Shown one piece after another: positions 1 to 48,205 of a stretch of 48,205 nt of DNA. The notes under the pieces were generated by a model that saw only the letters and a list, made by a program, of their open reading frames with translations, was not told the origin of the DNA and did not search any database. The number at the start of each line of letters is the position of its first letter. The first letter of the stretch is position 1. Location of the stretch: NCBI GenBank assembly GCA_017447625.1, contig JAFSNB010000004.1, positions 1-48,205 of the forward strand, in the 5' to 3' direction. A program made the translations under genes and the position numbers. This stretch comes from Bacteroidaceae bacterium (GTDB taxonomy: Bacteria > Bacteroidota > Bacteroidia > Bacteroidales > Bacteroidaceae).

Positions 1-393
1 CACATAATATTGTAGACTGTCAGGTACACCTGGATAGTTGCGTGGTCCAAGGTCATAGAGGCACTCGAGAGTCACATCCAAGGTGTCACCCTCGTAAAAG
101 GTGAAGTTCTTCATCTTATCACGGTGAAACAGGGCTGGCATACCAAAGTTGGAAGTAGGCTTCCCACCCTGGGATAAAATTACTGTTTGTACGTACCCGG
201 TAGATGAATATTTCATCACTCGCAGGCTGAAGTATGAATCTGCATAAATATCATCTGGAGTCTTATTCTCCGTAGTATCCTTTGGAGCGTCTGGTATATC
301 CTCTATCGATTCGTCGCCGCAGGCAGTCAGCGAAGTTGCCATTATGCCACCAAGCATAGCGGCTATAAATAACAATGTCTTTTTCGTCTTCAT
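1..393 (-). CDS. Lipoprotein, truncated by the window edge
   Basis: Leftward gene whose 3' end lies outside the window; about 131 residues are visible, starting MKTKKTLLFIAAMLGG. The signal peptide ends in lipobox LTAC with the lipidated Cys at residue 25. It is followed by an acidic stretch (GDESIED), as in Bacteroidetes lipoproteins sent to the outer surface. The rest is soluble, with alternating aromatic and polar residues suggesting a beta-rich domain; I do not recognise the family. Its start lies 6 bases after the stop of the next lipoprotein upstream, so the two are almost certainly cotranscribed, downstream of the protease gene. Function unknown; an accessory or inhibitor role for the protease is only a guess from context. 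Confidence 0.75.
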   Translation of the reverse strand, partial: MKTKKTLLFIAAMLGGIMATSLTACGDESIEDIPDAPKDTTENKTPDDIYADSYFSLRVMKYSSTGYVQTVILSQGGKPTSNFGMPALFHRDKMKNFTFYEGDTLDVTLECLYDLGPRNYPGVPDSLQYYV

Positions 394-399
394 AGTTTT

Positions 400-768
400 T
401 CATTTACAGGGTGTTCCTTTACAGAGGAGGCATCTGTTCATTTTCCTTTCATGTGTCGGGCCATCATAATCATATATAAGCACCCGGCTTTCCTCAGCCT
501 CCGTGATATGCAGTTCAAAAACCGTGTCTTTGGGAAGAGATGTCAAGTATGATGGCAGATCCTTTCTGTAAAATGCCAGAGTGTCCTTCGTAGTGATTGA
601 CAATTGCGGTATATCGGCTGCCACCTGCCCTAAGATGGCGTCGTCTTGCGAATACAGGACTTTGATGGAACTGCACGTATCTTCTAAGTCATTGTCTCCA
701 CACGAAGTGGCCGTGAAAGGAATCATCGCTCCAATCATTAGTGCGATAGTGAGTAAATGCTTTTTCAT
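400..768 (-). CDS. Small lipoprotein of unknown function
   Basis: A 122-residue protein. I place the start at MKKHLLTIAL (768), not ten codons upstream, because the N-terminus then becomes a clean lipoprotein signal with lipobox TATSC (Cys 23) and acidic follow-up GDNDLED. The mature part is about 100 residues, with a possible beta-sandwich pattern (FELHITEAEESRVLIYDYDG). It ends in a Cys-rich tail with three Cys in the last ten residues, perhaps a disulfide or metal site. It sits 75 bases below the disrupted S8 protease gene and 6 bases above a second lipoprotein, in the same direction. No family recognised. A protease inhibitor or surface anchor is possible from context only. Confidence 0.7.
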   Translation of the reverse strand: MKKHLLTIALMIGAMIPFTATSCGDNDLEDTCSSIKVLYSQDDAILGQVAADIPQLSITTKDTLAFYRKDLPSYLTSLPKDTVFELHITEAEESRVLIYDYDGPTHERKMNRCLLCKGTPCK

Positions 769-843
769 AGTAATAATATTTGTGGTTTCGTTTTGCAAAT
801 ATAGGACTATTATTGCTAACAGCCCTATATTTTTGCATTTATT

Positions 844-3267
844 TTACTTTGATACAGAAAATTTCTGTGTTAGCACAGTTTCACCCACACGTGCTTGTAC
901 CGCATAAACGCCCTCTTCCCAAGAAGATGTATCAATGGTGTGAGATGCTCCTCTAATAGAGCCAGAGTACATCACTCTGCCGGTTAACGTGTTGGTAACT
1001 AAAAGATCCCAACTTCTGTTATTAGCACTCATAGAGTCTTCATCATTTAATCCGGATGGTGTAAATGTATAACTATTGCCTGATGAAGATATTAGTAATA
1101 TCGGAGGATTAACAAACATCGGAAGCATAGGTCTAATAGTGAATCTGAAAGTTTCATAGCTATTAGTATAGCGCCCTGTTACTTGCATCCCCAATATCCA
1201 TGCTCTTAATGCCGCTTCTTCATCTTGATCACGCAGTGGGGCTGGTGGCAGGTAGCGAAATTTGAATGAGATTGTGTTACCATTATGTGTCCAGTTGGAT
1301 GGTGACTCATTTCCGGCAAAGCTGAAAGTAGCACCAACAAACTTTGGCGACCATAATGTAATGGTTGGGCCTTTATACAATGTAAATCTATCTCCGCTAT
1401 GGAATGATGTGGGGGGACATTCTGGTACATAGGTAGATACGTAATCAGCACCTTCTTGTTCATAAGTACCATAAAAACCAGCCCCAGTGTCTATTGCCTT
1501 CTCAAATGTGGCAATAGTACTTCCATTTTTCGAAACTACAGCCACCAGTGTATCAACAATATACTCTTTACTGCTATTGTTTATTGTACATTGGTTTACA
1601 GATGGTGAGTTCTGAGTAATAGGAACTGTCGTATTACCACTTTTCCATGACCAGTTGACATTACAACCAGATGGAAGATGCAGAAGTGAATAAGAAGATG
1701 AAGCTTGTGGTATGTCGGGGCCTGAGATTGATAACAAAGCCCATATTGCTGCTTTGGCATCTATCAGACCATATCCAACTTGATTACTCCAACCTGAACT
1801 ATTATACGAATAGGAGGGTAACTTTCGGCATGAGTTTTGAAGAATATTACGAATCTGCGCTTCTGTTAAATCGGGATTAAGAGATAACATTAAAGCAATT
1901 ACACCAGTCACTTGTGAACATGCGGCAGAAGTTCCATCAAATTGATAGCAATAATTAGTAGGGTCGTAGCCAAGTGACCACATTCTGTCCGTAGTAACAA
2001 TATCGTCAACACCACCAATCGCAGTTAGAAACAATCCAGCACCACGTTGACTGTATTCACATACATAACCGTTTTTATTAACTGCTCCAACTGAAATAAC
2101 ACCATTTATGTTTGCAGGGCAGACAAGGTCATTTGGAGCTGTATCATAATCATTTCCAGCAGCACAGACAACAGGCGTTCCTTTGCCATTGCGTCCATGA
2201 ACCCGTGCGTCAGTAATAGCATCAACTAAATCTTGAGTGTATTCACAATTTCCAAAAGAGCATGATATCACATCAGCTTTTGGATAAGCCCATCTGATAG
2301 CATCTGCCAGGTCGTTGTAATCAACATCTATATGATGGTATCCATTGTTGATATTTACAATCTGTAAAAAAAATGTGTTCTATGTGGGAAAATATTAACC
2401 GGCAGTATTTTTACACCAGATGCAACGCCTCGAATGCCAATTGAGTTGTCATTCGCTCCTATAATACCAGCACAAGCTGTACCATGATTTTCTGAATAAT
2501 CTGTTGGCGTTCCAGGAGGACTAGAAACATTAAGTGAATCCACAGTATATCCAGGTAGTACACAACCACTTAAGTCTTCATGGTTGTTTGCTACTCCATT
2601 GTCAAAAACTGCAACAGTAATGTCAGGATTTCCAGTAATTAGATTCCATGCGGGCTCCACATTTATGTCAATACCCGCAGTACCGCTATTCTGTCCGGTA
2701 TTTTTAAGATAATATTGTTGGGAATAAAGCGTATTACATAAACTTACGCTTGAAATCATTCTTGGCTCACACCACCTTACTTCATCTTCATCATGAAGTA
2801 AACGTACAAGTCTAAAGATATCGTCAGAGGATGAAACGTTACAATTAAGACGATAACGAGTTCCGTCTTTTAGAATAACGGATAATGAAGGATATTTTTT
2901 TTATGATGTGTTCAATCCCCTGTCCATCATTTAATCTCACAGTAATATTAGGAAGTACCATTGCCCATTCTGTACGTGGAGTCTTATAGCATTCAGACAC
3001 ATAACAGCCTTCTATTGTTGGCCGTTCATCGCTTTTAACCATAAATCCATTTGAAAAGCTTTCTTCAAAGGCTGTGATATTATTTGAATTTGAAAGTTCC
3101 TGTTTGAGCGTCTCCCGCCCTTTTGAAGTATCTATTGACTTCACATAGAAGACTCCACATGGATTTGGAGTAAAATTAATAAATTTTGATTGGAACCAAT
3201 AACCTTGCTGTGCAAACGTCGTTAATGCTCCCATAAGCATAACGACTAGAGTTATGAACTTTTTCAT
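844..3267 (-). pseudogene. S8 subtilisin-like serine protease with T9SS C-terminal domain, two frameshifts
   Basis: Three fragments read leftward as one secreted protease of about 800 residues: 3267 to ~2902 (signal peptide MKKFITLVVMLMG...FAQ and prodomain), ~2902 to ~2373 and ~2366 to 844. All catalytic parts are present: Asp in VAVFDNG (codon at 2601-2603), His in ENHGTACAG (2484-2486), the oxyanion Asn in CAAGND, and Ser in GTSAACS (1927-1929). The C-terminus (GRVMYSGSIRG...GVYAVQARVGE) resembles a type A T9SS sorting domain. Frame is lost at an A8 run (minus strand, 2895-2902), where removing one base restores it, and at a T8 run (2366-2373), where adding one base restores it. No other stop interrupts the joined frame. 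This could be sequencing error, a recent pseudogene, or slipped-strand phase variation. The S8 family and secretion assignment is firm; functional state is not. Confidence 0.85.
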
Positions 3268-3297
3268 AATGACTAATTTTTTAGGTTTAGTTGTTTA

Positions 3298-3340
3298 TTT
3301 CATCGGGGAGCCTCAAACAGAGGCATACTCCCCGATGAAA
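3298..3340 (-). promoter_or_regulatory. Intercistronic hairpin between the DUF3244 gene and the protease gene
   Basis: A ten-base arm at 3301-3310 pairs with 3328-3337 (CATCGGGGAG / CTCCCCGATG), extended by flanking TTT/AAA and a second CCTC/GAGG stem inside. On the minus strand it follows the DUF3244 stop (3357) and precedes the protease start (3267) by about 30 bases. There is no clear T tract after it on the minus strand, so it looks more like an mRNA processing, stabilising or attenuating element than a classical terminator. Confidence 0.55.
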
Positions 3341-3356
3341 TGGTAGATTTTGAATA

Positions 3357-3698
3357 TTACAGCGTTATATAGCCGTAGTAATAGAAGTCATCCGTTACGA
3401 AACGGATCTCGTACTCGCCAGAGAGGGTTGAAGGCAGCACAACCTGCGAGGTTCCGGCAGCGATTACTGTGGAATAAACCACATATCCGTCCTCATCAAG
3501 GATCTGCAAGCTATACGTACAAGTATCGCCTGATAAAGAGAGGACATAATCCTCCAAATCTACATACAATGTAGGAATCGGGGATTTCGGGAACTGGTTT
3601 CCACCTCCACCTTTGTTAACAATCTCTAATGGTACATCAAAAGCATAGACTGGTACCATAAACAGCAGCATTGCTGCCAATAAGAAATAATTTTTCAT
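3357..3698 (-). CDS. DUF3244-like small exported protein
   Basis: A 113-residue protein with signal peptide MKNYFLLAAMLLFMVPVYA, then a single small beta-sandwich. The pattern is that of DUF3244 proteins of Bacteroidetes: a PxL-V/I strand (SPIPTLYVDLEDYVLSLS), a central 'QILDEDGYVVYSTVI' strand (family form TDxxGxVVYxxxV) and a closing 'LSGEYEIRFVTDDFYYYGYITL' strand. The mature protein is only this domain. It is first in a leftward operon with the S8 protease and two lipoproteins, with its own strong promoter at 3727-3758. The domain's role is not established; related small domains lie beside secreted proteases in this phylum, so a chaperone, inhibitor or surface partner of the protease is a reasonable guess. 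Confidence 0.7.
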   Translation of the reverse strand: MKNYFLLAAMLLFMVPVYAFDVPLEIVNKGGGGNQFPKSPIPTLYVDLEDYVLSLSGDTCTYSLQILDEDGYVVYSTVIAAGTSQVVLPSTLSGEYEIRFVTDDFYYYGYITL

Positions 3699-3726
3699 TT
3701 GCTTGTTAATTTTGGATTATACGCCG

Positions 3727-3758
3727 CAAAATTAACTTGCTCCAAATTACGCTGCAAA
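3727..3758 (-). promoter_or_regulatory. Bacteroidetes-type promoter for the DUF3244/protease/lipoprotein operon
   Basis: On the minus strand a TTTG -33 box (3755-3758) is followed by exactly 20 bases and TAATTTTG (3727-3734), a full match to the Bacteroidetes -7 consensus TAnnTTTG. The ATG of the DUF3244 gene (3698) lies about 28 bases downstream. The operon is therefore separable from the upstream TPR/HTH gene. Confidence 0.75.
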
Positions 3759-3783
3759 TAAAAAGGTAAACAATTGTAAATAC

Positions 3784-5433
3784 TCAGACGATTTGCTGTA
3801 CAAAAATGTCAAAATCGGCAGAATGAAGGCCCTTAACATCTGTATGCTTCATCCTGCTTAGCATTCTTCTCTTCATATTTGTTATTTGTTGCTTATATGA
3901 ACCGATAAGTACAGCGGTTTCCGACAAACGGAAATTCATACGTACAAGAATACATAACCTGTACTCATTTTCCGTTAGCGGACCAAAAACATCCAAAAGA
4001 GATGAATAGAACGTCGGGATATACTCATTAATTGTCTGGTATAATTGCTGCCATACTTGCGTTGGTGGGATTGTCGCGTGTCGTATATGTTGCTTCAGTT
4101 GAGAATTAACATCAGAGGAGTATATAAATGTGTTTATGTCACCTATTGAGTGCCTTTTCTGTGTTTGAACTATCTGTTCACCCAAAGATCTGATCTTACC
4201 TTGCTTCTCAATAATTATAGTGTTCAACTCTTTATTTTCATCGGATAGACGTAAAACATCATTTTGCATATCTAAAAGCATCCGTTTAAGGCTCTTCCTT
4301 TCAAACTCTTGCTTCCTTTTAGCTATTATTCCCCCAATAACAATAAATATAATGCAAGTGATAAGAATAACAATCCATATAGCTCTACTGTACGCTATAG
4401 CCTCCTTTTCCTGTGCTATTTTCTCCTGACGTGAATAGTTGTAATGCGACTGAATGCGTTTGGATGCCATTGATACATTCAACAATATAGAAGAGTCGTT
4501 GTATAGACGACTCAGCATCGCATATTTGGCAACAGAGTCTGGAAATCCAAGCGAATCGTATAGATTGGCAAGCCCAAGGGCTGCTACATTTTTATTGTTA
4601 TGGTCAGAACAACTTAACTCTTTTCTAAAATATATTTCTGCTGAGTCCATTTTATGTTGCCCTAAGAGCATTGTACCTTTAAGGAAGTAAAATATTTCGC
4701 GTCCTTCACTTATGTTTCCCAATGAATCGAATAAAGATGATTTCGTTTCATATTCCCTAATGAGGACGCTGGCTTTATCATAGTCCTCCTCGTTGACTAA
4801 TACGTTCATGTACGTCCATAAAGAGATGGAAGCGAAATTCTCCTCACCCATCTCTTTATATTTTTGATAAACCCATTGCGTGATTTGTGGAATAGAATCG
4901 GTTTTGCCCAACATCTCATAAGAAAGTAATTTCCGTTCCTGCCCAACAATTGCACAATATAATTCGTTTGCTCTCCATGCAAAGCGAGTTGATGCATCGC
5001 AACACTCAATTGATTCGTTGTATAATCCCTGTTCATAAAACAAATCTGCCATTTGTCCATAAATACGGCATAAAAGATAAAAGCTGCAGTCGGCATCAGT
5101 TGTGTCGGCGCACTCTATAGCATCGTAATAGTCCTGGATGGCAGCTGGGGCCTCGCCCATGTCGGCGTGGGCACGGCCGAGGAGATAGTGGGCAAGCATA
5201 CGGTCGTTGCTGGTGCCGAGCAGACAGGCGGGGCTGTCGAAATGGCGGACAAGGCGGAGAGCCGCGCTGTCCGACTTGAAGACTGTATCTGCCTGATTCT
5301 CCGCCTGCAAGGCAAGAAGGGCAGTGCACATCGAGCGGTGATGGCGAACGGCCAGTGCTATTCCAGTTGCCGCCACCACCAGCACGGCAGCCGCCAGCAA
5401 ATACACATTTCTCCTTCTATTATCTCCGCTCAT
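3784..5433 (-). CDS. Membrane-tethered TPR protein with C-terminal HTH regulator domain
   Basis: A 549-residue protein, starting at MSGDNRRRN (5433) rather than 24 codons upstream because a TAnnTTTG promoter box lies inside the longer reading. Order: a membrane segment (~9-29), about 300 residues of helical TPR-like repeats (YNESIECCDASTRFAWRANE, MDSAEIYFRKEL), a second membrane segment (~351-371, IWIVILITCIIFIVIGGIIA), a basic coiled coil (~374-421), and a C-terminal LuxR-like helix-turn-helix (~483-528, LTENEYRLCILVRMNFRLSETAVLIGS...MKRRMLSRM). This architecture is widespread in Bacteroidetes and is thought to sense something outside and bind DNA from the membrane. It lies just upstream of the DUF3244/protease operon, the obvious candidate target. 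Architecture is clear; the signal and regulon are unknown. Confidence 0.8.
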   Translation of the reverse strand: MSGDNRRRNVYLLAAAVLVVAATGIALAVRHHRSMCTALLALQAENQADTVFKSDSAALRLVRHFDSPACLLGTSNDRMLAHYLLGRAHADMGEAPAAIQDYYDAIECADTTDADCSFYLLCRIYGQMADLFYEQGLYNESIECCDASTRFAWRANELYCAIVGQERKLLSYEMLGKTDSIPQITQWVYQKYKEMGEENFASISLWTYMNVLVNEEDYDKASVLIREYETKSSLFDSLGNISEGREIFYFLKGTMLLGQHKMDSAEIYFRKELSCSDHNNKNVAALGLANLYDSLGFPDSVAKYAMLSRLYNDSSILLNVSMASKRIQSHYNYSRQEKIAQEKEAIAYSRAIWIVILITCIIFIVIGGIIAKRKQEFERKSLKRMLLDMQNDVLRLSDENKELNTIIIEKQGKIRSLGEQIVQTQKRHSIGDINTFIYSSDVNSQLKQHIRHATIPPTQVWQQLYQTINEYIPTFYSSLLDVFGPLTENEYRLCILVRMNFRLSETAVLIGSYKQQITNMKRRMLSRMKHTDVKGLHSADFDIFVQQIV

Positions 5434-5462
5434 AACTTGACCTTTTATGGGATTTTCGAGCG

Positions 5463-5470
5463 CAAATATA
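5463..5470 (-). promoter_or_regulatory. -7 promoter box of the TPR/HTH gene
   Basis: TATATTTG on the minus strand matches TAnnTTTG. It sits about 30 bases before the ATG at 5433 and would lie inside the coding region if the upstream start at 5505 were used, so it decides the start. No clear TTTG -33 box was seen 19-21 bases upstream. Confidence 0.5.
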
Positions 5471-5661
5471 ATCAAATTATTGAGGATTTGATGACTCTTG
5501 AACAATAATTAACAAAATAAGCAAGAGACTTGGTACAGCAAGATAGCAGTTGCCGGAGTTGAGGCGGTGGCGCTCGGGTGAGACACCAGTTCAGCATGAT
5601 GTTATGCAACCTTCATCATTTTAAGCCTAAATAATTGATTCACAAGAAACTAGTTCAAAAT

Positions 5662-5737
5662 AAACCTACACTAAACCTACATCAAACCTACATTGGACCT
5701 ACATGATGATGGTTGCATGTAGGTTTTATGTGGGTTT
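5662..5737. repeat. 11-bp phased array, four direct then two inverted units
   Basis: Four units of AAACCTACA plus two variable bases start at 5662, 5673, 5684 and 5695 (the last reads GGACCTACA). After a 14-base spacer come two units in the opposite direction (TGTAGGTTT at 5718, TGTGGGTTT at 5729), also 11 bases apart. The two halves can pair as a long hairpin. This is in the 735-base gap between the TPR/HTH start and the end of the ATPase gene. I see no gene there; an apparent 93-codon frame over 5862-6143 is built from repeats. Confidence 0.8.
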
Positions 5738-5837
5738 GTTTCGATGCAACCTTCTATTACTCAGCAGTTTAAGCAGGAAATGATGAAGGTAGTCATTATT
5801 TAGGCGAGGTCAAAAAATTGATGCAGGTTCAACAGCA

Positions 5838-5896
5838 TTTTGATGCTGTACGAATGGAGGTTTGATGCTGTACGAAAGCAGGTTCGATGCCGAACG
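5838..5896. repeat. 22-bp array A, core GATGCTGTACGAA
   Basis: Three units with the core GATGCTGTACGAA start at 5842, 5864 and 5886, exactly 22 bases apart; the third has diverged to GATGCCGAACGA. The bases between cores are also partly kept (GGAGGTTT, GCAGGTTC). Confidence 0.8.
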
Positions 5897-5908
5897 ATTT
5901 TCCGTCAA

Positions 5909-5944
5909 CCCTTCTCCCCCCTCCGGGGGGATTAAGGGGGGCCG
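5909..5944. repeat. GC-rich imperfect palindrome (REP-like)
   Basis: A short pyrimidine-rich half followed by a purine-rich half (CTCCCCCCTCCGGGGGGAT, then TAAGGGGGGCC). It separates 22-bp arrays A and B. Related C-run/G-run units occur near 8647, 8855, 10297, 30747 and 37106. Confidence 0.65.
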
Positions 5945-5947
5945 TCA

Positions 5948-6082
5948 ATTACATCAAGGTGTAAAGGTGATTGCATCGAGGTGTAAGTGCAATTACATCA
6001 AGGTGTATTTGTGTTTTGCCCATGGTCAAAATGTAAATTGCCCATGGTCAAAATGTAAATTGCCCATGGTCAATATGCATTT
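5948..6082. repeat. 22-bp arrays B and C
   Basis: Array B has ATTACATCAAGGTGTAA-type units at 5948, 5970 and 5992. Array C has TGCCCATGGTCAAAATG-type units at 6017, 6039 and 6061. Both have an exact 22-base period and three copies. They are followed by a single TTTTGATGCTGGTCAA word. The array B word and the GATGCTGGTCAA word recur in reverse orientation at 47917-48065, again with 22-base spacing. Confidence 0.85.
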
Positions 6083-6168
6083 TGATGCTGGTCAATTTGA
6101 GATTGGGTGCGGGTATGTGGTCATTATTGTGCCAGTAATTTGACACTAAAATACGGCAATAAGCCGTT

Positions 6169-7623
6169 CTATTCCACATCTCTGAACAGGTCGTCCATTG
6201 TCACTTCACGTAGGACAACATCGCTATATTTGTTGCGTTTCAGCCCGTATGTAGTAACCATCGTAGTATGAAGCGACTTACGTGTCCCTGTCAAAGCACG
6301 GAAAGTTTCCTTGCGTGAGTTTAGCCGCTCGGCATAGTCCTGGCTAATGGCATAAGCATCTGTAGAGAACTTACACTCACAGAGGTTGATGGTCTCGTCA
6401 CGACGGTCAATAATCAAATCTATCTGTGCGCCTTTATGCTGTGTACCGTCTCTGTCTGTGAATGCTTTGCATGACCAAGAACAGACTTCGCTCAAGACAC
6501 CACTGATTCCCAACTTCTGTTTGATTTGTGGGATATGGTGCAGACAGACTTGTTCGAATGCATATCCCTGCCATGTCGTCCGGCGTGGATTGTCCTGCAT
6601 GTTGCTCCAGAAATGGCTATCCTGACCACTGAACTTGCTGACGAATTGTAAATGGAACAGAGAGAACAGGTCTATCAACTGGTACATCTGTCCACGGTCT
6701 TTATTCCCGAATGCCGCATATTGCCGCAAAAAGTCACACTTGCACAGATTGTCAAGCACTTCTGTCAGAAAACCGCCATCTTCCATCTTCATCGCTTCCT
6801 GTATATCCTGCCGGCTCATACCAACAGAGCTGTTGGCAAGCAACTCTACGACAGAACGGTAAACTTTGGAGTTACGGAACAGCGACCGGAAGATAAAGTC
6901 ATACTCTGTACGTAGGGCAGCTCCTTCCTGAAAGAACAGGTGGTCGATATTCTCGTTGAGCGACAGATTACCTTCCAACATATCTATATAATAAGGTATG
7001 CCTCCCATCGTCATATAAGCCTCTGTGACTTGGTACATCTCCCAGTCAACGCCCTTACTCTTCAAAAACTGCTGAGTCTCATAGAGTGTAAACGGACGAA
7101 GATATATCTGACGGTTCACACGGCCATGCATACCTCCCTTGTCACCGATGAACTTAGAGAGCATCCATGTCGTAGCAGAGCCGCAGACGAAAAGTTTCAA
7201 TCCTGAAACAGATGATGCCCAACTGTTCCAGAAATAACTGAAAGCAGAGAGGAAGCCGGACTTAGGAGTGTCCATCCAGGGTAACTCGTCAAGAAACACC
7301 ACTACACGCTCTTTATGAAGTGATGATATATACTCCCTTAGAGCGTCAAATGCTTCATACCAGTCCTTGGGCTTACGCAGTTTGCGGCCGGAGTACCTCT
7401 CCAACTCCTTCTTAAATAGAGTTAGTTGTGTACTTCGTGGTGTCTCGAAAGAACCTGTGAAGTAGAAGTCAAACGTTTCATCGAAACATTGTTTGATGAG
7501 ATAAGTCTTGCCGACACGTCTGCGTCCATAGACGGCCACAAGTTCAGCCTTAGGGGATTCATAGTACTCCCTAATCAAATCTTGTTCATGCCGTCGTCCG
7601 ATAATTGTAGTCTTATAGTCCAT
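6169..7623 (-). CDS. AAA ATPase with DUF234-type C-terminal nuclease-like domain
   Basis: A 484-residue protein of the archaeal-type ATPase/DUF234 family common in Bacteroidetes. Starting at MDYKTTIIG: a GRR motif at 9-11, Walker A GRRRVGKT (33-40), Walker B VVVFLDEL (~107-114), a sensor-like segment with KLFVCGSATTWM, then winged-helix-like sequence. The C-terminus contains AQIDLIIDRRDETINLCECKFS, a PD-(D/E)xK-like core with Asp and ExK. The apparent start seven codons upstream is a TTG that overlaps a TAAATTTG promoter box, so I use the ATG. It stands alone between repeat-rich DNA and small genes. The biological role of the family is unknown; a defence or mobile-element-linked function is often suspected but not shown here. 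Confidence 0.85.
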   Translation of the reverse strand: MDYKTTIIGRRHEQDLIREYYESPKAELVAVYGRRRVGKTYLIKQCFDETFDFYFTGSFETPRSTQLTLFKKELERYSGRKLRKPKDWYEAFDALREYISSLHKERVVVFLDELPWMDTPKSGFLSAFSYFWNSWASSVSGLKLFVCGSATTWMLSKFIGDKGGMHGRVNRQIYLRPFTLYETQQFLKSKGVDWEMYQVTEAYMTMGGIPYYIDMLEGNLSLNENIDHLFFQEGAALRTEYDFIFRSLFRNSKVYRSVVELLANSSVGMSRQDIQEAMKMEDGGFLTEVLDNLCKCDFLRQYAAFGNKDRGQMYQLIDLFSLFHLQFVSKFSGQDSHFWSNMQDNPRRTTWQGYAFEQVCLHHIPQIKQKLGISGVLSEVCSWSCKAFTDRDGTQHKGAQIDLIIDRRDETINLCECKFSTDAYAISQDYAERLNSRKETFRALTGTRKSLHTTMVTTYGLKRNKYSDVVLREVTMDDLFRDVE

Positions 7624-7641
7624 TATCTTCGATTTTTGCTG

Positions 7642-7649
7642 CAAATTTA
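7642..7649 (-). promoter_or_regulatory. -7 promoter box of the DUF234 ATPase
   Basis: TAAATTTG on the minus strand, 18 bases before the ATG at 7623. It overlaps the alternative TTG start, which supports the shorter protein. Confidence 0.5.
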
Positions 7650-7848
7650 CAAAAAAAAATCGCGATACTACTTCCGAAACACCTCTTTTTTTGCCGTAAC
7701 GGAAGTAAAATCGCCACTATTTAACATTTAGTATGAATCTCTATTCTCATCTATACGCCTGATTTGTGCCACATGTTCTAATATTTTGAAACGGGAAGAA
7801 ATCTTCGCCAAGGAAGATGAGTATCATCATTCTTATAGAAGAAGAGTA

Positions 7849-8085
7849 TCAGAGATAGAATGCGAATTTCGAGCCTTTTGCGCCGATGCCGTCGTAGTCG
7901 GCAGTAATGGGGAACTGGCAACATAGATTACTGATGGCATCATCATCGAGGGTGACAGTCAGCTCCAGTTCGATGGCCATACGTCGCTCGTTGTAGCTGA
8001 GATTCCAGATACATTCACCCAGAACGGCATTCACCACCGTTCTGATTTCATCCTGTGTGCGCCATATGGAATCGTAGTCAGTCAT
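7849..8085 (-). CDS. Small hypothetical protein, 78 aa
   Basis: Begins MTDYDSIWRTQDEIRTVVN and overlaps the end of the preceding small gene by 8 bases, a sign of translational coupling. It is acidic with a predicted beta-rich middle (RMAIELELTVTLDDDA) and has no signal peptide or membrane segment. I do not recognise a family. It is the last of three small leftward genes; the 200 bases below it hold nothing I can name. Confidence 0.55.
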   Translation of the reverse strand: MTDYDSIWRTQDEIRTVVNAVLGECIWNLSYNERRMAIELELTVTLDDDAISNLCCQFPITADYDGIGAKGSKFAFYL

Positions 8086-8308
8086 AGTATTCTATTTGAA
8101 GTTCCTGGCTGACATCAAACTCGCGGTCATCATCATAGAAGTACACCAGTCGAAGGCCACGATACACTGATGGAACCTTCAGAACTTCTAGCAGATGCCA
8201 TTTGGGCTTGCCGAAATCATACGATGAGCGGTCAAGGATGATTCGATTAGCGGTATAATCGAAATGATAGTAGCCACCACCTAAACATGAATCATCTGGT
8301 TTCAGCAA
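8078..8308 (-). CDS. Small hypothetical protein, ~76 aa, start uncertain
   Basis: Sequence rich in Tyr and Asp (GGYYHFDYTANRIILDRS, VYFYDDDREFDVSQELQIEYYD) with a KPKWHLLEV motif; family not recognised. There is no ATG or GTG at the 5' end. The first start-like codon is TTG at 8308. Upstream of it the same frame stays open (SRGHLHKD) back to the stop codon of the DUF2795 gene (8360-8362). Either a TTG start is used or the frame is reached by coupling or readthrough from the upstream gene. It overlaps the next gene by 8 bases. Coding is supported by the protein-like composition and the coupled arrangement, not by homology. Confidence 0.5.
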   Translation of the reverse strand: MLKPDDSCLGGGYYHFDYTANRIILDRSSYDFGKPKWHLLEVLKVPSVYRGLRLVYFYDDDREFDVSQELQIEYYD

Positions 8309-8359
8309 GTCTTTATGCAGGTGACCCCTACTTTTCAGCGACTTCCACCGCCTTTTACG

Positions 8360-8581
8360 TTAGTATTCGTCCTCGTTGAAGAGGAAGTCTTCTTTGGTGG
8401 GATAGTCTGGCCAGACGTCTTCTATGGTTTCGTAGATTTCGCCTTCATCTTCGATTTCTTGGAGGTTCTCAATTACTTCCAACGGGGCGCCGCTGCGAAC
8501 GGCATAGTCGATGAGCTCCTCCTTGGTTGCAGGCCAGGGAGCGTCTTCCAGTTTAGATGCTAATTCAAGTGTCCAGTACAT
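8360..8581 (-). CDS. DUF2795-like small protein
   Basis: A 73-residue acidic cytoplasmic protein. Its middle, PATKEELIDYAVRSGAPLEVIENLQEIEDEG, matches the DUF2795 pattern: a helix with 'tKeELieyA...gAp..v...L..i.d...y'. The C-terminus is strongly acidic (DVWPDYPTKEDFLFNEDEY). Function unknown. It heads the set of three small leftward genes. The region upstream to 8660 consists of AT-rich word repeats, and no promoter was identified with confidence. Confidence 0.75.
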   Translation of the reverse strand: MYWTLELASKLEDAPWPATKEELIDYAVRSGAPLEVIENLQEIEDEGEIYETIEDVWPDYPTKEDFLFNEDEY

Positions 8582-8584
8582 ATG

Positions 8585-8690
8585 GTGAGTTTAGTTTAAA
8601 GTTTAATGTTTAAAGTTTAATGTAGATAGTTTCAGGTTTCAAGTTTCAGGTTTCAGGGAGTCCCACTCTGGGGGAATTGAAGGGGGCTTT
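8585..8690. repeat. AT-rich word repeats and GC-rich palindrome in the gap below nagB
   Basis: The 390-base gap 8582-8971 holds no gene. It starts with repeats of AAAGTTTAATG and AGTTTCAGGTTTCA words (8592-8656), followed by a GC-rich C-run/G-run element (8657-8685), an AT-rich stretch, the terminator at 8820-8851 and another GC-rich palindrome (8855-8902). Confidence 0.6.
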
Positions 8691-8819
8691 TCCCAAATCG
8701 GGCGCGAAGATACTATTTTATTTCATTCTATGTGCAAACGACATCGTTTTTTTATATGAAAATGTCGATTTTTCTTTGATTTTATATTTAAGAAGGCCGT
8801 TACCCACACTTTTTGGGGC

Positions 8820-8851
8820 AAAAAAAGGGCGACAAGATTGCTCTTGCCGCC
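8820..8851 (-). terminator. Rho-independent terminator below nagB
   Basis: On the minus strand GGCGGCAAGA (8851-8842) pairs with TCTTGTCGCC (8837-8828), one mismatch apart, with a four-base loop, and is followed by a C and seven T residues. It lies about 120 bases after the nagB stop in the right direction. Confidence 0.75.
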
Positions 8852-8854
8852 TAA

Positions 8855-8902
8855 GACCCACCCCCGAACCCCTCCCGTGATGGAGGGGAGACCTGCGGGG
8901 TG
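8855..8902. repeat. GC-rich imperfect palindrome (REP-like)
   Basis: ACCCACCCCCGAACCCCTCC is followed by CGTGATGGAGGGGAG. Nearly the same word pair occurs in frame inside dnaG (30747-30796). Confidence 0.7.
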
Positions 8903-8971
8903 AAAATTTAGAGTTTAAAGAAGGAACAAAAAACCAGAAAAACAACTTGTCTTTTTCTTTTTTCTCTCCTC

Positions 8972-9763
8972 TTAGAGGTTGTCCTTCTCGATATCCTTGA
9001 AGTACTTGTAGGTGCCGTGCTTCAGTTCGTCGGTGGCTGCCTCGTCGCAGACGATGATGGCGTGCGGGTGCATCTGCAGGGCGCTGATGGTCCACTCCTG
9101 GCTAACGGCGCACTCGATAGCGTGATGGATGGCGCGGGCCTTGTTGTGACCGTTGGCCACGATGAGAACCTCCTTGGCATCCATAACGGTTCCTACGCCG
9201 ACGGTGAGGGCAGTCTTGGGCACCTTGGTGACGTCGTTGTCGAAGAAGCGGCTGTTGGCGATGATCGTGTCTGTGGTGAGGCTCTTCACGCGAGTGCGGC
9301 TCTGGAGTGAGCTGAAGGGCTCGTTGAAGGCGATGTGGCCGTCGGGACCGATGCCTCCCATGAAGAGGTCGATGCCGCCTGCTGCCTCGATTGCTTTCTC
9401 GTAAGCGGCGCACTCAGCTGCGAGGTCGGGAGCGTTGCCGTTGAGGATATGAACGTTCTCGGGGTTGATGTCGATGTGTGAGAAGAAGTTGGTCCACATG
9501 AAGCTGTGATAGCTCTCGGGATGTTCTTCGGGCAGGCCGACGTACTCGTCCATGTTGAAGGTGATGACATACTTGAAGCTCACCTTGCCTGCTTTGTTGA
9601 GTTCGATGAGGTGCTTGTAAAGGCCCAGGGGTGAGGAACCGGTGGGGCATCCCAGCTTGAAGGGTTTCTCTGCGGTAGGCTTTGCCTCGTTGATGCGGGC
9701 GGCTACGTACTCTGCTGCCCAGCGCGAAAGATTCGCGTAATCGGGTTCAATAATAACTCTCAT
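8972..9763 (-). CDS. nagB: Glucosamine-6-phosphate deaminase
   Basis: A 263-residue cytoplasmic enzyme that converts glucosamine-6-phosphate to fructose-6-phosphate and ammonia, the last step of amino-sugar catabolism. All hallmark residues are in place with E. coli numbering: [11 protein letters not shown] phosphate loop (39-49), Asp72 in FNMDEYVGL, Asp141 and His143 in [14 protein letters not shown], and Glu148. Full length for the family; start at [12 protein letters not shown]. It is monocistronic with a terminator at 8820-8851. It links functionally to the GH20 hexosaminidase at 38.0 kb, which would release N-acetylglucosamine. No nagA was seen in the window. Identification is secure. 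Confidence 0.97.
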
Positions 9764-9875
9764 AATTGTAATTTAATGATTTAATGGACTCTCCCCCCGC
9801 CATCCCTGTAAGGAGGAAGCGAAATGAGGACAAGAGATGATTATAATTAGTTTAAGATGTTTAAGTGGTTGAAGA

Positions 9876-9938
9876 GCGGCCTTATTTTGACGTTATTACG
9901 TTTTACCGTTATATCGTTATTACGCCGAGTCGCTTTTA
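9876..9938. repeat. 8-bp CG-phased element, copy 1
   Basis: Between GCGGCCTT (9876) and CGCTTTTA (9931) five CG dinucleotides fall at 9891, 9899, 9907, 9915 and 9923, exactly 8 bases apart, in units such as CGTTATTA, CGTTTTAC and CGTTATAT. Copies 2 and 3 are at 13197 and 37021. It lies in the 233-base gap above nagB, which otherwise holds a GC-rich unit near 9786 and nothing else recognised. Confidence 0.8.
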
Positions 9939-9996
9939 AGAATAACGCAATTATTGTGGTTTTATTGTCTTTTTGTCAGAAAAATCGGGATTTTCT

Positions 9997-11613
9997 TTAC
10001 TTTTCTATGAATTTGCTTACTTTTTGTTCTTGTTCGAGTACTGCTTTGCGTATTTTGGCAGTAGAAACCTGGATGGGGTTGCGGGTGAGTTCCGGCACAT
10101 TGTAGCTCTTGAGCAGTCGGATGTTCTGGCGCGGGTCAAGCTGTGGCAGCAGGAAGGGTTTGCGTGCGTTGCCGGAGCTGTCTATATAAGATATGTATAT
10201 GCGCGTGAAGTTCCCGTCGTCGCGGCGCGAGGCAAAGGCTATCCAGCGGCTGTTGCTCGACCAAGAGTGGAAGCTCTCAGCCTCGGGGCTGTTGAGGTTG
10301 GCCCCCCTTTCGCCCCCCGAGGGTGGCACAATACTATCAGTCGGCAAAGCTATCGAGGCCCCCTCGGGGGCAGTATGGGGGGCCGACTGGTTGGTGGGTC
10401 TTATACACAGATCTGCACTCTTGTGCCAGATATGGAACTGGCCATAGTCGGCAACGGTGTAAAGCAGGAAACGGCCGTCGGGACTGATGCGCGGCACGCT
10501 GGCACTCTTGCCCTCGGCGGCGCAATCCACCTCAAGCTGCGGTTCGCCGAACGTGCGGGTGAGGGTGTCAAAGGGCATAGACCAGATGTTGTAATGCAGT
10601 TCTGAGTAGTGCTCCATCATCCACGAGCCGCGGTCCTTTGGAGCGAGTGTGTCCGGCAGGTTGGGGACGTCGGCCGAGACATAATAGAGGCGGTCGCCCG
10701 AAGGAGCCCAGCAGGGGAAGGTCTCGAACTGCTTGTTCGTGGAGAATATCTTGCTTACGGTGTTCTCCTTCGCGTCGTAGAGCAGCAGGTCGGATGCCTC
10801 GTCCAGAACCTCTATGCGTTCGCTGTGTTGCATGTGGAAGATCTGTCCGGTGAGGTTTGTGGAGAAAGCCACCAGAGGCAGCGTTGGATGCCACGAGGGA
10901 TATACTCCGGCAGAGAGAATGCTGTCGTGCTTGATGCCGATCTTGTTGATTTCGCCGTTGTCGATGATTATTGTGCCGCCGTGGTTGGAACGCACGTGGA
11001 AGAGCATACGGCGGGTGTCGTTGGCCTGATAGTTGTGGCAGTTCACGCAGTGGTTCTCGTCGTCGTCGAATGTGCGGTTGTTCTCATAAATCGGCGTCTC
11101 CTCGTAGGTGGTGAGGTTACGCTGATAGATGCCGAGCTGGCGGTAGAGCTCGTAGCTCGGTTCAATGAGGCGATAGGAGAGGTAGGCATCTATAGGCTCC
11201 TCGGAGATACGGAAGGAGATGGGTCGGTGGCGTTTCCACTGTCCGTCGCTCCGCGCATAAACTGTTATCTTTGCCGTCTTGCCGGTATTTGCCTGAAGCA
11301 GGGCGCGCCACGCGGCTGTGTCGGGCTGCACGAGACCGCCTGATTTGGCTGCCACGATGAAGTTCCCGTCGCTCTCGCAGTTCTCGCTGTTTCCTTCTGC
11401 TGTGAACTCAACAACGAACGCGTCGGCAAGCGAGTCTCTGACGATGAAGGTCAGAGGGGCGATATTGGGCGGAACCGTTACACCCCCGTAGTCTGGAGAG
11501 ATGTCTGCCGTCTCGTCTGTGTCGGTGAAGGTTGCCGGGCGTTCGGTTGCCGGCCCGCAGGCTGTCAGCAGCAGCGCCAGAAGGAGCAGGATATGTATGC
11601 TATGTGTCTTCAA
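9997..11613 (-). CDS. TolB-like beta-propeller lipoprotein with a CxxCH motif
   Basis: A 538-residue lipoprotein (lipobox LLTAC, Cys19). The N-terminal ~130 residues look beta-rich. Then comes CVNCHNY, a CxxCH motif (Cys189, Cys192, His193) of the kind that binds covalent heme c. Then WD40/PD40-like propeller strands follow (YPSWHPTLPLVAFSTN, FPCWAPSGDRLYYVSAD, PRISPDGRFLLYTVA, SFHSWSSNSRWIAFASRR). Bacteroidales have a conserved family of this composition, annotated as TolB-like or cytochrome-related. Its partner, a DUF6057-like membrane protein, ends 12 bases upstream, so they form an operon. Residues ~390-430 are translated from GC-rich REP-like DNA (10297-10385), an in-frame insertion between propeller strands. 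Heme binding is inferred from the motif only. Confidence 0.75.
   Translation of the reverse strand: MKTHSIHILLLLALLLTACGPATERPATFTDTDETADISPDYGGVTVPPNIAPLTFIVRDSLADAFVVEFTAEGNSENCESDGNFIVAAKSGGLVQPDTAAWRALLQANTGKTAKITVYARSDGQWKRHRPISFRISEEPIDAYLSYRLIEPSYELYRQLGIYQRNLTTYEETPIYENNRTFDDDENHCVNCHNYQANDTRRMLFHVRSNHGGTIIIDNGEINKIGIKHDSILSAGVYPSWHPTLPLVAFSTNLTGQIFHMQHSERIEVLDEASDLLLYDAKENTVSKIFSTNKQFETFPCWAPSGDRLYYVSADVPNLPDTLAPKDRGSWMMEHYSELHYNIWSMPFDTLTRTFGEPQLEVDCAAEGKSASVPRISPDGRFLLYTVADYGQFHIWHKSADLCIRPTNQSAPHTAPEGASIALPTDSIVPPSGGERGANLNSPEAESFHSWSSNSRWIAFASRRDDGNFTRIYISYIDSSGNARKPFLLPQLDPRQNIRLLKSYNVPELTRNPIQVSTAKIRKAVLEQEQKVSKFIEK
10297..10385. repeat. GC-rich palindromic units inside the CxxCH lipoprotein gene
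   Basis: Two C-run/G-run units (10300-10325 and 10359-10385) like those in intergenic DNA. They are translated in frame as low-complexity sequence between two propeller strands. Confidence 0.6.
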
Positions 11614-11625
11614 TGCCTTAAGATT

Positions 11626-13167
11626 TTAGTTCACTCCGGCTTTCGACGGTGAGTCTTTTGCCGTACTCTTGCGTGTGGCTTTGAGGTTGCCGAAGAAATA
11701 ATAATATGGATAGTAGCCCCGATAATCCTGGAACAGTTTCTGGGCGTTGCCCGCGCGGTCTTTTATGTAGGGGCTGACCGTCTGCAGGAAGAGGCGGTAA
11801 CGCTGGGCATCCATCTGTAGCGAGGGGAAAGCCTGCAGGATCTGCGGGTTCTTTTGCGACTGAGTGATGAGTCCCTCGCCGATGGACTGTGGCAGAACCT
11901 GCCCCACAAGCGGCTGACAGCGCATCAGGAAGTCGTTCATTCGCTTGGAATAGAGGTTTGCCATAAGGCTCTGGTACAGGGCCTGAAGCGAGCGTCCTGC
12001 GGTGAGCACGGCGAAATATCCGAGGAATGTGGGTTCTTGGAACTGGCTCTCGAAACAGTCTGCCACGGGTTCGCACATCTTTATTGAGGCAAACTCCGGG
12101 TCGGACTCTCTCAGTTGCGCAGCCGCAGCCGTCTGAGCCGTCATCGGTTCGTACTTCTCCACAAAGGCCGACTCAAAGGGCATATGCGAGATGATGTCGA
12201 GGTATTTCCGCGCGAGATTGAAGTCCGAGTGTAGGATGGCGAGCCGCGTGAGATGCTTCAGCGTGTAGAGCGAGGGGCCGTCCATAGTGAGCATCTCCAT
12301 TGTGTTGTGTTCGGCCGCACGCAGCAGACCAGAGTGGTAATTGCAGTCTGCGAGATAATAGTTTGTGCCGTTGTCCGGTGTGTTGCTGCGTCCGCGTAGA
12401 TACAGGGAGTCGTAGTCGAGACGTATCTGGAAGAGGTCGTCCGTGAGGCGGCCTGTGCGGGCCAGCGCAATGGCGTAATAGGCGGCTATGGGGCGGTAAC
12501 TCAGGGTCGCGTTGCTACGTGCGGTCTCAGCCATAGCCTGCCAGTCCTGACTGAGCATCTGTACCTCCATCCGCGTTACGGGGCGCAGATAGGGGTGACG
12601 CAGCGAAGTAGTGGCCACGGGAACGGCCGTCAGCACGATGACGAGTACCAGCTGTGCCAGATTCTGCCTCTGCGTCTCGTCTTTCGGCGGACGGACTATC
12701 TCCGGCAGCGGTTTGCGGGAGAAGGTGGAGATTATGAATCCGTCTATCGCCACGACGACGAACCCGAGCAGGAGTGTCCCCAGCGGACGTCCGCTCTCGT
12801 GTTGGTAATAGAGTTCGAAGCCGCTCCAAGCCACCCACGTCATCCACGCCGCGGCGGGCAGATACTGAATCCATCGCCACCGCGGGCGCAGACGCAGACA
12901 GTAGCCAAGCATCCACGAGCCGAACGCGAGCATCGCCGCCACGACACCGCCGCCAAGCAGCGGCCAACGGAACAGCGTGAGTAGCGCACGTCCGAGAATC
13001 CACAGCGAACCGAACTCCTGCTGCCACAGAAACTGCATCAGCGTCGAGTCTGTGGCAAAGAACGAGCGCTCGCGTGCGATTCGTCCCACGTCTCCCATCC
13101 ACCACGATGCCCACACCCATGTGAGGATGAAGAATATCAGCGGAATCGGCAGTTTACGTTTGATCAT
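11626..13167 (-). CDS. DUF6057-like polytopic membrane protein
   Basis: About 513 residues. The N-terminal ~190 residues hold five or so membrane helices (IPLIFFILTWVWASWW, WPLLGGGVVAAMLAFGSWM, YLPAAAWMTWVAW, LGTLLLGFVVVAIDGFII, LAQLVLVIVLTAVPVA). The rest is a soluble helical, TPR-like domain (LSYRPIAAYYAIALARTG, HLTRLAILHSDFNLARKYLD). It resembles the Bacteroidales DUF6057 family. The longer start (13188) reads MFNDQCS, which is translated 7-bp repeat DNA, so I use the internal ATG at 13167 (MIKRKLPIPL). The gene is followed after 12 bases by the CxxCH lipoprotein; the two probably act together in the envelope. Function unknown. Confidence 0.7.
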   Translation of the reverse strand: MIKRKLPIPLIFFILTWVWASWWMGDVGRIARERSFFATDSTLMQFLWQQEFGSLWILGRALLTLFRWPLLGGGVVAAMLAFGSWMLGYCLRLRPRWRWIQYLPAAAWMTWVAWSGFELYYQHESGRPLGTLLLGFVVVAIDGFIISTFSRKPLPEIVRPPKDETQRQNLAQLVLVIVLTAVPVATTSLRHPYLRPVTRMEVQMLSQDWQAMAETARSNATLSYRPIAAYYAIALARTGRLTDDLFQIRLDYDSLYLRGRSNTPDNGTNYYLADCNYHSGLLRAAEHNTMEMLTMDGPSLYTLKHLTRLAILHSDFNLARKYLDIISHMPFESAFVEKYEPMTAQTAAAAQLRESDPEFASIKMCEPVADCFESQFQEPTFLGYFAVLTAGRSLQALYQSLMANLYSKRMNDFLMRCQPLVGQVLPQSIGEGLITQSQKNPQILQAFPSLQMDAQRYRLFLQTVSPYIKDRAGNAQKLFQDYRGYYPYYYFFGNLKATRKSTAKDSPSKAGVN

Positions 13168-13197
13168 TGAACATTGATCATTGAACATTGACCATTG
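13165..13197. repeat. 7-bp CATTG array
   Basis: CATTG recurs at 13165, 13172, 13179, 13186 and 13193: five anchors at an exact 7-base period, in units CATTGAA and CATTGAT. It runs up to the start codon of the DUF6057-like gene and directly into CG-phased element copy 2. Confidence 0.8.
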
Positions 13198-13261
13198 CGG
13201 CCTTTATCATTGACGTTATTACGTTATACCGTTATATCGTTATTACGTCGGGCCGCTTTTA
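13197..13261. repeat. 8-bp CG-phased element, copy 2
   Basis: GCGGCCTT (13197), five CG dinucleotides at 13214, 13222, 13230, 13238 and 13246 (8-base period), then GGGCCGCTTTTA. The GCGGCC and GGCCGC ends are inverted repeats of each other. Closely matches copy 1 at 9876. Confidence 0.85.
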
Positions 13262-13265
13262 CTTT

Positions 13266-16200
13266 TTACTTTACAATAACTTTCTTCCCGTTCAGGATGT
13301 AAACACCCTTCGGTAATTGAGCATTATGAATTGAGAATTGTGAATTGATTTTTCTTCCGCTAATGTCGTAGATGCCGGTTTTGCCGGTTGCGGCGTCAGC
13401 AAATGTGCTGGTGATAGCGGTGGCGTTCTGCATCGGGAAGAGGAACGGAGCGGCTGTCTCTGCCGTCTCTACGCTCTGACCGTCGGCTGTGAGGACGAGG
13501 ATGTTCTCCTGAGTCTGATAGTCGCAGGGTGCGAGAGCTACGTTGCTGAGGCTGAGGCTTACGTTGCCATTCACCACAGCGGGCTGTCCGGCGCGAACTA
13601 CATCGGCTGCCGTCATAGCGAGTTGCTGGTCGTTGTATGTCGCGATCTGCAGACCCGGGATGTCGGTGCTGGTCACGTCAAACGGCAGGCGGAGAGCTGC
13701 GTAGGCGCTGTTCTCCATAGTGAACGTGAGCGCGTCGGTCGTTGTCTCTGACGGCAGATAGAAGGGCAGGTTGCCGTTGATCACCATGCTCTTTGCTGTG
13801 CCGTCTGTGTCGATGATGTTGTTGGCTTGCGTCACGCTTTCGGGAGCGTTGGCTGTGCCGATGACACCAACTGCATTCTCCGGCAGATAGTCATTCAGCT
13901 TGGTCTGTTCGTTTGCAGCCCAGATAATCTTCTTGTCCTCCTTGCCGAAATAGACATTAACCTGATAAACCTTGGACGTTGAAGCGTTGTAGTAGGGGCA
14001 GGGCACGTCGGCCATGTTGGCCTGAGCCGTCACCACGTAATAGTCGGTGAGCGGGCTGAGTTTCTTCACAGCGTCGGGCAGCGGGGCTTCCTTGGCGTTC
14101 GTGGCCCAAATCAGGTTGCCGTTTGTGTCGTAGAACTTATGTCCCAGATAGTTGCCCTTGCCCTTGAAGGAGACGGTGTTGTTCGTGATCGTGAAGCGGT
14201 CGGCGCTTACGGTGTAGTCGGGATTGCCGTTGTACTCCTCGTAGTCGCCCACATCGCCGATAGGCAGATTCTTGTACTCGCTAACCTCGTTGTGCTGGCT
14301 GAGGTTGGCAATGCGGTAGCCATCGCTTGCGGGTATGCCCTCGAAGATGTTGTCCGGGTTGGCTTTATGCTTTACGATGTGGTCGTCGATGAACATGATG
14401 TTGCCAAGTTTCTTCGGGTATCTCTGCATATAGCGCTTGGCGGAGTTGATCTTGGATTGTGTCGTAGTTACGACGTAGTTTGAGTAGTCGCCTACATGTA
14501 CGTCCTTGATAGGTACGAACATTCCGTAAGCCTCGAAGAACTCGCTCAGGTCAGCCTGTGCCACGTCGCAGATCATCTTGGCCAGATGCAGGTAGTCGTT
14601 GGCTCCGTCGGCCACGTTGGCACCGGTCTGCTGGTTGCCGTCACCGTCGATATAAGAAACAGTGCTGCTGTAAGTACCCTTGTTGATCGGGTTCTTGCGC
14701 ATCCTGCGGAACAGGTTGGGCAGGAAGTTGTCGTCGTTGTGCTGCACGTGGAAGTAGAGGTACAGCTGGAAGAACATACTGGTTGTGTTCCAGATGTTGC
14801 GCTTCACCCACGGGGTCGATTTGGCCAGTTCGGCGAATACATCCACAGGCAGTTGGCGGCGCGAATCCACGATGCCCTGCTCAAAGGTGTTGATGTTCGA
14901 GAACATATTGTTCGAGCTTTCCGTTGTTCCGATTACGTTGATGCTGGCCTGGTGGTTGTGACCCATCTCGTGGCTCGGTCCCCAAAGGCTGCCGGACTTG
15001 CGCATATTCGCGTAGTTCATGATGGTCTCAAGAGTGCTCTCGTTGTAGTATGTGCCGTATGTGGAGGCAAACATATAGTTGTAGTCTATTGAGAACACGT
15101 TCCAGATGTTGCGGTAGCGGCCCTCGAAGTCCTCAACGCCCATGTAGCGCTCTTCGTTTTCGGGAATCTTGTCCCAGATGCGCATCAGGCCCTCCATCTC
15201 GTTCGGCTCGCATTGCTTCACCAGAGCTGCGTTCATGGCGAACACGAGGTGTTCGGTCTTCAGGTTCAGCACGGGACTGGCTTTCAGCAGGTTCTTCTGC
15301 AGGTTCTTCCAGTCGGCGTTGGTCATCCCGCGTGTGGCATCCCAGTAGCCGTTGAGTTGTCCGCCCTCGATGTGTACCTTGATGTCGGGATAGTCGGCCA
15401 GATATTTCTTGGTGTCGTCGAGTTGGTGGAAGATGTAAAGCATCACCTGGTCTGCGGCGCGGTAGATGTTCAGGCCCTGAGTCAGATTCATCGTTGTGCC
15501 GGTCTGGTGGTTGCCCGGAACTCCGTCCGTCGGTACAGCTTCCAGTTGCAGAGTGCAGCTGGCCTTCGGCGAGCTATTCACATATAGGTAAATGATGTCG
15601 CCCGTGTTGGCCACTATGCCGGTAGGGCCGGACAGCTTGCCGAACGAGTTGCTCATGACGAAGTTGTCGGCGTTCATCATCTTCTGGTAATGGCTGTAGA
15701 TCTTGTAGTCGGCGATGCGGAAGAAACGCTCGTAGTCGGCGGTGTAGCTGCCGTTGGTGTATTGCTGCCAGGTGTTGTTCTTCACTTTCAGCACCATAGC
15801 CTTCATGTTCGCATTCAGCGCGGCGTAATGTTCGTTGGCTGCCAGAGCCTCGTCCGAAAGGGCTGCAATGTCAGCCTTGAGTGTCGTGCAGGCCTTGTCC
15901 TCGAAGAGATTGTCCAGATGGCTCTGGAACTCAGCTTTGTTGGCAACCAGGTCGTTGTAGGTGTTGATCTCTCCGCGTGCGGCGTCGATGGCCTCTTGCG
16001 TGAGTTCTGCTTCCTGGAAACTCCATTCGCTGGCAGCGGCATCCGTACCCCACAGCACCATGTTGTGGCCTTGACTGCTGGCATCGTGGAAGCCCTTGCT
16101 GTTGCCTGGGGCGGCTATGGTCCATTTGAAGTCCCATTCGTCGCTGGTGCGCTTGATGTTGAAGTTCACGTTGAGGCTGAACTGCTCCATGTTCGCGGCC

Positions 16201-16934
16201 GTAGTGGTGTGGAACGGGGCGCTGGTCGTGGTCTGCGGCAGAACGAAGCGCTCTGTCAGAACATTCTGTATGCGCCAGTAGTTGCCGCTCTTGGTCAGCG
16301 TCCAGTACTGCGAGATGTTGCTGGCATCCACATCCTTGGTGCACATGTCACCGCCGGTAGTCTCGGAGTCTTGCAGGGCGCGGCCGTAGTAGGAGATTAT
16401 GCGGTAATACTTGCCCTCGCTCAGCTCGCCTACGTAGCCCGTCATGTCGGCAAAGTGCTGGCGCACCTCGTCCTCGGTGACATCCGTCACAGTCTCGAAC
16501 GTCCACATAGACCCTTGGTCGTTGTTGCAATTCCATTTGGTTATCTGAGTTCCGTTATTGCCCAGATTAAGGCAAGTCTGGCCAGAGAAGTCGCTGCTCG
16601 ACGAGATGTTGTAATAGGTGTTCGCGTTCTTGTCCTGCTGGATGTACAGCGTGGCCTTGCTGCTGGCGGGCGTTGCGAAGTCAGCCTGCAGATACTCGGC
16701 CGTCTGAGCGTTGCGCAGCGTGTATCCGTTTCCGCTGGCCAGCACCACCCACACCTGCGAGAGGCCCGTGGTCTTGCTGGCTCCCTTGGCTGAGCCAGAG
16801 GTGCTTGAAGTGAGGTATGCCGTAGAGGTGCGGCGGTTCTTGATCCTCAGCAGTCCTGTCGGTATATCTGCAAACAGCTGCAGGTTTCCTGCGAAGGTGA
16901 GGATTGCGGTCAAAAACAGTACAAATCTTTTCAT
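13266..16934 (-). CDS. Secreted M60-family metallopeptidase with T9SS sorting signal
   Basis: A 1222-residue exported protein. Signal peptide MKRFVLFLTAILTFAGNLQLFA. Residues ~25-155 look like a ricin-type beta-trefoil (QVWVVLASGNGYTLRNAQTAEYLQA, SGQTCLNLGNNGTQITKWNC), then a second lectin-like segment. The peptidase core carries WGPSHEMGHNHQ (His655, Glu656, His659) and the downstream TTESSNN Glu672, the M60 HExxH...E zinc site. M60 enzymes include enhancins and mucin-degrading proteases. The end GIYDISGRKI...LPKGVYILNGKKVIVK is a T9SS type A signal. A stretch NSQFSIHNAQ inside that signal is translated from an AT-rich repeat (13314-13348). Likely substrate: O-glycosylated proteins at the cell surface or in mucus (family knowledge). 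Stands alone; the +strand frames across it are shadows. Confidence 0.88.
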   Translation of the reverse strand: MKRFVLFLTAILTFAGNLQLFADIPTGLLRIKNRRTSTAYLTSSTSGSAKGASKTTGLSQVWVVLASGNGYTLRNAQTAEYLQADFATPASSKATLYIQQDKNANTYYNISSSSDFSGQTCLNLGNNGTQITKWNCNNDQGSMWTFETVTDVTEDEVRQHFADMTGYVGELSEGKYYRIISYYGRALQDSETTGGDMCTKDVDASNISQYWTLTKSGNYWRIQNVLTERFVLPQTTTSAPFHTTTAANMEQFSLNVNFNIKRTSDEWDFKWTIAAPGNSKGFHDASSQGHNMVLWGTDAAASEWSFQEAELTQEAIDAARGEINTYNDLVANKAEFQSHLDNLFEDKACTTLKADIAALSDEALAANEHYAALNANMKAMVLKVKNNTWQQYTNGSYTADYERFFRIADYKIYSHYQKMMNADNFVMSNSFGKLSGPTGIVANTGDIIYLYVNSSPKASCTLQLEAVPTDGVPGNHQTGTTMNLTQGLNIYRAADQVMLYIFHQLDDTKKYLADYPDIKVHIEGGQLNGYWDATRGMTNADWKNLQKNLLKASPVLNLKTEHLVFAMNAALVKQCEPNEMEGLMRIWDKIPENEERYMGVEDFEGRYRNIWNVFSIDYNYMFASTYGTYYNESTLETIMNYANMRKSGSLWGPSHEMGHNHQASINVIGTTESSNNMFSNINTFEQGIVDSRRQLPVDVFAELAKSTPWVKRNIWNTTSMFFQLYLYFHVQHNDDNFLPNLFRRMRKNPINKGTYSSTVSYIDGDGNQQTGANVADGANDYLHLAKMICDVAQADLSEFFEAYGMFVPIKDVHVGDYSNYVVTTTQSKINSAKRYMQRYPKKLGNIMFIDDHIVKHKANPDNIFEGIPASDGYRIANLSQHNEVSEYKNLPIGDVGDYEEYNGNPDYTVSADRFTITNNTVSFKGKGNYLGHKFYDTNGNLIWATNAKEAPLPDAVKKLSPLTDYYVVTAQANMADVPCPYYNASTSKVYQVNVYFGKEDKKIIWAANEQTKLNDYLPENAVGVIGTANAPESVTQANNIIDTDGTAKSMVINGNLPFYLPSETTTDALTFTMENSAYAALRLPFDVTSTDIPGLQIATYNDQQLAMTAADVVRAGQPAVVNGNVSLSLSNVALAPCDYQTQENILVLTADGQSVETAETAAPFLFPMQNATAITSTFADAATGKTGIYDISGRKINSQFSIHNAQLPKGVYILNGKKVIVK

Positions 16935-17046
16935 AGTTGGTCAGTTTAGTTGGTTTGTGTCTGCAAAAGTAGCGGTTTATTCTGACACTGGAAAGTTTTT
17001 TTGCATAAATCTTATTATTAATGTATTTAACCTCTCTTTAACATCC

Positions 17047-17077
17047 AAAAAAAGAGCACCCCGAAGGATGCTCTTTT
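17047..17077 (-). terminator. Rho-independent terminator with a UUCG loop
   Basis: On the minus strand AAAAGAGCATCC (from 17077) pairs with GGGGTGCTCTTTT across a TTCG tetraloop and runs into a T7 tract. It follows the stop of the large exported protein at 17099 by about 20 bases. Confidence 0.9.
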
Positions 17078-17098
17078 CAAATGTATTTAGCAGGTGAT

Positions 17099-20000
17099 TT
17101 ACTTCACAGTCACCTTGCGGCCGTTGAGCAAGTAGATGCCCTTTGGCAAACGGCTGATGATGTTGAGGTTGCCGTTGCGGCTGACCACACGACCGTCGAT
17201 GGTGTAGATGACGCCGTTCTTGGCCACGTCTGCGATGGCAGCTGCGATGCCGTCCTCCTCGGTGGTGATATTGAGGGTTACGGCCTCGGAGATGGTGAAG
17301 TTGTTCTCCTTGCTGATGTAAGCCTGGTTAGCTGCTACGATACCGCCGTGCATCACGTCCTTGATGATGACGAACTGGTTGCCTTCAGCCACTACATCGC
17401 CGCGCTCCAGGGTAATCTGGTTGTAGGTACCCTTGAGGTAGCTGCTGGTGTAAGGCTCGGGGTTGATCTCGTAACCATGCTTGAAGGGTACGGGCTCGTA
17501 GTCGTCATCCAGCTCAGCGTCGTAGTTCTCCGTCTCGCCGTTGATGTAGATGAACGGACGGCCCGCTACGGCTTTGGTCAGAGGAGCCAGCACGAGTTCG
17601 TTGCCCTCGATGCGGTTGATGCCGTACATGCCTTCGGCGGCGCTGATTTCAACGGGATAGCAGAAGGTGTTGACGGAACCGGGCTTCATGCTGATGTTGA
17701 ACGAACTGCCGTCGTAGTCGGAAGCTACGGCCTCGGCTTCCTCGATGTAGAGGGTGCTGTTGCTGCCGGGGGTGTTGGCGTTCCAGGTTACGAGAGCGTT
17801 GTCGCCAGCCTGAATGTGGAGGTAGTTGTTGTCTGCGTTAGCGATGCTGAATGCCTTGATGGCGTTTGCACCGTAACCCATTGCGCTTACCTTGAAGAGT
17901 GAGGGATGTACAGATAGGATTGCATGTCCGGTGGTGCCGGTCTTGATGAAGAGGCCGGTAGCCTTGTTCTGGATCATATAAGCTGAGTCGTTGGCAGCTA
18001 CGAAGCGGAACAGGGCGAAGTCAGGATTTGGAATGTCTGAGGTGGCGTCGATAACGAGCGACTGGCCTACAGATACTTCTGAGAGCACGGCTTCCTCGAT
18101 GGTGTACTGAGTAGCAGTTCTGTCATTCTGCTCACCGGTGGGCTGACCGTCACCGTCAAGTACGTCTTCCTTGTACTCGATGGTCTCAGATGCGATGTTA
18201 CCGATGGTCACATACTTGCCGAAGAGAGCCTCGTGCAGCACATCCTGAGTGGCCTCAAGTACGCTCTCGGAAGCGGGACCCTTCTCCCAACCGTACTGGT
18301 CATATTCATCCTCGGTGCCGAAGCGGAAGCGATACCACTTGCCTTCCTCGATGCCGATGGCTGCGTCTGTGATGGTGTTGGAGAGACGTGTCAGAGTGGC
18401 TACGTGCTGGTCGCTCTCGGTGCGGGTATAGACGCCGGCCTCGTTGTAGGCCTTGGCTGCATCGTAAGCGTCGTTGAACGCAGCAGCGGTGCTGTTGTCT
18501 TTCCAGAAGCCCGGCTGTGTGCCGATTACAATCATGCCGGTCTTGCCTTCGAGCTGAGCCAGGAGCTGACGCAGTTCGGTAGGATCGACGATCTGTCCTA
18601 TGAATGCCTCATAGGCATCCTTCAGGGTCTCGTAGTCCTCTTTGGTGATGTCGTCTTCTTCCTTGTCAGCCTGTGCCTTCACGATGGCATCAAGCGTCGT
18701 TGCGATTTCGCCGAGCTTAGCATACTGAGAGTTGGGGTTCTGAGAGATTGGGAAGAGCTGGAACTCAGATGCGTGTCCGTAGCCGCGTCCTGTGGTTGTG
18801 CCGTCGATGTAGAAACGCAGATACTTGAAGCCCTTTGTCTCAAAGCCCTTGGTGTTGATGGTCTCGGTGTTGCTGCCGAACGGGGTAGGCAGAGAAGCTA
18901 CTACCTCCCAAGCCTCGTCTGCAGCCTCCGGATCGTTGCTTCCATATACGCCCCAAAGGGTTACGTGGTCGTTTTGAACCGGGCGGCGGGTAATCTGGAG
19001 TGTCAGTTCGCTGTAGTCACCGTCGGGCAGGGCAACCTGCAGGTAGTGAGTGTGGTTGGCTACGTTGCCGGAAGACCATGCTGAATGCCAATAGGAACTG
19101 GGATTGCCGTCGATTAGGGCCTCAAGAGAGCCTTCGCTGCTCTCTGTCCACGGTGAACTGAGCTGGTCTGCGCTGGTGATGAGACCATTTTCACCAATGA
19201 TAGGATCCTTGGCAACCTCGATCTTGGAGGCTGCGTCATCGTAGATCTTGTGGTATTCAACCAGCATCTCGTTGCGCTCCTTTACGGGGATGTAGGCTTC
19301 CATGATGGCCTGAGCATCAGCATCAGAAACAGGTTCGAACACCCAGAGGGAAGCGGGCTGAGCCTCGTTGCTCACGACTGCATACCAGCCTACGAGCGTA
19401 CCGCTCACGCCTGTGCCGCCGCCGTGACCGCTCTGATGGAGAGAGTTGTTCTCGTCCTTCTTCTCAGCCATGCGGATGAACACGCTGGTCTCGTTGTCTG
19501 CGGTCTCGTATGCATCGATGTAGAGCAGACCGTCGGCCTCCTGTGAGCTGACGATGGTTCCGGAAGCGGAGATGTCGTTGAAGCGGGTCTCTGTGGCCAC
19601 GTTCATCAGGTCAACAAAACCGTCCTTGTTAGTCAGCTGGAAGAGCATCAGAGCCTCGTCGTCGGCCTTGTCGGTGCGGTTCTGCCAGCGGCTGGTGATC
19701 TGATCTTCGCCGATGACGTTGCGGATGTACTTGTACATGCTTTCGTCGCGGGTGATGGGCTGGTTATTGCCGTCCACCTCGCCGGTGTTGATGGTGTTGG
19801 TGTACATCGTGCGGGTGCGGATACGATAGTAGCCGTCGGGCAGAGTGATAGGAATCTTGGCAGCCACGAGAGCGTTGTATGCATTCTCAAGATCTGTGAT
19901 ACGAGCGCGGATGTCGTCTTCGGTCATGCCATCCAGTTCGCCGGTGAACTCCAGCTCGTCATAGTCTGCTCTGACAAGAGCAGTCTCGAGAGCGGTAATG

Positions 20001-20719
20001 AGTGACAGCGGATAGCAGCCTGGGTCTGTACCCTCAACAAACTGATCAACGACATTGTACTTGTTGAAGGCAGCCTGAAGGTCGATGATGGCTTTCTGCA
20101 TACCTTCCAGCGGCTCGATGATGACGTAGAGGCCGATAGCGTTCACGAAGAGCGCGTTGTTCTGGCCATTCAGAGCTTCGTCAGCAACGAAATCCACAGA
20201 CAGGCTAACCTCTGTGACGTTGCCGTCCTCGGAGATGTCCTTTGCCTCTGCGTGAGAGGGAGTGCCGGTTCCGGCTTCGTAGTCAGCCTTGGAGACTGTG
20301 CTGACAACGGCTTCCTCGCCATTGATAGAGAGGGAGACACCGTATTCGGCTGTTGAAGGTCTTACCGAAGGATGGGTACCTACGATGAAGTCGCAACCAA
20401 CTTCCAGAATCTTGTAGCCTTCTTCAACTGCGATAACATAGTTCTGGGGGTGTGAACTGCCCACGAGTGCGTAGAACTGCAGGTCTGTGCCGTTCCAGAA
20501 TGCCATGTTATTGTTCGTGTGCGTGATGGTGATTTCGGGGCCGTCGATGGTTTTGATCTTGCGACCCCAAGCCATAGTCTTGTCGGCATTGCCGTTCCAT
20601 AACACCCACTCCATGTTGTCAACATTCAGATTCACACGGATGGGGTCGGCGTTAGCCTCTGTCGTGCCTACGAATAGCATCGCAAACACGGCTGTAAGAA
20701 ACATGTAGATTTTCTTCAT
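17099..20719 (-). CDS. Large exported protein with F5/8 type C-like domain and T9SS sorting signal
   Basis: A 1206-residue protein. Signal peptide MKKIYMFLTAVFAMLFVGTTEANA. Residues ~30-210 form a beta-rich module. Residues ~215-290 and ~660-720 are helical FIVAR-like spacers (MTEDDIRARITDLENAYNALV, DYETLKDAYEAFIGQ). Residues ~515-660 resemble an F5/8 type C (discoidin) carbohydrate-binding domain (SLEALIDGNPSSYWHSAWSS ... FKYLRFYIDGTTTGRGYGHASEFQLF). The end IDGRVVSRNG...LPKGIYLLNGRKVTVK is a T9SS signal. No catalytic motif was found, so it may be a glycan-binding surface protein or an enzyme of unknown class. It has its own terminator and a palindrome in its 5' leader. Confidence is high for secretion, low for function. 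Confidence 0.8.
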   Translation of the reverse strand: MKKIYMFLTAVFAMLFVGTTEANADPIRVNLNVDNMEWVLWNGNADKTMAWGRKIKTIDGPEITITHTNNNMAFWNGTDLQFYALVGSSHPQNYVIAVEEGYKILEVGCDFIVGTHPSVRPSTAEYGVSLSINGEEAVVSTVSKADYEAGTGTPSHAEAKDISEDGNVTEVSLSVDFVADEALNGQNNALFVNAIGLYVIIEPLEGMQKAIIDLQAAFNKYNVVDQFVEGTDPGCYPLSLITALETALVRADYDELEFTGELDGMTEDDIRARITDLENAYNALVAAKIPITLPDGYYRIRTRTMYTNTINTGEVDGNNQPITRDESMYKYIRNVIGEDQITSRWQNRTDKADDEALMLFQLTNKDGFVDLMNVATETRFNDISASGTIVSSQEADGLLYIDAYETADNETSVFIRMAEKKDENNSLHQSGHGGGTGVSGTLVGWYAVVSNEAQPASLWVFEPVSDADAQAIMEAYIPVKERNEMLVEYHKIYDDAASKIEVAKDPIIGENGLITSADQLSSPWTESSEGSLEALIDGNPSSYWHSAWSSGNVANHTHYLQVALPDGDYSELTLQITRRPVQNDHVTLWGVYGSNDPEAADEAWEVVASLPTPFGSNTETINTKGFETKGFKYLRFYIDGTTTGRGYGHASEFQLFPISQNPNSQYAKLGEIATTLDAIVKAQADKEEDDITKEDYETLKDAYEAFIGQIVDPTELRQLLAQLEGKTGMIVIGTQPGFWKDNSTAAAFNDAYDAAKAYNEAGVYTRTESDQHVATLTRLSNTITDAAIGIEEGKWYRFRFGTEDEYDQYGWEKGPASESVLEATQDVLHEALFGKYVTIGNIASETIEYKEDVLDGDGQPTGEQNDRTATQYTIEEAVLSEVSVGQSLVIDATSDIPNPDFALFRFVAANDSAYMIQNKATGLFIKTGTTGHAILSVHPSLFKVSAMGYGANAIKAFSIANADNNYLHIQAGDNALVTWNANTPGSNSTLYIEEAEAVASDYDGSSFNISMKPGSVNTFCYPVEISAAEGMYGINRIEGNELVLAPLTKAVAGRPFIYINGETENYDAELDDDYEPVPFKHGYEINPEPYTSSYLKGTYNQITLERGDVVAEGNQFVIIKDVMHGGIVAANQAYISKENNFTISEAVTLNITTEEDGIAAAIADVAKNGVIYTIDGRVVSRNGNLNIISRLPKGIYLLNGRKVTVK

Positions 20720-20765
20720 AAAATAAGTTTTAGGGTTGGTAATAGGTTTAGTTTTGATAGTCTCT

Positions 20766-20784
20766 AAAGTGTAAAATACACTTT
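20766..20784 (-). promoter_or_regulatory. Perfect palindrome in the leader of the F5/8-type gene
   Basis: AAAGTGTA (20766-20773), three A residues and TACACTTT (20777-20784) form a perfect inverted repeat 47 bases before the start codon at 20719. A weak -7 box (TATATTTA on the minus strand, near 20792) would place it just after the transcription start, as for an operator. The binding protein is unknown. Confidence 0.4.
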
Positions 20785-20802
20785 TCGGCGGTAAATATAC
20801 AA

Positions 20803-20831
20803 ACGGCGCGGCATTTTGCGTGCCGCGCCGT
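20803..20831 (-). terminator. GC-rich hairpin, probable terminator of the DUF4954 gene
   Basis: ACGGCGCGGCA (20803-20813) pairs perfectly with TGCCGCGCCGT (20821-20831) around a seven-base loop. On the minus strand it follows the DUF4954 stop (20902) by about 70 bases and is followed by the T-rich TTTGTATATTT. Confidence 0.7.
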
Positions 20832-20901
20832 AGTTAAATATCTTTTGGCTTAAATATTTTTAACTAAATAACAGCCACTTGTATTTGGAAGTTAAATGGA
20901 G

Positions 20902-22890
20902 TTATGCCAACCCTTCCAACATTGCAATGATGCGGTCGCCGAGGGCGGACTTGCGCTCGATGTGTGCCAGCACCTCTGTTACGAAGGCGTTGCTCTCGAA
21001 AGCGCCGCGAACCTGCTCGAAGTCCGCTTCGGCTGTGCGGTCGTGGCCGTCGAATCCGAAGCCCGTCTTGGCAGAGAGGCTGAACTCTTTCTTCGCATCC
21101 TCATAGAGCATCTTGTCCAGAGAGACGACGCTTTCCTTCCACTGGCGGACAATCATGATGAGGTCTTCGATGGTGATACGGTCGGGACGTAAGTCGTAAT
21201 ACTGAAGCATCTTCTCGTAAGCCCAAGTCCACTCATATTCATAATAGTTTGAGTGGATGGCACGCAGCTCGTCGTTCAGACGCTGACCCGAAGAGATGTT
21301 GCCGCGTTCCACGTCGTCGAGTACGTTGTTGATAGAAGCCTTAGGCGCAATCAGTCCTGCCAGATCCACCCATTCGCCGTGACCGATAGTGCTGGTTGGT
21401 TTTAGGCCTTCGAGCAGGCTTTCCACATTCGAGCAGTCGATTTTCTCCAGTCGGCTAATGAGAGAGTTGCCCAGGAACTTCTGTATGGCGATGCGGTAGA
21501 GTTTCTGTCCGCGATGCAGGGCACTGTTGCTAATTTTCGCACTCTGATAGGCATAGACATCGCTGGTGGCACCGCTGAGGTTTTCCAACTCTTCAAGGAT
21601 GTGGAGACCACGAATCATCTTGTCTATCGTGTAGGGAGAGAGCAGATTAAAGTTGATTTGATCCAAGCGCCCGTCCTTGTATCTCTTGTCGCGCTTAGGC
21701 CATTTTTGGGCGTCACGTACGGTTCCTACGCTGCGCAGATTCACGGCTGGTGCAAGATATGTTTCGCCATTTTTCTCAATGAGATAGCTAAATGGCAGAG
21801 CAGAGGTGTCGGGGTTCGAGGAGTGACGTCCCATGACCAGACTGAACGCGCCGATACGTGCGGGCCACAGGATGTAACTGTCGCTGCTGGTCTTTGCTCC
21901 GCGTTCCAGCGCACCCTGATGTATTGGGCCGAGCTTGTACATATGGTTGCTCTGGTTGCTGCCTGAACCGGCGTTCATGAACGAGAACATACCGGCAATG
22001 AGCAGGGTGCTCTTGTGGTGAGTAACGGTAAACGGGCCGGCAAATATGGCGCAGGCCTCGCCGTTCTCCTCCTGACAGTTGCAGAAGAAGAGGCTGTCCG
22101 ATGCGGAGTAGCCATGTCCGAGCATACAAGCCTGACCGACATATACGCGGGAGATTGTGGTGCAGTCCTCTACGCTGCTGCCATCCTGCACGATGAAGTC
22201 GTCAGCGATAACGCCGTAGCCAATATGCACGGGGGCCTCCTGGCGGCTGTTGAGCGTGCCGTTTTTCAGTCGGCCGGCTCCCTCCACTTTGGCATACGGG
22301 CCGATATATGTGTTCTTAATGTAGCCTGTGTCCACGATTGTGGCGTGCTGGCCTATGGTGCCGCGGTCGCTGGTGCGGGTGGCTGTGTATTCGGCAACGA
22401 AGCGCTTGATCTGGTCAATGAGGGCCGGACGGTGGCGGTAGATGGCCTGCAGATATGCCTCGTGGGCAGTAAGATGATCGTGGATGGTGACTTCGCGACC
22501 GCCCGTCTCGTTGAGCACAGCCACTTCCACTCCGTTACCGAAGGTGCTGTGGCCCTCGCAGATGATGATATCCACATTCTCTATGAAACAGTCGTTGGCG
22601 ATGTCATAGTTTGCGATGTAGTTCTTGATATTCTCGATGCAACAGTTGTCGCCGATGGTGACGTTGTGCAGCGTGGCGTTGAATATACCAGTGTGTTTGT
22701 GGATTCCACCAGCCATCTCGAAGCTGTTTTCGAACTTGCCGATTTCGATGTGGCCACTGAAGCGTGCGCCACGAACATATTTCAGACTCGGAGCGTCGCT
22801 GACGAGCACTTCTGTCCAGTCCTGCGCAGAGCATCCTTGTGCTTCCAAACGCTTGATTTCTTCTGTTGTGAGTTGTCTCATAGTTGTCAA
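20902..22890 (-). CDS. DUF4954-like left-handed beta-helix protein
   Basis: A 662-residue cytoplasmic protein. Residues ~35-370 show hexapeptide-like repeats of a left-handed beta-helix (NATLHNVTIGDNCCIENIKNY, TIGQHATIVDTGYIKNTYIG, TISRVYVGQACMLGHGYSA), as in acyl- and nucleotidyltransferases. The C-terminal ~250 residues are helical. Sequence and length match the Bacteroidales DUF4954 family, whose function is not known to me; a sugar-nucleotide or acyltransferase role is inferred from the fold only. The region 21900-22150 contains a Cys/His-rich segment (FFCNCQEENGEACAIF). It is transcribed from a TACATTTG promoter at 22919-22926, divergent from the next gene. Confidence 0.8.
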   Translation of the reverse strand: MTTMRQLTTEEIKRLEAQGCSAQDWTEVLVSDAPSLKYVRGARFSGHIEIGKFENSFEMAGGIHKHTGIFNATLHNVTIGDNCCIENIKNYIANYDIANDCFIENVDIIICEGHSTFGNGVEVAVLNETGGREVTIHDHLTAHEAYLQAIYRHRPALIDQIKRFVAEYTATRTSDRGTIGQHATIVDTGYIKNTYIGPYAKVEGAGRLKNGTLNSRQEAPVHIGYGVIADDFIVQDGSSVEDCTTISRVYVGQACMLGHGYSASDSLFFCNCQEENGEACAIFAGPFTVTHHKSTLLIAGMFSFMNAGSGSNQSNHMYKLGPIHQGALERGAKTSSDSYILWPARIGAFSLVMGRHSSNPDTSALPFSYLIEKNGETYLAPAVNLRSVGTVRDAQKWPKRDKRYKDGRLDQINFNLLSPYTIDKMIRGLHILEELENLSGATSDVYAYQSAKISNSALHRGQKLYRIAIQKFLGNSLISRLEKIDCSNVESLLEGLKPTSTIGHGEWVDLAGLIAPKASINNVLDDVERGNISSGQRLNDELRAIHSNYYEYEWTWAYEKMLQYYDLRPDRITIEDLIMIVRQWKESVVSLDKMLYEDAKKEFSLSAKTGFGFDGHDRTAEADFEQVRGAFESNAFVTEVLAHIERKSALGDRIIAMLEGLA

Positions 22891-22918
22891 AATGTTTATT
22901 TTTTCCTAAATTTGGGGG

Positions 22919-22926
22919 CAAATGTA
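22919..22926 (-). promoter_or_regulatory. -7 promoter box of the DUF4954 gene
   Basis: TACATTTG on the minus strand, about 30 bases before the start codon at 22890. The divergent gene has a weaker box TACTTTCG (~22970-22977) on the plus strand just before its ATG at 22988. Confidence 0.5.
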
Positions 22927-22987
22927 AATCTTTTCCTGCAAAAACTATGTATTTTGCGAGAAAAATGTTACTTTCGCACCGATAATT

Positions 22988-23617
22988 ATGACAAATAATA
23001 AGTTTCTTTTTGTTCGTCGCCCTTGGATATGGCTTAAGCGCTTCCGTAAGCGTCGGGGTTATGGAGTTCATTCTCCGTGGGCCTTCTCACTCATCGATGG
23101 AGTCATCCTTGAGTGTGGACGCTATTATGCCTACGACTCGCTCAACAAACTACACCCGTGGCCTGTGCGAATGCTGAAGCTCTATCCGTTGCAGTGCCGC
23201 CGCCTCCTTTTCCGCCTCGCCAACTGGGTACATCCCTCGTCTGTTCTCATTTTTGGCGATGCACCCATAGAGACCGCATATATCCGTGCCGCCGTACCTG
23301 AGACGGAAATTAAAGAGGTTCAAGAGGTTCAAGGAGTTCAAGAGGTTCAAGAGGTTCAAGGAGTTCAAGGAGTTCAAGAGGTTCAAGGAGTTCAATGTTC
23401 AATGGTCTTCGTTTCCTCCTCTCATCTTCTCTCTTACGAGCCCAGCCCCTGTGCTCTTTGTATCCTTGAGGGCATTCACTCCTCGCGCGAGGCGTTGGCC
23501 AAGTGGCGCGAGGTGCAAAAAAATGAGGCCGTAGGTGTTACCTTCGACCTCTATACTTATGGTCTTGTGTTCTTTGACCGTTCACGCCATAAGCAACACT
23601 ACATCGTCAATTTTTAA
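22988..23617 (+). CDS. HSPxAF-type protein (methyltransferase-related family) with an internal 9-bp array
   Basis: A 209-residue cytoplasmic protein. The N-terminal RRGYGVHSPWAFSLIDGVI matches the 'fGvHSPFaFdl' motif of a Bacteroidetes family often annotated as SAM-dependent methyltransferase-like, and the C-terminus GVTFDLYTYGLVFFDRSRHKQHYIVNF is typical too. The middle is short, so a full Rossmann methyltransferase core is doubtful. Residues ~110-136 consist of nine in-frame EVQ/GVQ repeats encoded by a 9-bp array (23315-23395), placed between VLIFGDAPIETAYIRAAVPE and MVFVSS. The array probably sits in a surface loop. Promoter in the divergent region with DUF4954. Confidence 0.65.
   Translation: MTNNKFLFVRRPWIWLKRFRKRRGYGVHSPWAFSLIDGVILECGRYYAYDSLNKLHPWPVRMLKLYPLQCRRLLFRLANWVHPSSVLIFGDAPIETAYIRAAVPETEIKEVQEVQGVQEVQEVQGVQGVQEVQGVQCSMVFVSSSHLLSYEPSPCALCILEGIHSSREALAKWREVQKNEAVGVTFDLYTYGLVFFDRSRHKQHYIVNF
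23315..23395. repeat. 9-bp coding tandem array, GAGGTTCAA/GGAGTTCAA
   Basis: Nine consecutive 9-base units inside the HSPxAF gene, mixing GAGGTTCAA and GGAGTTCAA. The length keeps the reading frame and translates to EVQ or GVQ. Slippage would change the protein by multiples of three residues. Confidence 0.95.
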
Positions 23618-23619
23618 TT

Positions 23620-23682
23620 CATAATTATTCGACTTCGCTCATCAGTACGTCATAATGCATAATGCATAATTAGCTTGCGCGA
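23620..23682. repeat. Dispersed ~60-bp AT-rich element, copy 1
   Basis: Starts TAATTCATAATTATTCGACT and contains GCTCATCAGTACGTCATAAT and a closing GCGCGATG. The same sequence with a few changes is at 34480-34535. Located between converging genes. Confidence 0.75.
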
Positions 23683-23691
23683 TGTTGTTCT

Positions 23692-25167
23692 TTACCTCAT
23701 TTGAATCACTTCGTCTCGCTGCACTTGCAGGACGCTGCTCAGGCGCTTGAAGTAGGCGATGCTCTCTTCCACGCTCTTCGTGGCGGGGATGCGTACGGCA
23801 CAGCCGTTCATCTGCTGGAATGTGTATAACACGGTGCAGCCGTAACGCTGTGCGGCAGAAAGGACTTCCTGTTGGGCTCCTTCCTCGAAGAAGATGATGA
23901 GTGTTGCGGGGGTGTAATGCAGGTTACGCTCCTCGGTGGTGGGCAGAAGCGATACGGTGATGTCGAGGCGGTTGCGCTTCTCGCGGTCCCACTGGCGCAG
24001 CCAGCTGAACCACTCCTGTGAGGACTTGAAGCCCTGCTCTTCCATAGATGCGCAGATGGCGAAGTCGTAGGCTATGAAGCCCTGACGTGGACGAAGCAGA
24101 CAGAGGTAGTTAGTGTCGTCCTCGCGAGTCTCCCGCAGGAACGGACGCGGCACGCGGATGCCCAGACCCACTCCCTCGACGAGGTCGGTGGCGGCTTTGT
24201 CCGGGATGTTACGGCCCCAGGAACCTGCCAGTCCGGTGTTCTCTATGAATCCCTCGTTGGCTGTCTCCAATTTCTGCACGCCTGTGGCAAAGGTGGAGGC
24301 GTCGTCGGTGCCTTGCAGCCAGCACTCGAAATGCACGTCGCGGTGGCCTGCGAACATCGTGTAGCGCTGGCGCATCTGCAGGGTACGTCCGCGATAGAAC
24401 CAATTGCGGTCCCACACCTCAACGATGCTGCGAACGGGGCCTGAGGCTATTACTCGCTGGCCGCGTGCCTCCACGCTGTCGATATATGTGGTCTGGTTGT
24501 CAAGCCAGCCACGGAATGAGCCTACGCTGACGCTCTGTCCGGCAAAGAGGATGTCGCAACCGAGCCCGTTCTTGATGTCGTCGCGTGTGGCGTAGAAGTT
24601 CGTCTTGTTGAGAACGAGCGACGGGCGCGGCTTGCCGTAGATATCAATGCTCTGGCGGTGATCCATATACACGCGGAAGCCTCCGTACTCGCTCTCCCAC
24701 ATCGCTCCGTGACCATAGATGGCGTTATACGTGTCCAACGGCCGCTCGCTGCCTCGGAACTCAATGCTGTTTATGCGGGGAAACTGGAACTTCTGGTCCC
24801 AAAGTTTCATGAAGGCTGTGACGCGAGCCGGATATTGTCGCTGCGGGTCTGTGTTAGATAGAGTGGCCACGAACGAGGCCGTAGTTTTGGCGGGCATAGT
24901 GGCGGTGAAGGAGAGCTCGTCTGCCACGAGGTCGTCGTCCAAATCGTCTAACTGCGAGGCATATTCCACTCCAGCCGCATCCGTTACGATGGCAGATGTT
25001 ATGCGCGTGCCTGCGGGCAGGTAGTTATGCAAGTCGATGACTATGGGAGCGTCCTTGCAGACGAAGTCGGCGCGGTTGCTCACAGAGATAGTGAGGGTCT
25101 GCGCGCTGGTTTGGGTTGTGGCTATCCCACAACAAGCCAAACAGAGGAGGAAATATTTGCGGAACAT
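23692..25167 (-). CDS. DUF4861-like exported protein
   Basis: A 491-residue protein with signal peptide MFRKYFLLCLACCGIATTQTSAQ. The mature part starts with a beta domain (LTISVSNRADFVCKDAPIVIDL) and continues with a long beta-rich fold (YGGFRVYMDHRQSIDIYGK, FRGWLDNQTTYIDSVEARG, MRQRYTMFAGHRDVHFECWLQG). This matches the DUF4861 family, which occurs in Bacteroidetes pectin (rhamnogalacturonan) loci. The adjacent GH105 gene, about 107 bases upstream and in the same direction, fits that setting. Catalytic activity of the family is not known to me. Upstream lies an 8-bp array (25173-25224). Confidence 0.75.
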   Translation of the reverse strand: MFRKYFLLCLACCGIATTQTSAQTLTISVSNRADFVCKDAPIVIDLHNYLPAGTRITSAIVTDAAGVEYASQLDDLDDDLVADELSFTATMPAKTTASFVATLSNTDPQRQYPARVTAFMKLWDQKFQFPRINSIEFRGSERPLDTYNAIYGHGAMWESEYGGFRVYMDHRQSIDIYGKPRPSLVLNKTNFYATRDDIKNGLGCDILFAGQSVSVGSFRGWLDNQTTYIDSVEARGQRVIASGPVRSIVEVWDRNWFYRGRTLQMRQRYTMFAGHRDVHFECWLQGTDDASTFATGVQKLETANEGFIENTGLAGSWGRNIPDKAATDLVEGVGLGIRVPRPFLRETREDDTNYLCLLRPRQGFIAYDFAICASMEEQGFKSSQEWFSWLRQWDREKRNRLDITVSLLPTTEERNLHYTPATLIIFFEEGAQQEVLSAAQRYGCTVLYTFQQMNGCAVRIPATKSVEESIAYFKRLSSVLQVQRDEVIQMR

Positions 25168-25172
25168 ATAGA

Positions 25173-25224
25173 GATTTGACGATTTGACGATTTGACGATT
25201 TACGATTTACGATTTGACGATTTA
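25173..25224. repeat. GATTTGAC 8-bp array
   Basis: GATTTGAC repeats at 25173, 25181 and 25189, then two 7-base GATTTAC units and another GATTTGAC (25211). It lies between the GH105 stop and the DUF4861 start, a few bases before the start codon. Confidence 0.85.
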
Positions 25225-25274
25225 GGCTGCGCGTGGCCCCCAATTTACATTTAACATTTTACATTAAACATCGT

Positions 25275-26693
25275 TTACTTCACCGCTTCGCCCTTGCCGT
25301 CTTCGGTTAGGTAGAAGAGGGGGGCGGGGTTAGTCTGTGGTTGGCTGTAGTAATGGAGGCCGCTGTCGTTGGTGCGCGGATACCAGTTGGAGAGCAGGCG
25401 TATCATCTCAGAGGCGGCCCAGATCACAGGACCGTAGCCATGAGCTGCGGCAGAGGAGACGGGACGATAATAATAGAATGCGGGGTCGAAGGCCATGCCA
25501 GTTCCTACGCAGGTGCCGGCAACTTTGCCCTCGTCGGTGATCTTTGTGGAGATTGCGTGCCAGGCCAGCTGTGCCACGCCGCCGTATGTGATGCCCTCGA
25601 GCCAGCCTTTGTTTATGGCGTGAGCTATGGAGTAGCAGTAGATAGCGGTGGCGCTGGTCTCGAGATAGGAGTCGTTGCGGTCAAGGAGTTGATGCCAAAA
25701 ACCTTCGCTGGACTGCAAGGCGCAGAGTCCTGCTACGTGAGCGCGCAGCTGGTTCAGTATGAACTCGCGGTCGGGGTGGTTTTCGGGCAACATATCCAGA
25801 ATCTCGACTGTCGTCAGCAGAGCCCAGCCGTTGGCACGGGCCCAATGGTAAGTGGGCTGCTGGGCAAGACCTTCGACATATCCGTGACGGTAGATTTGCT
25901 TTTCAGGCACCCACATACGCTTCACGAAGTTCTTGTACATCGTGGCAGCCTCGTCGAAATATTTTTGTTCACCGAAGTAGATGCCGGCGTAGGCGAGGGT
26001 GGGGATTCCCATGTACATATCGTCAAGCCACACGGTGTTGTGCTGCGGACGATGACGAGCAAAGAGGCCGTCGGGCAGGCGGTACTGGCCATTCTCAACG
26101 AAGTTGAAGTAGTTGTCGATAATGGATGAGAGCTGACCATTGATCGTTTGTGACTTTGAGGCTTTCATCATCGCTGTGCACATAGTGCCGCAGTCGTCGA
26201 GCGCGCGCGGGTGGATAATCTGCTCCATCTGGGCGTCAGCAATCTCCTCTTTGTCGCTGTCACGCTTCTGGAAGGCGGGAACGGCCTGAGCCAAAAGGTC
26301 GAACTGTCGCTTTACGTAGTCCTTGTATTTCTCTTCGCCGGTGGCTTCGGCTGCGTCTAACAAAGCCTGATAGGTAATGCCCCATTCGTAGGAGCCGATG
26401 CGGAAGGCACCCTTCTCCACGATTGCACCTTCGGGTAGGTTCTGCAGGTCGGTGACTTCGGCTCCGTCCTTATCGATAATGCGGTGTGGCGTGTTGGCAT
26501 CGCAGTAGTTGAAGACACGTTCCAGGTCGGCCTTCACCTCCTCTGCCGTCAGTTCGCCGTAAGGCACTTTGTATTCGGGTTTCAACAGATGAAGTGGGGT
26601 AGTGGAATCGTTGATTTCCTCGGCCTGCTTGCCGGAGTTGTTACAAGCCGTGAATGTGCAGGCTGCAAAAGCCATCAGTAGAAGCTTTTTCAT
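25275..26693 (-). CDS. GH105 unsaturated rhamnogalacturonyl/glucuronyl hydrolase, lipoprotein
   Basis: A 472-residue lipoprotein starting MKKLLLMAFAACTFTACN (Cys17). The longer open frame to 26918 has no signal peptide and covers the promoter. It shows the (alpha/alpha)6-barrel pattern of GH105: YEWGITYQALLDAAEATG, the WLDDMYMGIPTLAYAG segment with the catalytic Asp of YteR-type enzymes, HYWARANGWALLTTVEIL-type helix (YHWARANGWALL), and HQLLDRNDSYLETSATAIYCY. It removes the unsaturated uronic acid left at the non-reducing end by rhamnogalacturonan lyases. Neighbours agree: DUF4861 below and a PL26-like lyase divergently above, with rhamnose mutarotase 7 kb away. Promoter TATCTTTG at 26726-26733. 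Confidence 0.88.
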   Translation of the reverse strand: MKKLLLMAFAACTFTACNNSGKQAEEINDSTTPLHLLKPEYKVPYGELTAEEVKADLERVFNYCDANTPHRIIDKDGAEVTDLQNLPEGAIVEKGAFRIGSYEWGITYQALLDAAEATGEEKYKDYVKRQFDLLAQAVPAFQKRDSDKEEIADAQMEQIIHPRALDDCGTMCTAMMKASKSQTINGQLSSIIDNYFNFVENGQYRLPDGLFARHRPQHNTVWLDDMYMGIPTLAYAGIYFGEQKYFDEAATMYKNFVKRMWVPEKQIYRHGYVEGLAQQPTYHWARANGWALLTTVEILDMLPENHPDREFILNQLRAHVAGLCALQSSEGFWHQLLDRNDSYLETSATAIYCYSIAHAINKGWLEGITYGGVAQLAWHAISTKITDEGKVAGTCVGTGMAFDPAFYYYRPVSSAAAHGYGPVIWAASEMIRLLSNWYPRTNDSGLHYYSQPQTNPAPLFYLTEDGKGEAVK

Positions 26694-26725
26694 GACGTTT
26701 CTCTTTATTTTGATGTTGTTGGGCG

Positions 26726-26836
26726 CAAAGATACTCATTTTTCTCTGACAACTATCTTTTCTGTTTTCTTTTCTTCTCTTTTCTCTGAAAAAATTTCTTT
26801 TCTCTTCTTCCTTTTTAATATTTTCCCCTATCTTTG
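26726..26836. promoter_or_regulatory. Divergent promoters of the GH105 and PL26-like genes
   Basis: TATCTTTG occurs on the minus strand at 26726-26733 (33 bases before the GH105 ATG) and on the plus strand at 26829-26836 (18 bases before the lyase ATG). Both continue with GCGCC. The ~95 bases between them are extremely pyrimidine-rich on the plus strand and could hold a shared regulatory site. Confidence 0.6.
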
Positions 26837-26853
26837 CGCCACAAATGTAGCAC

Positions 26854-29430
26854 ATGAAGATGAAACGACTCCTCACAACCCTGTTTTTGCTGCTTCCGCT
26901 CATGGTTTTTGCCGACACAGCGGTAAAACTGCATTGGATTGGTCAAACACCTCAGAATGACAAGCCCGTCAGTTTCGGCATACCCTTTTCCAAGGGTGAG
27001 TTCAAGCCCTCTGACTCTTTCAGCCTCACTTCCGATAAGGGTGACGTTATCCCCGCAGACTTCTGGCCTACAGCCTATTGGCCAGACGGTTCTGTGAAGT
27101 GGGGCGGCTTCGCGGCCGTTGTTCCCGGCAACACAAATTCCCTCTCTTTCAAGCAGGAGAAAACCGCACGCAGTGTGGACAGAGGTTTCTCATCTGTCAC
27201 CGTTGCAGAATCCGAAGCCCAGATTTATATCAACACAGGTCCGCTGCAGGCATATATCTCCAAGAGCGGCACAGCCATAATAGACAGCCTAATATATAAA
27301 TGTACGCGCGCGGGAGGCCGAGGACAGCTCGTCTGTACCACTCAGGATCAGCCCTATGCCGAGAATCTGGATCGGATTCAATTCCATCACTACACCGCTG
27401 AGATACAAAAGGTGGAAGTGGAACGCGCAGGCGATGTGCGCGCCGTGGTGAAGATTGAGGGCAAGTACGCGGGTGTGGGCGGTTTTACCCTGCGACTCTA
27501 TTTCTACGCCGGCTCTGAGCAGGTGCGTATGGTGCATTCTTTTGTATATGAAGGCGACCAAAACCGCGATTTCATCCGCTCCTTAGGTGTGCGCTTCGAA
27601 GTGCCTATGCGCGAGCAGGCATACAATCGCCACGTGGCCTTTGCCACACAGGATGGCGGAGTGTGGGCTGAGAGCGTGCAGCCGCTAAGCGGACGAAGAG
27701 TATTGGAAGGAGATTTAGAGGGGTCTCAGGTTGCTGGTATGCGCATCCCCGAACCGGAAACTTTCGATGCGAAGGGGCAGGATCTGCTGCGCCACTGGGC
27801 AAAGTGGAACACCTACCGCCTCACACAACTCTCAGACCAGGGATATACAATTCAGAAACGGGCACACACGAATAACCAATGGATTGGAACTCATACGGGA
27901 AGACGAGCTGCCGGTTATGCCTTCGTGGGTGATGTCAGCGGCGGACTCGGTATTAGCGTGAAGGACTTCTGGGAGAGTTACCCCGCATCGCTGCAGGTCG
28001 ATAGCGCCACGCACGCTACGGCCTATCTGACCGCCTACCTTTGGGCACCCGAGGGCGGAGCAATGGATCTGCGCCACTATGATAATGTGGCACACGACCT
28101 GAACGCCAGTTACGAGGATGTGCAGCCGGGTATGTCCACCCCCTACGGCATAGCCCGCACGTCTGTGCTGACTCTGATTCCTGAATCTGCTTTTCCCGGC
28201 AAGGCCGCTATAGCCCAGCGCGCACGTCAGCAGGCTGAGGATGCACCGCTGGTATGCACGCCTGAATACCTACATTCGCGCCGCGCCTTCGGTGTTTGGA
28301 GTCTGCCAGACCGCTCAAACGAGAAACGCGCCGAGGTGGAGGATTTGCTGAAAGACTATCTGGATTTCTACGTGAAGGCTGTGGATGAACGTCATTGGTA
28401 CGGATTCTGGAACTACGGCGATTTTATGCATGGATACGATCCGGCCCGCCACGAGTGGAAATACGACGTTGGCGGATTCGCCTGGGACAACACAGAACTT
28501 GGCTCAATCTCTTGGCTCTGGTATTCGTTCCTCCGTACCGCCCGCCCGGATGTCTGGAAGATGGCGGAAGCTATGACCCGACACACGTCGGAGGTTGATG
28601 TCTATCACCTCGGCCCCTTTGCCGGTCTCGGCTCGCGCCATAATGTGAGCCACTGGGGTTGCGGCGCCAAGGAAGCCCGCATCTCGCAGGCCGCTTGGAA
28701 TCGCTTCTACTATTATCTGACTACGGACGAGCGCACGGGCGACCTGATGACAGCTGTGAAGGATGCAGACCAGATGCTCTACACCATAGACCCGATGCGT
28801 CTGGCTCTGCCGCGCGAGAAATATCCCTGCACCGCCCCCGCCCGTCTGCGCATAGGGCCTGACTGGGTGGCATACGCAGGCAACTGGATGACGCAATACG
28901 AGCGCACCCGCGACGTGAAATATCTGAAGAAGATTCAGGCCGGGATGAAAAGCATCGCCGCCCTGCCGCAGGGTATGTTCACAGGCCCCGGCGTCCTCGG
29001 TTTCGACCCTGCCACGGGCGTTCTCTCGTGGGAAGGCGACAAGAAACTCACCTCAACGAACCACCTGAAACTCATCATGGGAGGTTTCGAACTGATGCAC
29101 GAGCTGATGGAAATGGTTCCGAACAAGAAGTTCGAGGCAGTTTATCTTGACCACAACGCGCGCTACCATAAGGTTACGAAAAACCACTTCCGCATAAGTC
29201 GTCTGAAGGGTTATGCCGCAGCCAAACTCCATGACAAGGCTCTTGCCGAAGAGACGTGGGCAGATATGTGGAAATACAGTCGCGCGGCTCAGCATTACCG
29301 CTTCGAAGCCCATGAACTGTTGCCGCCCGAGGTTCCTCAGCCGCTCACCGAAAGCGTGGAGACAACCACTAACGACTGCGCCCTCTGGAGTCTCGATGCC
29401 ATTTATTTACAAGAAGTTATACCGCAATGA
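26854..29430 (+). CDS. PL26/YetA-like exo-rhamnogalacturonan lyase
   Basis: An 858-residue secreted protein (signal peptide MKMKRLLTTLFLLLPLMVFA). The first domain has VKLHWIGQTP...VSFGIPFSKGEF and WPTAYWPDGSVKWGGFA, the hallmark of the PcRGLX/YetA family (PL26). Then a beta domain, and a C-terminal helical barrel (RHWYGFWNYGDFMHGYD, YDVGGFAWDNTELG, LGPFAGLGSRHNVSHWGCGAKEARISQ). PL26 enzymes cleave rhamnogalacturonan I from the chain end, producing the unsaturated uronides that GH105 hydrolyses. Residues ~284-295 (VLEGDLEGSQVAG) come from a REP-like 19-mer shared with dnaG. The stop codon overlaps the dnaG start (ATGA). Assignment rests on motifs and context. Confidence 0.75.
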   Translation: MKMKRLLTTLFLLLPLMVFADTAVKLHWIGQTPQNDKPVSFGIPFSKGEFKPSDSFSLTSDKGDVIPADFWPTAYWPDGSVKWGGFAAVVPGNTNSLSFKQEKTARSVDRGFSSVTVAESEAQIYINTGPLQAYISKSGTAIIDSLIYKCTRAGGRGQLVCTTQDQPYAENLDRIQFHHYTAEIQKVEVERAGDVRAVVKIEGKYAGVGGFTLRLYFYAGSEQVRMVHSFVYEGDQNRDFIRSLGVRFEVPMREQAYNRHVAFATQDGGVWAESVQPLSGRRVLEGDLEGSQVAGMRIPEPETFDAKGQDLLRHWAKWNTYRLTQLSDQGYTIQKRAHTNNQWIGTHTGRRAAGYAFVGDVSGGLGISVKDFWESYPASLQVDSATHATAYLTAYLWAPEGGAMDLRHYDNVAHDLNASYEDVQPGMSTPYGIARTSVLTLIPESAFPGKAAIAQRARQQAEDAPLVCTPEYLHSRRAFGVWSLPDRSNEKRAEVEDLLKDYLDFYVKAVDERHWYGFWNYGDFMHGYDPARHEWKYDVGGFAWDNTELGSISWLWYSFLRTARPDVWKMAEAMTRHTSEVDVYHLGPFAGLGSRHNVSHWGCGAKEARISQAAWNRFYYYLTTDERTGDLMTAVKDADQMLYTIDPMRLALPREKYPCTAPARLRIGPDWVAYAGNWMTQYERTRDVKYLKKIQAGMKSIAALPQGMFTGPGVLGFDPATGVLSWEGDKKLTSTNHLKLIMGGFELMHELMEMVPNKKFEAVYLDHNARYHKVTKNHFRISRLKGYAAAKLHDKALAEETWADMWKYSRAAQHYRFEAHELLPPEVPQPLTESVETTTNDCALWSLDAIYLQEVIPQ
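27709..27727 (+). repeat. 19-bp word shared with dnaG, inside the PL26-like gene
   Basis: GGAGATTTAGAGGGGTCTC here is identical to 30888-30906 in dnaG and is read in the same frame in both (GDLEGS). It is the right half of the GC-rich dispersed element. Confidence 0.9.
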
Positions 29431-31490
29431 TAGACAGAGCGACAGTAGATAGGATCCTTGACGCGGCGAACATCGTTGATGTGGTGTCCGATTTCGTGAC
29501 GCTGCGCCGCGCGGGGGCAAACCTGAAGGGACTTTGCCCGTTCCATGACGACCGCACGCCGTCGTTCATGGTGTCGCCGTCGAAGAATATCTGCAAGTGT
29601 TTTGCTTGCGGCGAGGGCGGCACGCCCGTGCATTTCATCATGAAACACGAGCAGCTCACTTATCCTGAAGCCTTGCGCTATCTGGCCAAGAAATATAACA
29701 TCGAGATAAAGGAGCGCGAGCTGTCAGACGAGGAGAAGGCTCAGCAGAGCGAGCGTGAGAGTTTGTTTGTGGTCAACGAGTGGGCCAACAACTGGTTTCA
29801 GCACCAACTCCATGAGTCCGTCGATGGGCGCGCAGTCGGTCTTGCCTATTTCCGTCATCGCGGCTTCCGCGATGATATCATAAAGAAGTTCCAGGTAGGC
29901 TTCTGCCCTGATAAACGTGACCAGATGTGGCGCGAGGGCAAGGCCGAAGGCTATAACCCAAAGTATCTGATTGACACGGGTCTCTGCATAGAACATGATA
30001 ACGGAACGCCGACCGACCGCTTCCGCGGACGAGTCATCTTCCCGATTCACACCGTCTCGGGCAAGGTGGTCGGTTTTGGCGGACGTGTGCTCGATGCGGC
30101 CACAAAAGGCGTAGCTGTAAAGTATCAGAATTCGCCCGAGAGTCTCATTTACAGCAAGAAACGTGAGCTCTACGGCTTGTGGGAGGCTAAGCAGGCGATA
30201 GTGAAACAGGACCTGTGCTATCTCGTGGAGGGCTACACCGACGTGATGTCTATGCACCAGATGGGGGTAGAGAACGTGGTGGCTTCGTCCGGCACGGCAC
30301 TCACCCACGAACAGATTCACGCCATTCACCGTTTCACTGCCAACATTACCGTGATATACGATGGTGACGCGGCTGGAATCAAGGCCTCGCAGCGAGGTAT
30401 CGACATGCTTTTGGCTGAAGGAATAAACGTGAAGCTGCTCCTCCTGCCCGACGGCGACGACCCCGACAGCTTCGCACGCAAGCACTCGGCAGAAGAGTAT
30501 CAGGCCTATCTCAAAGAGCATCAGGTGGATTTCCTCCGCTTCAAGACCGACCTCCTGCAACAGGAATCCAAGGGCGACCCGCTGCTGATGTCGCGTCTGG
30601 TCAATAGCATCGTGGATAGCCTTTCGGTAATTCCCGACGACATCACGCGCACTTTCTATATTAAGGAGACGGCCCAGATGCTTTCGATGGAGGAACGGCT
30701 TCTAACTACTGCTGTGACGAAGAAACGCAGAGAGGATAAGGAAAGACCCACCCACGAAAGACCCACCCCCGACCCCTCCCCTGGAGGGAGGGGAGAGGCT
30801 GGCACGGAGGTTGCTGACGCGGAGAATGCTGGTACGGAGAATGCAAGCGGGGAGGAGGCAAGCGGAAATGAAAGTCTCCCCTCACGGGGAGATTTAGAGG
30901 GGTCTCGTGGGTCTCGTCGCGCCATTGCGGAGAGTCTGTTCAACAAGAAAGAGCGTCTGCTCATTGAGATGCTCGTGCGGTTCGGTGAGCAGGTTCTGTG
31001 CGATGTTGAGGACGAGGACGGGAAGGTGCGTCCCCTCACTGTAATCGAGTATATACACTACACCTTGGAACAGGACGGGCTGGAGATGCGCGATGCCACA
31101 CACCGACGGATGATGCAATTGGCTATGGAGCATTTGCACGAAGAGGGTTTCAACGCAACCCATTTCTTTCAGAACAACGAGCACGAGGACATAGCCCGTC
31201 TGGCCACAGAACTCTCCATAAGCAGAGAACCTCTGAGCCGTATCTATGACAAGGATGCGACTATGATTCCGGACGAGAAACGTCTCATGGAACTGGTGCC
31301 GCGCGTGATGATGGATTACAAACTTGCCATAGTCCGCGAAGAGATGAAACAGCTGCTCCGTCAGATGCGCGACCCGAAGGTGTTGACAGACAAGGATGCG
31401 CGCCGCGAACTGATGAGCCGGATGCAGGATTTGAAGAAGGTAGAAGGGCAGTTAGCAAAGGAATGTGGCGACCGTGTAGTGATGCGTTGA
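29427..31490 (+). CDS. dnaG: DNA primase
   Basis: A 687-residue replication primase. The N-terminal CHC2 zinc finger has Cys37, His40, Cys58 and Cys61 with the same spacing as E. coli DnaG. The RNA polymerase domain follows, with PTDRFRGRVIFPIHTVSGKVVGFGGR, and a TOPRIM core with YLVEGYTDVMSMHQ (Glu ~residue 267) and VIYDGDAAGIKA (DxD-like ~309-313). The C-terminal helicase-interaction domain begins after a linker. That linker (~435-497) is made of repeat DNA: PTPDPSPGGRGE from a GC-rich palindrome and SLPSRGDLEGS from its counterpart, with Ala/Gly/Glu-rich sequence between. The start overlaps the PL26-like gene by 4 bases. A strong terminator follows at 31515-31553. Identification is certain. 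Confidence 0.97.
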   Translation: MIDRATVDRILDAANIVDVVSDFVTLRRAGANLKGLCPFHDDRTPSFMVSPSKNICKCFACGEGGTPVHFIMKHEQLTYPEALRYLAKKYNIEIKERELSDEEKAQQSERESLFVVNEWANNWFQHQLHESVDGRAVGLAYFRHRGFRDDIIKKFQVGFCPDKRDQMWREGKAEGYNPKYLIDTGLCIEHDNGTPTDRFRGRVIFPIHTVSGKVVGFGGRVLDAATKGVAVKYQNSPESLIYSKKRELYGLWEAKQAIVKQDLCYLVEGYTDVMSMHQMGVENVVASSGTALTHEQIHAIHRFTANITVIYDGDAAGIKASQRGIDMLLAEGINVKLLLLPDGDDPDSFARKHSAEEYQAYLKEHQVDFLRFKTDLLQQESKGDPLLMSRLVNSIVDSLSVIPDDITRTFYIKETAQMLSMEERLLTTAVTKKRREDKERPTHERPTPDPSPGGRGEAGTEVADAENAGTENASGEEASGNESLPSRGDLEGSRGSRRAIAESLFNKKERLLIEMLVRFGEQVLCDVEDEDGKVRPLTVIEYIHYTLEQDGLEMRDATHRRMMQLAMEHLHEEGFNATHFFQNNEHEDIARLATELSISREPLSRIYDKDATMIPDEKRLMELVPRVMMDYKLAIVREEMKQLLRQMRDPKVLTDKDARRELMSRMQDLKKVEGQLAKECGDRVVMR
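30747..30906. repeat. REP-like pair inside the dnaG linker
   Basis: Two GC-rich units, 30747-30796 (CCCACCCCCGACCCCTCCCC with a G-rich half) and 30876-30906 (CTCCCCTCACGGGGAG with a tail), flank about 80 bases of imperfect GAGGCTGGCACG-type sequence. The whole is in frame. Confidence 0.75.
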
Positions 31491-31514
31491 GGCTTTTTAT
31501 ACCTAAAAACGATG

Positions 31515-31553
31515 AAAAAATGTGCGTTCTTGCGGCGGAACGCACATTTTTTT
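31515..31553 (+). terminator. dnaG terminator
   Basis: A 15-base perfect stem (31515-31529 with 31538-31552) around an eight-base loop, ending in T7. It lies 25 bases after the dnaG stop. The next gene's promoter box begins two bases after it. Confidence 0.93.
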
Positions 31554-31554
31554 G

Positions 31555-31562
31555 TACCTTCG
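31555..31562 (+). promoter_or_regulatory. -7-like promoter box abutting the phosphopantetheinyl transferase start
   Basis: TACCTTCG resembles TAnnTTTG with one change. Only five bases separate it from the ATG at 31568, so transcription would begin at or next to the start codon, giving a leaderless or nearly leaderless mRNA. No -33 box can be seen because the terminator stem occupies that place. Confidence 0.4.
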
Positions 31563-31567
31563 CCGCC

Positions 31568-32248
31568 ATGAATAACGATTTTCAACTATTGACACCTCTT
31601 TTGGACGTGAATCCGGAGCCTGGCGTGCGCGTTTTGGCGGCTGATGTCACGCCCTTGGAGAGCGACGAACTGTTCTGGTTCGCCCTGTCACGTGTCTCCT
31701 CTCACAGACGCAAATTAGTTGAGGAGACAAAGAACCGAAAGGTGCAGAACCTGCGTCTCGGAGCTGCCCTGCTGCTGGACAAACTGCTGAATCGGCACGG
31801 GCTTCATGAGTGTGATATGGATTATACCGAGGGCGAACACGGCAAGCCCGGATTTGCGACGATGCGCAGTCTCGCTTTCAGCCTCTCACACTCCGGCTCG
31901 GTGGCAGCTGCCGCCCTTATGCCGGCGCCATTTGTCACCTACGAGAGCCGCGCGTGGAAAAACGGTGAGCCGATGCGTCGCATAGCATCCAGCTTAGGTT
32001 TGGATGTGCAGAAACAAACACACAAGTGGGAGAGTGTGGCCAAAACCGTCTTCTCCGAAGAAGAACTGGCTGCAATAAGCCAAGCCCCAGCGCCCGACGA
32101 GCATTTCACCCGTCTGTGGGCTCGCCACGAGAGTCACGTCAAGGCCACAGGCGAGGGCGTAGGTCGTCCGTTGCCGGAGATTCCAGCAGAAGCCCGCATA
32201 CACGAGTTTCAGTTTGGAGGCTACCTCTTGTCATTATGCATCCTGTAA
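31568..32248 (+). CDS. 4'-phosphopantetheinyl transferase superfamily protein
   Basis: A 226-residue cytoplasmic enzyme of the Sfp type, which attaches the phosphopantetheine arm to carrier proteins. Motifs: YTEGEHGKPGF (P1-like), AFSLSHSGSVAAAAL (P2-like), and FSEEELAAI...FTRLWARHESHVKATGEGV, the F(S/T)xxE...W(t/a)rKEa..Ka.G signature in a variant form with His in place of the usual Lys. The frame extends upstream to 31463 inside dnaG, but the ATG at 31568 gives the proper N-terminus and follows the dnaG terminator. It is followed after 16 bases by a histidine phosphatase gene. The carrier-protein substrate is not in the window. Confidence 0.85.
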   Translation: MNNDFQLLTPLLDVNPEPGVRVLAADVTPLESDELFWFALSRVSSHRRKLVEETKNRKVQNLRLGAALLLDKLLNRHGLHECDMDYTEGEHGKPGFATMRSLAFSLSHSGSVAAAALMPAPFVTYESRAWKNGEPMRRIASSLGLDVQKQTHKWESVAKTVFSEEELAAISQAPAPDEHFTRLWARHESHVKATGEGVGRPLPEIPAEARIHEFQFGGYLLSLCIL

Positions 32249-32264
32249 TAAAACGATAACCATT

Positions 32265-33569
32265 ATGAAGAAACTGATCACACTTCTGACCGTAGCTGCG
32301 GTCGCCGTCTCTGCCTATGCACAGACCACCATCAATGGGCAGGCACGACAATCGGCAAGAGAGGAAATCGCCGCCAACCGTTTCCTCTGCGGCAGCAACC
32401 ATCTGGACTATGACAACTATCCGGCAACGCAGAAACTCACACCTGCGCCCAAGGGCTATGAGCCTTATCTGATGAACCACTATGGTCGTCACGGCTCGCG
32501 CTGGCTCATCCGCAAGGGCGAATATACCAACGCCATCAACACGATGAAAAAGGCTGGCGAACAGGGCAAATTGACCGCCAAGGGCAAGGAGACGCTGCAG
32601 AAACTGGAGCAGTTCTATCCCACAACCGTGAATCGTTTGGGCGACCTTACCACCGTTGGCGAGCGACAGCACCATGGCATCGGTCGCCGAATGGTAGAGA
32701 ACTTCCCCGAAATATTCAAGAAGAAGGGAGTGAGCATTGATGCCAAGAGCACGGTGGTGATTCGCTGCATCCTCTCTATGGAAGCCGAGTGCGAGGAAAT
32801 GGCTGCTGCCAACCCCACCGCCCGCTTCCACAACGATGTCAGCGAAGCCTTTCAATATTACCTCAATGCCTCGTGGCCGAAGTCGTTGGGGGAAAGCAGT
32901 CGCAAGGGCGATGATATTCGCCGCGACATCCGTCAGCGCTACACCCACCCCGAAAGACTATCCAGCGTGCTCTTCAACGACGCCCAATGGGTGCGTGACA
33001 GCATCGACGCCGCCGATTTCATGCGCCAGCTCTTCTACATTGCCAACAACATGCAGAGCCACGACACAGACATTGAGCTCCTGTCTCTATATACCTCTGA
33101 TGAGCTCTATGATTTGTGGCGCATTAAGAATGTGGATTGGTATCTCTCTTATGCACATGCTCCGCAGACCGACGGCGTGATGGCATTCAGCCAGTCGGCT
33201 CTCTTGCGCGATATTATTAATGTAGGAGATACAGCCAGACAGACGCAGGCTGTTTTGCGTTTCGGTCACGAAGTGTGTGTGTTGCCTCTGGCCTGTCTGT
33301 TGGAGCTGGGTTCCTGCGGCGCACGCGTGGAGAACATCGACGCTTTGGATCAGGTGTGGCGCAACTACGACATCTTCCCGATGGCCTGCAACGTGCAGCT
33401 GATATTTTATCGTCCTAAGAAAAACAAGTCCGGCGACATTCTGGTTAAGGCTTTGCTCAACGAGCGTGAGATGAGTCTGCCAGTCAAAGCAGTCACAGGT
33501 CCTTACGTCAAATGGTCAGACCTGAGAAAGTTCTACATCGACAAACTGAACGGTTTCAAGGATGAGTAA
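32265..33569 (+). CDS. Secreted histidine acid phosphatase family protein
   Basis: A 434-residue protein with signal peptide MKKLITLLTVAAVAVSAYAQ. It carries the catalytic YGRHGSRW motif (RHGxR) at ~74-81 and a C-terminal LRFGHEVCVLPLA, the HE/HD proton donor motif of branch-2 histidine phosphatases (acid phosphatases, phytases, MINPP-like enzymes). It probably acts in the periplasm on phosphomonoesters or inositol phosphates. I start at ATG 32265; the longer frame to 32214 overlaps the phosphopantetheinyl transferase. The start is 16 bases after that gene's stop, so they are likely cotranscribed. Ends at a bidirectional terminator. Confidence 0.85.
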   Translation: MKKLITLLTVAAVAVSAYAQTTINGQARQSAREEIAANRFLCGSNHLDYDNYPATQKLTPAPKGYEPYLMNHYGRHGSRWLIRKGEYTNAINTMKKAGEQGKLTAKGKETLQKLEQFYPTTVNRLGDLTTVGERQHHGIGRRMVENFPEIFKKKGVSIDAKSTVVIRCILSMEAECEEMAAANPTARFHNDVSEAFQYYLNASWPKSLGESSRKGDDIRRDIRQRYTHPERLSSVLFNDAQWVRDSIDAADFMRQLFYIANNMQSHDTDIELLSLYTSDELYDLWRIKNVDWYLSYAHAPQTDGVMAFSQSALLRDIINVGDTARQTQAVLRFGHEVCVLPLACLLELGSCGARVENIDALDQVWRNYDIFPMACNVQLIFYRPKKNKSGDILVKALLNEREMSLPVKAVTGPYVKWSDLRKFYIDKLNGFKDE

Positions 33570-33579
33570 ATAATAGAAA

Positions 33580-33604
33580 AAGGGAAGAGTGTTACTCTTC
33601 CCTT
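33580..33604. terminator. Bidirectional terminator between phosphatase and AraC-type gene
   Basis: AAGGGAAGAGT (33580-33590) and ACTCTTCCCTT (33594-33604) form an 11-base perfect stem with a three-base loop. It is followed by TAGTTTTCTT on the plus strand and TTTCTATTATT on the minus strand. It overlaps the last codons of the AraC-type gene. Confidence 0.85.
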
Positions 33605-33939
33605 AGTTTTCTTACCTGTCCGGGTGTTAACCCGAATTTCTTCTTGAATATTGCAGAGAAATGACTGACATTCTTGAAGCCCACGTCGAAACAGCAGTCC
33701 GATACACGGTGCCCGCGTTTCAGCATGTCGTAGGCAGCGCGGAGGCGGCGGTCTGTCAGCCAGCGCTCTGGTGACAATTCGCTAACCTTCTTGAAGTCGC
33801 GCTTGAATGTGGAGAGGCTTCGCCCAGAGGCTTTAGCGAATTCAGTCATTGACATGTCACTGCGGAAATTCGCATTCATGAATTCCAGCAAATCAGTCTT
33901 GTGACTGTGGGAGCGTGTCCTGTGTATTTCGTTCGACAT
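33592..33939 (-). CDS. AraC-type DNA-binding protein, HTH domain only
   Basis: A 115-residue protein starting MSNEIHRTRSHSHK. Almost the whole length is an AraC/XylS double helix-turn-helix: MSMTEFAKASGRSLSTFKRDFKKVSELSPERWLTDRRLRAAYDML and VSDCCFDVGFKNVSHFSAIFKKKFGLTPGQVRK. The usual N-terminal sensor domain is missing; at this length it is probably a natural stand-alone regulator rather than a remnant, because a TACCTTTG promoter box (33976-33983, minus strand) sits at the normal distance. It is divergent from L-rhamnose mutarotase, which makes control of rhamnose or rhamnogalacturonan genes plausible. Confidence 0.85.
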   Translation of the reverse strand: MSNEIHRTRSHSHKTDLLEFMNANFRSDMSMTEFAKASGRSLSTFKRDFKKVSELSPERWLTDRRLRAAYDMLKRGHRVSDCCFDVGFKNVSHFSAIFKKKFGLTPGQVRKLREE

Positions 33940-33975
33940 AGGAAAATAATTAAAGGGATTTATATTTTTCCGCTG

Positions 33976-34106
33976 CAAAGGTATAACAATCAAAAATATC
34001 CCCGTTTGTTATAAAGTTCAAAGTGAATAAATAAGCCTTTTAACGACAAAAATTAAGCATTTTTGTTCTTAAAACGGGATTTTTTGTAAGAATTTACCTA
34101 CTTTTG
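33976..34106. promoter_or_regulatory. Divergent promoters of the AraC-type gene and rhamnose mutarotase
   Basis: TACCTTTG on the minus strand (33976-33983) serves the AraC-type gene. TACTTTTG on the plus strand (34099-34106) serves the mutarotase, 43 bases before its ATG. The ~115 bases between hold TTTTTGTT/AACAAAAA-like inverted words but no clear operator. Confidence 0.5.
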
Positions 34107-34149
34107 CGACGTTTTATTATTACTCATTCATTCTTTATATGACATCATT

Positions 34150-34464
34150 ATGAGAAGATTTGCTTTTAAGATGTTCCTCAAACCAGGTTGCGAGGATGAA
34201 TATGCACGCCGCCACGCTGCGCTGTGGCCCGAATTGAAGAAACAGATCAAGGATGCCGGCGTAGGCAACTACAGCATCTATTGGGATCGCGACACGAACA
34301 TTCTCTTTGGTTATCAGGAGATAGAGGGAGAACAGAGCTCGCAGGATATGGGCGCTGACGAGACCACTCAGAAGTGGTGGGATTACATGAAAGACATAAT
34401 GGAGACGAATCCGGACAACTCGCCCGTGACCGTACCCATTCGTGAAGTCTTCCACTTAGATTAA
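34150..34464 (+). CDS. rhaM: L-rhamnose mutarotase
   Basis: A 104-residue cytoplasmic enzyme that interconverts alpha and beta anomers of L-rhamnose. Full-length RhaM/RhaU family match: FKMFLKPGCEDEYARRHAALWPELKKQIKDAGVGNYSIYWD, with the family's conserved Tyr (18) and His (~21) near the active site, and the C-terminal WWDYMKDIME...VPIREVFHLD. It is single-gene, divergent from an AraC-type regulator. With the PL26-like lyase, GH105 and DUF4861 it indicates use of rhamnose from rhamnogalacturonan. No rhaBAD genes are in the window. Confidence 0.93.
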   Translation: MRRFAFKMFLKPGCEDEYARRHAALWPELKKQIKDAGVGNYSIYWDRDTNILFGYQEIEGEQSSQDMGADETTQKWWDYMKDIMETNPDNSPVTVPIREVFHLD

Positions 34465-34588
34465 TTCATAATGCTTAATTCATAATTATTCGACTTTGCT
34501 CATCAATACGTCATAATTGGGCTGGCGCGATGAAGACACCTGACTGCATACCGCAGGCTATTATGAATTATGCATTATGAATTATGCA
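34465..34588. repeat. Dispersed AT-rich element, copy 2, with flanking AATTCATAATGC repeats
   Basis: The core 34480-34535 repeats the element at 23620-23682 (ATAATTATTCGACTTTGCTC, CGTCATAATT, GCGCGATG). It is flanked by AATTCATAATGC words on the left and by TATGAATTATGCATTATGAA words on the right, which are inverted repeats of each other. Confidence 0.75.
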
Positions 34589-37003
34589 TTACCTGAGGCT
34601 GATTTTCTGTCCGTTCACGATGTAGATGCCTTTGGGCAGTCCGCTGATGTCGTCAGCCACGCGACGGCCTTGCAGGTCGAACACACCTTGCCACACCTCG
34701 GTGTCCTCCTCGTAGTTCTCCGTGGCGAAGAGCGGACGTATGTCTGAGGGTATAGTGTTGGCGTAGCCAATCAGGTTGGTTTTGTAGAAACCCACTTTGT
34801 AGGGCCACTGTTCCTTCACGGAGGTGTCGTCCGTCCAGGGGCGTGTCCAGTAGCGTGTCGGAGCGCCGGAGACCACGAAGAACAGGTCTGAGCATCCGGC
34901 GGGAACGGTGAATGTCAGCACGCCGCCGGGCTCTTTGTAACTGGCCTCGCGCATCTCGGAATAGACGCGTGTGCCGTCCTTCTTCAGAGCCACGAATCCG
35001 TATCTCCATCCGGCTGACGTCTTGTTATACGAGATGTAGCCAGTTGTGTCTGCCATTCCGAGGAACGAGGCGGCTATGTCCGTGTCTTTTGTCTGCGACG
35101 GCACCTTCAGCCTTATGGCGTTGTTGCCGAAGTTCTCGATACAGTTCGATGCGTCTGGCATCCAGTAGTTACCCTTTATCTTGTGCATCTTGCATTGTTC
35201 GCGGGCAGATATGTAACTGGCTCCGCGGGCGCGCAGGGCATCCATGTCGAAGGTCGTCATGCGGGCACCGTACTCCCACATCTCGTCGCCAAGCTGGGCC
35301 GTCCTCTTTGTGCCTGTGCCGCGCATGAAGATGCGCATATAGCCCTGCAGGGGGTCGTCGGGGTTCACGCTGCGATTCCACACCTGTGCCACAGCACTCA
35401 TATCGTCCTGTTTGAAGCACCAGAAGTCCTGAATGAAGTAGTTGTTGTAGCGCAGGTCTGACTCGCACGGCTCGCGGTGCAGGCCGTTGATGGTGTTTGT
35501 GAACCACTCGTTGCCAAACTGCTGTTCCGGGTAGAACTTATAAGCCTGCCACTGGGCGCACATTTCCCAGAACACGCTGCCCCAGCCGTTTGCGTACATG
35601 AATCCGTTATTGTTGTTGTTGTCACAATGCACCTGATACTGGAAACAATGTCCAATCTCATGTGCCATAGTCTGTCCGCCGCGTGAGGTGTAGGCCCAGC
35701 GTGACAGCGTGAGCAGACCAATCTGATTGTCGATGCCGCTGCCCGATGCCTCCCACTCGGTTGTGGAGCGCAGGCGGATAATCATCTTATAGGTATCGGT
35801 CTTTGACTTGCCCTGGTTTATAGTAATGAACTTCAGGGAGTCTGCGTAGAATTCAAATACGCGGTCGCAGGTCTCCAGAATATTGTCCAGACCCGATGGT
35901 TTGGCATCGCCGTAGCCTTTGTCCCAGAACACAATCCAGTGTTTCGACTGCTGACTGCGCTGATAGCACCACTCGTTGTTCACGTTCTGCAGGGCGGTTC
36001 CCGTGCCAACGGCGTTGCCGCTCTCATAAATCTTCTTGTCCAGCAGCTTCACGCGGTTATTGAGATTCTTGAGTGCGGTGGCCAGTTCGTCGTCGGTAAG
36101 CGCGTAGTTCGCAGCTGCTTCTTCGGCGTTCTGGATGGCTGCTTGCAGGTTGTTCCAGGCAGCCACCCTGCGTGTGCCGTCTGCCCACCAGCCCAGCAGT
36201 TTGCGTGCATAGACCAGAGCCTCGCGGATCTCGAGGTAAAAGCCGTTGGAGGTTTCTGCTGCTTCTATGGCGGCCTGCATCGCGGATATAGCCGCGCGGA
36301 GAGCCGTTTCGTCCTCTGGTGAGGCTTCGATGGTCTGCTGTGCTCCTGTTACGGCATCCTCCACGATGGTTCGAATGGAGTCCTGAACGCCATCCTCCAG
36401 ATAGTAGTTGGCAGTCTTTATCTGTGCCTGCAGATGTGTGGTTAAGGCCGTTACGTCTATGGCACCGACATAATAAAGCTGGAAGTTGTCAATGCAGAAC
36501 CAGTTGCCGGTGGCGCCCTCGGCGTATGCCCCGATGCGCACGTCAGCCGCGTCCTCCACAACAGCGAATTCCAGCGTGTAGTTCGTGGAGCGGTTGATAG
36601 GTGTCTCGTATTGTCCTGCATACAGAGCCACACCGGTCTGCGGCGTGGCGTTTATGTTCATGTCACTGCCCGAAGCCCTCTGCTGCACGTTCAGTCCGGC
36701 AGCCGTGAGACGGTATTTGCCGCAGGGCACATTTCTCAGCGTCTGTTCCACCATCGCGTCGCCAATCTTACGGCCTCTGTCCACCCACGTCTCCATGTAA
36801 TAGGTGGCGTGTTTTTTTGTGAAGTGCGTGTTGCTCTGCTGCGACATGTTGCTCACAGTCCAGCCCGTAGTGCCGTTCTCGAAGTCGCCGTTGGTGATAT
36901 ACTGAGCGGTGACATCCACCGGATCTGAATCCTGGGCTTGCAGACTGCCCATCGGCAGCAAAGCTATGCATCCCAGCACTAATAATTTTTTTATTTTCAT
37001 CAT
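34589..37003 (-). CDS. Secreted DUF6055-like putative metallopeptidase with T9SS sorting signal
   Basis: An 804-residue exported protein. Signal peptide ~MMKIKKLLVLGCIALLPMGSLQAQ. Residues ~30-180 form a carbohydrate-binding-like beta-sandwich (YITNGDFENGTTGWTV ... FCIDNFQLYYVG). Residues ~185-330 are helical FIVAR-like spacers. The core has MAHEIGHCFQYQ (His448, Glu449, His452), an HExxH zinc motif, followed by GWGSVFWEMCAQWQAYKFYP whose Glu may be the third ligand. This resembles DUF6055 proteins. The end FDLQGRRVADDISGLPKGIYIVNGQKISLR is a T9SS type A signal. Substrate unknown; carbohydrate binding plus protease suggests glycoproteins. Confidence 0.75.
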   Translation of the reverse strand: MMKIKKLLVLGCIALLPMGSLQAQDSDPVDVTAQYITNGDFENGTTGWTVSNMSQQSNTHFTKKHATYYMETWVDRGRKIGDAMVEQTLRNVPCGKYRLTAAGLNVQQRASGSDMNINATPQTGVALYAGQYETPINRSTNYTLEFAVVEDAADVRIGAYAEGATGNWFCIDNFQLYYVGAIDVTALTTHLQAQIKTANYYLEDGVQDSIRTIVEDAVTGAQQTIEASPEDETALRAAISAMQAAIEAAETSNGFYLEIREALVYARKLLGWWADGTRRVAAWNNLQAAIQNAEEAAANYALTDDELATALKNLNNRVKLLDKKIYESGNAVGTGTALQNVNNEWCYQRSQQSKHWIVFWDKGYGDAKPSGLDNILETCDRVFEFYADSLKFITINQGKSKTDTYKMIIRLRSTTEWEASGSGIDNQIGLLTLSRWAYTSRGGQTMAHEIGHCFQYQVHCDNNNNNGFMYANGWGSVFWEMCAQWQAYKFYPEQQFGNEWFTNTINGLHREPCESDLRYNNYFIQDFWCFKQDDMSAVAQVWNRSVNPDDPLQGYMRIFMRGTGTKRTAQLGDEMWEYGARMTTFDMDALRARGASYISAREQCKMHKIKGNYWMPDASNCIENFGNNAIRLKVPSQTKDTDIAASFLGMADTTGYISYNKTSAGWRYGFVALKKDGTRVYSEMREASYKEPGGVLTFTVPAGCSDLFFVVSGAPTRYWTRPWTDDTSVKEQWPYKVGFYKTNLIGYANTIPSDIRPLFATENYEEDTEVWQGVFDLQGRRVADDISGLPKGIYIVNGQKISLR

Positions 37004-37020
37004 TATTTATTTTCTATTAT

Positions 37021-37083
37021 GCGGCCTTCGTTAAATCGTTTAACCGTTTAACCGAATAATCGAAGTCTTTCGGGCCGCTTTAA
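37021..37083. repeat. 8-bp CG-phased element, copy 3
   Basis: GCGGCCTT (37021), CG dinucleotides at 37029, 37037, 37045, 37053 and 37061 (8-base period), then CGGGCCGCTTTAA. The bases between anchors differ from copies 1 and 2 (CGTTAAAT, CGTTTAAC), but phasing, number of anchors and ends are the same. Confidence 0.8.
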
Positions 37084-37152
37084 CCTTAAACCTCTTAAAC
37101 TCCTTAAACAACTCCCCTCCCTCACAGGGAGGGGCTGGGGGAGAGTCCCCCC
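37084..37152. repeat. TTAAAC word repeats and GC-rich palindrome
   Basis: CTTAAACCTCTTAAACTCCT words are followed by a C-run/G-run unit (CCCCTCCCTCACAGGGAGGG, 37113-37132) and a further GGGGGAGAGTCCCCCCCC. It ends at the stop of the YhaM-type gene, where it may act as a terminator. Confidence 0.65.
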
Positions 37153-37154
37153 CC

Positions 37155-38009
37155 TTAGTCCTTAATTACTGCCGTCCCCAGGGCGAAGTTCTTTTCCAGA
37201 TTTCCAGTGCCGTTGGCTGTGTCGGTCTTCGCGCTCAGGTCGTCAAGCATATTCACGAGTATAGCCTCCTGCGTTGCGGGAACCACGGGCGAACCGAACT
37301 CCAGCTTGCCGTGGTGAGCCAGCACGCAGTGGACTATGCGCTTGGCCTCCTCGGTGTCGATGCCGCGCTTCTCAAGCTCCTGGTGCAGTTTGTGTGCGCC
37401 GATATAGATGTGTCCGAGCAGGTACATGTCCTGCCGCGGCTCGCCCGTCTTCTGGTATTCATAGACCTTGCCGTAGTCGTGGAACAGGATGGCCAGCACG
37501 CAGCGCTCAATCTTCACCTCGTATGGCAGATGTGGATAGACTCCTGCCAGCATGTCAAGCAGTTGGTGAGTGTGGTTCAATAGTCCGCCGGGGAAAGCGT
37601 GGTGAACGGTCGTTGCAGCGGGGTATTCGGAATAAGGCTTGTACAGCACGTCGGCGTATTCGCTGATAATCTGCGTCAGCTGCTCGTCCTTGCAGTATTC
37701 CGTCAGTTGCTTGATTGTGGCATCCCAAACCTCGCGCTTGATGGGGCGGGGGAGCTTGTTGTATAGCGGGTGGTTCTCGTCGGGCAGGCCGATGACCTTG
37801 AAGTCGCTGCTGTTGCACGACTTCTTCCCGGCATTGTCCTTCAGCACGTAGAAACTGATGAGCTGTCCCACTGTGGGCGGCTGCTGCGGGTTCAGTTCCC
37901 ACACAGCGACATTGATCACCTCATCTACACTCTCCACCTTCAGGGTGGCAAAATTAGAGCCGTTTTTTGTTGTTCCGTTCGTACGGCTCAGCACGATATA
38001 CTCTTTCAT
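37155..38009 (-). CDS. HD-domain 3'-5' exoribonuclease, YhaM-like
   Basis: A 284-residue cytoplasmic protein: an OB-fold-like N-terminus (~1-75) and an HD hydrolase domain. Metal-binding motifs: VHHAFPGGLLNHT (His136, His137, His146), LFHDYGK (His177-Asp178), GHIYIGAHKL and HCVLAHHGKLEFGSPV, exactly the YhaM/Cbf1 pattern. YhaM enzymes trim single-stranded RNA or DNA from the 3' end. The start lies 18 bases downstream of the GH20 stop, so they may be cotranscribed, though the functions are unrelated. Confidence 0.85.
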   Translation of the reverse strand: MKEYIVLSRTNGTTKNGSNFATLKVESVDEVINVAVWELNPQQPPTVGQLISFYVLKDNAGKKSCNSSDFKVIGLPDENHPLYNKLPRPIKREVWDATIKQLTEYCKDEQLTQIISEYADVLYKPYSEYPAATTVHHAFPGGLLNHTHQLLDMLAGVYPHLPYEVKIERCVLAILFHDYGKVYEYQKTGEPRQDMYLLGHIYIGAHKLHQELEKRGIDTEEAKRIVHCVLAHHGKLEFGSPVVPATQEAILVNMLDDLSAKTDTANGTGNLEKNFALGTAVIKD

Positions 38010-38027
38010 ATTTATTTATGTTGTAAT

Positions 38028-39722
38028 TTATTCGTATTGTCTGCAATAGTTTATACCTAAGCGGTCGTAGATCTTCAGCATGTGCGGCAGACGACTCTTG
38101 AAACGGTCGAAGTCCTTCTGCTCCGAACGGCACCACTGCACTTCGCTGATGGCGTCGAGACGCGGCAGCAGCATATAGAAGATGTGCTGCGGGTAGGCGA
38201 TATACTCTGTCCAAAGATTCACCTGCGGACCGAGGATATATTGCTGTTCTTCTTCGCTGAGGTCGTCAGGCAGGATCGGTTCCAGCGAATATACCTTTGA
38301 TAGTGGGACGTAGCCACCTATGCTCTGCGGTTGTCGGTCGCGGTTCTGCAGCTGATAGTAGTCTATGTAGCAGAATGTTGTCGGAGCCATGATAACGCGG
38401 TGGTGTTGCTTGGCTGCTTCGATGCCGCCCTTGATTCCGCGCCACGACATCACTATGCCGCCCTCGGTAAGGCCGCCTTCGAGCACCTCGTCCCAGCCGA
38501 TTATGTCGCGGCCGCGCTCGCGCAGGAACGCCTCCATCTCGTGGTTTATCCACGTCTGCAACTGGTTCTCTACGCTGTGCTTCCCGTCGTCCTTCAGTCC
38601 CAGAGCCTGAGCCTTTGCCTGGCATTTCGGGCAGTTCTTCCAGCGCACTTTCGGGCACTCGTCGCCGCCGATATGTATAAACTTCGAGGGGAACACATCG
38701 CACAGCTCGCCCAGAACGGTCTTCAGGAACGTTATCGTCTCGGGGTTGCCGGCACAGAGCACTTCGTGCATCACGCCCCAGCTCGTGCAAACGGGGTAGG
38801 GGCCTCCCGTGCAGCCGAGGTTCGGGAACACGTGCAGCGCACTCATCATGTGTCCGGGCAGGTCAATCTCCGGTATTATATTAATGTAGCGTTCGGCGGC
38901 GTAGTTCACCAACTCGCGACATTCGGCCTGAGAGTAAAAGCCGCCGTAGCGCTGACCGTCATAGACCCCTGTGTTGTGACCAATCACGGTCTGCTCTCTC
39001 ACACTGCCCTTCTTGGCCAGCTCCGGCAGAGCCTTCACCTCGAAGCGCCACCCCTGGTCTTCGGTCAGATGCCAGTGGAACTGGTTGCAGCCGTGCATAG
39101 CCATCAGATCCAAGTATCTCTTCACGGTTGCCACGGGGAAATAATGCCGTGCGCAGTCGAGCATCGCGCCGCGGTAGGTGAAACGCGGCTCGTCCTCGAT
39201 AACCGCGTAGGGCATTTCTATGCTGATGTCGTTGCCGTCTGCCGCGTTGCTCACCACGGGGAGGCTCTTGCGCAGGGTCTGTGCAGCGCGGAAGAGACCC
39301 ACAGGCTGGCGGGCGGCTATGTCAATGCCGCTCTCGCTCACGGCGATGCGGTAAGCCTCCTGTTGCTGTTCGCTCAGCTTGGCAGTAGTCTTCTTACCTT
39401 TCTTCCCCTTGACATTCTTATCAGCCGGCAGGCCTATGGTGAGCCGTATGGCAGCCCGTTTGTCGTCGGGCGTGAGGGCGAGACGGATTCCCGTCAGCTC
39501 CTCCACCCACGTGCGCAGGAACTGCGCGTTGCGGGCAATCTCCGGGTCAGATGCGTCGTATGCTATGCCCAGCCCCGTCTTCAGGGCGAATGTCTTGGTG
39601 CTGTCGCTCTGTACGCTCTTCGGCAGTGGGATTACGTTGTAGTCAGCCCTCTCTGCCATTGCAGATGCCGCCCACATCAGCATAAATGCGGTCAGCAGAG
39701 CCGTTATCTTCATCTTTCTCAT
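38028..39722 (-). CDS. GH20 beta-N-acetylhexosaminidase
   Basis: A 564-residue exported enzyme (start MRKMKITALLTAFMLMWAASAMA; the upstream in-frame ATG at 39746 lies on the promoter). It has the N-terminal GH20b domain (YNVIPLPKSVQ...) and the TIM barrel with RGAMLDCARHYFPVATVKRYLD, FHWHLTEDQGWRFE, IIPEIDLPGHMMSAL and the catalytic FIHIGGDECPK, Asp354-Glu355 for substrate-assisted catalysis, and VNLWTEYIAYP near the end. It releases terminal GlcNAc or GalNAc from glycoconjugates. NagB in this window could use the product. Promoter TAACTTTG at 39744-39751. Confidence 0.95.
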   Translation of the reverse strand: MRKMKITALLTAFMLMWAASAMAERADYNVIPLPKSVQSDSTKTFALKTGLGIAYDASDPEIARNAQFLRTWVEELTGIRLALTPDDKRAAIRLTIGLPADKNVKGKKGKKTTAKLSEQQQEAYRIAVSESGIDIAARQPVGLFRAAQTLRKSLPVVSNAADGNDISIEMPYAVIEDEPRFTYRGAMLDCARHYFPVATVKRYLDLMAMHGCNQFHWHLTEDQGWRFEVKALPELAKKGSVREQTVIGHNTGVYDGQRYGGFYSQAECRELVNYAAERYINIIPEIDLPGHMMSALHVFPNLGCTGGPYPVCTSWGVMHEVLCAGNPETITFLKTVLGELCDVFPSKFIHIGGDECPKVRWKNCPKCQAKAQALGLKDDGKHSVENQLQTWINHEMEAFLRERGRDIIGWDEVLEGGLTEGGIVMSWRGIKGGIEAAKQHHRVIMAPTTFCYIDYYQLQNRDRQPQSIGGYVPLSKVYSLEPILPDDLSEEEQQYILGPQVNLWTEYIAYPQHIFYMLLPRLDAISEVQWCRSEQKDFDRFKSRLPHMLKIYDRLGINYCRQYE

Positions 39723-39743
39723 AAATTGTGCTTTATGTGGGGG

Positions 39744-39855
39744 CAAAGTTAGTGAATTAATTCATAATTCATAATTCATAATTGATAAATTTTCACTTTT
39801 CCCCTTTTAATTTTTACTTTTTACTTTTTCCCTTAAAAAAATAGTCTTACCTTTG
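39744..39855. promoter_or_regulatory. Divergent promoters of GH20 and SGNH genes
   Basis: TAACTTTG on the minus strand (39744-39751) serves GH20. TACCTTTG on the plus strand (39848-39855) serves the SGNH gene. Between them are ATAATTCATAATTC repeats (39757-39783) and a T-rich tract. Confidence 0.55.
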
Positions 39856-39884
39856 GCCTCAGAATTAACCAAACCACAGAAATT

Positions 39885-40559
39885 ATGAAGACAAAGAATC
39901 TATTATGTCTCTGCGCCTTGTGCCTGATTACATCTCTCTGTGCCGCGCAGACAGACCCCCTGCAGGGCAAACAGCTCGGCATCATCGGCGACAGCTATGT
40001 GCGCAACCACCGCGAGCCGGTGGAGAACACCTGGCACTATAAGTTCGCCAAGAAACACCAGATGCAATACTTCAACTACGGGCGTAACGGCAACAGCATA
40101 TCCCTGGACCTCAAGCGGTGGGGGCCCGCCATGTACAAGCGCTACACCGAAATGAAGGACTCGCTGGACTATGTCATCGTAGTTGCCGGTCACAACGATG
40201 CCGTTCCCGGACGCATAGACTCCATCGGTGTCGATGTGTTCCGCGAGCGTCTTGGCATCCTCTGCCGCGGCCTCATAGCGAAATACCCTCGTGCCAAAAT
40301 ATTCTTCTTCACCCCGTGGACATGCGAGAATTTCGTGGGTAGTCTGCGCCAGCAAGTCGTGGATGCCATGCTCGAAGTCTGCGGCTCCTACGGAATCCCT
40401 GTGTTCGACGCCGCCCGCAACAGTAACATCTTCGCCGCCGACGAGCAGTTCCGCAAGATCTACTTCCAGGGAGGCGACGGCACCGACAAAGCCCACCTCA
40501 ATGCCGCCGGACACGACCGCTTCCTCCCCGTCGCCGAACAATTCCTGCTGAGGTACTGA
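39885..40559 (+). CDS. Secreted SGNH/GDSL-family esterase
   Basis: A 224-residue protein with signal peptide MKTKNLLCLCALCLITSLCAAQ. SGNH blocks: IIGDSYVRN with nucleophile Ser37, YGRNGNS (oxyanion Gly/Asn, ~66-71), VVAGHNDA with Asn104, and the C-terminal Asp201-x-x-His204 (GTDKAHLNAAGH). These enzymes deacetylate or de-esterify sugars and lipids. Given neighbours, acetyl groups on pectin or N-acetyl glycans are candidates, but the substrate cannot be told from sequence. Followed by a terminator at 40657-40692. Confidence 0.85.
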   Translation: MKTKNLLCLCALCLITSLCAAQTDPLQGKQLGIIGDSYVRNHREPVENTWHYKFAKKHQMQYFNYGRNGNSISLDLKRWGPAMYKRYTEMKDSLDYVIVVAGHNDAVPGRIDSIGVDVFRERLGILCRGLIAKYPRAKIFFFTPWTCENFVGSLRQQVVDAMLEVCGSYGIPVFDAARNSNIFAADEQFRKIYFQGGDGTDKAHLNAAGHDRFLPVAEQFLLRY

Positions 40560-40656
40560 CGATTTTAGAACGTGCATTTTTTACACGCCAGCCCCAAATA
40601 GTCAGCAAATACGTGAAGGTGGTAAACCTTATCAATCAGAGGAACTAACAATAACG

Positions 40657-40692
40657 AAATCCCGACAACCACACACGGCCGTCGGGATTTTT
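40657..40692 (+). terminator. Terminator of the SGNH gene
   Basis: AAATCCCGAC (40657-40666) pairs perfectly with GTCGGGATTT (40681-40690) and is followed by TT. It lies about 100 bases after the stop codon. Confidence 0.85.
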
Positions 40693-40838
40693 GGAATATA
40701 TCTCAATTTTTCTCGTCTTTTTTGCTTCTCATTAAAATATTAATAGTACCTTTGCGACTAAAAAGGACATAATTGGTTTCTCCTCTCACGCTGCAAAGTA
40801 ACACACTTTTATTCATTCTTGCAAATATTTGAGCATTT

Positions 40839-40871
40839 TTTGTGGCTTTTCACAGAAAAGCCTTATCTTTG
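40839..40871 (+). promoter_or_regulatory. Strong promoter with operator-like palindrome in its spacer
   Basis: TTTG (40839-40842), 21 bases, TATCTTTG (40864-40871): a full Bacteroidetes promoter with no protein gene behind it. The spacer is filled by an inverted repeat, GGCTTTT (40844-40850) and AAAAGCC (40856-40862), a likely repressor site. Transcription should start near 40878. A second box TACCTTTG lies upstream at 40747-40754 with no -33 element seen. Confidence 0.65.
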
Positions 40872-40877
40872 CCCCGT

Positions 40878-41210
40878 CCTAACCCGAAAAGTGGAGGCAA
40901 TAAAGCCTTTCGAGGCTTGAAAAGCCGAGACCGGGAGGGTGGGACACTACATATTAAAAAGGCGTTATCGCGCTTTGTTTTTGGTCTTCGAAACTTCCAC
41001 AATCGAATAACGGTCAAGAACATAGCAGAGGTAACTGCCACGGGGTGTGTATATCAGACTCCGTAGTGTGCTGCGAGGCTCGCGTAGCCTCAACGCACAC
41101 TTTACGGTGTATCTATATACTCCTTTGTGGGTGTTTCTCTGTCTGTTTACCGTTAAGGCTGTGGAAGGCCTCGAAGACAAACAGGCAGATGAAAGCACCC
41201 ACGTTTTTTG
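40878..41210 (+). ncRNA. Candidate structured RNA gene, ~330 nt
   Basis: The 930-base gap 40560-41490 has no convincing protein gene. From the promoter at 40839-40871 to a strong terminator at 41127-41210 the sequence is dense in paired segments. A hairpin AAGCCT-TTCG-AGGCTT (40903-40918) is enclosed by a weak outer stem (~40875/40940). A long arm 40984-41014 is complementary to 41149-41178 (8+8+7 pairs, two internal loops). Inside it a rod formed by 41038-41071 and 41095-41130 is capped by GTGTGC/GCACAC and GAGGCT/AGCCTC stems. The terminator stem (41127-41148 with 41179-41202, then T6) has a 30-base loop that is exactly the 41149-41178 segment. I do not recognise it as 6S, tmRNA, RNase P or SRP RNA. 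Apparent frames over it (40842-41066, 41045-41227) are probably shadows. Confidence 0.55.
41127..41210 (+). terminator. Terminator with a long complementary loop
   Basis: GTGGGTGTTT...CTGTCTGTTT (41127-41148) pairs with 41179-41202 over about 21 base pairs with two bulges, then GTTTTTTG. The 30-base loop is the reverse complement of the upstream segment 40984-41014, allowing a pseudoknot or a competing fold. Confidence 0.75.
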
Positions 41211-41349
41211 TATGTAGTAACAGATAGTAATAATTGTTCGTATGGGTGAAGGCGGACACTATAAAAGTACGAACTAACGACAAAGGAATAATAACGAGTT
41301 TTTGACATCCTTGATTTGACTGATTAACCAGAACTTGCACTAAATATTT

Positions 41350-41489
41350 ACATCAGTCGGACAAGCAATTGGATGTTTGCGCTCATACGGGCGTGGACTG
41401 TTGGATTGTTGTCTGATGTGGGCTGTGCAAGGCCTTGGTTAAACACATCTCTTCCACGCCCCCTTTTCAAAACGAAGAGAGGGCTTTTT
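41350..41489 (+). promoter_or_regulatory. Leader of the methyltransferase operon with competing hairpins
   Basis: Three helices overlap. A: ACATCAG (41350-41356) with CTGATGT (41413-41419), extended by ACAAGCAAT/ATTGTTGT. B: GGGCGTGGA (41389-41397) with TCCACGCCC (41453-41461). T: 41458-41468 with 41474-41484 (10 of 11 pairs, one G-U), five-base loop, then T5 ending one base before the ATG at 41491. B and T share 41458-41461, so they exclude each other. T also hides GAGAGGG, the only Shine-Dalgarno-like sequence. This looks like a switch between read-through and termination or blocked translation. An additional inverted repeat GTTCGTA/TACGAAC lies at 41236-41274. Confidence 0.5.
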
Positions 41490-41490
41490 C

Positions 41491-42489
41491 ATGTCAAAGA
41501 AGAAATTACACAAATTACCCCAACATGATATTATTAGAGTTTTTGAGGGTTTCGCAGGTTATGGTGGAGCTTCTTTTGGATTAAAACGTTCCGGCCTGAA
41601 CTATCAGGTAATAGGAATGTCCGAGTTTAATCCATTTGCCAGCAAATTACTCGAAGCAAATTTCCCTAAAATAAGGAATTGGGGAGATATCACAAAGATA
41701 GATCCAAAGGATTTGCCTGATTTCGATATGTTTACGGGAGGTTTCCCTTGCCAACCATTTTCATCAGCAGGAATGCAGATGGGTGAAGATGACAGATATG
41801 GTAGAGGAACGCTTTTCTATGAGATAATGAGGATTCTGAAGGAGAAACGTCCCCGATATCTCTTATTGGAAAACGTCAAGGGATTTACAGCTAAGAAATT
41901 TGAACCTACAAGAAATCGAATAAAGGAGATTCTACGCGAACTTGGTTATGGTGAACTCCAGTACGCGATCCTTAATTCGTGCGATTATGGTATTCCCCAA
42001 AATCGTGAAAGAATATGGATGTTTGCAATGTTAGGTGGAGTCCCTGAAGGATTCAACATCGTTCCACCTAAAATTAGGCTGACTAAAAGATTTGGTGACT
42101 TTTTGGATAAGAATGCTCCATCATACCTCTATCTGTCTCAGGCACAAATAGCTCATCTAAAGGAGAAACATCATATAGATTCTTTTGTAGTTGAGGAACC
42201 ACTTTGCTTTGATGTATACAATAAGAAAATAAAGACTAATGCCTTGAGTATAACTATCACACAGCCTGAGCATAATAGTCTTCGAGTTGTTGAAGTTCCC
42301 AAAGAAGATGGTTTGGAGATCGTTAGAAAGATGTCTGTTGATGAACAGTTTAGGTTTATGGGATTTGAGGATGGTGAATTGAATTATGCCGGTCAGTCTT
42401 ATTCCCAATTATCTACAAGAGCAGGTAATGGATGGGATGTGAATTTGGTAGGAATATTATTAAATCATATATTTAGTCAGTTGTTATGA
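41491..42489 (+). CDS. C5-cytosine DNA methyltransferase
   Basis: A 332-residue enzyme that adds a methyl group to C5 of cytosine in a specific sequence. Motif I FEGFAGYGGASFGL (18-31), motif IV GGFPCQPFSSAG with catalytic Cys87, motif VI LLENVKG (126-131), motif VIII QNRERIW (170-176). The target-recognition segment is ~200-270, and motifs IX-X lie at the end (FRFMGFEDGELN, STRAGNGWDVNLVG). Complete. Its stop overlaps the start of the McrB-like gene (ATGA). Codon use and base composition are AT-richer than the housekeeping genes upstream, consistent with transfer. It presumably protects self DNA from the nuclease of the next two genes. Recognition sequence cannot be predicted. Confidence 0.95.
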   Translation: MSKKKLHKLPQHDIIRVFEGFAGYGGASFGLKRSGLNYQVIGMSEFNPFASKLLEANFPKIRNWGDITKIDPKDLPDFDMFTGGFPCQPFSSAGMQMGEDDRYGRGTLFYEIMRILKEKRPRYLLLENVKGFTAKKFEPTRNRIKEILRELGYGELQYAILNSCDYGIPQNRERIWMFAMLGGVPEGFNIVPPKIRLTKRFGDFLDKNAPSYLYLSQAQIAHLKEKHHIDSFVVEEPLCFDVYNKKIKTNALSITITQPEHNSLRVVEVPKEDGLEIVRKMSVDEQFRFMGFEDGELNYAGQSYSQLSTRAGNGWDVNLVGILLNHIFSQLL

Positions 42490-44312
42490 AAATAGATTTA
42501 GGCTCATTTGCTTTTGGTTCATCAGTTTCAAGTGGAGGTAATACTCCATCATGGGGAACATCCCTTGGTCAGATTAAGCCAGACCTTAAGCTTACTTATC
42601 CTGGTTATGATAATATAGTCATAGGAATGGTAAATAAATCTATTCCAGTAGATAAGGTTTTTATTCCACTAGGAAAAGGTGGTCATGTATGTAATAGCCT
42701 TGAAGATGAAGGAATTTTGCTTGCTGCTCTATTTGATAAGGTATATATCAATGAGATAAAGGTGAACGCTCCATTCATAATGCTTATATACAAGGAAAGT
42801 TCCGATAGTTGGGCAGGAAGAAAAACACTAAAGTATAGTGTGAAAATAGAATACCGAAGGAATAGAAATGACATTGTCTATAATTCGAATTTTGTAATTG
42901 CAGCAAGAAAGGCACTTCATCTAGCCGATAATGCATGTTGGGTAATTAGTGATATGTTTATCTTGAACCAAGATGAGTTGCATATGATTGCTGGTATCGT
43001 AAATCCCAATCAATCAGAGACCTATCCTACAACTGAGTCGCGAAAAGCAGCTTTTATTAATGCAATAAAAACTACGTTTGATGAAAATCCACATTTTAAA
43101 CAAAAATATTTAAATGATCAATTAAATGAATCTTTAATAATACAGGAACAACCTACAGCAGCATCCGCCTACAGACCTTACATTACAGCCATCAAATCCA
43201 AGCCATTCCTTTTGCTAGCAGGCATCTCTGGAACAGGTAAGAGTCGTATTGTGCGCGAGTTAGCTCGTGCTTGTTGGGATGAGGGAAGTGAAGAATACGA
43301 AGCGCAGAAACCGAAGAACTTTGAAATGGTGCAGGTGAAGCCTAATTGGCATGATTCGAGTGAGCTGATAGGTTATGTTAGTCGTGTAAGTGGGGAGCCC
43401 GTTTATGTTGCAGGCGACTTTCTGAAGTTTGTAGCAAGAGCTTGGGAAGAACCCGAAGTGCCCTATTTCCTTTGTTTGGACGAAATGAATTTGGCTCCTG
43501 TGGAACAGTATTTTGCTGAGTATTTAAGTGTGGTGGAAAGTAGAAAAGCGGACGAACACGGTAAAATAGTTACAGACCCAATATTAAAGAAGAGCAAAGA
43601 GGATTGGTATCGTGTTTTAACGAGTGAGTTGACAGATTATGACGAGGTACGCAATCGTTTTCTTGAAGAAGGTATTTGCATTCCACAAAACTTGATAGTA
43701 ATTGGAACTGTCAATATGGACGAGACCACTTTCTCATTCTCACGTAAGGTGCTTGACAGAGCTATGACAATAGAGATGAATGAGGTTGATTTGGATGGCG
43801 GTCTTGAAGATAAGTATGAATATATAGGGAAACTTGGCGCCGCAGAACTGATAGGAAATGCTGTGGAGGGAGTTGATATTTACTCTTCTTACAAGGCTGT
43901 CTGCGATACGGTTATCGATTACCTTAAGAAGATAAATGAGAAACTTGAGGGGACTCCTTTCAAGATTGCCTATCGTACTAGAAATGAAGTACTCCTATAT
44001 GTTGTAAACAATCTGCCGTATAATCGGATTGAAGGTGATGATGAGTCAACCTATAAGGAGGAATTCGTTATCGCCCGTGCACTAGACGAGATAACCAACA
44101 TGAAAATACTCTCACGTATTGAAGGTGATGAATCTAAAGTAAGCGAAGCGTTCTTACAGGATTTAAAAGAGACGATAAGAGACGGCTTACTATCCGTGTC
44201 TGACGAACTTTTCGATGAAGACGAAGACGGCATATATACTTCCATTTCCATCGCCAAATTAGACGAGATGAAAAAGCGTCTTACTTCTGGCTATACAAGT
44301 TTTTGGAGCTAA
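42486..44312 (+). CDS. McrB-like AAA+ ATPase of a restriction system
   Basis: A 608-residue protein. The first ~210 residues are a separate domain without recognised family, probably DNA recognition. Then an McrB-type AAA+ motor: Walker A GISGTGKS (246-253), Walker B FLCLDEMN (328-335), and TVNMDETTFSFSRKVLDRA (409-427), where the NMDE segment corresponds to the MNxxD signature of McrB GTPases and the end to the arginine-finger region. A helical lid and acidic tail follow. It overlaps the methyltransferase by 4 bases and ends directly at the nuclease gene, so the three are one operon. By analogy with McrBC and LlaJI it powers translocation for the nuclease partner. GTP preference is an assumption. 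Confidence 0.88.
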   Translation: MKIDLGSFAFGSSVSSGGNTPSWGTSLGQIKPDLKLTYPGYDNIVIGMVNKSIPVDKVFIPLGKGGHVCNSLEDEGILLAALFDKVYINEIKVNAPFIMLIYKESSDSWAGRKTLKYSVKIEYRRNRNDIVYNSNFVIAARKALHLADNACWVISDMFILNQDELHMIAGIVNPNQSETYPTTESRKAAFINAIKTTFDENPHFKQKYLNDQLNESLIIQEQPTAASAYRPYITAIKSKPFLLLAGISGTGKSRIVRELARACWDEGSEEYEAQKPKNFEMVQVKPNWHDSSELIGYVSRVSGEPVYVAGDFLKFVARAWEEPEVPYFLCLDEMNLAPVEQYFAEYLSVVESRKADEHGKIVTDPILKKSKEDWYRVLTSELTDYDEVRNRFLEEGICIPQNLIVIGTVNMDETTFSFSRKVLDRAMTIEMNEVDLDGGLEDKYEYIGKLGAAELIGNAVEGVDIYSSYKAVCDTVIDYLKKINEKLEGTPFKIAYRTRNEVLLYVVNNLPYNRIEGDDESTYKEEFVIARALDEITNMKILSRIEGDESKVSEAFLQDLKETIRDGLLSVSDELFDEDEDGIYTSISIAKLDEMKKRLTSGYTSFWS

Positions 44313-44318
44313 TTGTCT

Positions 44319-46490
44319 ATGGAACTGCTGACGATACAACACGAGGACTTCACGATGTATGTGGAGTGTTCGAAGTATGAAGCCATCTGGGAAAAGGCTG
44401 TAAGGAATGTGGGCGAAGAGAATCTGCTCACTACTTACACTTGGACGGATGGCGTGAAGTCAGCTACGATTGGCGATGAGCCATTAGAGAATGGTAGTCA
44501 GGCAAGGGCGGTGTTTTTTGATAATGCAGAATATCCCATCTGGGTGGAGTTTGGAAAGCATGTGAGCAAGGCCCAGTTCGGATCGATTATCCAAGCAGAT
44601 AATGACAGGTTCAGCTTCAGAGGCCATACTTTAGCTGGCTTTATCAATTATGGCAATGAGATAGGCCGGAGCGAGCTACAGCTGGTATATAATATAGGTA
44701 AGGAACAACGACACTTCAAGTTAGGTTATGAGGTACTGAGTACCAAACTTAATTATCACGAGCATTGGAAGAAAATCATCGAGGACATTGAGGCGGAATA
44801 TCGCATGTTGTCGCTCGACTACATGAAGCGAACTTTTCATGGCTTCTCGCCCGATACGACAGGCGACACTCCTGAACTGATATGGTGGAGCATCTTTGCT
44901 GGTGAACAGGAGAAGTTTGTGAAGGCTTGCCGCAGTATAATAGAACGACCTCGTCGCAGACTAAGAGGCTATGAGGTCTATTTGAGGGCAGACAAACTGA
45001 AGCGTGTTCCTGCAAACATAGAAAACGAGCTGGCTGAACACAGACGAGAGCAGGGGCATCTGTATCGTATAGAAGAACATATTCAGTCGAACGACACACA
45101 GGAAAACCGCTTCCTTAAATATGCATTGGGTGAGATTACGACTAAATACGAAACGCTGAAACGGCGCATAGAGGCCATTAGGGGTGTAGGAAACTCTTTG
45201 CATGAGGAAATGAATACGATGCTCGTCACGTTAAAACATTTGCAACGCAACCCGTTCTTCAGAACCGTGGGAAGGTTCAAGGGCTTGACTCAAGAGAGTC
45301 TTGTGCTACAAAGAGCCACAGGTTATAGTCAGGTGTATAGGACTTGGAACTTGTTGCGCAGGGCTTATTCGTTGAATGATGGAATATACAGGCTGCAATC
45401 AAAGGACATCGCTACGCTCTACGAGATATGGTGCTTTATCGAGGTTAGTCATATCGTCAAGGAACAACTGGGCTTAGACGTTGATGTTGACCACCGTAAC
45501 CGCATGGAGATGAACGGGGTATTCACTTGGGAATTAGGCAAAGGGGAACATTCACGAATCTTATTCAGGAAGGATGGCGTGGAGATGGCAGAACTTGTCT
45601 ATAACCCTAAGCATACAGAAAAGGAGAACGACTCCATCAGTATGGAGCACCTTGTGGTTCCTACCGTTCCCCAAAAGCCTGATATCGTGCTACAACTGAC
45701 CAAGGACGATATTGAGAAAGGCATGAAGATGACATATCTTTTCGATGCCAAATATCGTATTAACGACAGAACCAGCGAAGGAGTGGATACACCTCCTGAC
45801 GATGCCATAAACCAAATGCACCGCTATAGGGATGCCATTTATTATAGGGAAAACAAAGAGGGAGAGACAGGCTTGAAGAAGGAGATTATTGGCGGATATA
45901 TCCTTTTCCCCGGTAATGGTGACCCCTTGGAAGTGGCTAAGGCCAAGTTCCAGCAATCGCTCGATGAAGTAAACATAGGTGCTTTCCCGTTGAGACCCAA
46001 AGATGAGGAGAACAGAAAGCTATTGGAGAATTTTATTGCGGAATTGATTGGAAAAGCCTCAACGGAAATCCTTGGCTGCAGCATACCGCAGAAAGGATTG
46101 TTCTATACGCCTGTAGAACCAAAGGATGCTGTATATATGATACTCACGCTTGACGATAAAGCCAATAGCGATGTCCATGCAATACTGGAAGGACGTGCAA
46201 ATGTTATCATTATGGGGAAAAAGGGCATTGAGGAAACAAAGGACATACAAACTATCCGATACATTGCGCCTATAATACCTGGTGGACATATTGAAGGATA
46301 CTATAGAGTTGAAAAGGCAAATCTCGTACGTGTGAATGATGCAGATTATCCCATTCGAATCAAGTTTGATGTTTGCGATTGGGTAAAATTGGAGCGTTCA
46401 GCGAAGTTCGGAATGTCGAAATGGGCTTTTCGGGGTGTATGCAAAACGCATGAAGAATTCTTCAAACATTGCAATGAACATGCAATTTAA
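44319..46490 (+). CDS. McrC/LlaJI-like PD-(D/E)xK restriction nuclease (DUF2357-like)
   Basis: A 723-residue protein; I start at ATG 44319, six bases after the preceding stop. The N-terminal half is beta- then helix-rich and resembles DUF2357 restriction proteins (YRTWNLLRRAYSLNDGIYRLQSKDIATLYEIWCFIEV is typical). The nuclease core has KPDIVLQ with Asp455 and YLFDAKYR with Asp476-Ala-Lys478, followed by AINQMHRYRDAIYY, the PD-(D/E)xK arrangement of McrC-type enzymes. A C-terminal ~150-residue domain (VYMILTLDDKANSDVHAILEGRAN...) is unfamiliar and might read DNA. With the McrB-like ATPase it should form the restriction complex. A DinJ-type gene follows after 114 bases with its own promoter. 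Confidence 0.88.
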   Translation: MELLTIQHEDFTMYVECSKYEAIWEKAVRNVGEENLLTTYTWTDGVKSATIGDEPLENGSQARAVFFDNAEYPIWVEFGKHVSKAQFGSIIQADNDRFSFRGHTLAGFINYGNEIGRSELQLVYNIGKEQRHFKLGYEVLSTKLNYHEHWKKIIEDIEAEYRMLSLDYMKRTFHGFSPDTTGDTPELIWWSIFAGEQEKFVKACRSIIERPRRRLRGYEVYLRADKLKRVPANIENELAEHRREQGHLYRIEEHIQSNDTQENRFLKYALGEITTKYETLKRRIEAIRGVGNSLHEEMNTMLVTLKHLQRNPFFRTVGRFKGLTQESLVLQRATGYSQVYRTWNLLRRAYSLNDGIYRLQSKDIATLYEIWCFIEVSHIVKEQLGLDVDVDHRNRMEMNGVFTWELGKGEHSRILFRKDGVEMAELVYNPKHTEKENDSISMEHLVVPTVPQKPDIVLQLTKDDIEKGMKMTYLFDAKYRINDRTSEGVDTPPDDAINQMHRYRDAIYYRENKEGETGLKKEIIGGYILFPGNGDPLEVAKAKFQQSLDEVNIGAFPLRPKDEENRKLLENFIAELIGKASTEILGCSIPQKGLFYTPVEPKDAVYMILTLDDKANSDVHAILEGRANVIIMGKKGIEETKDIQTIRYIAPIIPGGHIEGYYRVEKANLVRVNDADYPIRIKFDVCDWVKLERSAKFGMSKWAFRGVCKTHEEFFKHCNEHAI

Positions 46491-46518
46491 TGTGTGCATA
46501 TAATTTTCTTGCTAATTT

Positions 46519-46579
46519 TTTGTTCATTCTGATGAATTGTTATACATTTGCCCCCGAAATGATGGCATAGTGCTATCAT
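46519..46579 (+). promoter_or_regulatory. Promoter and palindromic operator of the DinJ-type antitoxin gene
   Basis: TTTG (46519-46522), 20 bases, TACATTTG (46543-46550): a full promoter. Just after it ATGATGGCA (46559-46567), three bases and TGCTATCAT (46571-46579) make a 21-base palindrome with one mismatch. Its position over the start site fits autorepression, as is usual for ribbon-helix-helix antitoxins. Confidence 0.65.
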
Positions 46580-46604
46580 ATCGCGGATAAATAGATATGA
46601 GATT

Positions 46605-46907
46605 ATGGCACAATCGGCAGTTACAGTCAGGATGGACTCTGAAATGAAAACGCAGTTTGACGCACTCTGCGAGCAGTTTGGTATGAGCGTCAATACGGCG
46701 TTCAACGTCTTTGTGAAAGCTGTGATAAGAAGTCGCAGCATTCCCTTTGCCATCAAGGGGACGCCAAGTGCGCAGGATTTGTTTATGCAGCAAAGAAGCG
46801 CTGCTGAGTTGAGCCAGGAGCCTGAACTCTCGCTGGATGAAATCAACGAGGAGATTCGTGCGGCAAGGGAAGAAATGAGGAGAATGATGGATTCGAAAAA
46901 GAAATAA
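46605..46907 (+). CDS. RelB/DinJ-family antitoxin without adjacent toxin
   Basis: A 100-residue protein. MAQSAVTVRMDSEMKTQFDALCEQFGMSVNTAFNVFVKAVIRSRSIPF is the ribbon-helix-helix DNA-binding domain of DinJ/RelB antitoxins. The remaining 50 residues are charged and helical (ELSLDEINEEIRAAREEMRRMM), the part that normally wraps the toxin. No YafQ/RelE-type toxin frame is found on either side; the next gene, 14 bases on, is vsr. It may be an orphan antitoxin, a regulator of vsr, or neutralise a toxin encoded elsewhere. Confidence 0.88.
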   Translation: MAQSAVTVRMDSEMKTQFDALCEQFGMSVNTAFNVFVKAVIRSRSIPFAIKGTPSAQDLFMQQRSAAELSQEPELSLDEINEEIRAAREEMRRMMDSKKK

Positions 46908-46921
46908 CACATTGGGGTGTT

Positions 46922-47479
46922 ATGGACAAACTCACACCACAGCAGCGGCATAAGAATATGGCGGCTATTCGATCGAAAGATACGAAGCCGGAGATGATTG
47001 TGCGACGTGGGCTGTGGAAGAGAGGGTTCAGATACAGGCTTAACCATAAGCGGTTACCTGGGCACCCGGACTTGGTGCTGAGGAAATATAGGACATGTAT
47101 CTTCGTGAATGGATGCTTTTGGCATGGACACCAAGTTCAATTCATAATGCAGAATTCACAATGCATAATTGAGAGTTCTGAGTGCTGCAAGATTCCGAAG
47201 ACGAACCGCGAGTTTTGGGTGAATAAGATTCGCAGAAACAAGGAGCGAGACAGCGAAGAACAACGGAAGTTGGCAGAGATGGGTTGGCATTGTATTACAG
47301 TCTGGGAGTGTGAGCTGAAACCATCGAAGCGAGAAGAAACACTGGACTCGATTGCGTTTACTTTAAATCACATCTGGCTGCAAGACCATCACGCCAAGAT
47401 TGTGCAATACCCTTCAATGGATGAAGACGATATACAAATGTCTATGGCTGCAGAAGAAGATGGTGAATACAGAACTTGA
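46922..47479 (+). CDS. vsr: Very short patch repair endonuclease Vsr, with repeat insertion
   Basis: A 185-residue nuclease that nicks next to T:G mismatches left when 5-methylcytosine deaminates; it fits the methyltransferase in the same island. MDKLTPQQRHKNMAAIRSKDTKPEMIVRRGLW is the typical N-terminus; catalytic Asp50 is in LPGHPDLVL; FVNGCFWHGH carries zinc ligand Cys65 and His68/His70. Position 63 is Asn where E. coli Vsr has the active-site His64. Then residues ~72-87 are foreign: they come from AT-rich AATTCATAATGC repeat DNA and separate His70 from the Cys (88/89) expected directly after it. KIPKTNREFWVNKI and WECEL resume the family. The insertion is in frame; activity is uncertain. 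Confidence 0.88.
   Translation: MDKLTPQQRHKNMAAIRSKDTKPEMIVRRGLWKRGFRYRLNHKRLPGHPDLVLRKYRTCIFVNGCFWHGHQVQFIMQNSQCIIESSECCKIPKTNREFWVNKIRRNKERDSEEQRKLAEMGWHCITVWECELKPSKREETLDSIAFTLNHIWLQDHHAKIVQYPSMDEDDIQMSMAAEEDGEYRT
47135..47180. repeat. AATTCATAATGC-type repeat inserted in vsr
   Basis: CAATTCATAATGC, AATTCACAATGC and ATAATT words in succession, like those at 34465-34480 and 39757-39783 and inside the M60 gene at 13314-13348. They are translated as QFIMQNSQCII. Confidence 0.8.
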
Positions 47480-47625
47480 GAAGTATATTAAACAGAAGGA
47501 TATTGAGGTGTTTTTAGTTGAAATACAATAAGTTAGAAAAGCCTTAAATTTACTCGTATGAGTGAAATGGTACTCTCCACCACTTTAGGCCTAACGCGCA
47601 TTAAATCAGGGTGTTAAATGCGCGG
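47480..47625. other. Non-coding stretch after vsr with hairpin
   Basis: The 725 bases from 47480 to the window end hold no convincing gene. Near 47595-47624 CGCGCATTAA and TTAAATGCGCG form a hairpin that may end the island transcript, although no T tract follows. A 28-codon open frame entering from the right edge on the minus strand (stop at 48118-48120) could be the end of a protein but is too short to judge. Confidence 0.4.
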
Positions 47626-47628
47626 AGA

Positions 47629-47790
47629 CTGTCCACTAACTCTCCACTATGCTTCCACCGCAAAACCCCGCCCCTAAAATCTTAAACTCCTTAAACTTTT
47701 TAAACTCTTATGCTGACTCTAAACTCTAAACGATACACTCTAAACTTTGTCCATAGGACTGTGGAGAGCGAGTGGAGAGTTCGTGGACAG
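47629..47790. repeat. 11-bp phased inverted array, TCCAC/GTGGA
   Basis: TCCAC recurs at 47632, 47643 and 47654 (11-base period). About 100 bases later GTGGA recurs at 47761, 47772 and 47783 (11-base period). The two 30-base halves are reverse complements with few mismatches. Between them are TTAAACT and CTCTAAACTC words. Same layout as the 5662-5737 array but with a different unit. Confidence 0.8.
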
Positions 47791-47916
47791 CCTCCACGGG
47801 TCAAAGAGAATGAATACCAACCTCTTAACCCCCAAGTGGTGGAGAGCTCTCTTTTGTTCATAGAGAAAAATAATGGCATAGAGTGGGACAAAAAATCGAT
47901 TGAGGTCCAACCTCCA

Positions 47917-48065
47917 TTTGATGCTGGTAAAAGTGTCATCTGACCAAGGGCAAAACCACTTTTGACCAGCATCAAAACGCAATTACACCTTGATGTAATC
48001 GCATATGCACCTCGATGTAAACGCCAATGCACCTTGATGTAAACGCCAACACAACGTGATGAAAC
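47917..48065. repeat. 22-bp array sharing words with the 5.9-6.1 kb arrays
   Basis: TTTGATGCTGGTAAAAGTG (47917-47935) and its near inverse CACTTTTGACCAGCATCAAA (47957-47976) form a hairpin around a 21-base spacer containing GACCAAGGGCAAAA. Then CACCTTGATGTAA-type units begin at 47986, 48008, 48030 and 48052, exactly 22 bases apart. Read on the minus strand these are the array B word (TTACATCAAGGTG), the GATGCTGGTCAA word and a GCCC(A/T)TGGTCA word of the 5948-6082 region. Confidence 0.85.
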
Positions 48066-48205
48066 TGAGGTGTACTGATTTAGGTTGACAGTTTATATTC
48101 TTAATTTCAATACGGGTTTACAATCCTGTTTGTTTACATTGTTTTAGCGGTGTCTTTCTTATTCCTAAGAGAGTTGACACCTGGAACGCTTTGTCCCATT
48201 TCAGG

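Follow-up and report, generated by a model that had tools for sequence, protein, structure and literature searches.

A candidate 5' leader RNA with two competing folds upstream of a restriction-modification operon in Bacteroidaceae

The window, 48,205 nucleotides of a Bacteroidaceae contig (JAFSNB010000004.1), holds ahead of a restriction-modification (R-M) operon a large structured RNA that is probably a cis-acting 5' leader of this operon working as a strand-exchange attenuator, and that belongs to an RNA family without an Rfam match. Three short segments in the loop of one hairpin (a, b and c) are complementary to three segments in the loop of a putative terminator (c', b' and a'), and pairing between the two loops would draw part of the terminator stem into one long rod. 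The features are collected in Table 1.

The preliminary description, made from the letters of the window, placed the RNA just upstream of an R-M operon, and the Pfam assignments of the methyltransferase, NTPase and nuclease genes bear this out. It also spoke of a full promoter with no protein behind it. A promoter motif is present, of the type TAnnTTTG, which we take to be a -7 promoter motif, and the RNA itself matches no protein family; the operon on the same strand, however, begins at 41491. Transcription would be expected to start near 40878, and TAnnTTTG does not recur between the T-run and the methyltransferase gene (41210-41490). Protein coding by the RNA region was considered and rejected, as the open reading frames of 74 and 77 amino acids found there match no Pfam family and the homologs preserve base pairs through double changes. 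A tRNA and tmRNA search of the region returned none.

Table 1. Features of the two leader units and the operon (positions in the window)
Feature	Position	Strand	Description	Basis
-7 promoter motif	40864-40871	+	TATCTTTG, Bacteroidota type	sequence
Whole leader	40876-41218	+	read as 5' leader of the R-M operon	sequence analysis
5' domain	40876-40945	+	P1 with inner hairpins; sequence varies among copies	fold; alignment of 26 class A copies
Linker	40947-40954	+	CTACATAT; complementary to 41211-41217 past the T-run	by eye
Hairpin P2	40958-40976	+	AAAGGCG..CGCTTT	invariant in alignment A2; hairpin kept in L004, L012
Hairpin P3	40977-41021	+	GTTTTTG 40977-40983 / CAAGAAC 41015-41021; loop carries a, b, c	
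Variable domain P4	41022-41126	+	long hairpin	fold and alignment
Terminator 5' arm	41127-41148	+	inner part alternatively pairs with P3 3' strand and sequence beyond (rod)	
Terminator loop	41149-41178	+	c', b', a'	swap tests, covariation
Terminator 3' arm and T6	41179-41209	+	41179-41202 in stem; T6 41204-41209	
a / a'	40984-40991 / 41171-41178		8 bases; P3 loop with terminator loop	
b / b'	40994-41001 / 41160-41167		8 bases; P3 loop with terminator loop	
c / c'	41008-41014 / 41149-41155		7 bases; P3 loop with terminator loop	
Second leader unit	41304-41489	+	same architecture as first	12-sequence alignment A5
Second unit a / a'	41324-41330 / 41436-41442	+		
Second unit b / b'	41334-41340 / 41425-41431	+		
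Second unit c / c'	41350-41355 / 41414-41419	+		
Second unit outer stem	41390-41397 / 41453-41460	+	followed by T4 41464-41467	
Second unit final hairpin		+	with T5 41485-41489, immediately 5' of the start codon	
C5-cytosine DNA methyltransferase	41491-42489	+	operon gene 1	Pfam PF00145, E 5e-59
AAA-family NTPase	42486-44312	+	presumably McrB-like	Pfam AAA_5; PADLOC PDC-M26A
DUF2357 + PD-(D/E)XK nuclease	44313-46490	+	presumed restriction subunit	Pfam
Vsr mismatch endonuclease	46922-47479	+		Pfam, PADLOC

The dense set of stems and the terminator with its T-run, which had been noted at the outset, were found at the same positions. Folding of a 333-nt stretch gave -128.5 kcal/mol (z -6.8), and 0 of 100 shuffles folded equally well. 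The complementarity of the terminator loop to 40984-41014 is likewise confirmed, in the three segments a, b and c, and exceeds chance in the swap tests described below. A pattern of the P2 hairpin returned at least 118 stretches among genome contigs, of which L034 (inside a coding frame), L113 and L114 were dropped as likely chance and several others end at contig ends. The invariance of P2 in alignment A2 is due to its use as the search pattern; in L004 and L012, which were found by BLAST, a hairpin with different stem letters is seen by eye at the P2 position. In 97 of 99 parsed copies the terminator stem is followed by a T-run of at least four bases, the exceptions being L033 and L112. In the window, and in many copies as judged by eye, the stretch past the T-run is complementary to the 5' linker, which is beyond what a simple terminator explains; the linker helix gave a weak result in the swap test (own -6.0 versus others -4.8 kcal/mol).

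The pairing of the two loops is specific to each copy. Among 100 copies, the copy's own 3' region was the strictly best partner in comparison with unrelated copies in 95 (mean -38.4 for own versus -21.8 kcal/mol for others). When the comparison was trimmed to a-b-c against c'-b'-a', the own partner was among the best 5% in all 97 copies and strictly best in 87 of them, with energies of -27.1 for own and -11.3 kcal/mol for swapped partners. The contrast was less sharp for the terminator arms (-27.1 versus -21.7 kcal/mol) and for the rod extension through the inner terminator arm (-10.7 versus -8.2 kcal/mol), because the sequence is conserved there. P3, the linker helix and a possible downstream anti-terminator-arm pairing were near the swapped level. 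The inner terminator arm fits both of its rival partners better in its own copy than after swapping.

Covariation was assessed in 26 leaders of class A, to which the window's copy belongs; for class B copies the pairing was assessed through swaps only. In the class A alignment 86.8% of cells are paired, compared with 78.0% in shuffles, and 22 of 46 pairs have changed in both partners (a mean of 14.1 in shuffles, with none of 500 reaching 22), amounting to 121 doubly changed cells against 49.8 in shuffles. Sliding the structures along the alignment lowers pairing to 40-46%. The preliminary description had looked to compensatory changes in both the rod and the terminator stems for support. They are strong in the rod, with seven doubly changed pairs in helix a, five in b and seven in c (74.8%, 86.3% and 83.0% of cells paired), and only slight in the terminator stems, where 3 of 16 pairs have double changes and 89.6% and 94.4% of cells are paired. 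P3 has no doubly changed pair in this count (91.8% of cells paired) and 2 of 7 in another (86.6%). The scarcity of double changes in the terminator stems and P3 is explained by sequence conservation. RNAalifold on the core alignment, which does not contain a'-b'-c', returned P2 only.

In nested folding of 97 copies the rod was dominant, defined as more than 10 expected pairs, in 83, the terminator in 12 and neither in 2. The two folds cross and therefore never co-occur in such a calculation, so that their mutual exclusion is not independent evidence; nested folding leaves pseudoknots unscored, and a pseudoknot could combine the rod with the outer stem of the terminator. Energies of the two states, estimated by folding their pieces separately, were -98.9 kcal/mol for the rod (-85.1 with a shuffled loop) and -93.1 kcal/mol for the terminator with P3 (-87.2 with a shuffled 3' arm), with the rod favoured in 78 of the 97 copies. 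The folds are nearly isoenergetic in class A, where the rod-terminator difference is -0.8 kcal/mol (sd 4.2), and lie about 1.0 kcal/mol apart in the window's copy. The mean rod advantage is 7.1 (sd 4.9) in class B1 and 9.5 kcal/mol (sd 4.6) in class B2; outside class A a switch would therefore need a push. An early suggestion of either a pseudoknotted end or two exclusive folds is thus upheld in the form of competing rod and terminator folds, supported by pairing and covariation.

These sequences provide what an attenuator would need, namely an inner arm with two partners, a T-run in 97 of 99 copies and covariation, and a fold switch can be proposed from the pairings and energies. Once transcription has begun, P2 and P3 would form first, with a-b-c held inside the P3 loop. 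The emerging terminator 5' arm and loop would then pair with the P3 3' strand and a-b-c to give one long rod, which would withdraw the inner 5' arm from the terminator and let RNA polymerase continue (antitermination). With the rod blocked or displaced, the terminator stem would form in full together with P3, transcription would stop at T6 and an RNA of about 330 nt would be released. The promoter motif, the pairings, the covariation, the doubly used inner arm, the strand linkage and the tandem unit are apparent from sequence analysis; termination at the T-run in the cell, antitermination by the rod and the choice of fold by a signal are presumed. Candidates for that signal would be a protein, a small molecule, the speed of the polymerase or chance folding.

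It is rather unlikely that the RNA instead alters RNA polymerase in cis so that later terminators are read through (processive antitermination, of which we take the put RNA and the EAR element to be examples). Such a function would suit the very long first open reading frames at some loci (up to 2458 amino acids), the mainly upstream position of the promoter motif and the large, structured leader, but the T-run behind nearly every terminator stem is a requirement of an attenuator. No regulator was found. The antiterminator family UpxY, considered as one and rejected, shows no association with the RNA: it exceeds the family cut-off in 8 of the 12 genomes that carry the RNA and in 60 of the 106 that do not, and the four RNA-carrying genomes in which it does not reach the cut-off include the window's own (73% complete).

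An unlikely reading is also that of a single static pseudoknot, made of the rod and the outer terminator stem, which would protect or process the 5' end of the mRNA without any switch, for example as a substrate of a double-stranded RNase or as a stability element. The preference for the rod in 78 of 97 copies agrees with it, and the outer stem and the rod could form jointly, a point on which nested folding cannot judge. A static structure would not, however, account for an inner terminator arm that is complementary to both rival partners, and more so in its own copy than after swapping, nor for the nearly isoenergetic states of class A.

The preliminary description took the RNA to be an autonomous gene, and the context of the copies speaks against this. 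The first downstream open reading frame lies on the strand of the RNA in all 96 loci kept, and in 98 of 100 before four were dropped (L034, L113, L114, and L123 with a 79-aa minus-strand frame overlapping a longer plus-strand one); the frames were taken from our own picker, not from annotation, with a minimum of 70 aa, and frames shorter than 130 aa were left out if they began no more than 330 nt from P2. Upstream, a frame is on the same strand in 56 of 87 loci, and no gene family is shared by more than 2 of 55, among the best 25 of 77 families. In 81 of 94 copies TAnnTTTG occurs at a distance of 45-135 nt upstream of P2, compared with 25 of 513 control windows. It is found within 90 nt past the T-run in 3 of 94 copies, and anywhere from the T-run to the first frame in 6 of 79. 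With a same-strand frame downstream and the motif before the RNA and seldom after it, as in a cis-regulatory leader, the transcript of the downstream gene most likely must pass the T-run. The RNA is thus most likely the start of the operon's mRNA, and on this sequence evidence its role as a leader is well supported.

Class A is moreover tied to R-M genes, which follow it in 24 of 25 loci. A C5 methyltransferase is downstream in 21 of the 25, the window included; the other four have a D12 methyltransferase (L020), an N6/N4 methyltransferase (L047), a TdeIII endonuclease (L126) and a frame without a Pfam match (L072). In four truncated copies (L010, L051, L064 and L183) the promoter, linker and P2 are retained and a frame starts 37-197 nt past P2, with fusion points that differ. 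Pfam assigns defence-like genes to three of these, a C5 methyltransferase in L064, an Eco57I/N6 methylase in L183 and an AAA_15 ATPase in L051, and by our own reading a DUF1016-like gene follows in L010. The truncated copies hold weak complements of a-b-c (-9.5 to -12.4; in L183 -21.0, overlapping its gene). In L116 and L076 the 3' half is also missing and no frame lies that close. The truncations would fit a terminator half that is a negative element and can be lost.

A trans-acting small RNA of its own is accordingly very unlikely, given the strand linkage, the rarity of the motif between T-run and frame, the R-M genes behind class A and the genes close to P2 in the truncated copies. It would have in its favour the promoter motif, the terminator-like end and the likely product of about 330 nt. 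A transcript of that size is equally expected from premature termination of a leader and would by itself be no proof of autonomy. For a replicating RNA, also raised at first, nothing was found in that direction. As regards a retron ncRNA, which would have a reverse transcriptase gene next to it, no reverse transcriptase occurs among the best 25 of 56 Pfam families of the 96 first downstream proteins or among nine proteins of the window. Hardly any weight can be given to the idea that the element is a site where defence cassettes integrate or recombine and that its symmetry acts on the DNA. This would suit the diverse cargo behind one element and the truncated copies before defence-like genes, but not the varying fusion points, the changes that keep RNA pairs (G-U included), the steady distance of the promoter motif, or the lack of any match when three leaders were compared with phage or plasmid records.

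The leader of the R-M operon extends into a second unit. The suggestion that the operon's own leader could also switch folds finds its counterpart here, in a stretch that repeats the a-b-c / c'-b'-a' architecture and would repeat the decision ahead of the start codon. Across 12 sequences 97.2% of cells are paired, including every cell of helices a, b and c (100%). In 11 of 42 pairs both partners have changed, more than in any of 500 shuffles, and 25 cells are doubly changed, compared with 6.7 in shuffles. No double change was seen in these sequences in the outer stem (0 of 8 pairs) or in the P3-like stem. At L073, where the methyltransferase is 95% identical to that of the window, a/a' and b/b' of the second unit have changed with compensation. 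Some class A loci have such tandem units. The covariance model built on the second unit (R2) weakly recognises the other type of second unit in L054, L115, L092 and L101 (E 3e-4 to 0.02). Across the order it matches 4 of 118 genomes; at one of these matches, L190, a second unit stands in front of an open reading frame with no first unit before it. Two weak matches, L191 and L192 (E 4e-4 and 8e-4), show by eye a three-segment loop code of very different sequence and a T-run, and from these the architecture may be wider than the models detect.

The proposed leader has parallels among known systems. Trp-type attenuators consist of a chain of segments with alternative partners that form a terminator or an antiterminator before the first gene, and this is the likeness to the present RNA. 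Here, in contrast, antitermination would fall to a long rod in which three segments pair with the loop of the terminator itself, units stand in tandem in part of class A, and no conserved start codon for a leader peptide was seen by eye in the 5' domain. Riboswitches and T-box leaders are, like this RNA, large structured 5' leaders with a terminator-like final stem; the present family differs in having no Rfam match, downstream genes without an obvious common metabolic pathway, and pairing segments that diverge yet remain complementary. UpxY-dependent leaders belong to capsule operons of Bacteroides and share with the present copies the Bacteroidales setting and leader control of phage- and host-facing genes, but here no link to UpxY presence was found and one UpxY match occurs among the 96 first downstream proteins. 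EAR and put are likewise structured cis RNAs, standing ahead of long transcription units; to our knowledge neither has its own terminator at the end, whereas this leader ends in a terminator-like stem, and it has no Rfam match.

The impression that the RNA fits no known class was confirmed with Rfam 15, including 6S and Bacteroidales-1: no family reaches its gathering score in the window, where permissive thresholds gave chance-level matches only, and in 17 homologous loci the search found four tRNAs and one abiF RNA beside a copy and nothing inside the copies. Copies are distributed patchily, with their centre in Bacteroidales. By BLAST, 7 of 61 relatives match, two of them (G010 and G039) over the promoter region only, as do 12 of 393 genomes of the order, one of them (G189) through a 24-nt match that is probably chance. 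A covariance model of the P2-P3 core (R1, 70 sequences) has matches in 12 of 119 genomes at the level of the order and in 2 of 296 at that of the phylum (the window's own included). Among relatives it matches 11 of 26, and all 11 belong to the window's genus, which is represented by 16 genomes; the large searches applied stricter filters and lost weak copies. R1 matches up to 10 places in one genome, and four in that of the window (weakest E 2e-4). Among cultured species, Prevotella communis and Paraprevotella clara carry copies. Viral contigs gave 0 matches to one P2 pattern. Among the 80 pattern matches listed with titles, 78 carry Bacteroidales-type names, some of which we presume to belong to that order, and two Firmicutes or Lachnospiraceae. 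The latter copies, L031 and L096, may reflect a binning error or possibly transfer. In the open-access literature, as far as its accessible text extends and with PMC7366714 included, nothing was recognised as this RNA. PMC8040213 reports thousands of candidate RNAs, an unnamed one of which may overlap it.

The cargo of the class B copies is more varied. Class B1 (CTTTGGTTTT; 32 loci) precedes proteins with ResIII (6), DEAD (6), SNF2 (5), PLD-like (3), MmeI methyltransferase (2), DUF4007 (1) and PAPS reductase (1) matches, overlaps being possible, and also leucine-rich repeat, subtilase and signal-peptide proteins. Behind class B2 (CTTTGTTCTT, plus four unassigned copies; 36 loci), Ig-like Big_2 domains and leucine-rich repeats occur three times each and the rest are scattered, and many first proteins begin like secreted proteins. 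Signal-peptide-like starts were counted in 7 of 25 class A, 12 of 32 class B1 and 24 of 36 class B2 loci (Fisher p 0.03 for B1 against B2), a crude census that flags some methyltransferases too. Defence cargo for B1 and surface cargo for B2 are trends only. In five B2-like loci (L016, L111, L120, L148 and L167) short secreted proteins carry, by eye, a similar charged KERQEL-like stretch and possibly form one family.

Tentatively, the copies could make up a large new family of bistable leader RNAs through which Bacteroidales commonly control the genes that face phages (R-M, other defence and surface proteins), with a private three-part self-complementary code in each copy and units that can be stacked as a two-step gate. 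If so, the near-balanced folds of the R-M class may let defence vary from cell to cell with no DNA inversion, or may alternatively sense infection through RNA polymerase. A multi-copy leader family before R-M operons, unmatched in Rfam, would bring up control of defence at the RNA level in gut Bacteroidales. Segments that diverge and still match themselves are an unusual natural case of copy-specific RNA pairs, and the switch is testable through paired compensatory mutants.

The abiF RNA mentioned above (RF03085; L022:1254-1290, forward strand) lies ahead of an Abi_2 gene (1309-2208) and adjoins, back to back, a class B1 copy whose own downstream gene encodes a UvrD-like helicase, so that two defence-linked RNAs are found together at this locus.
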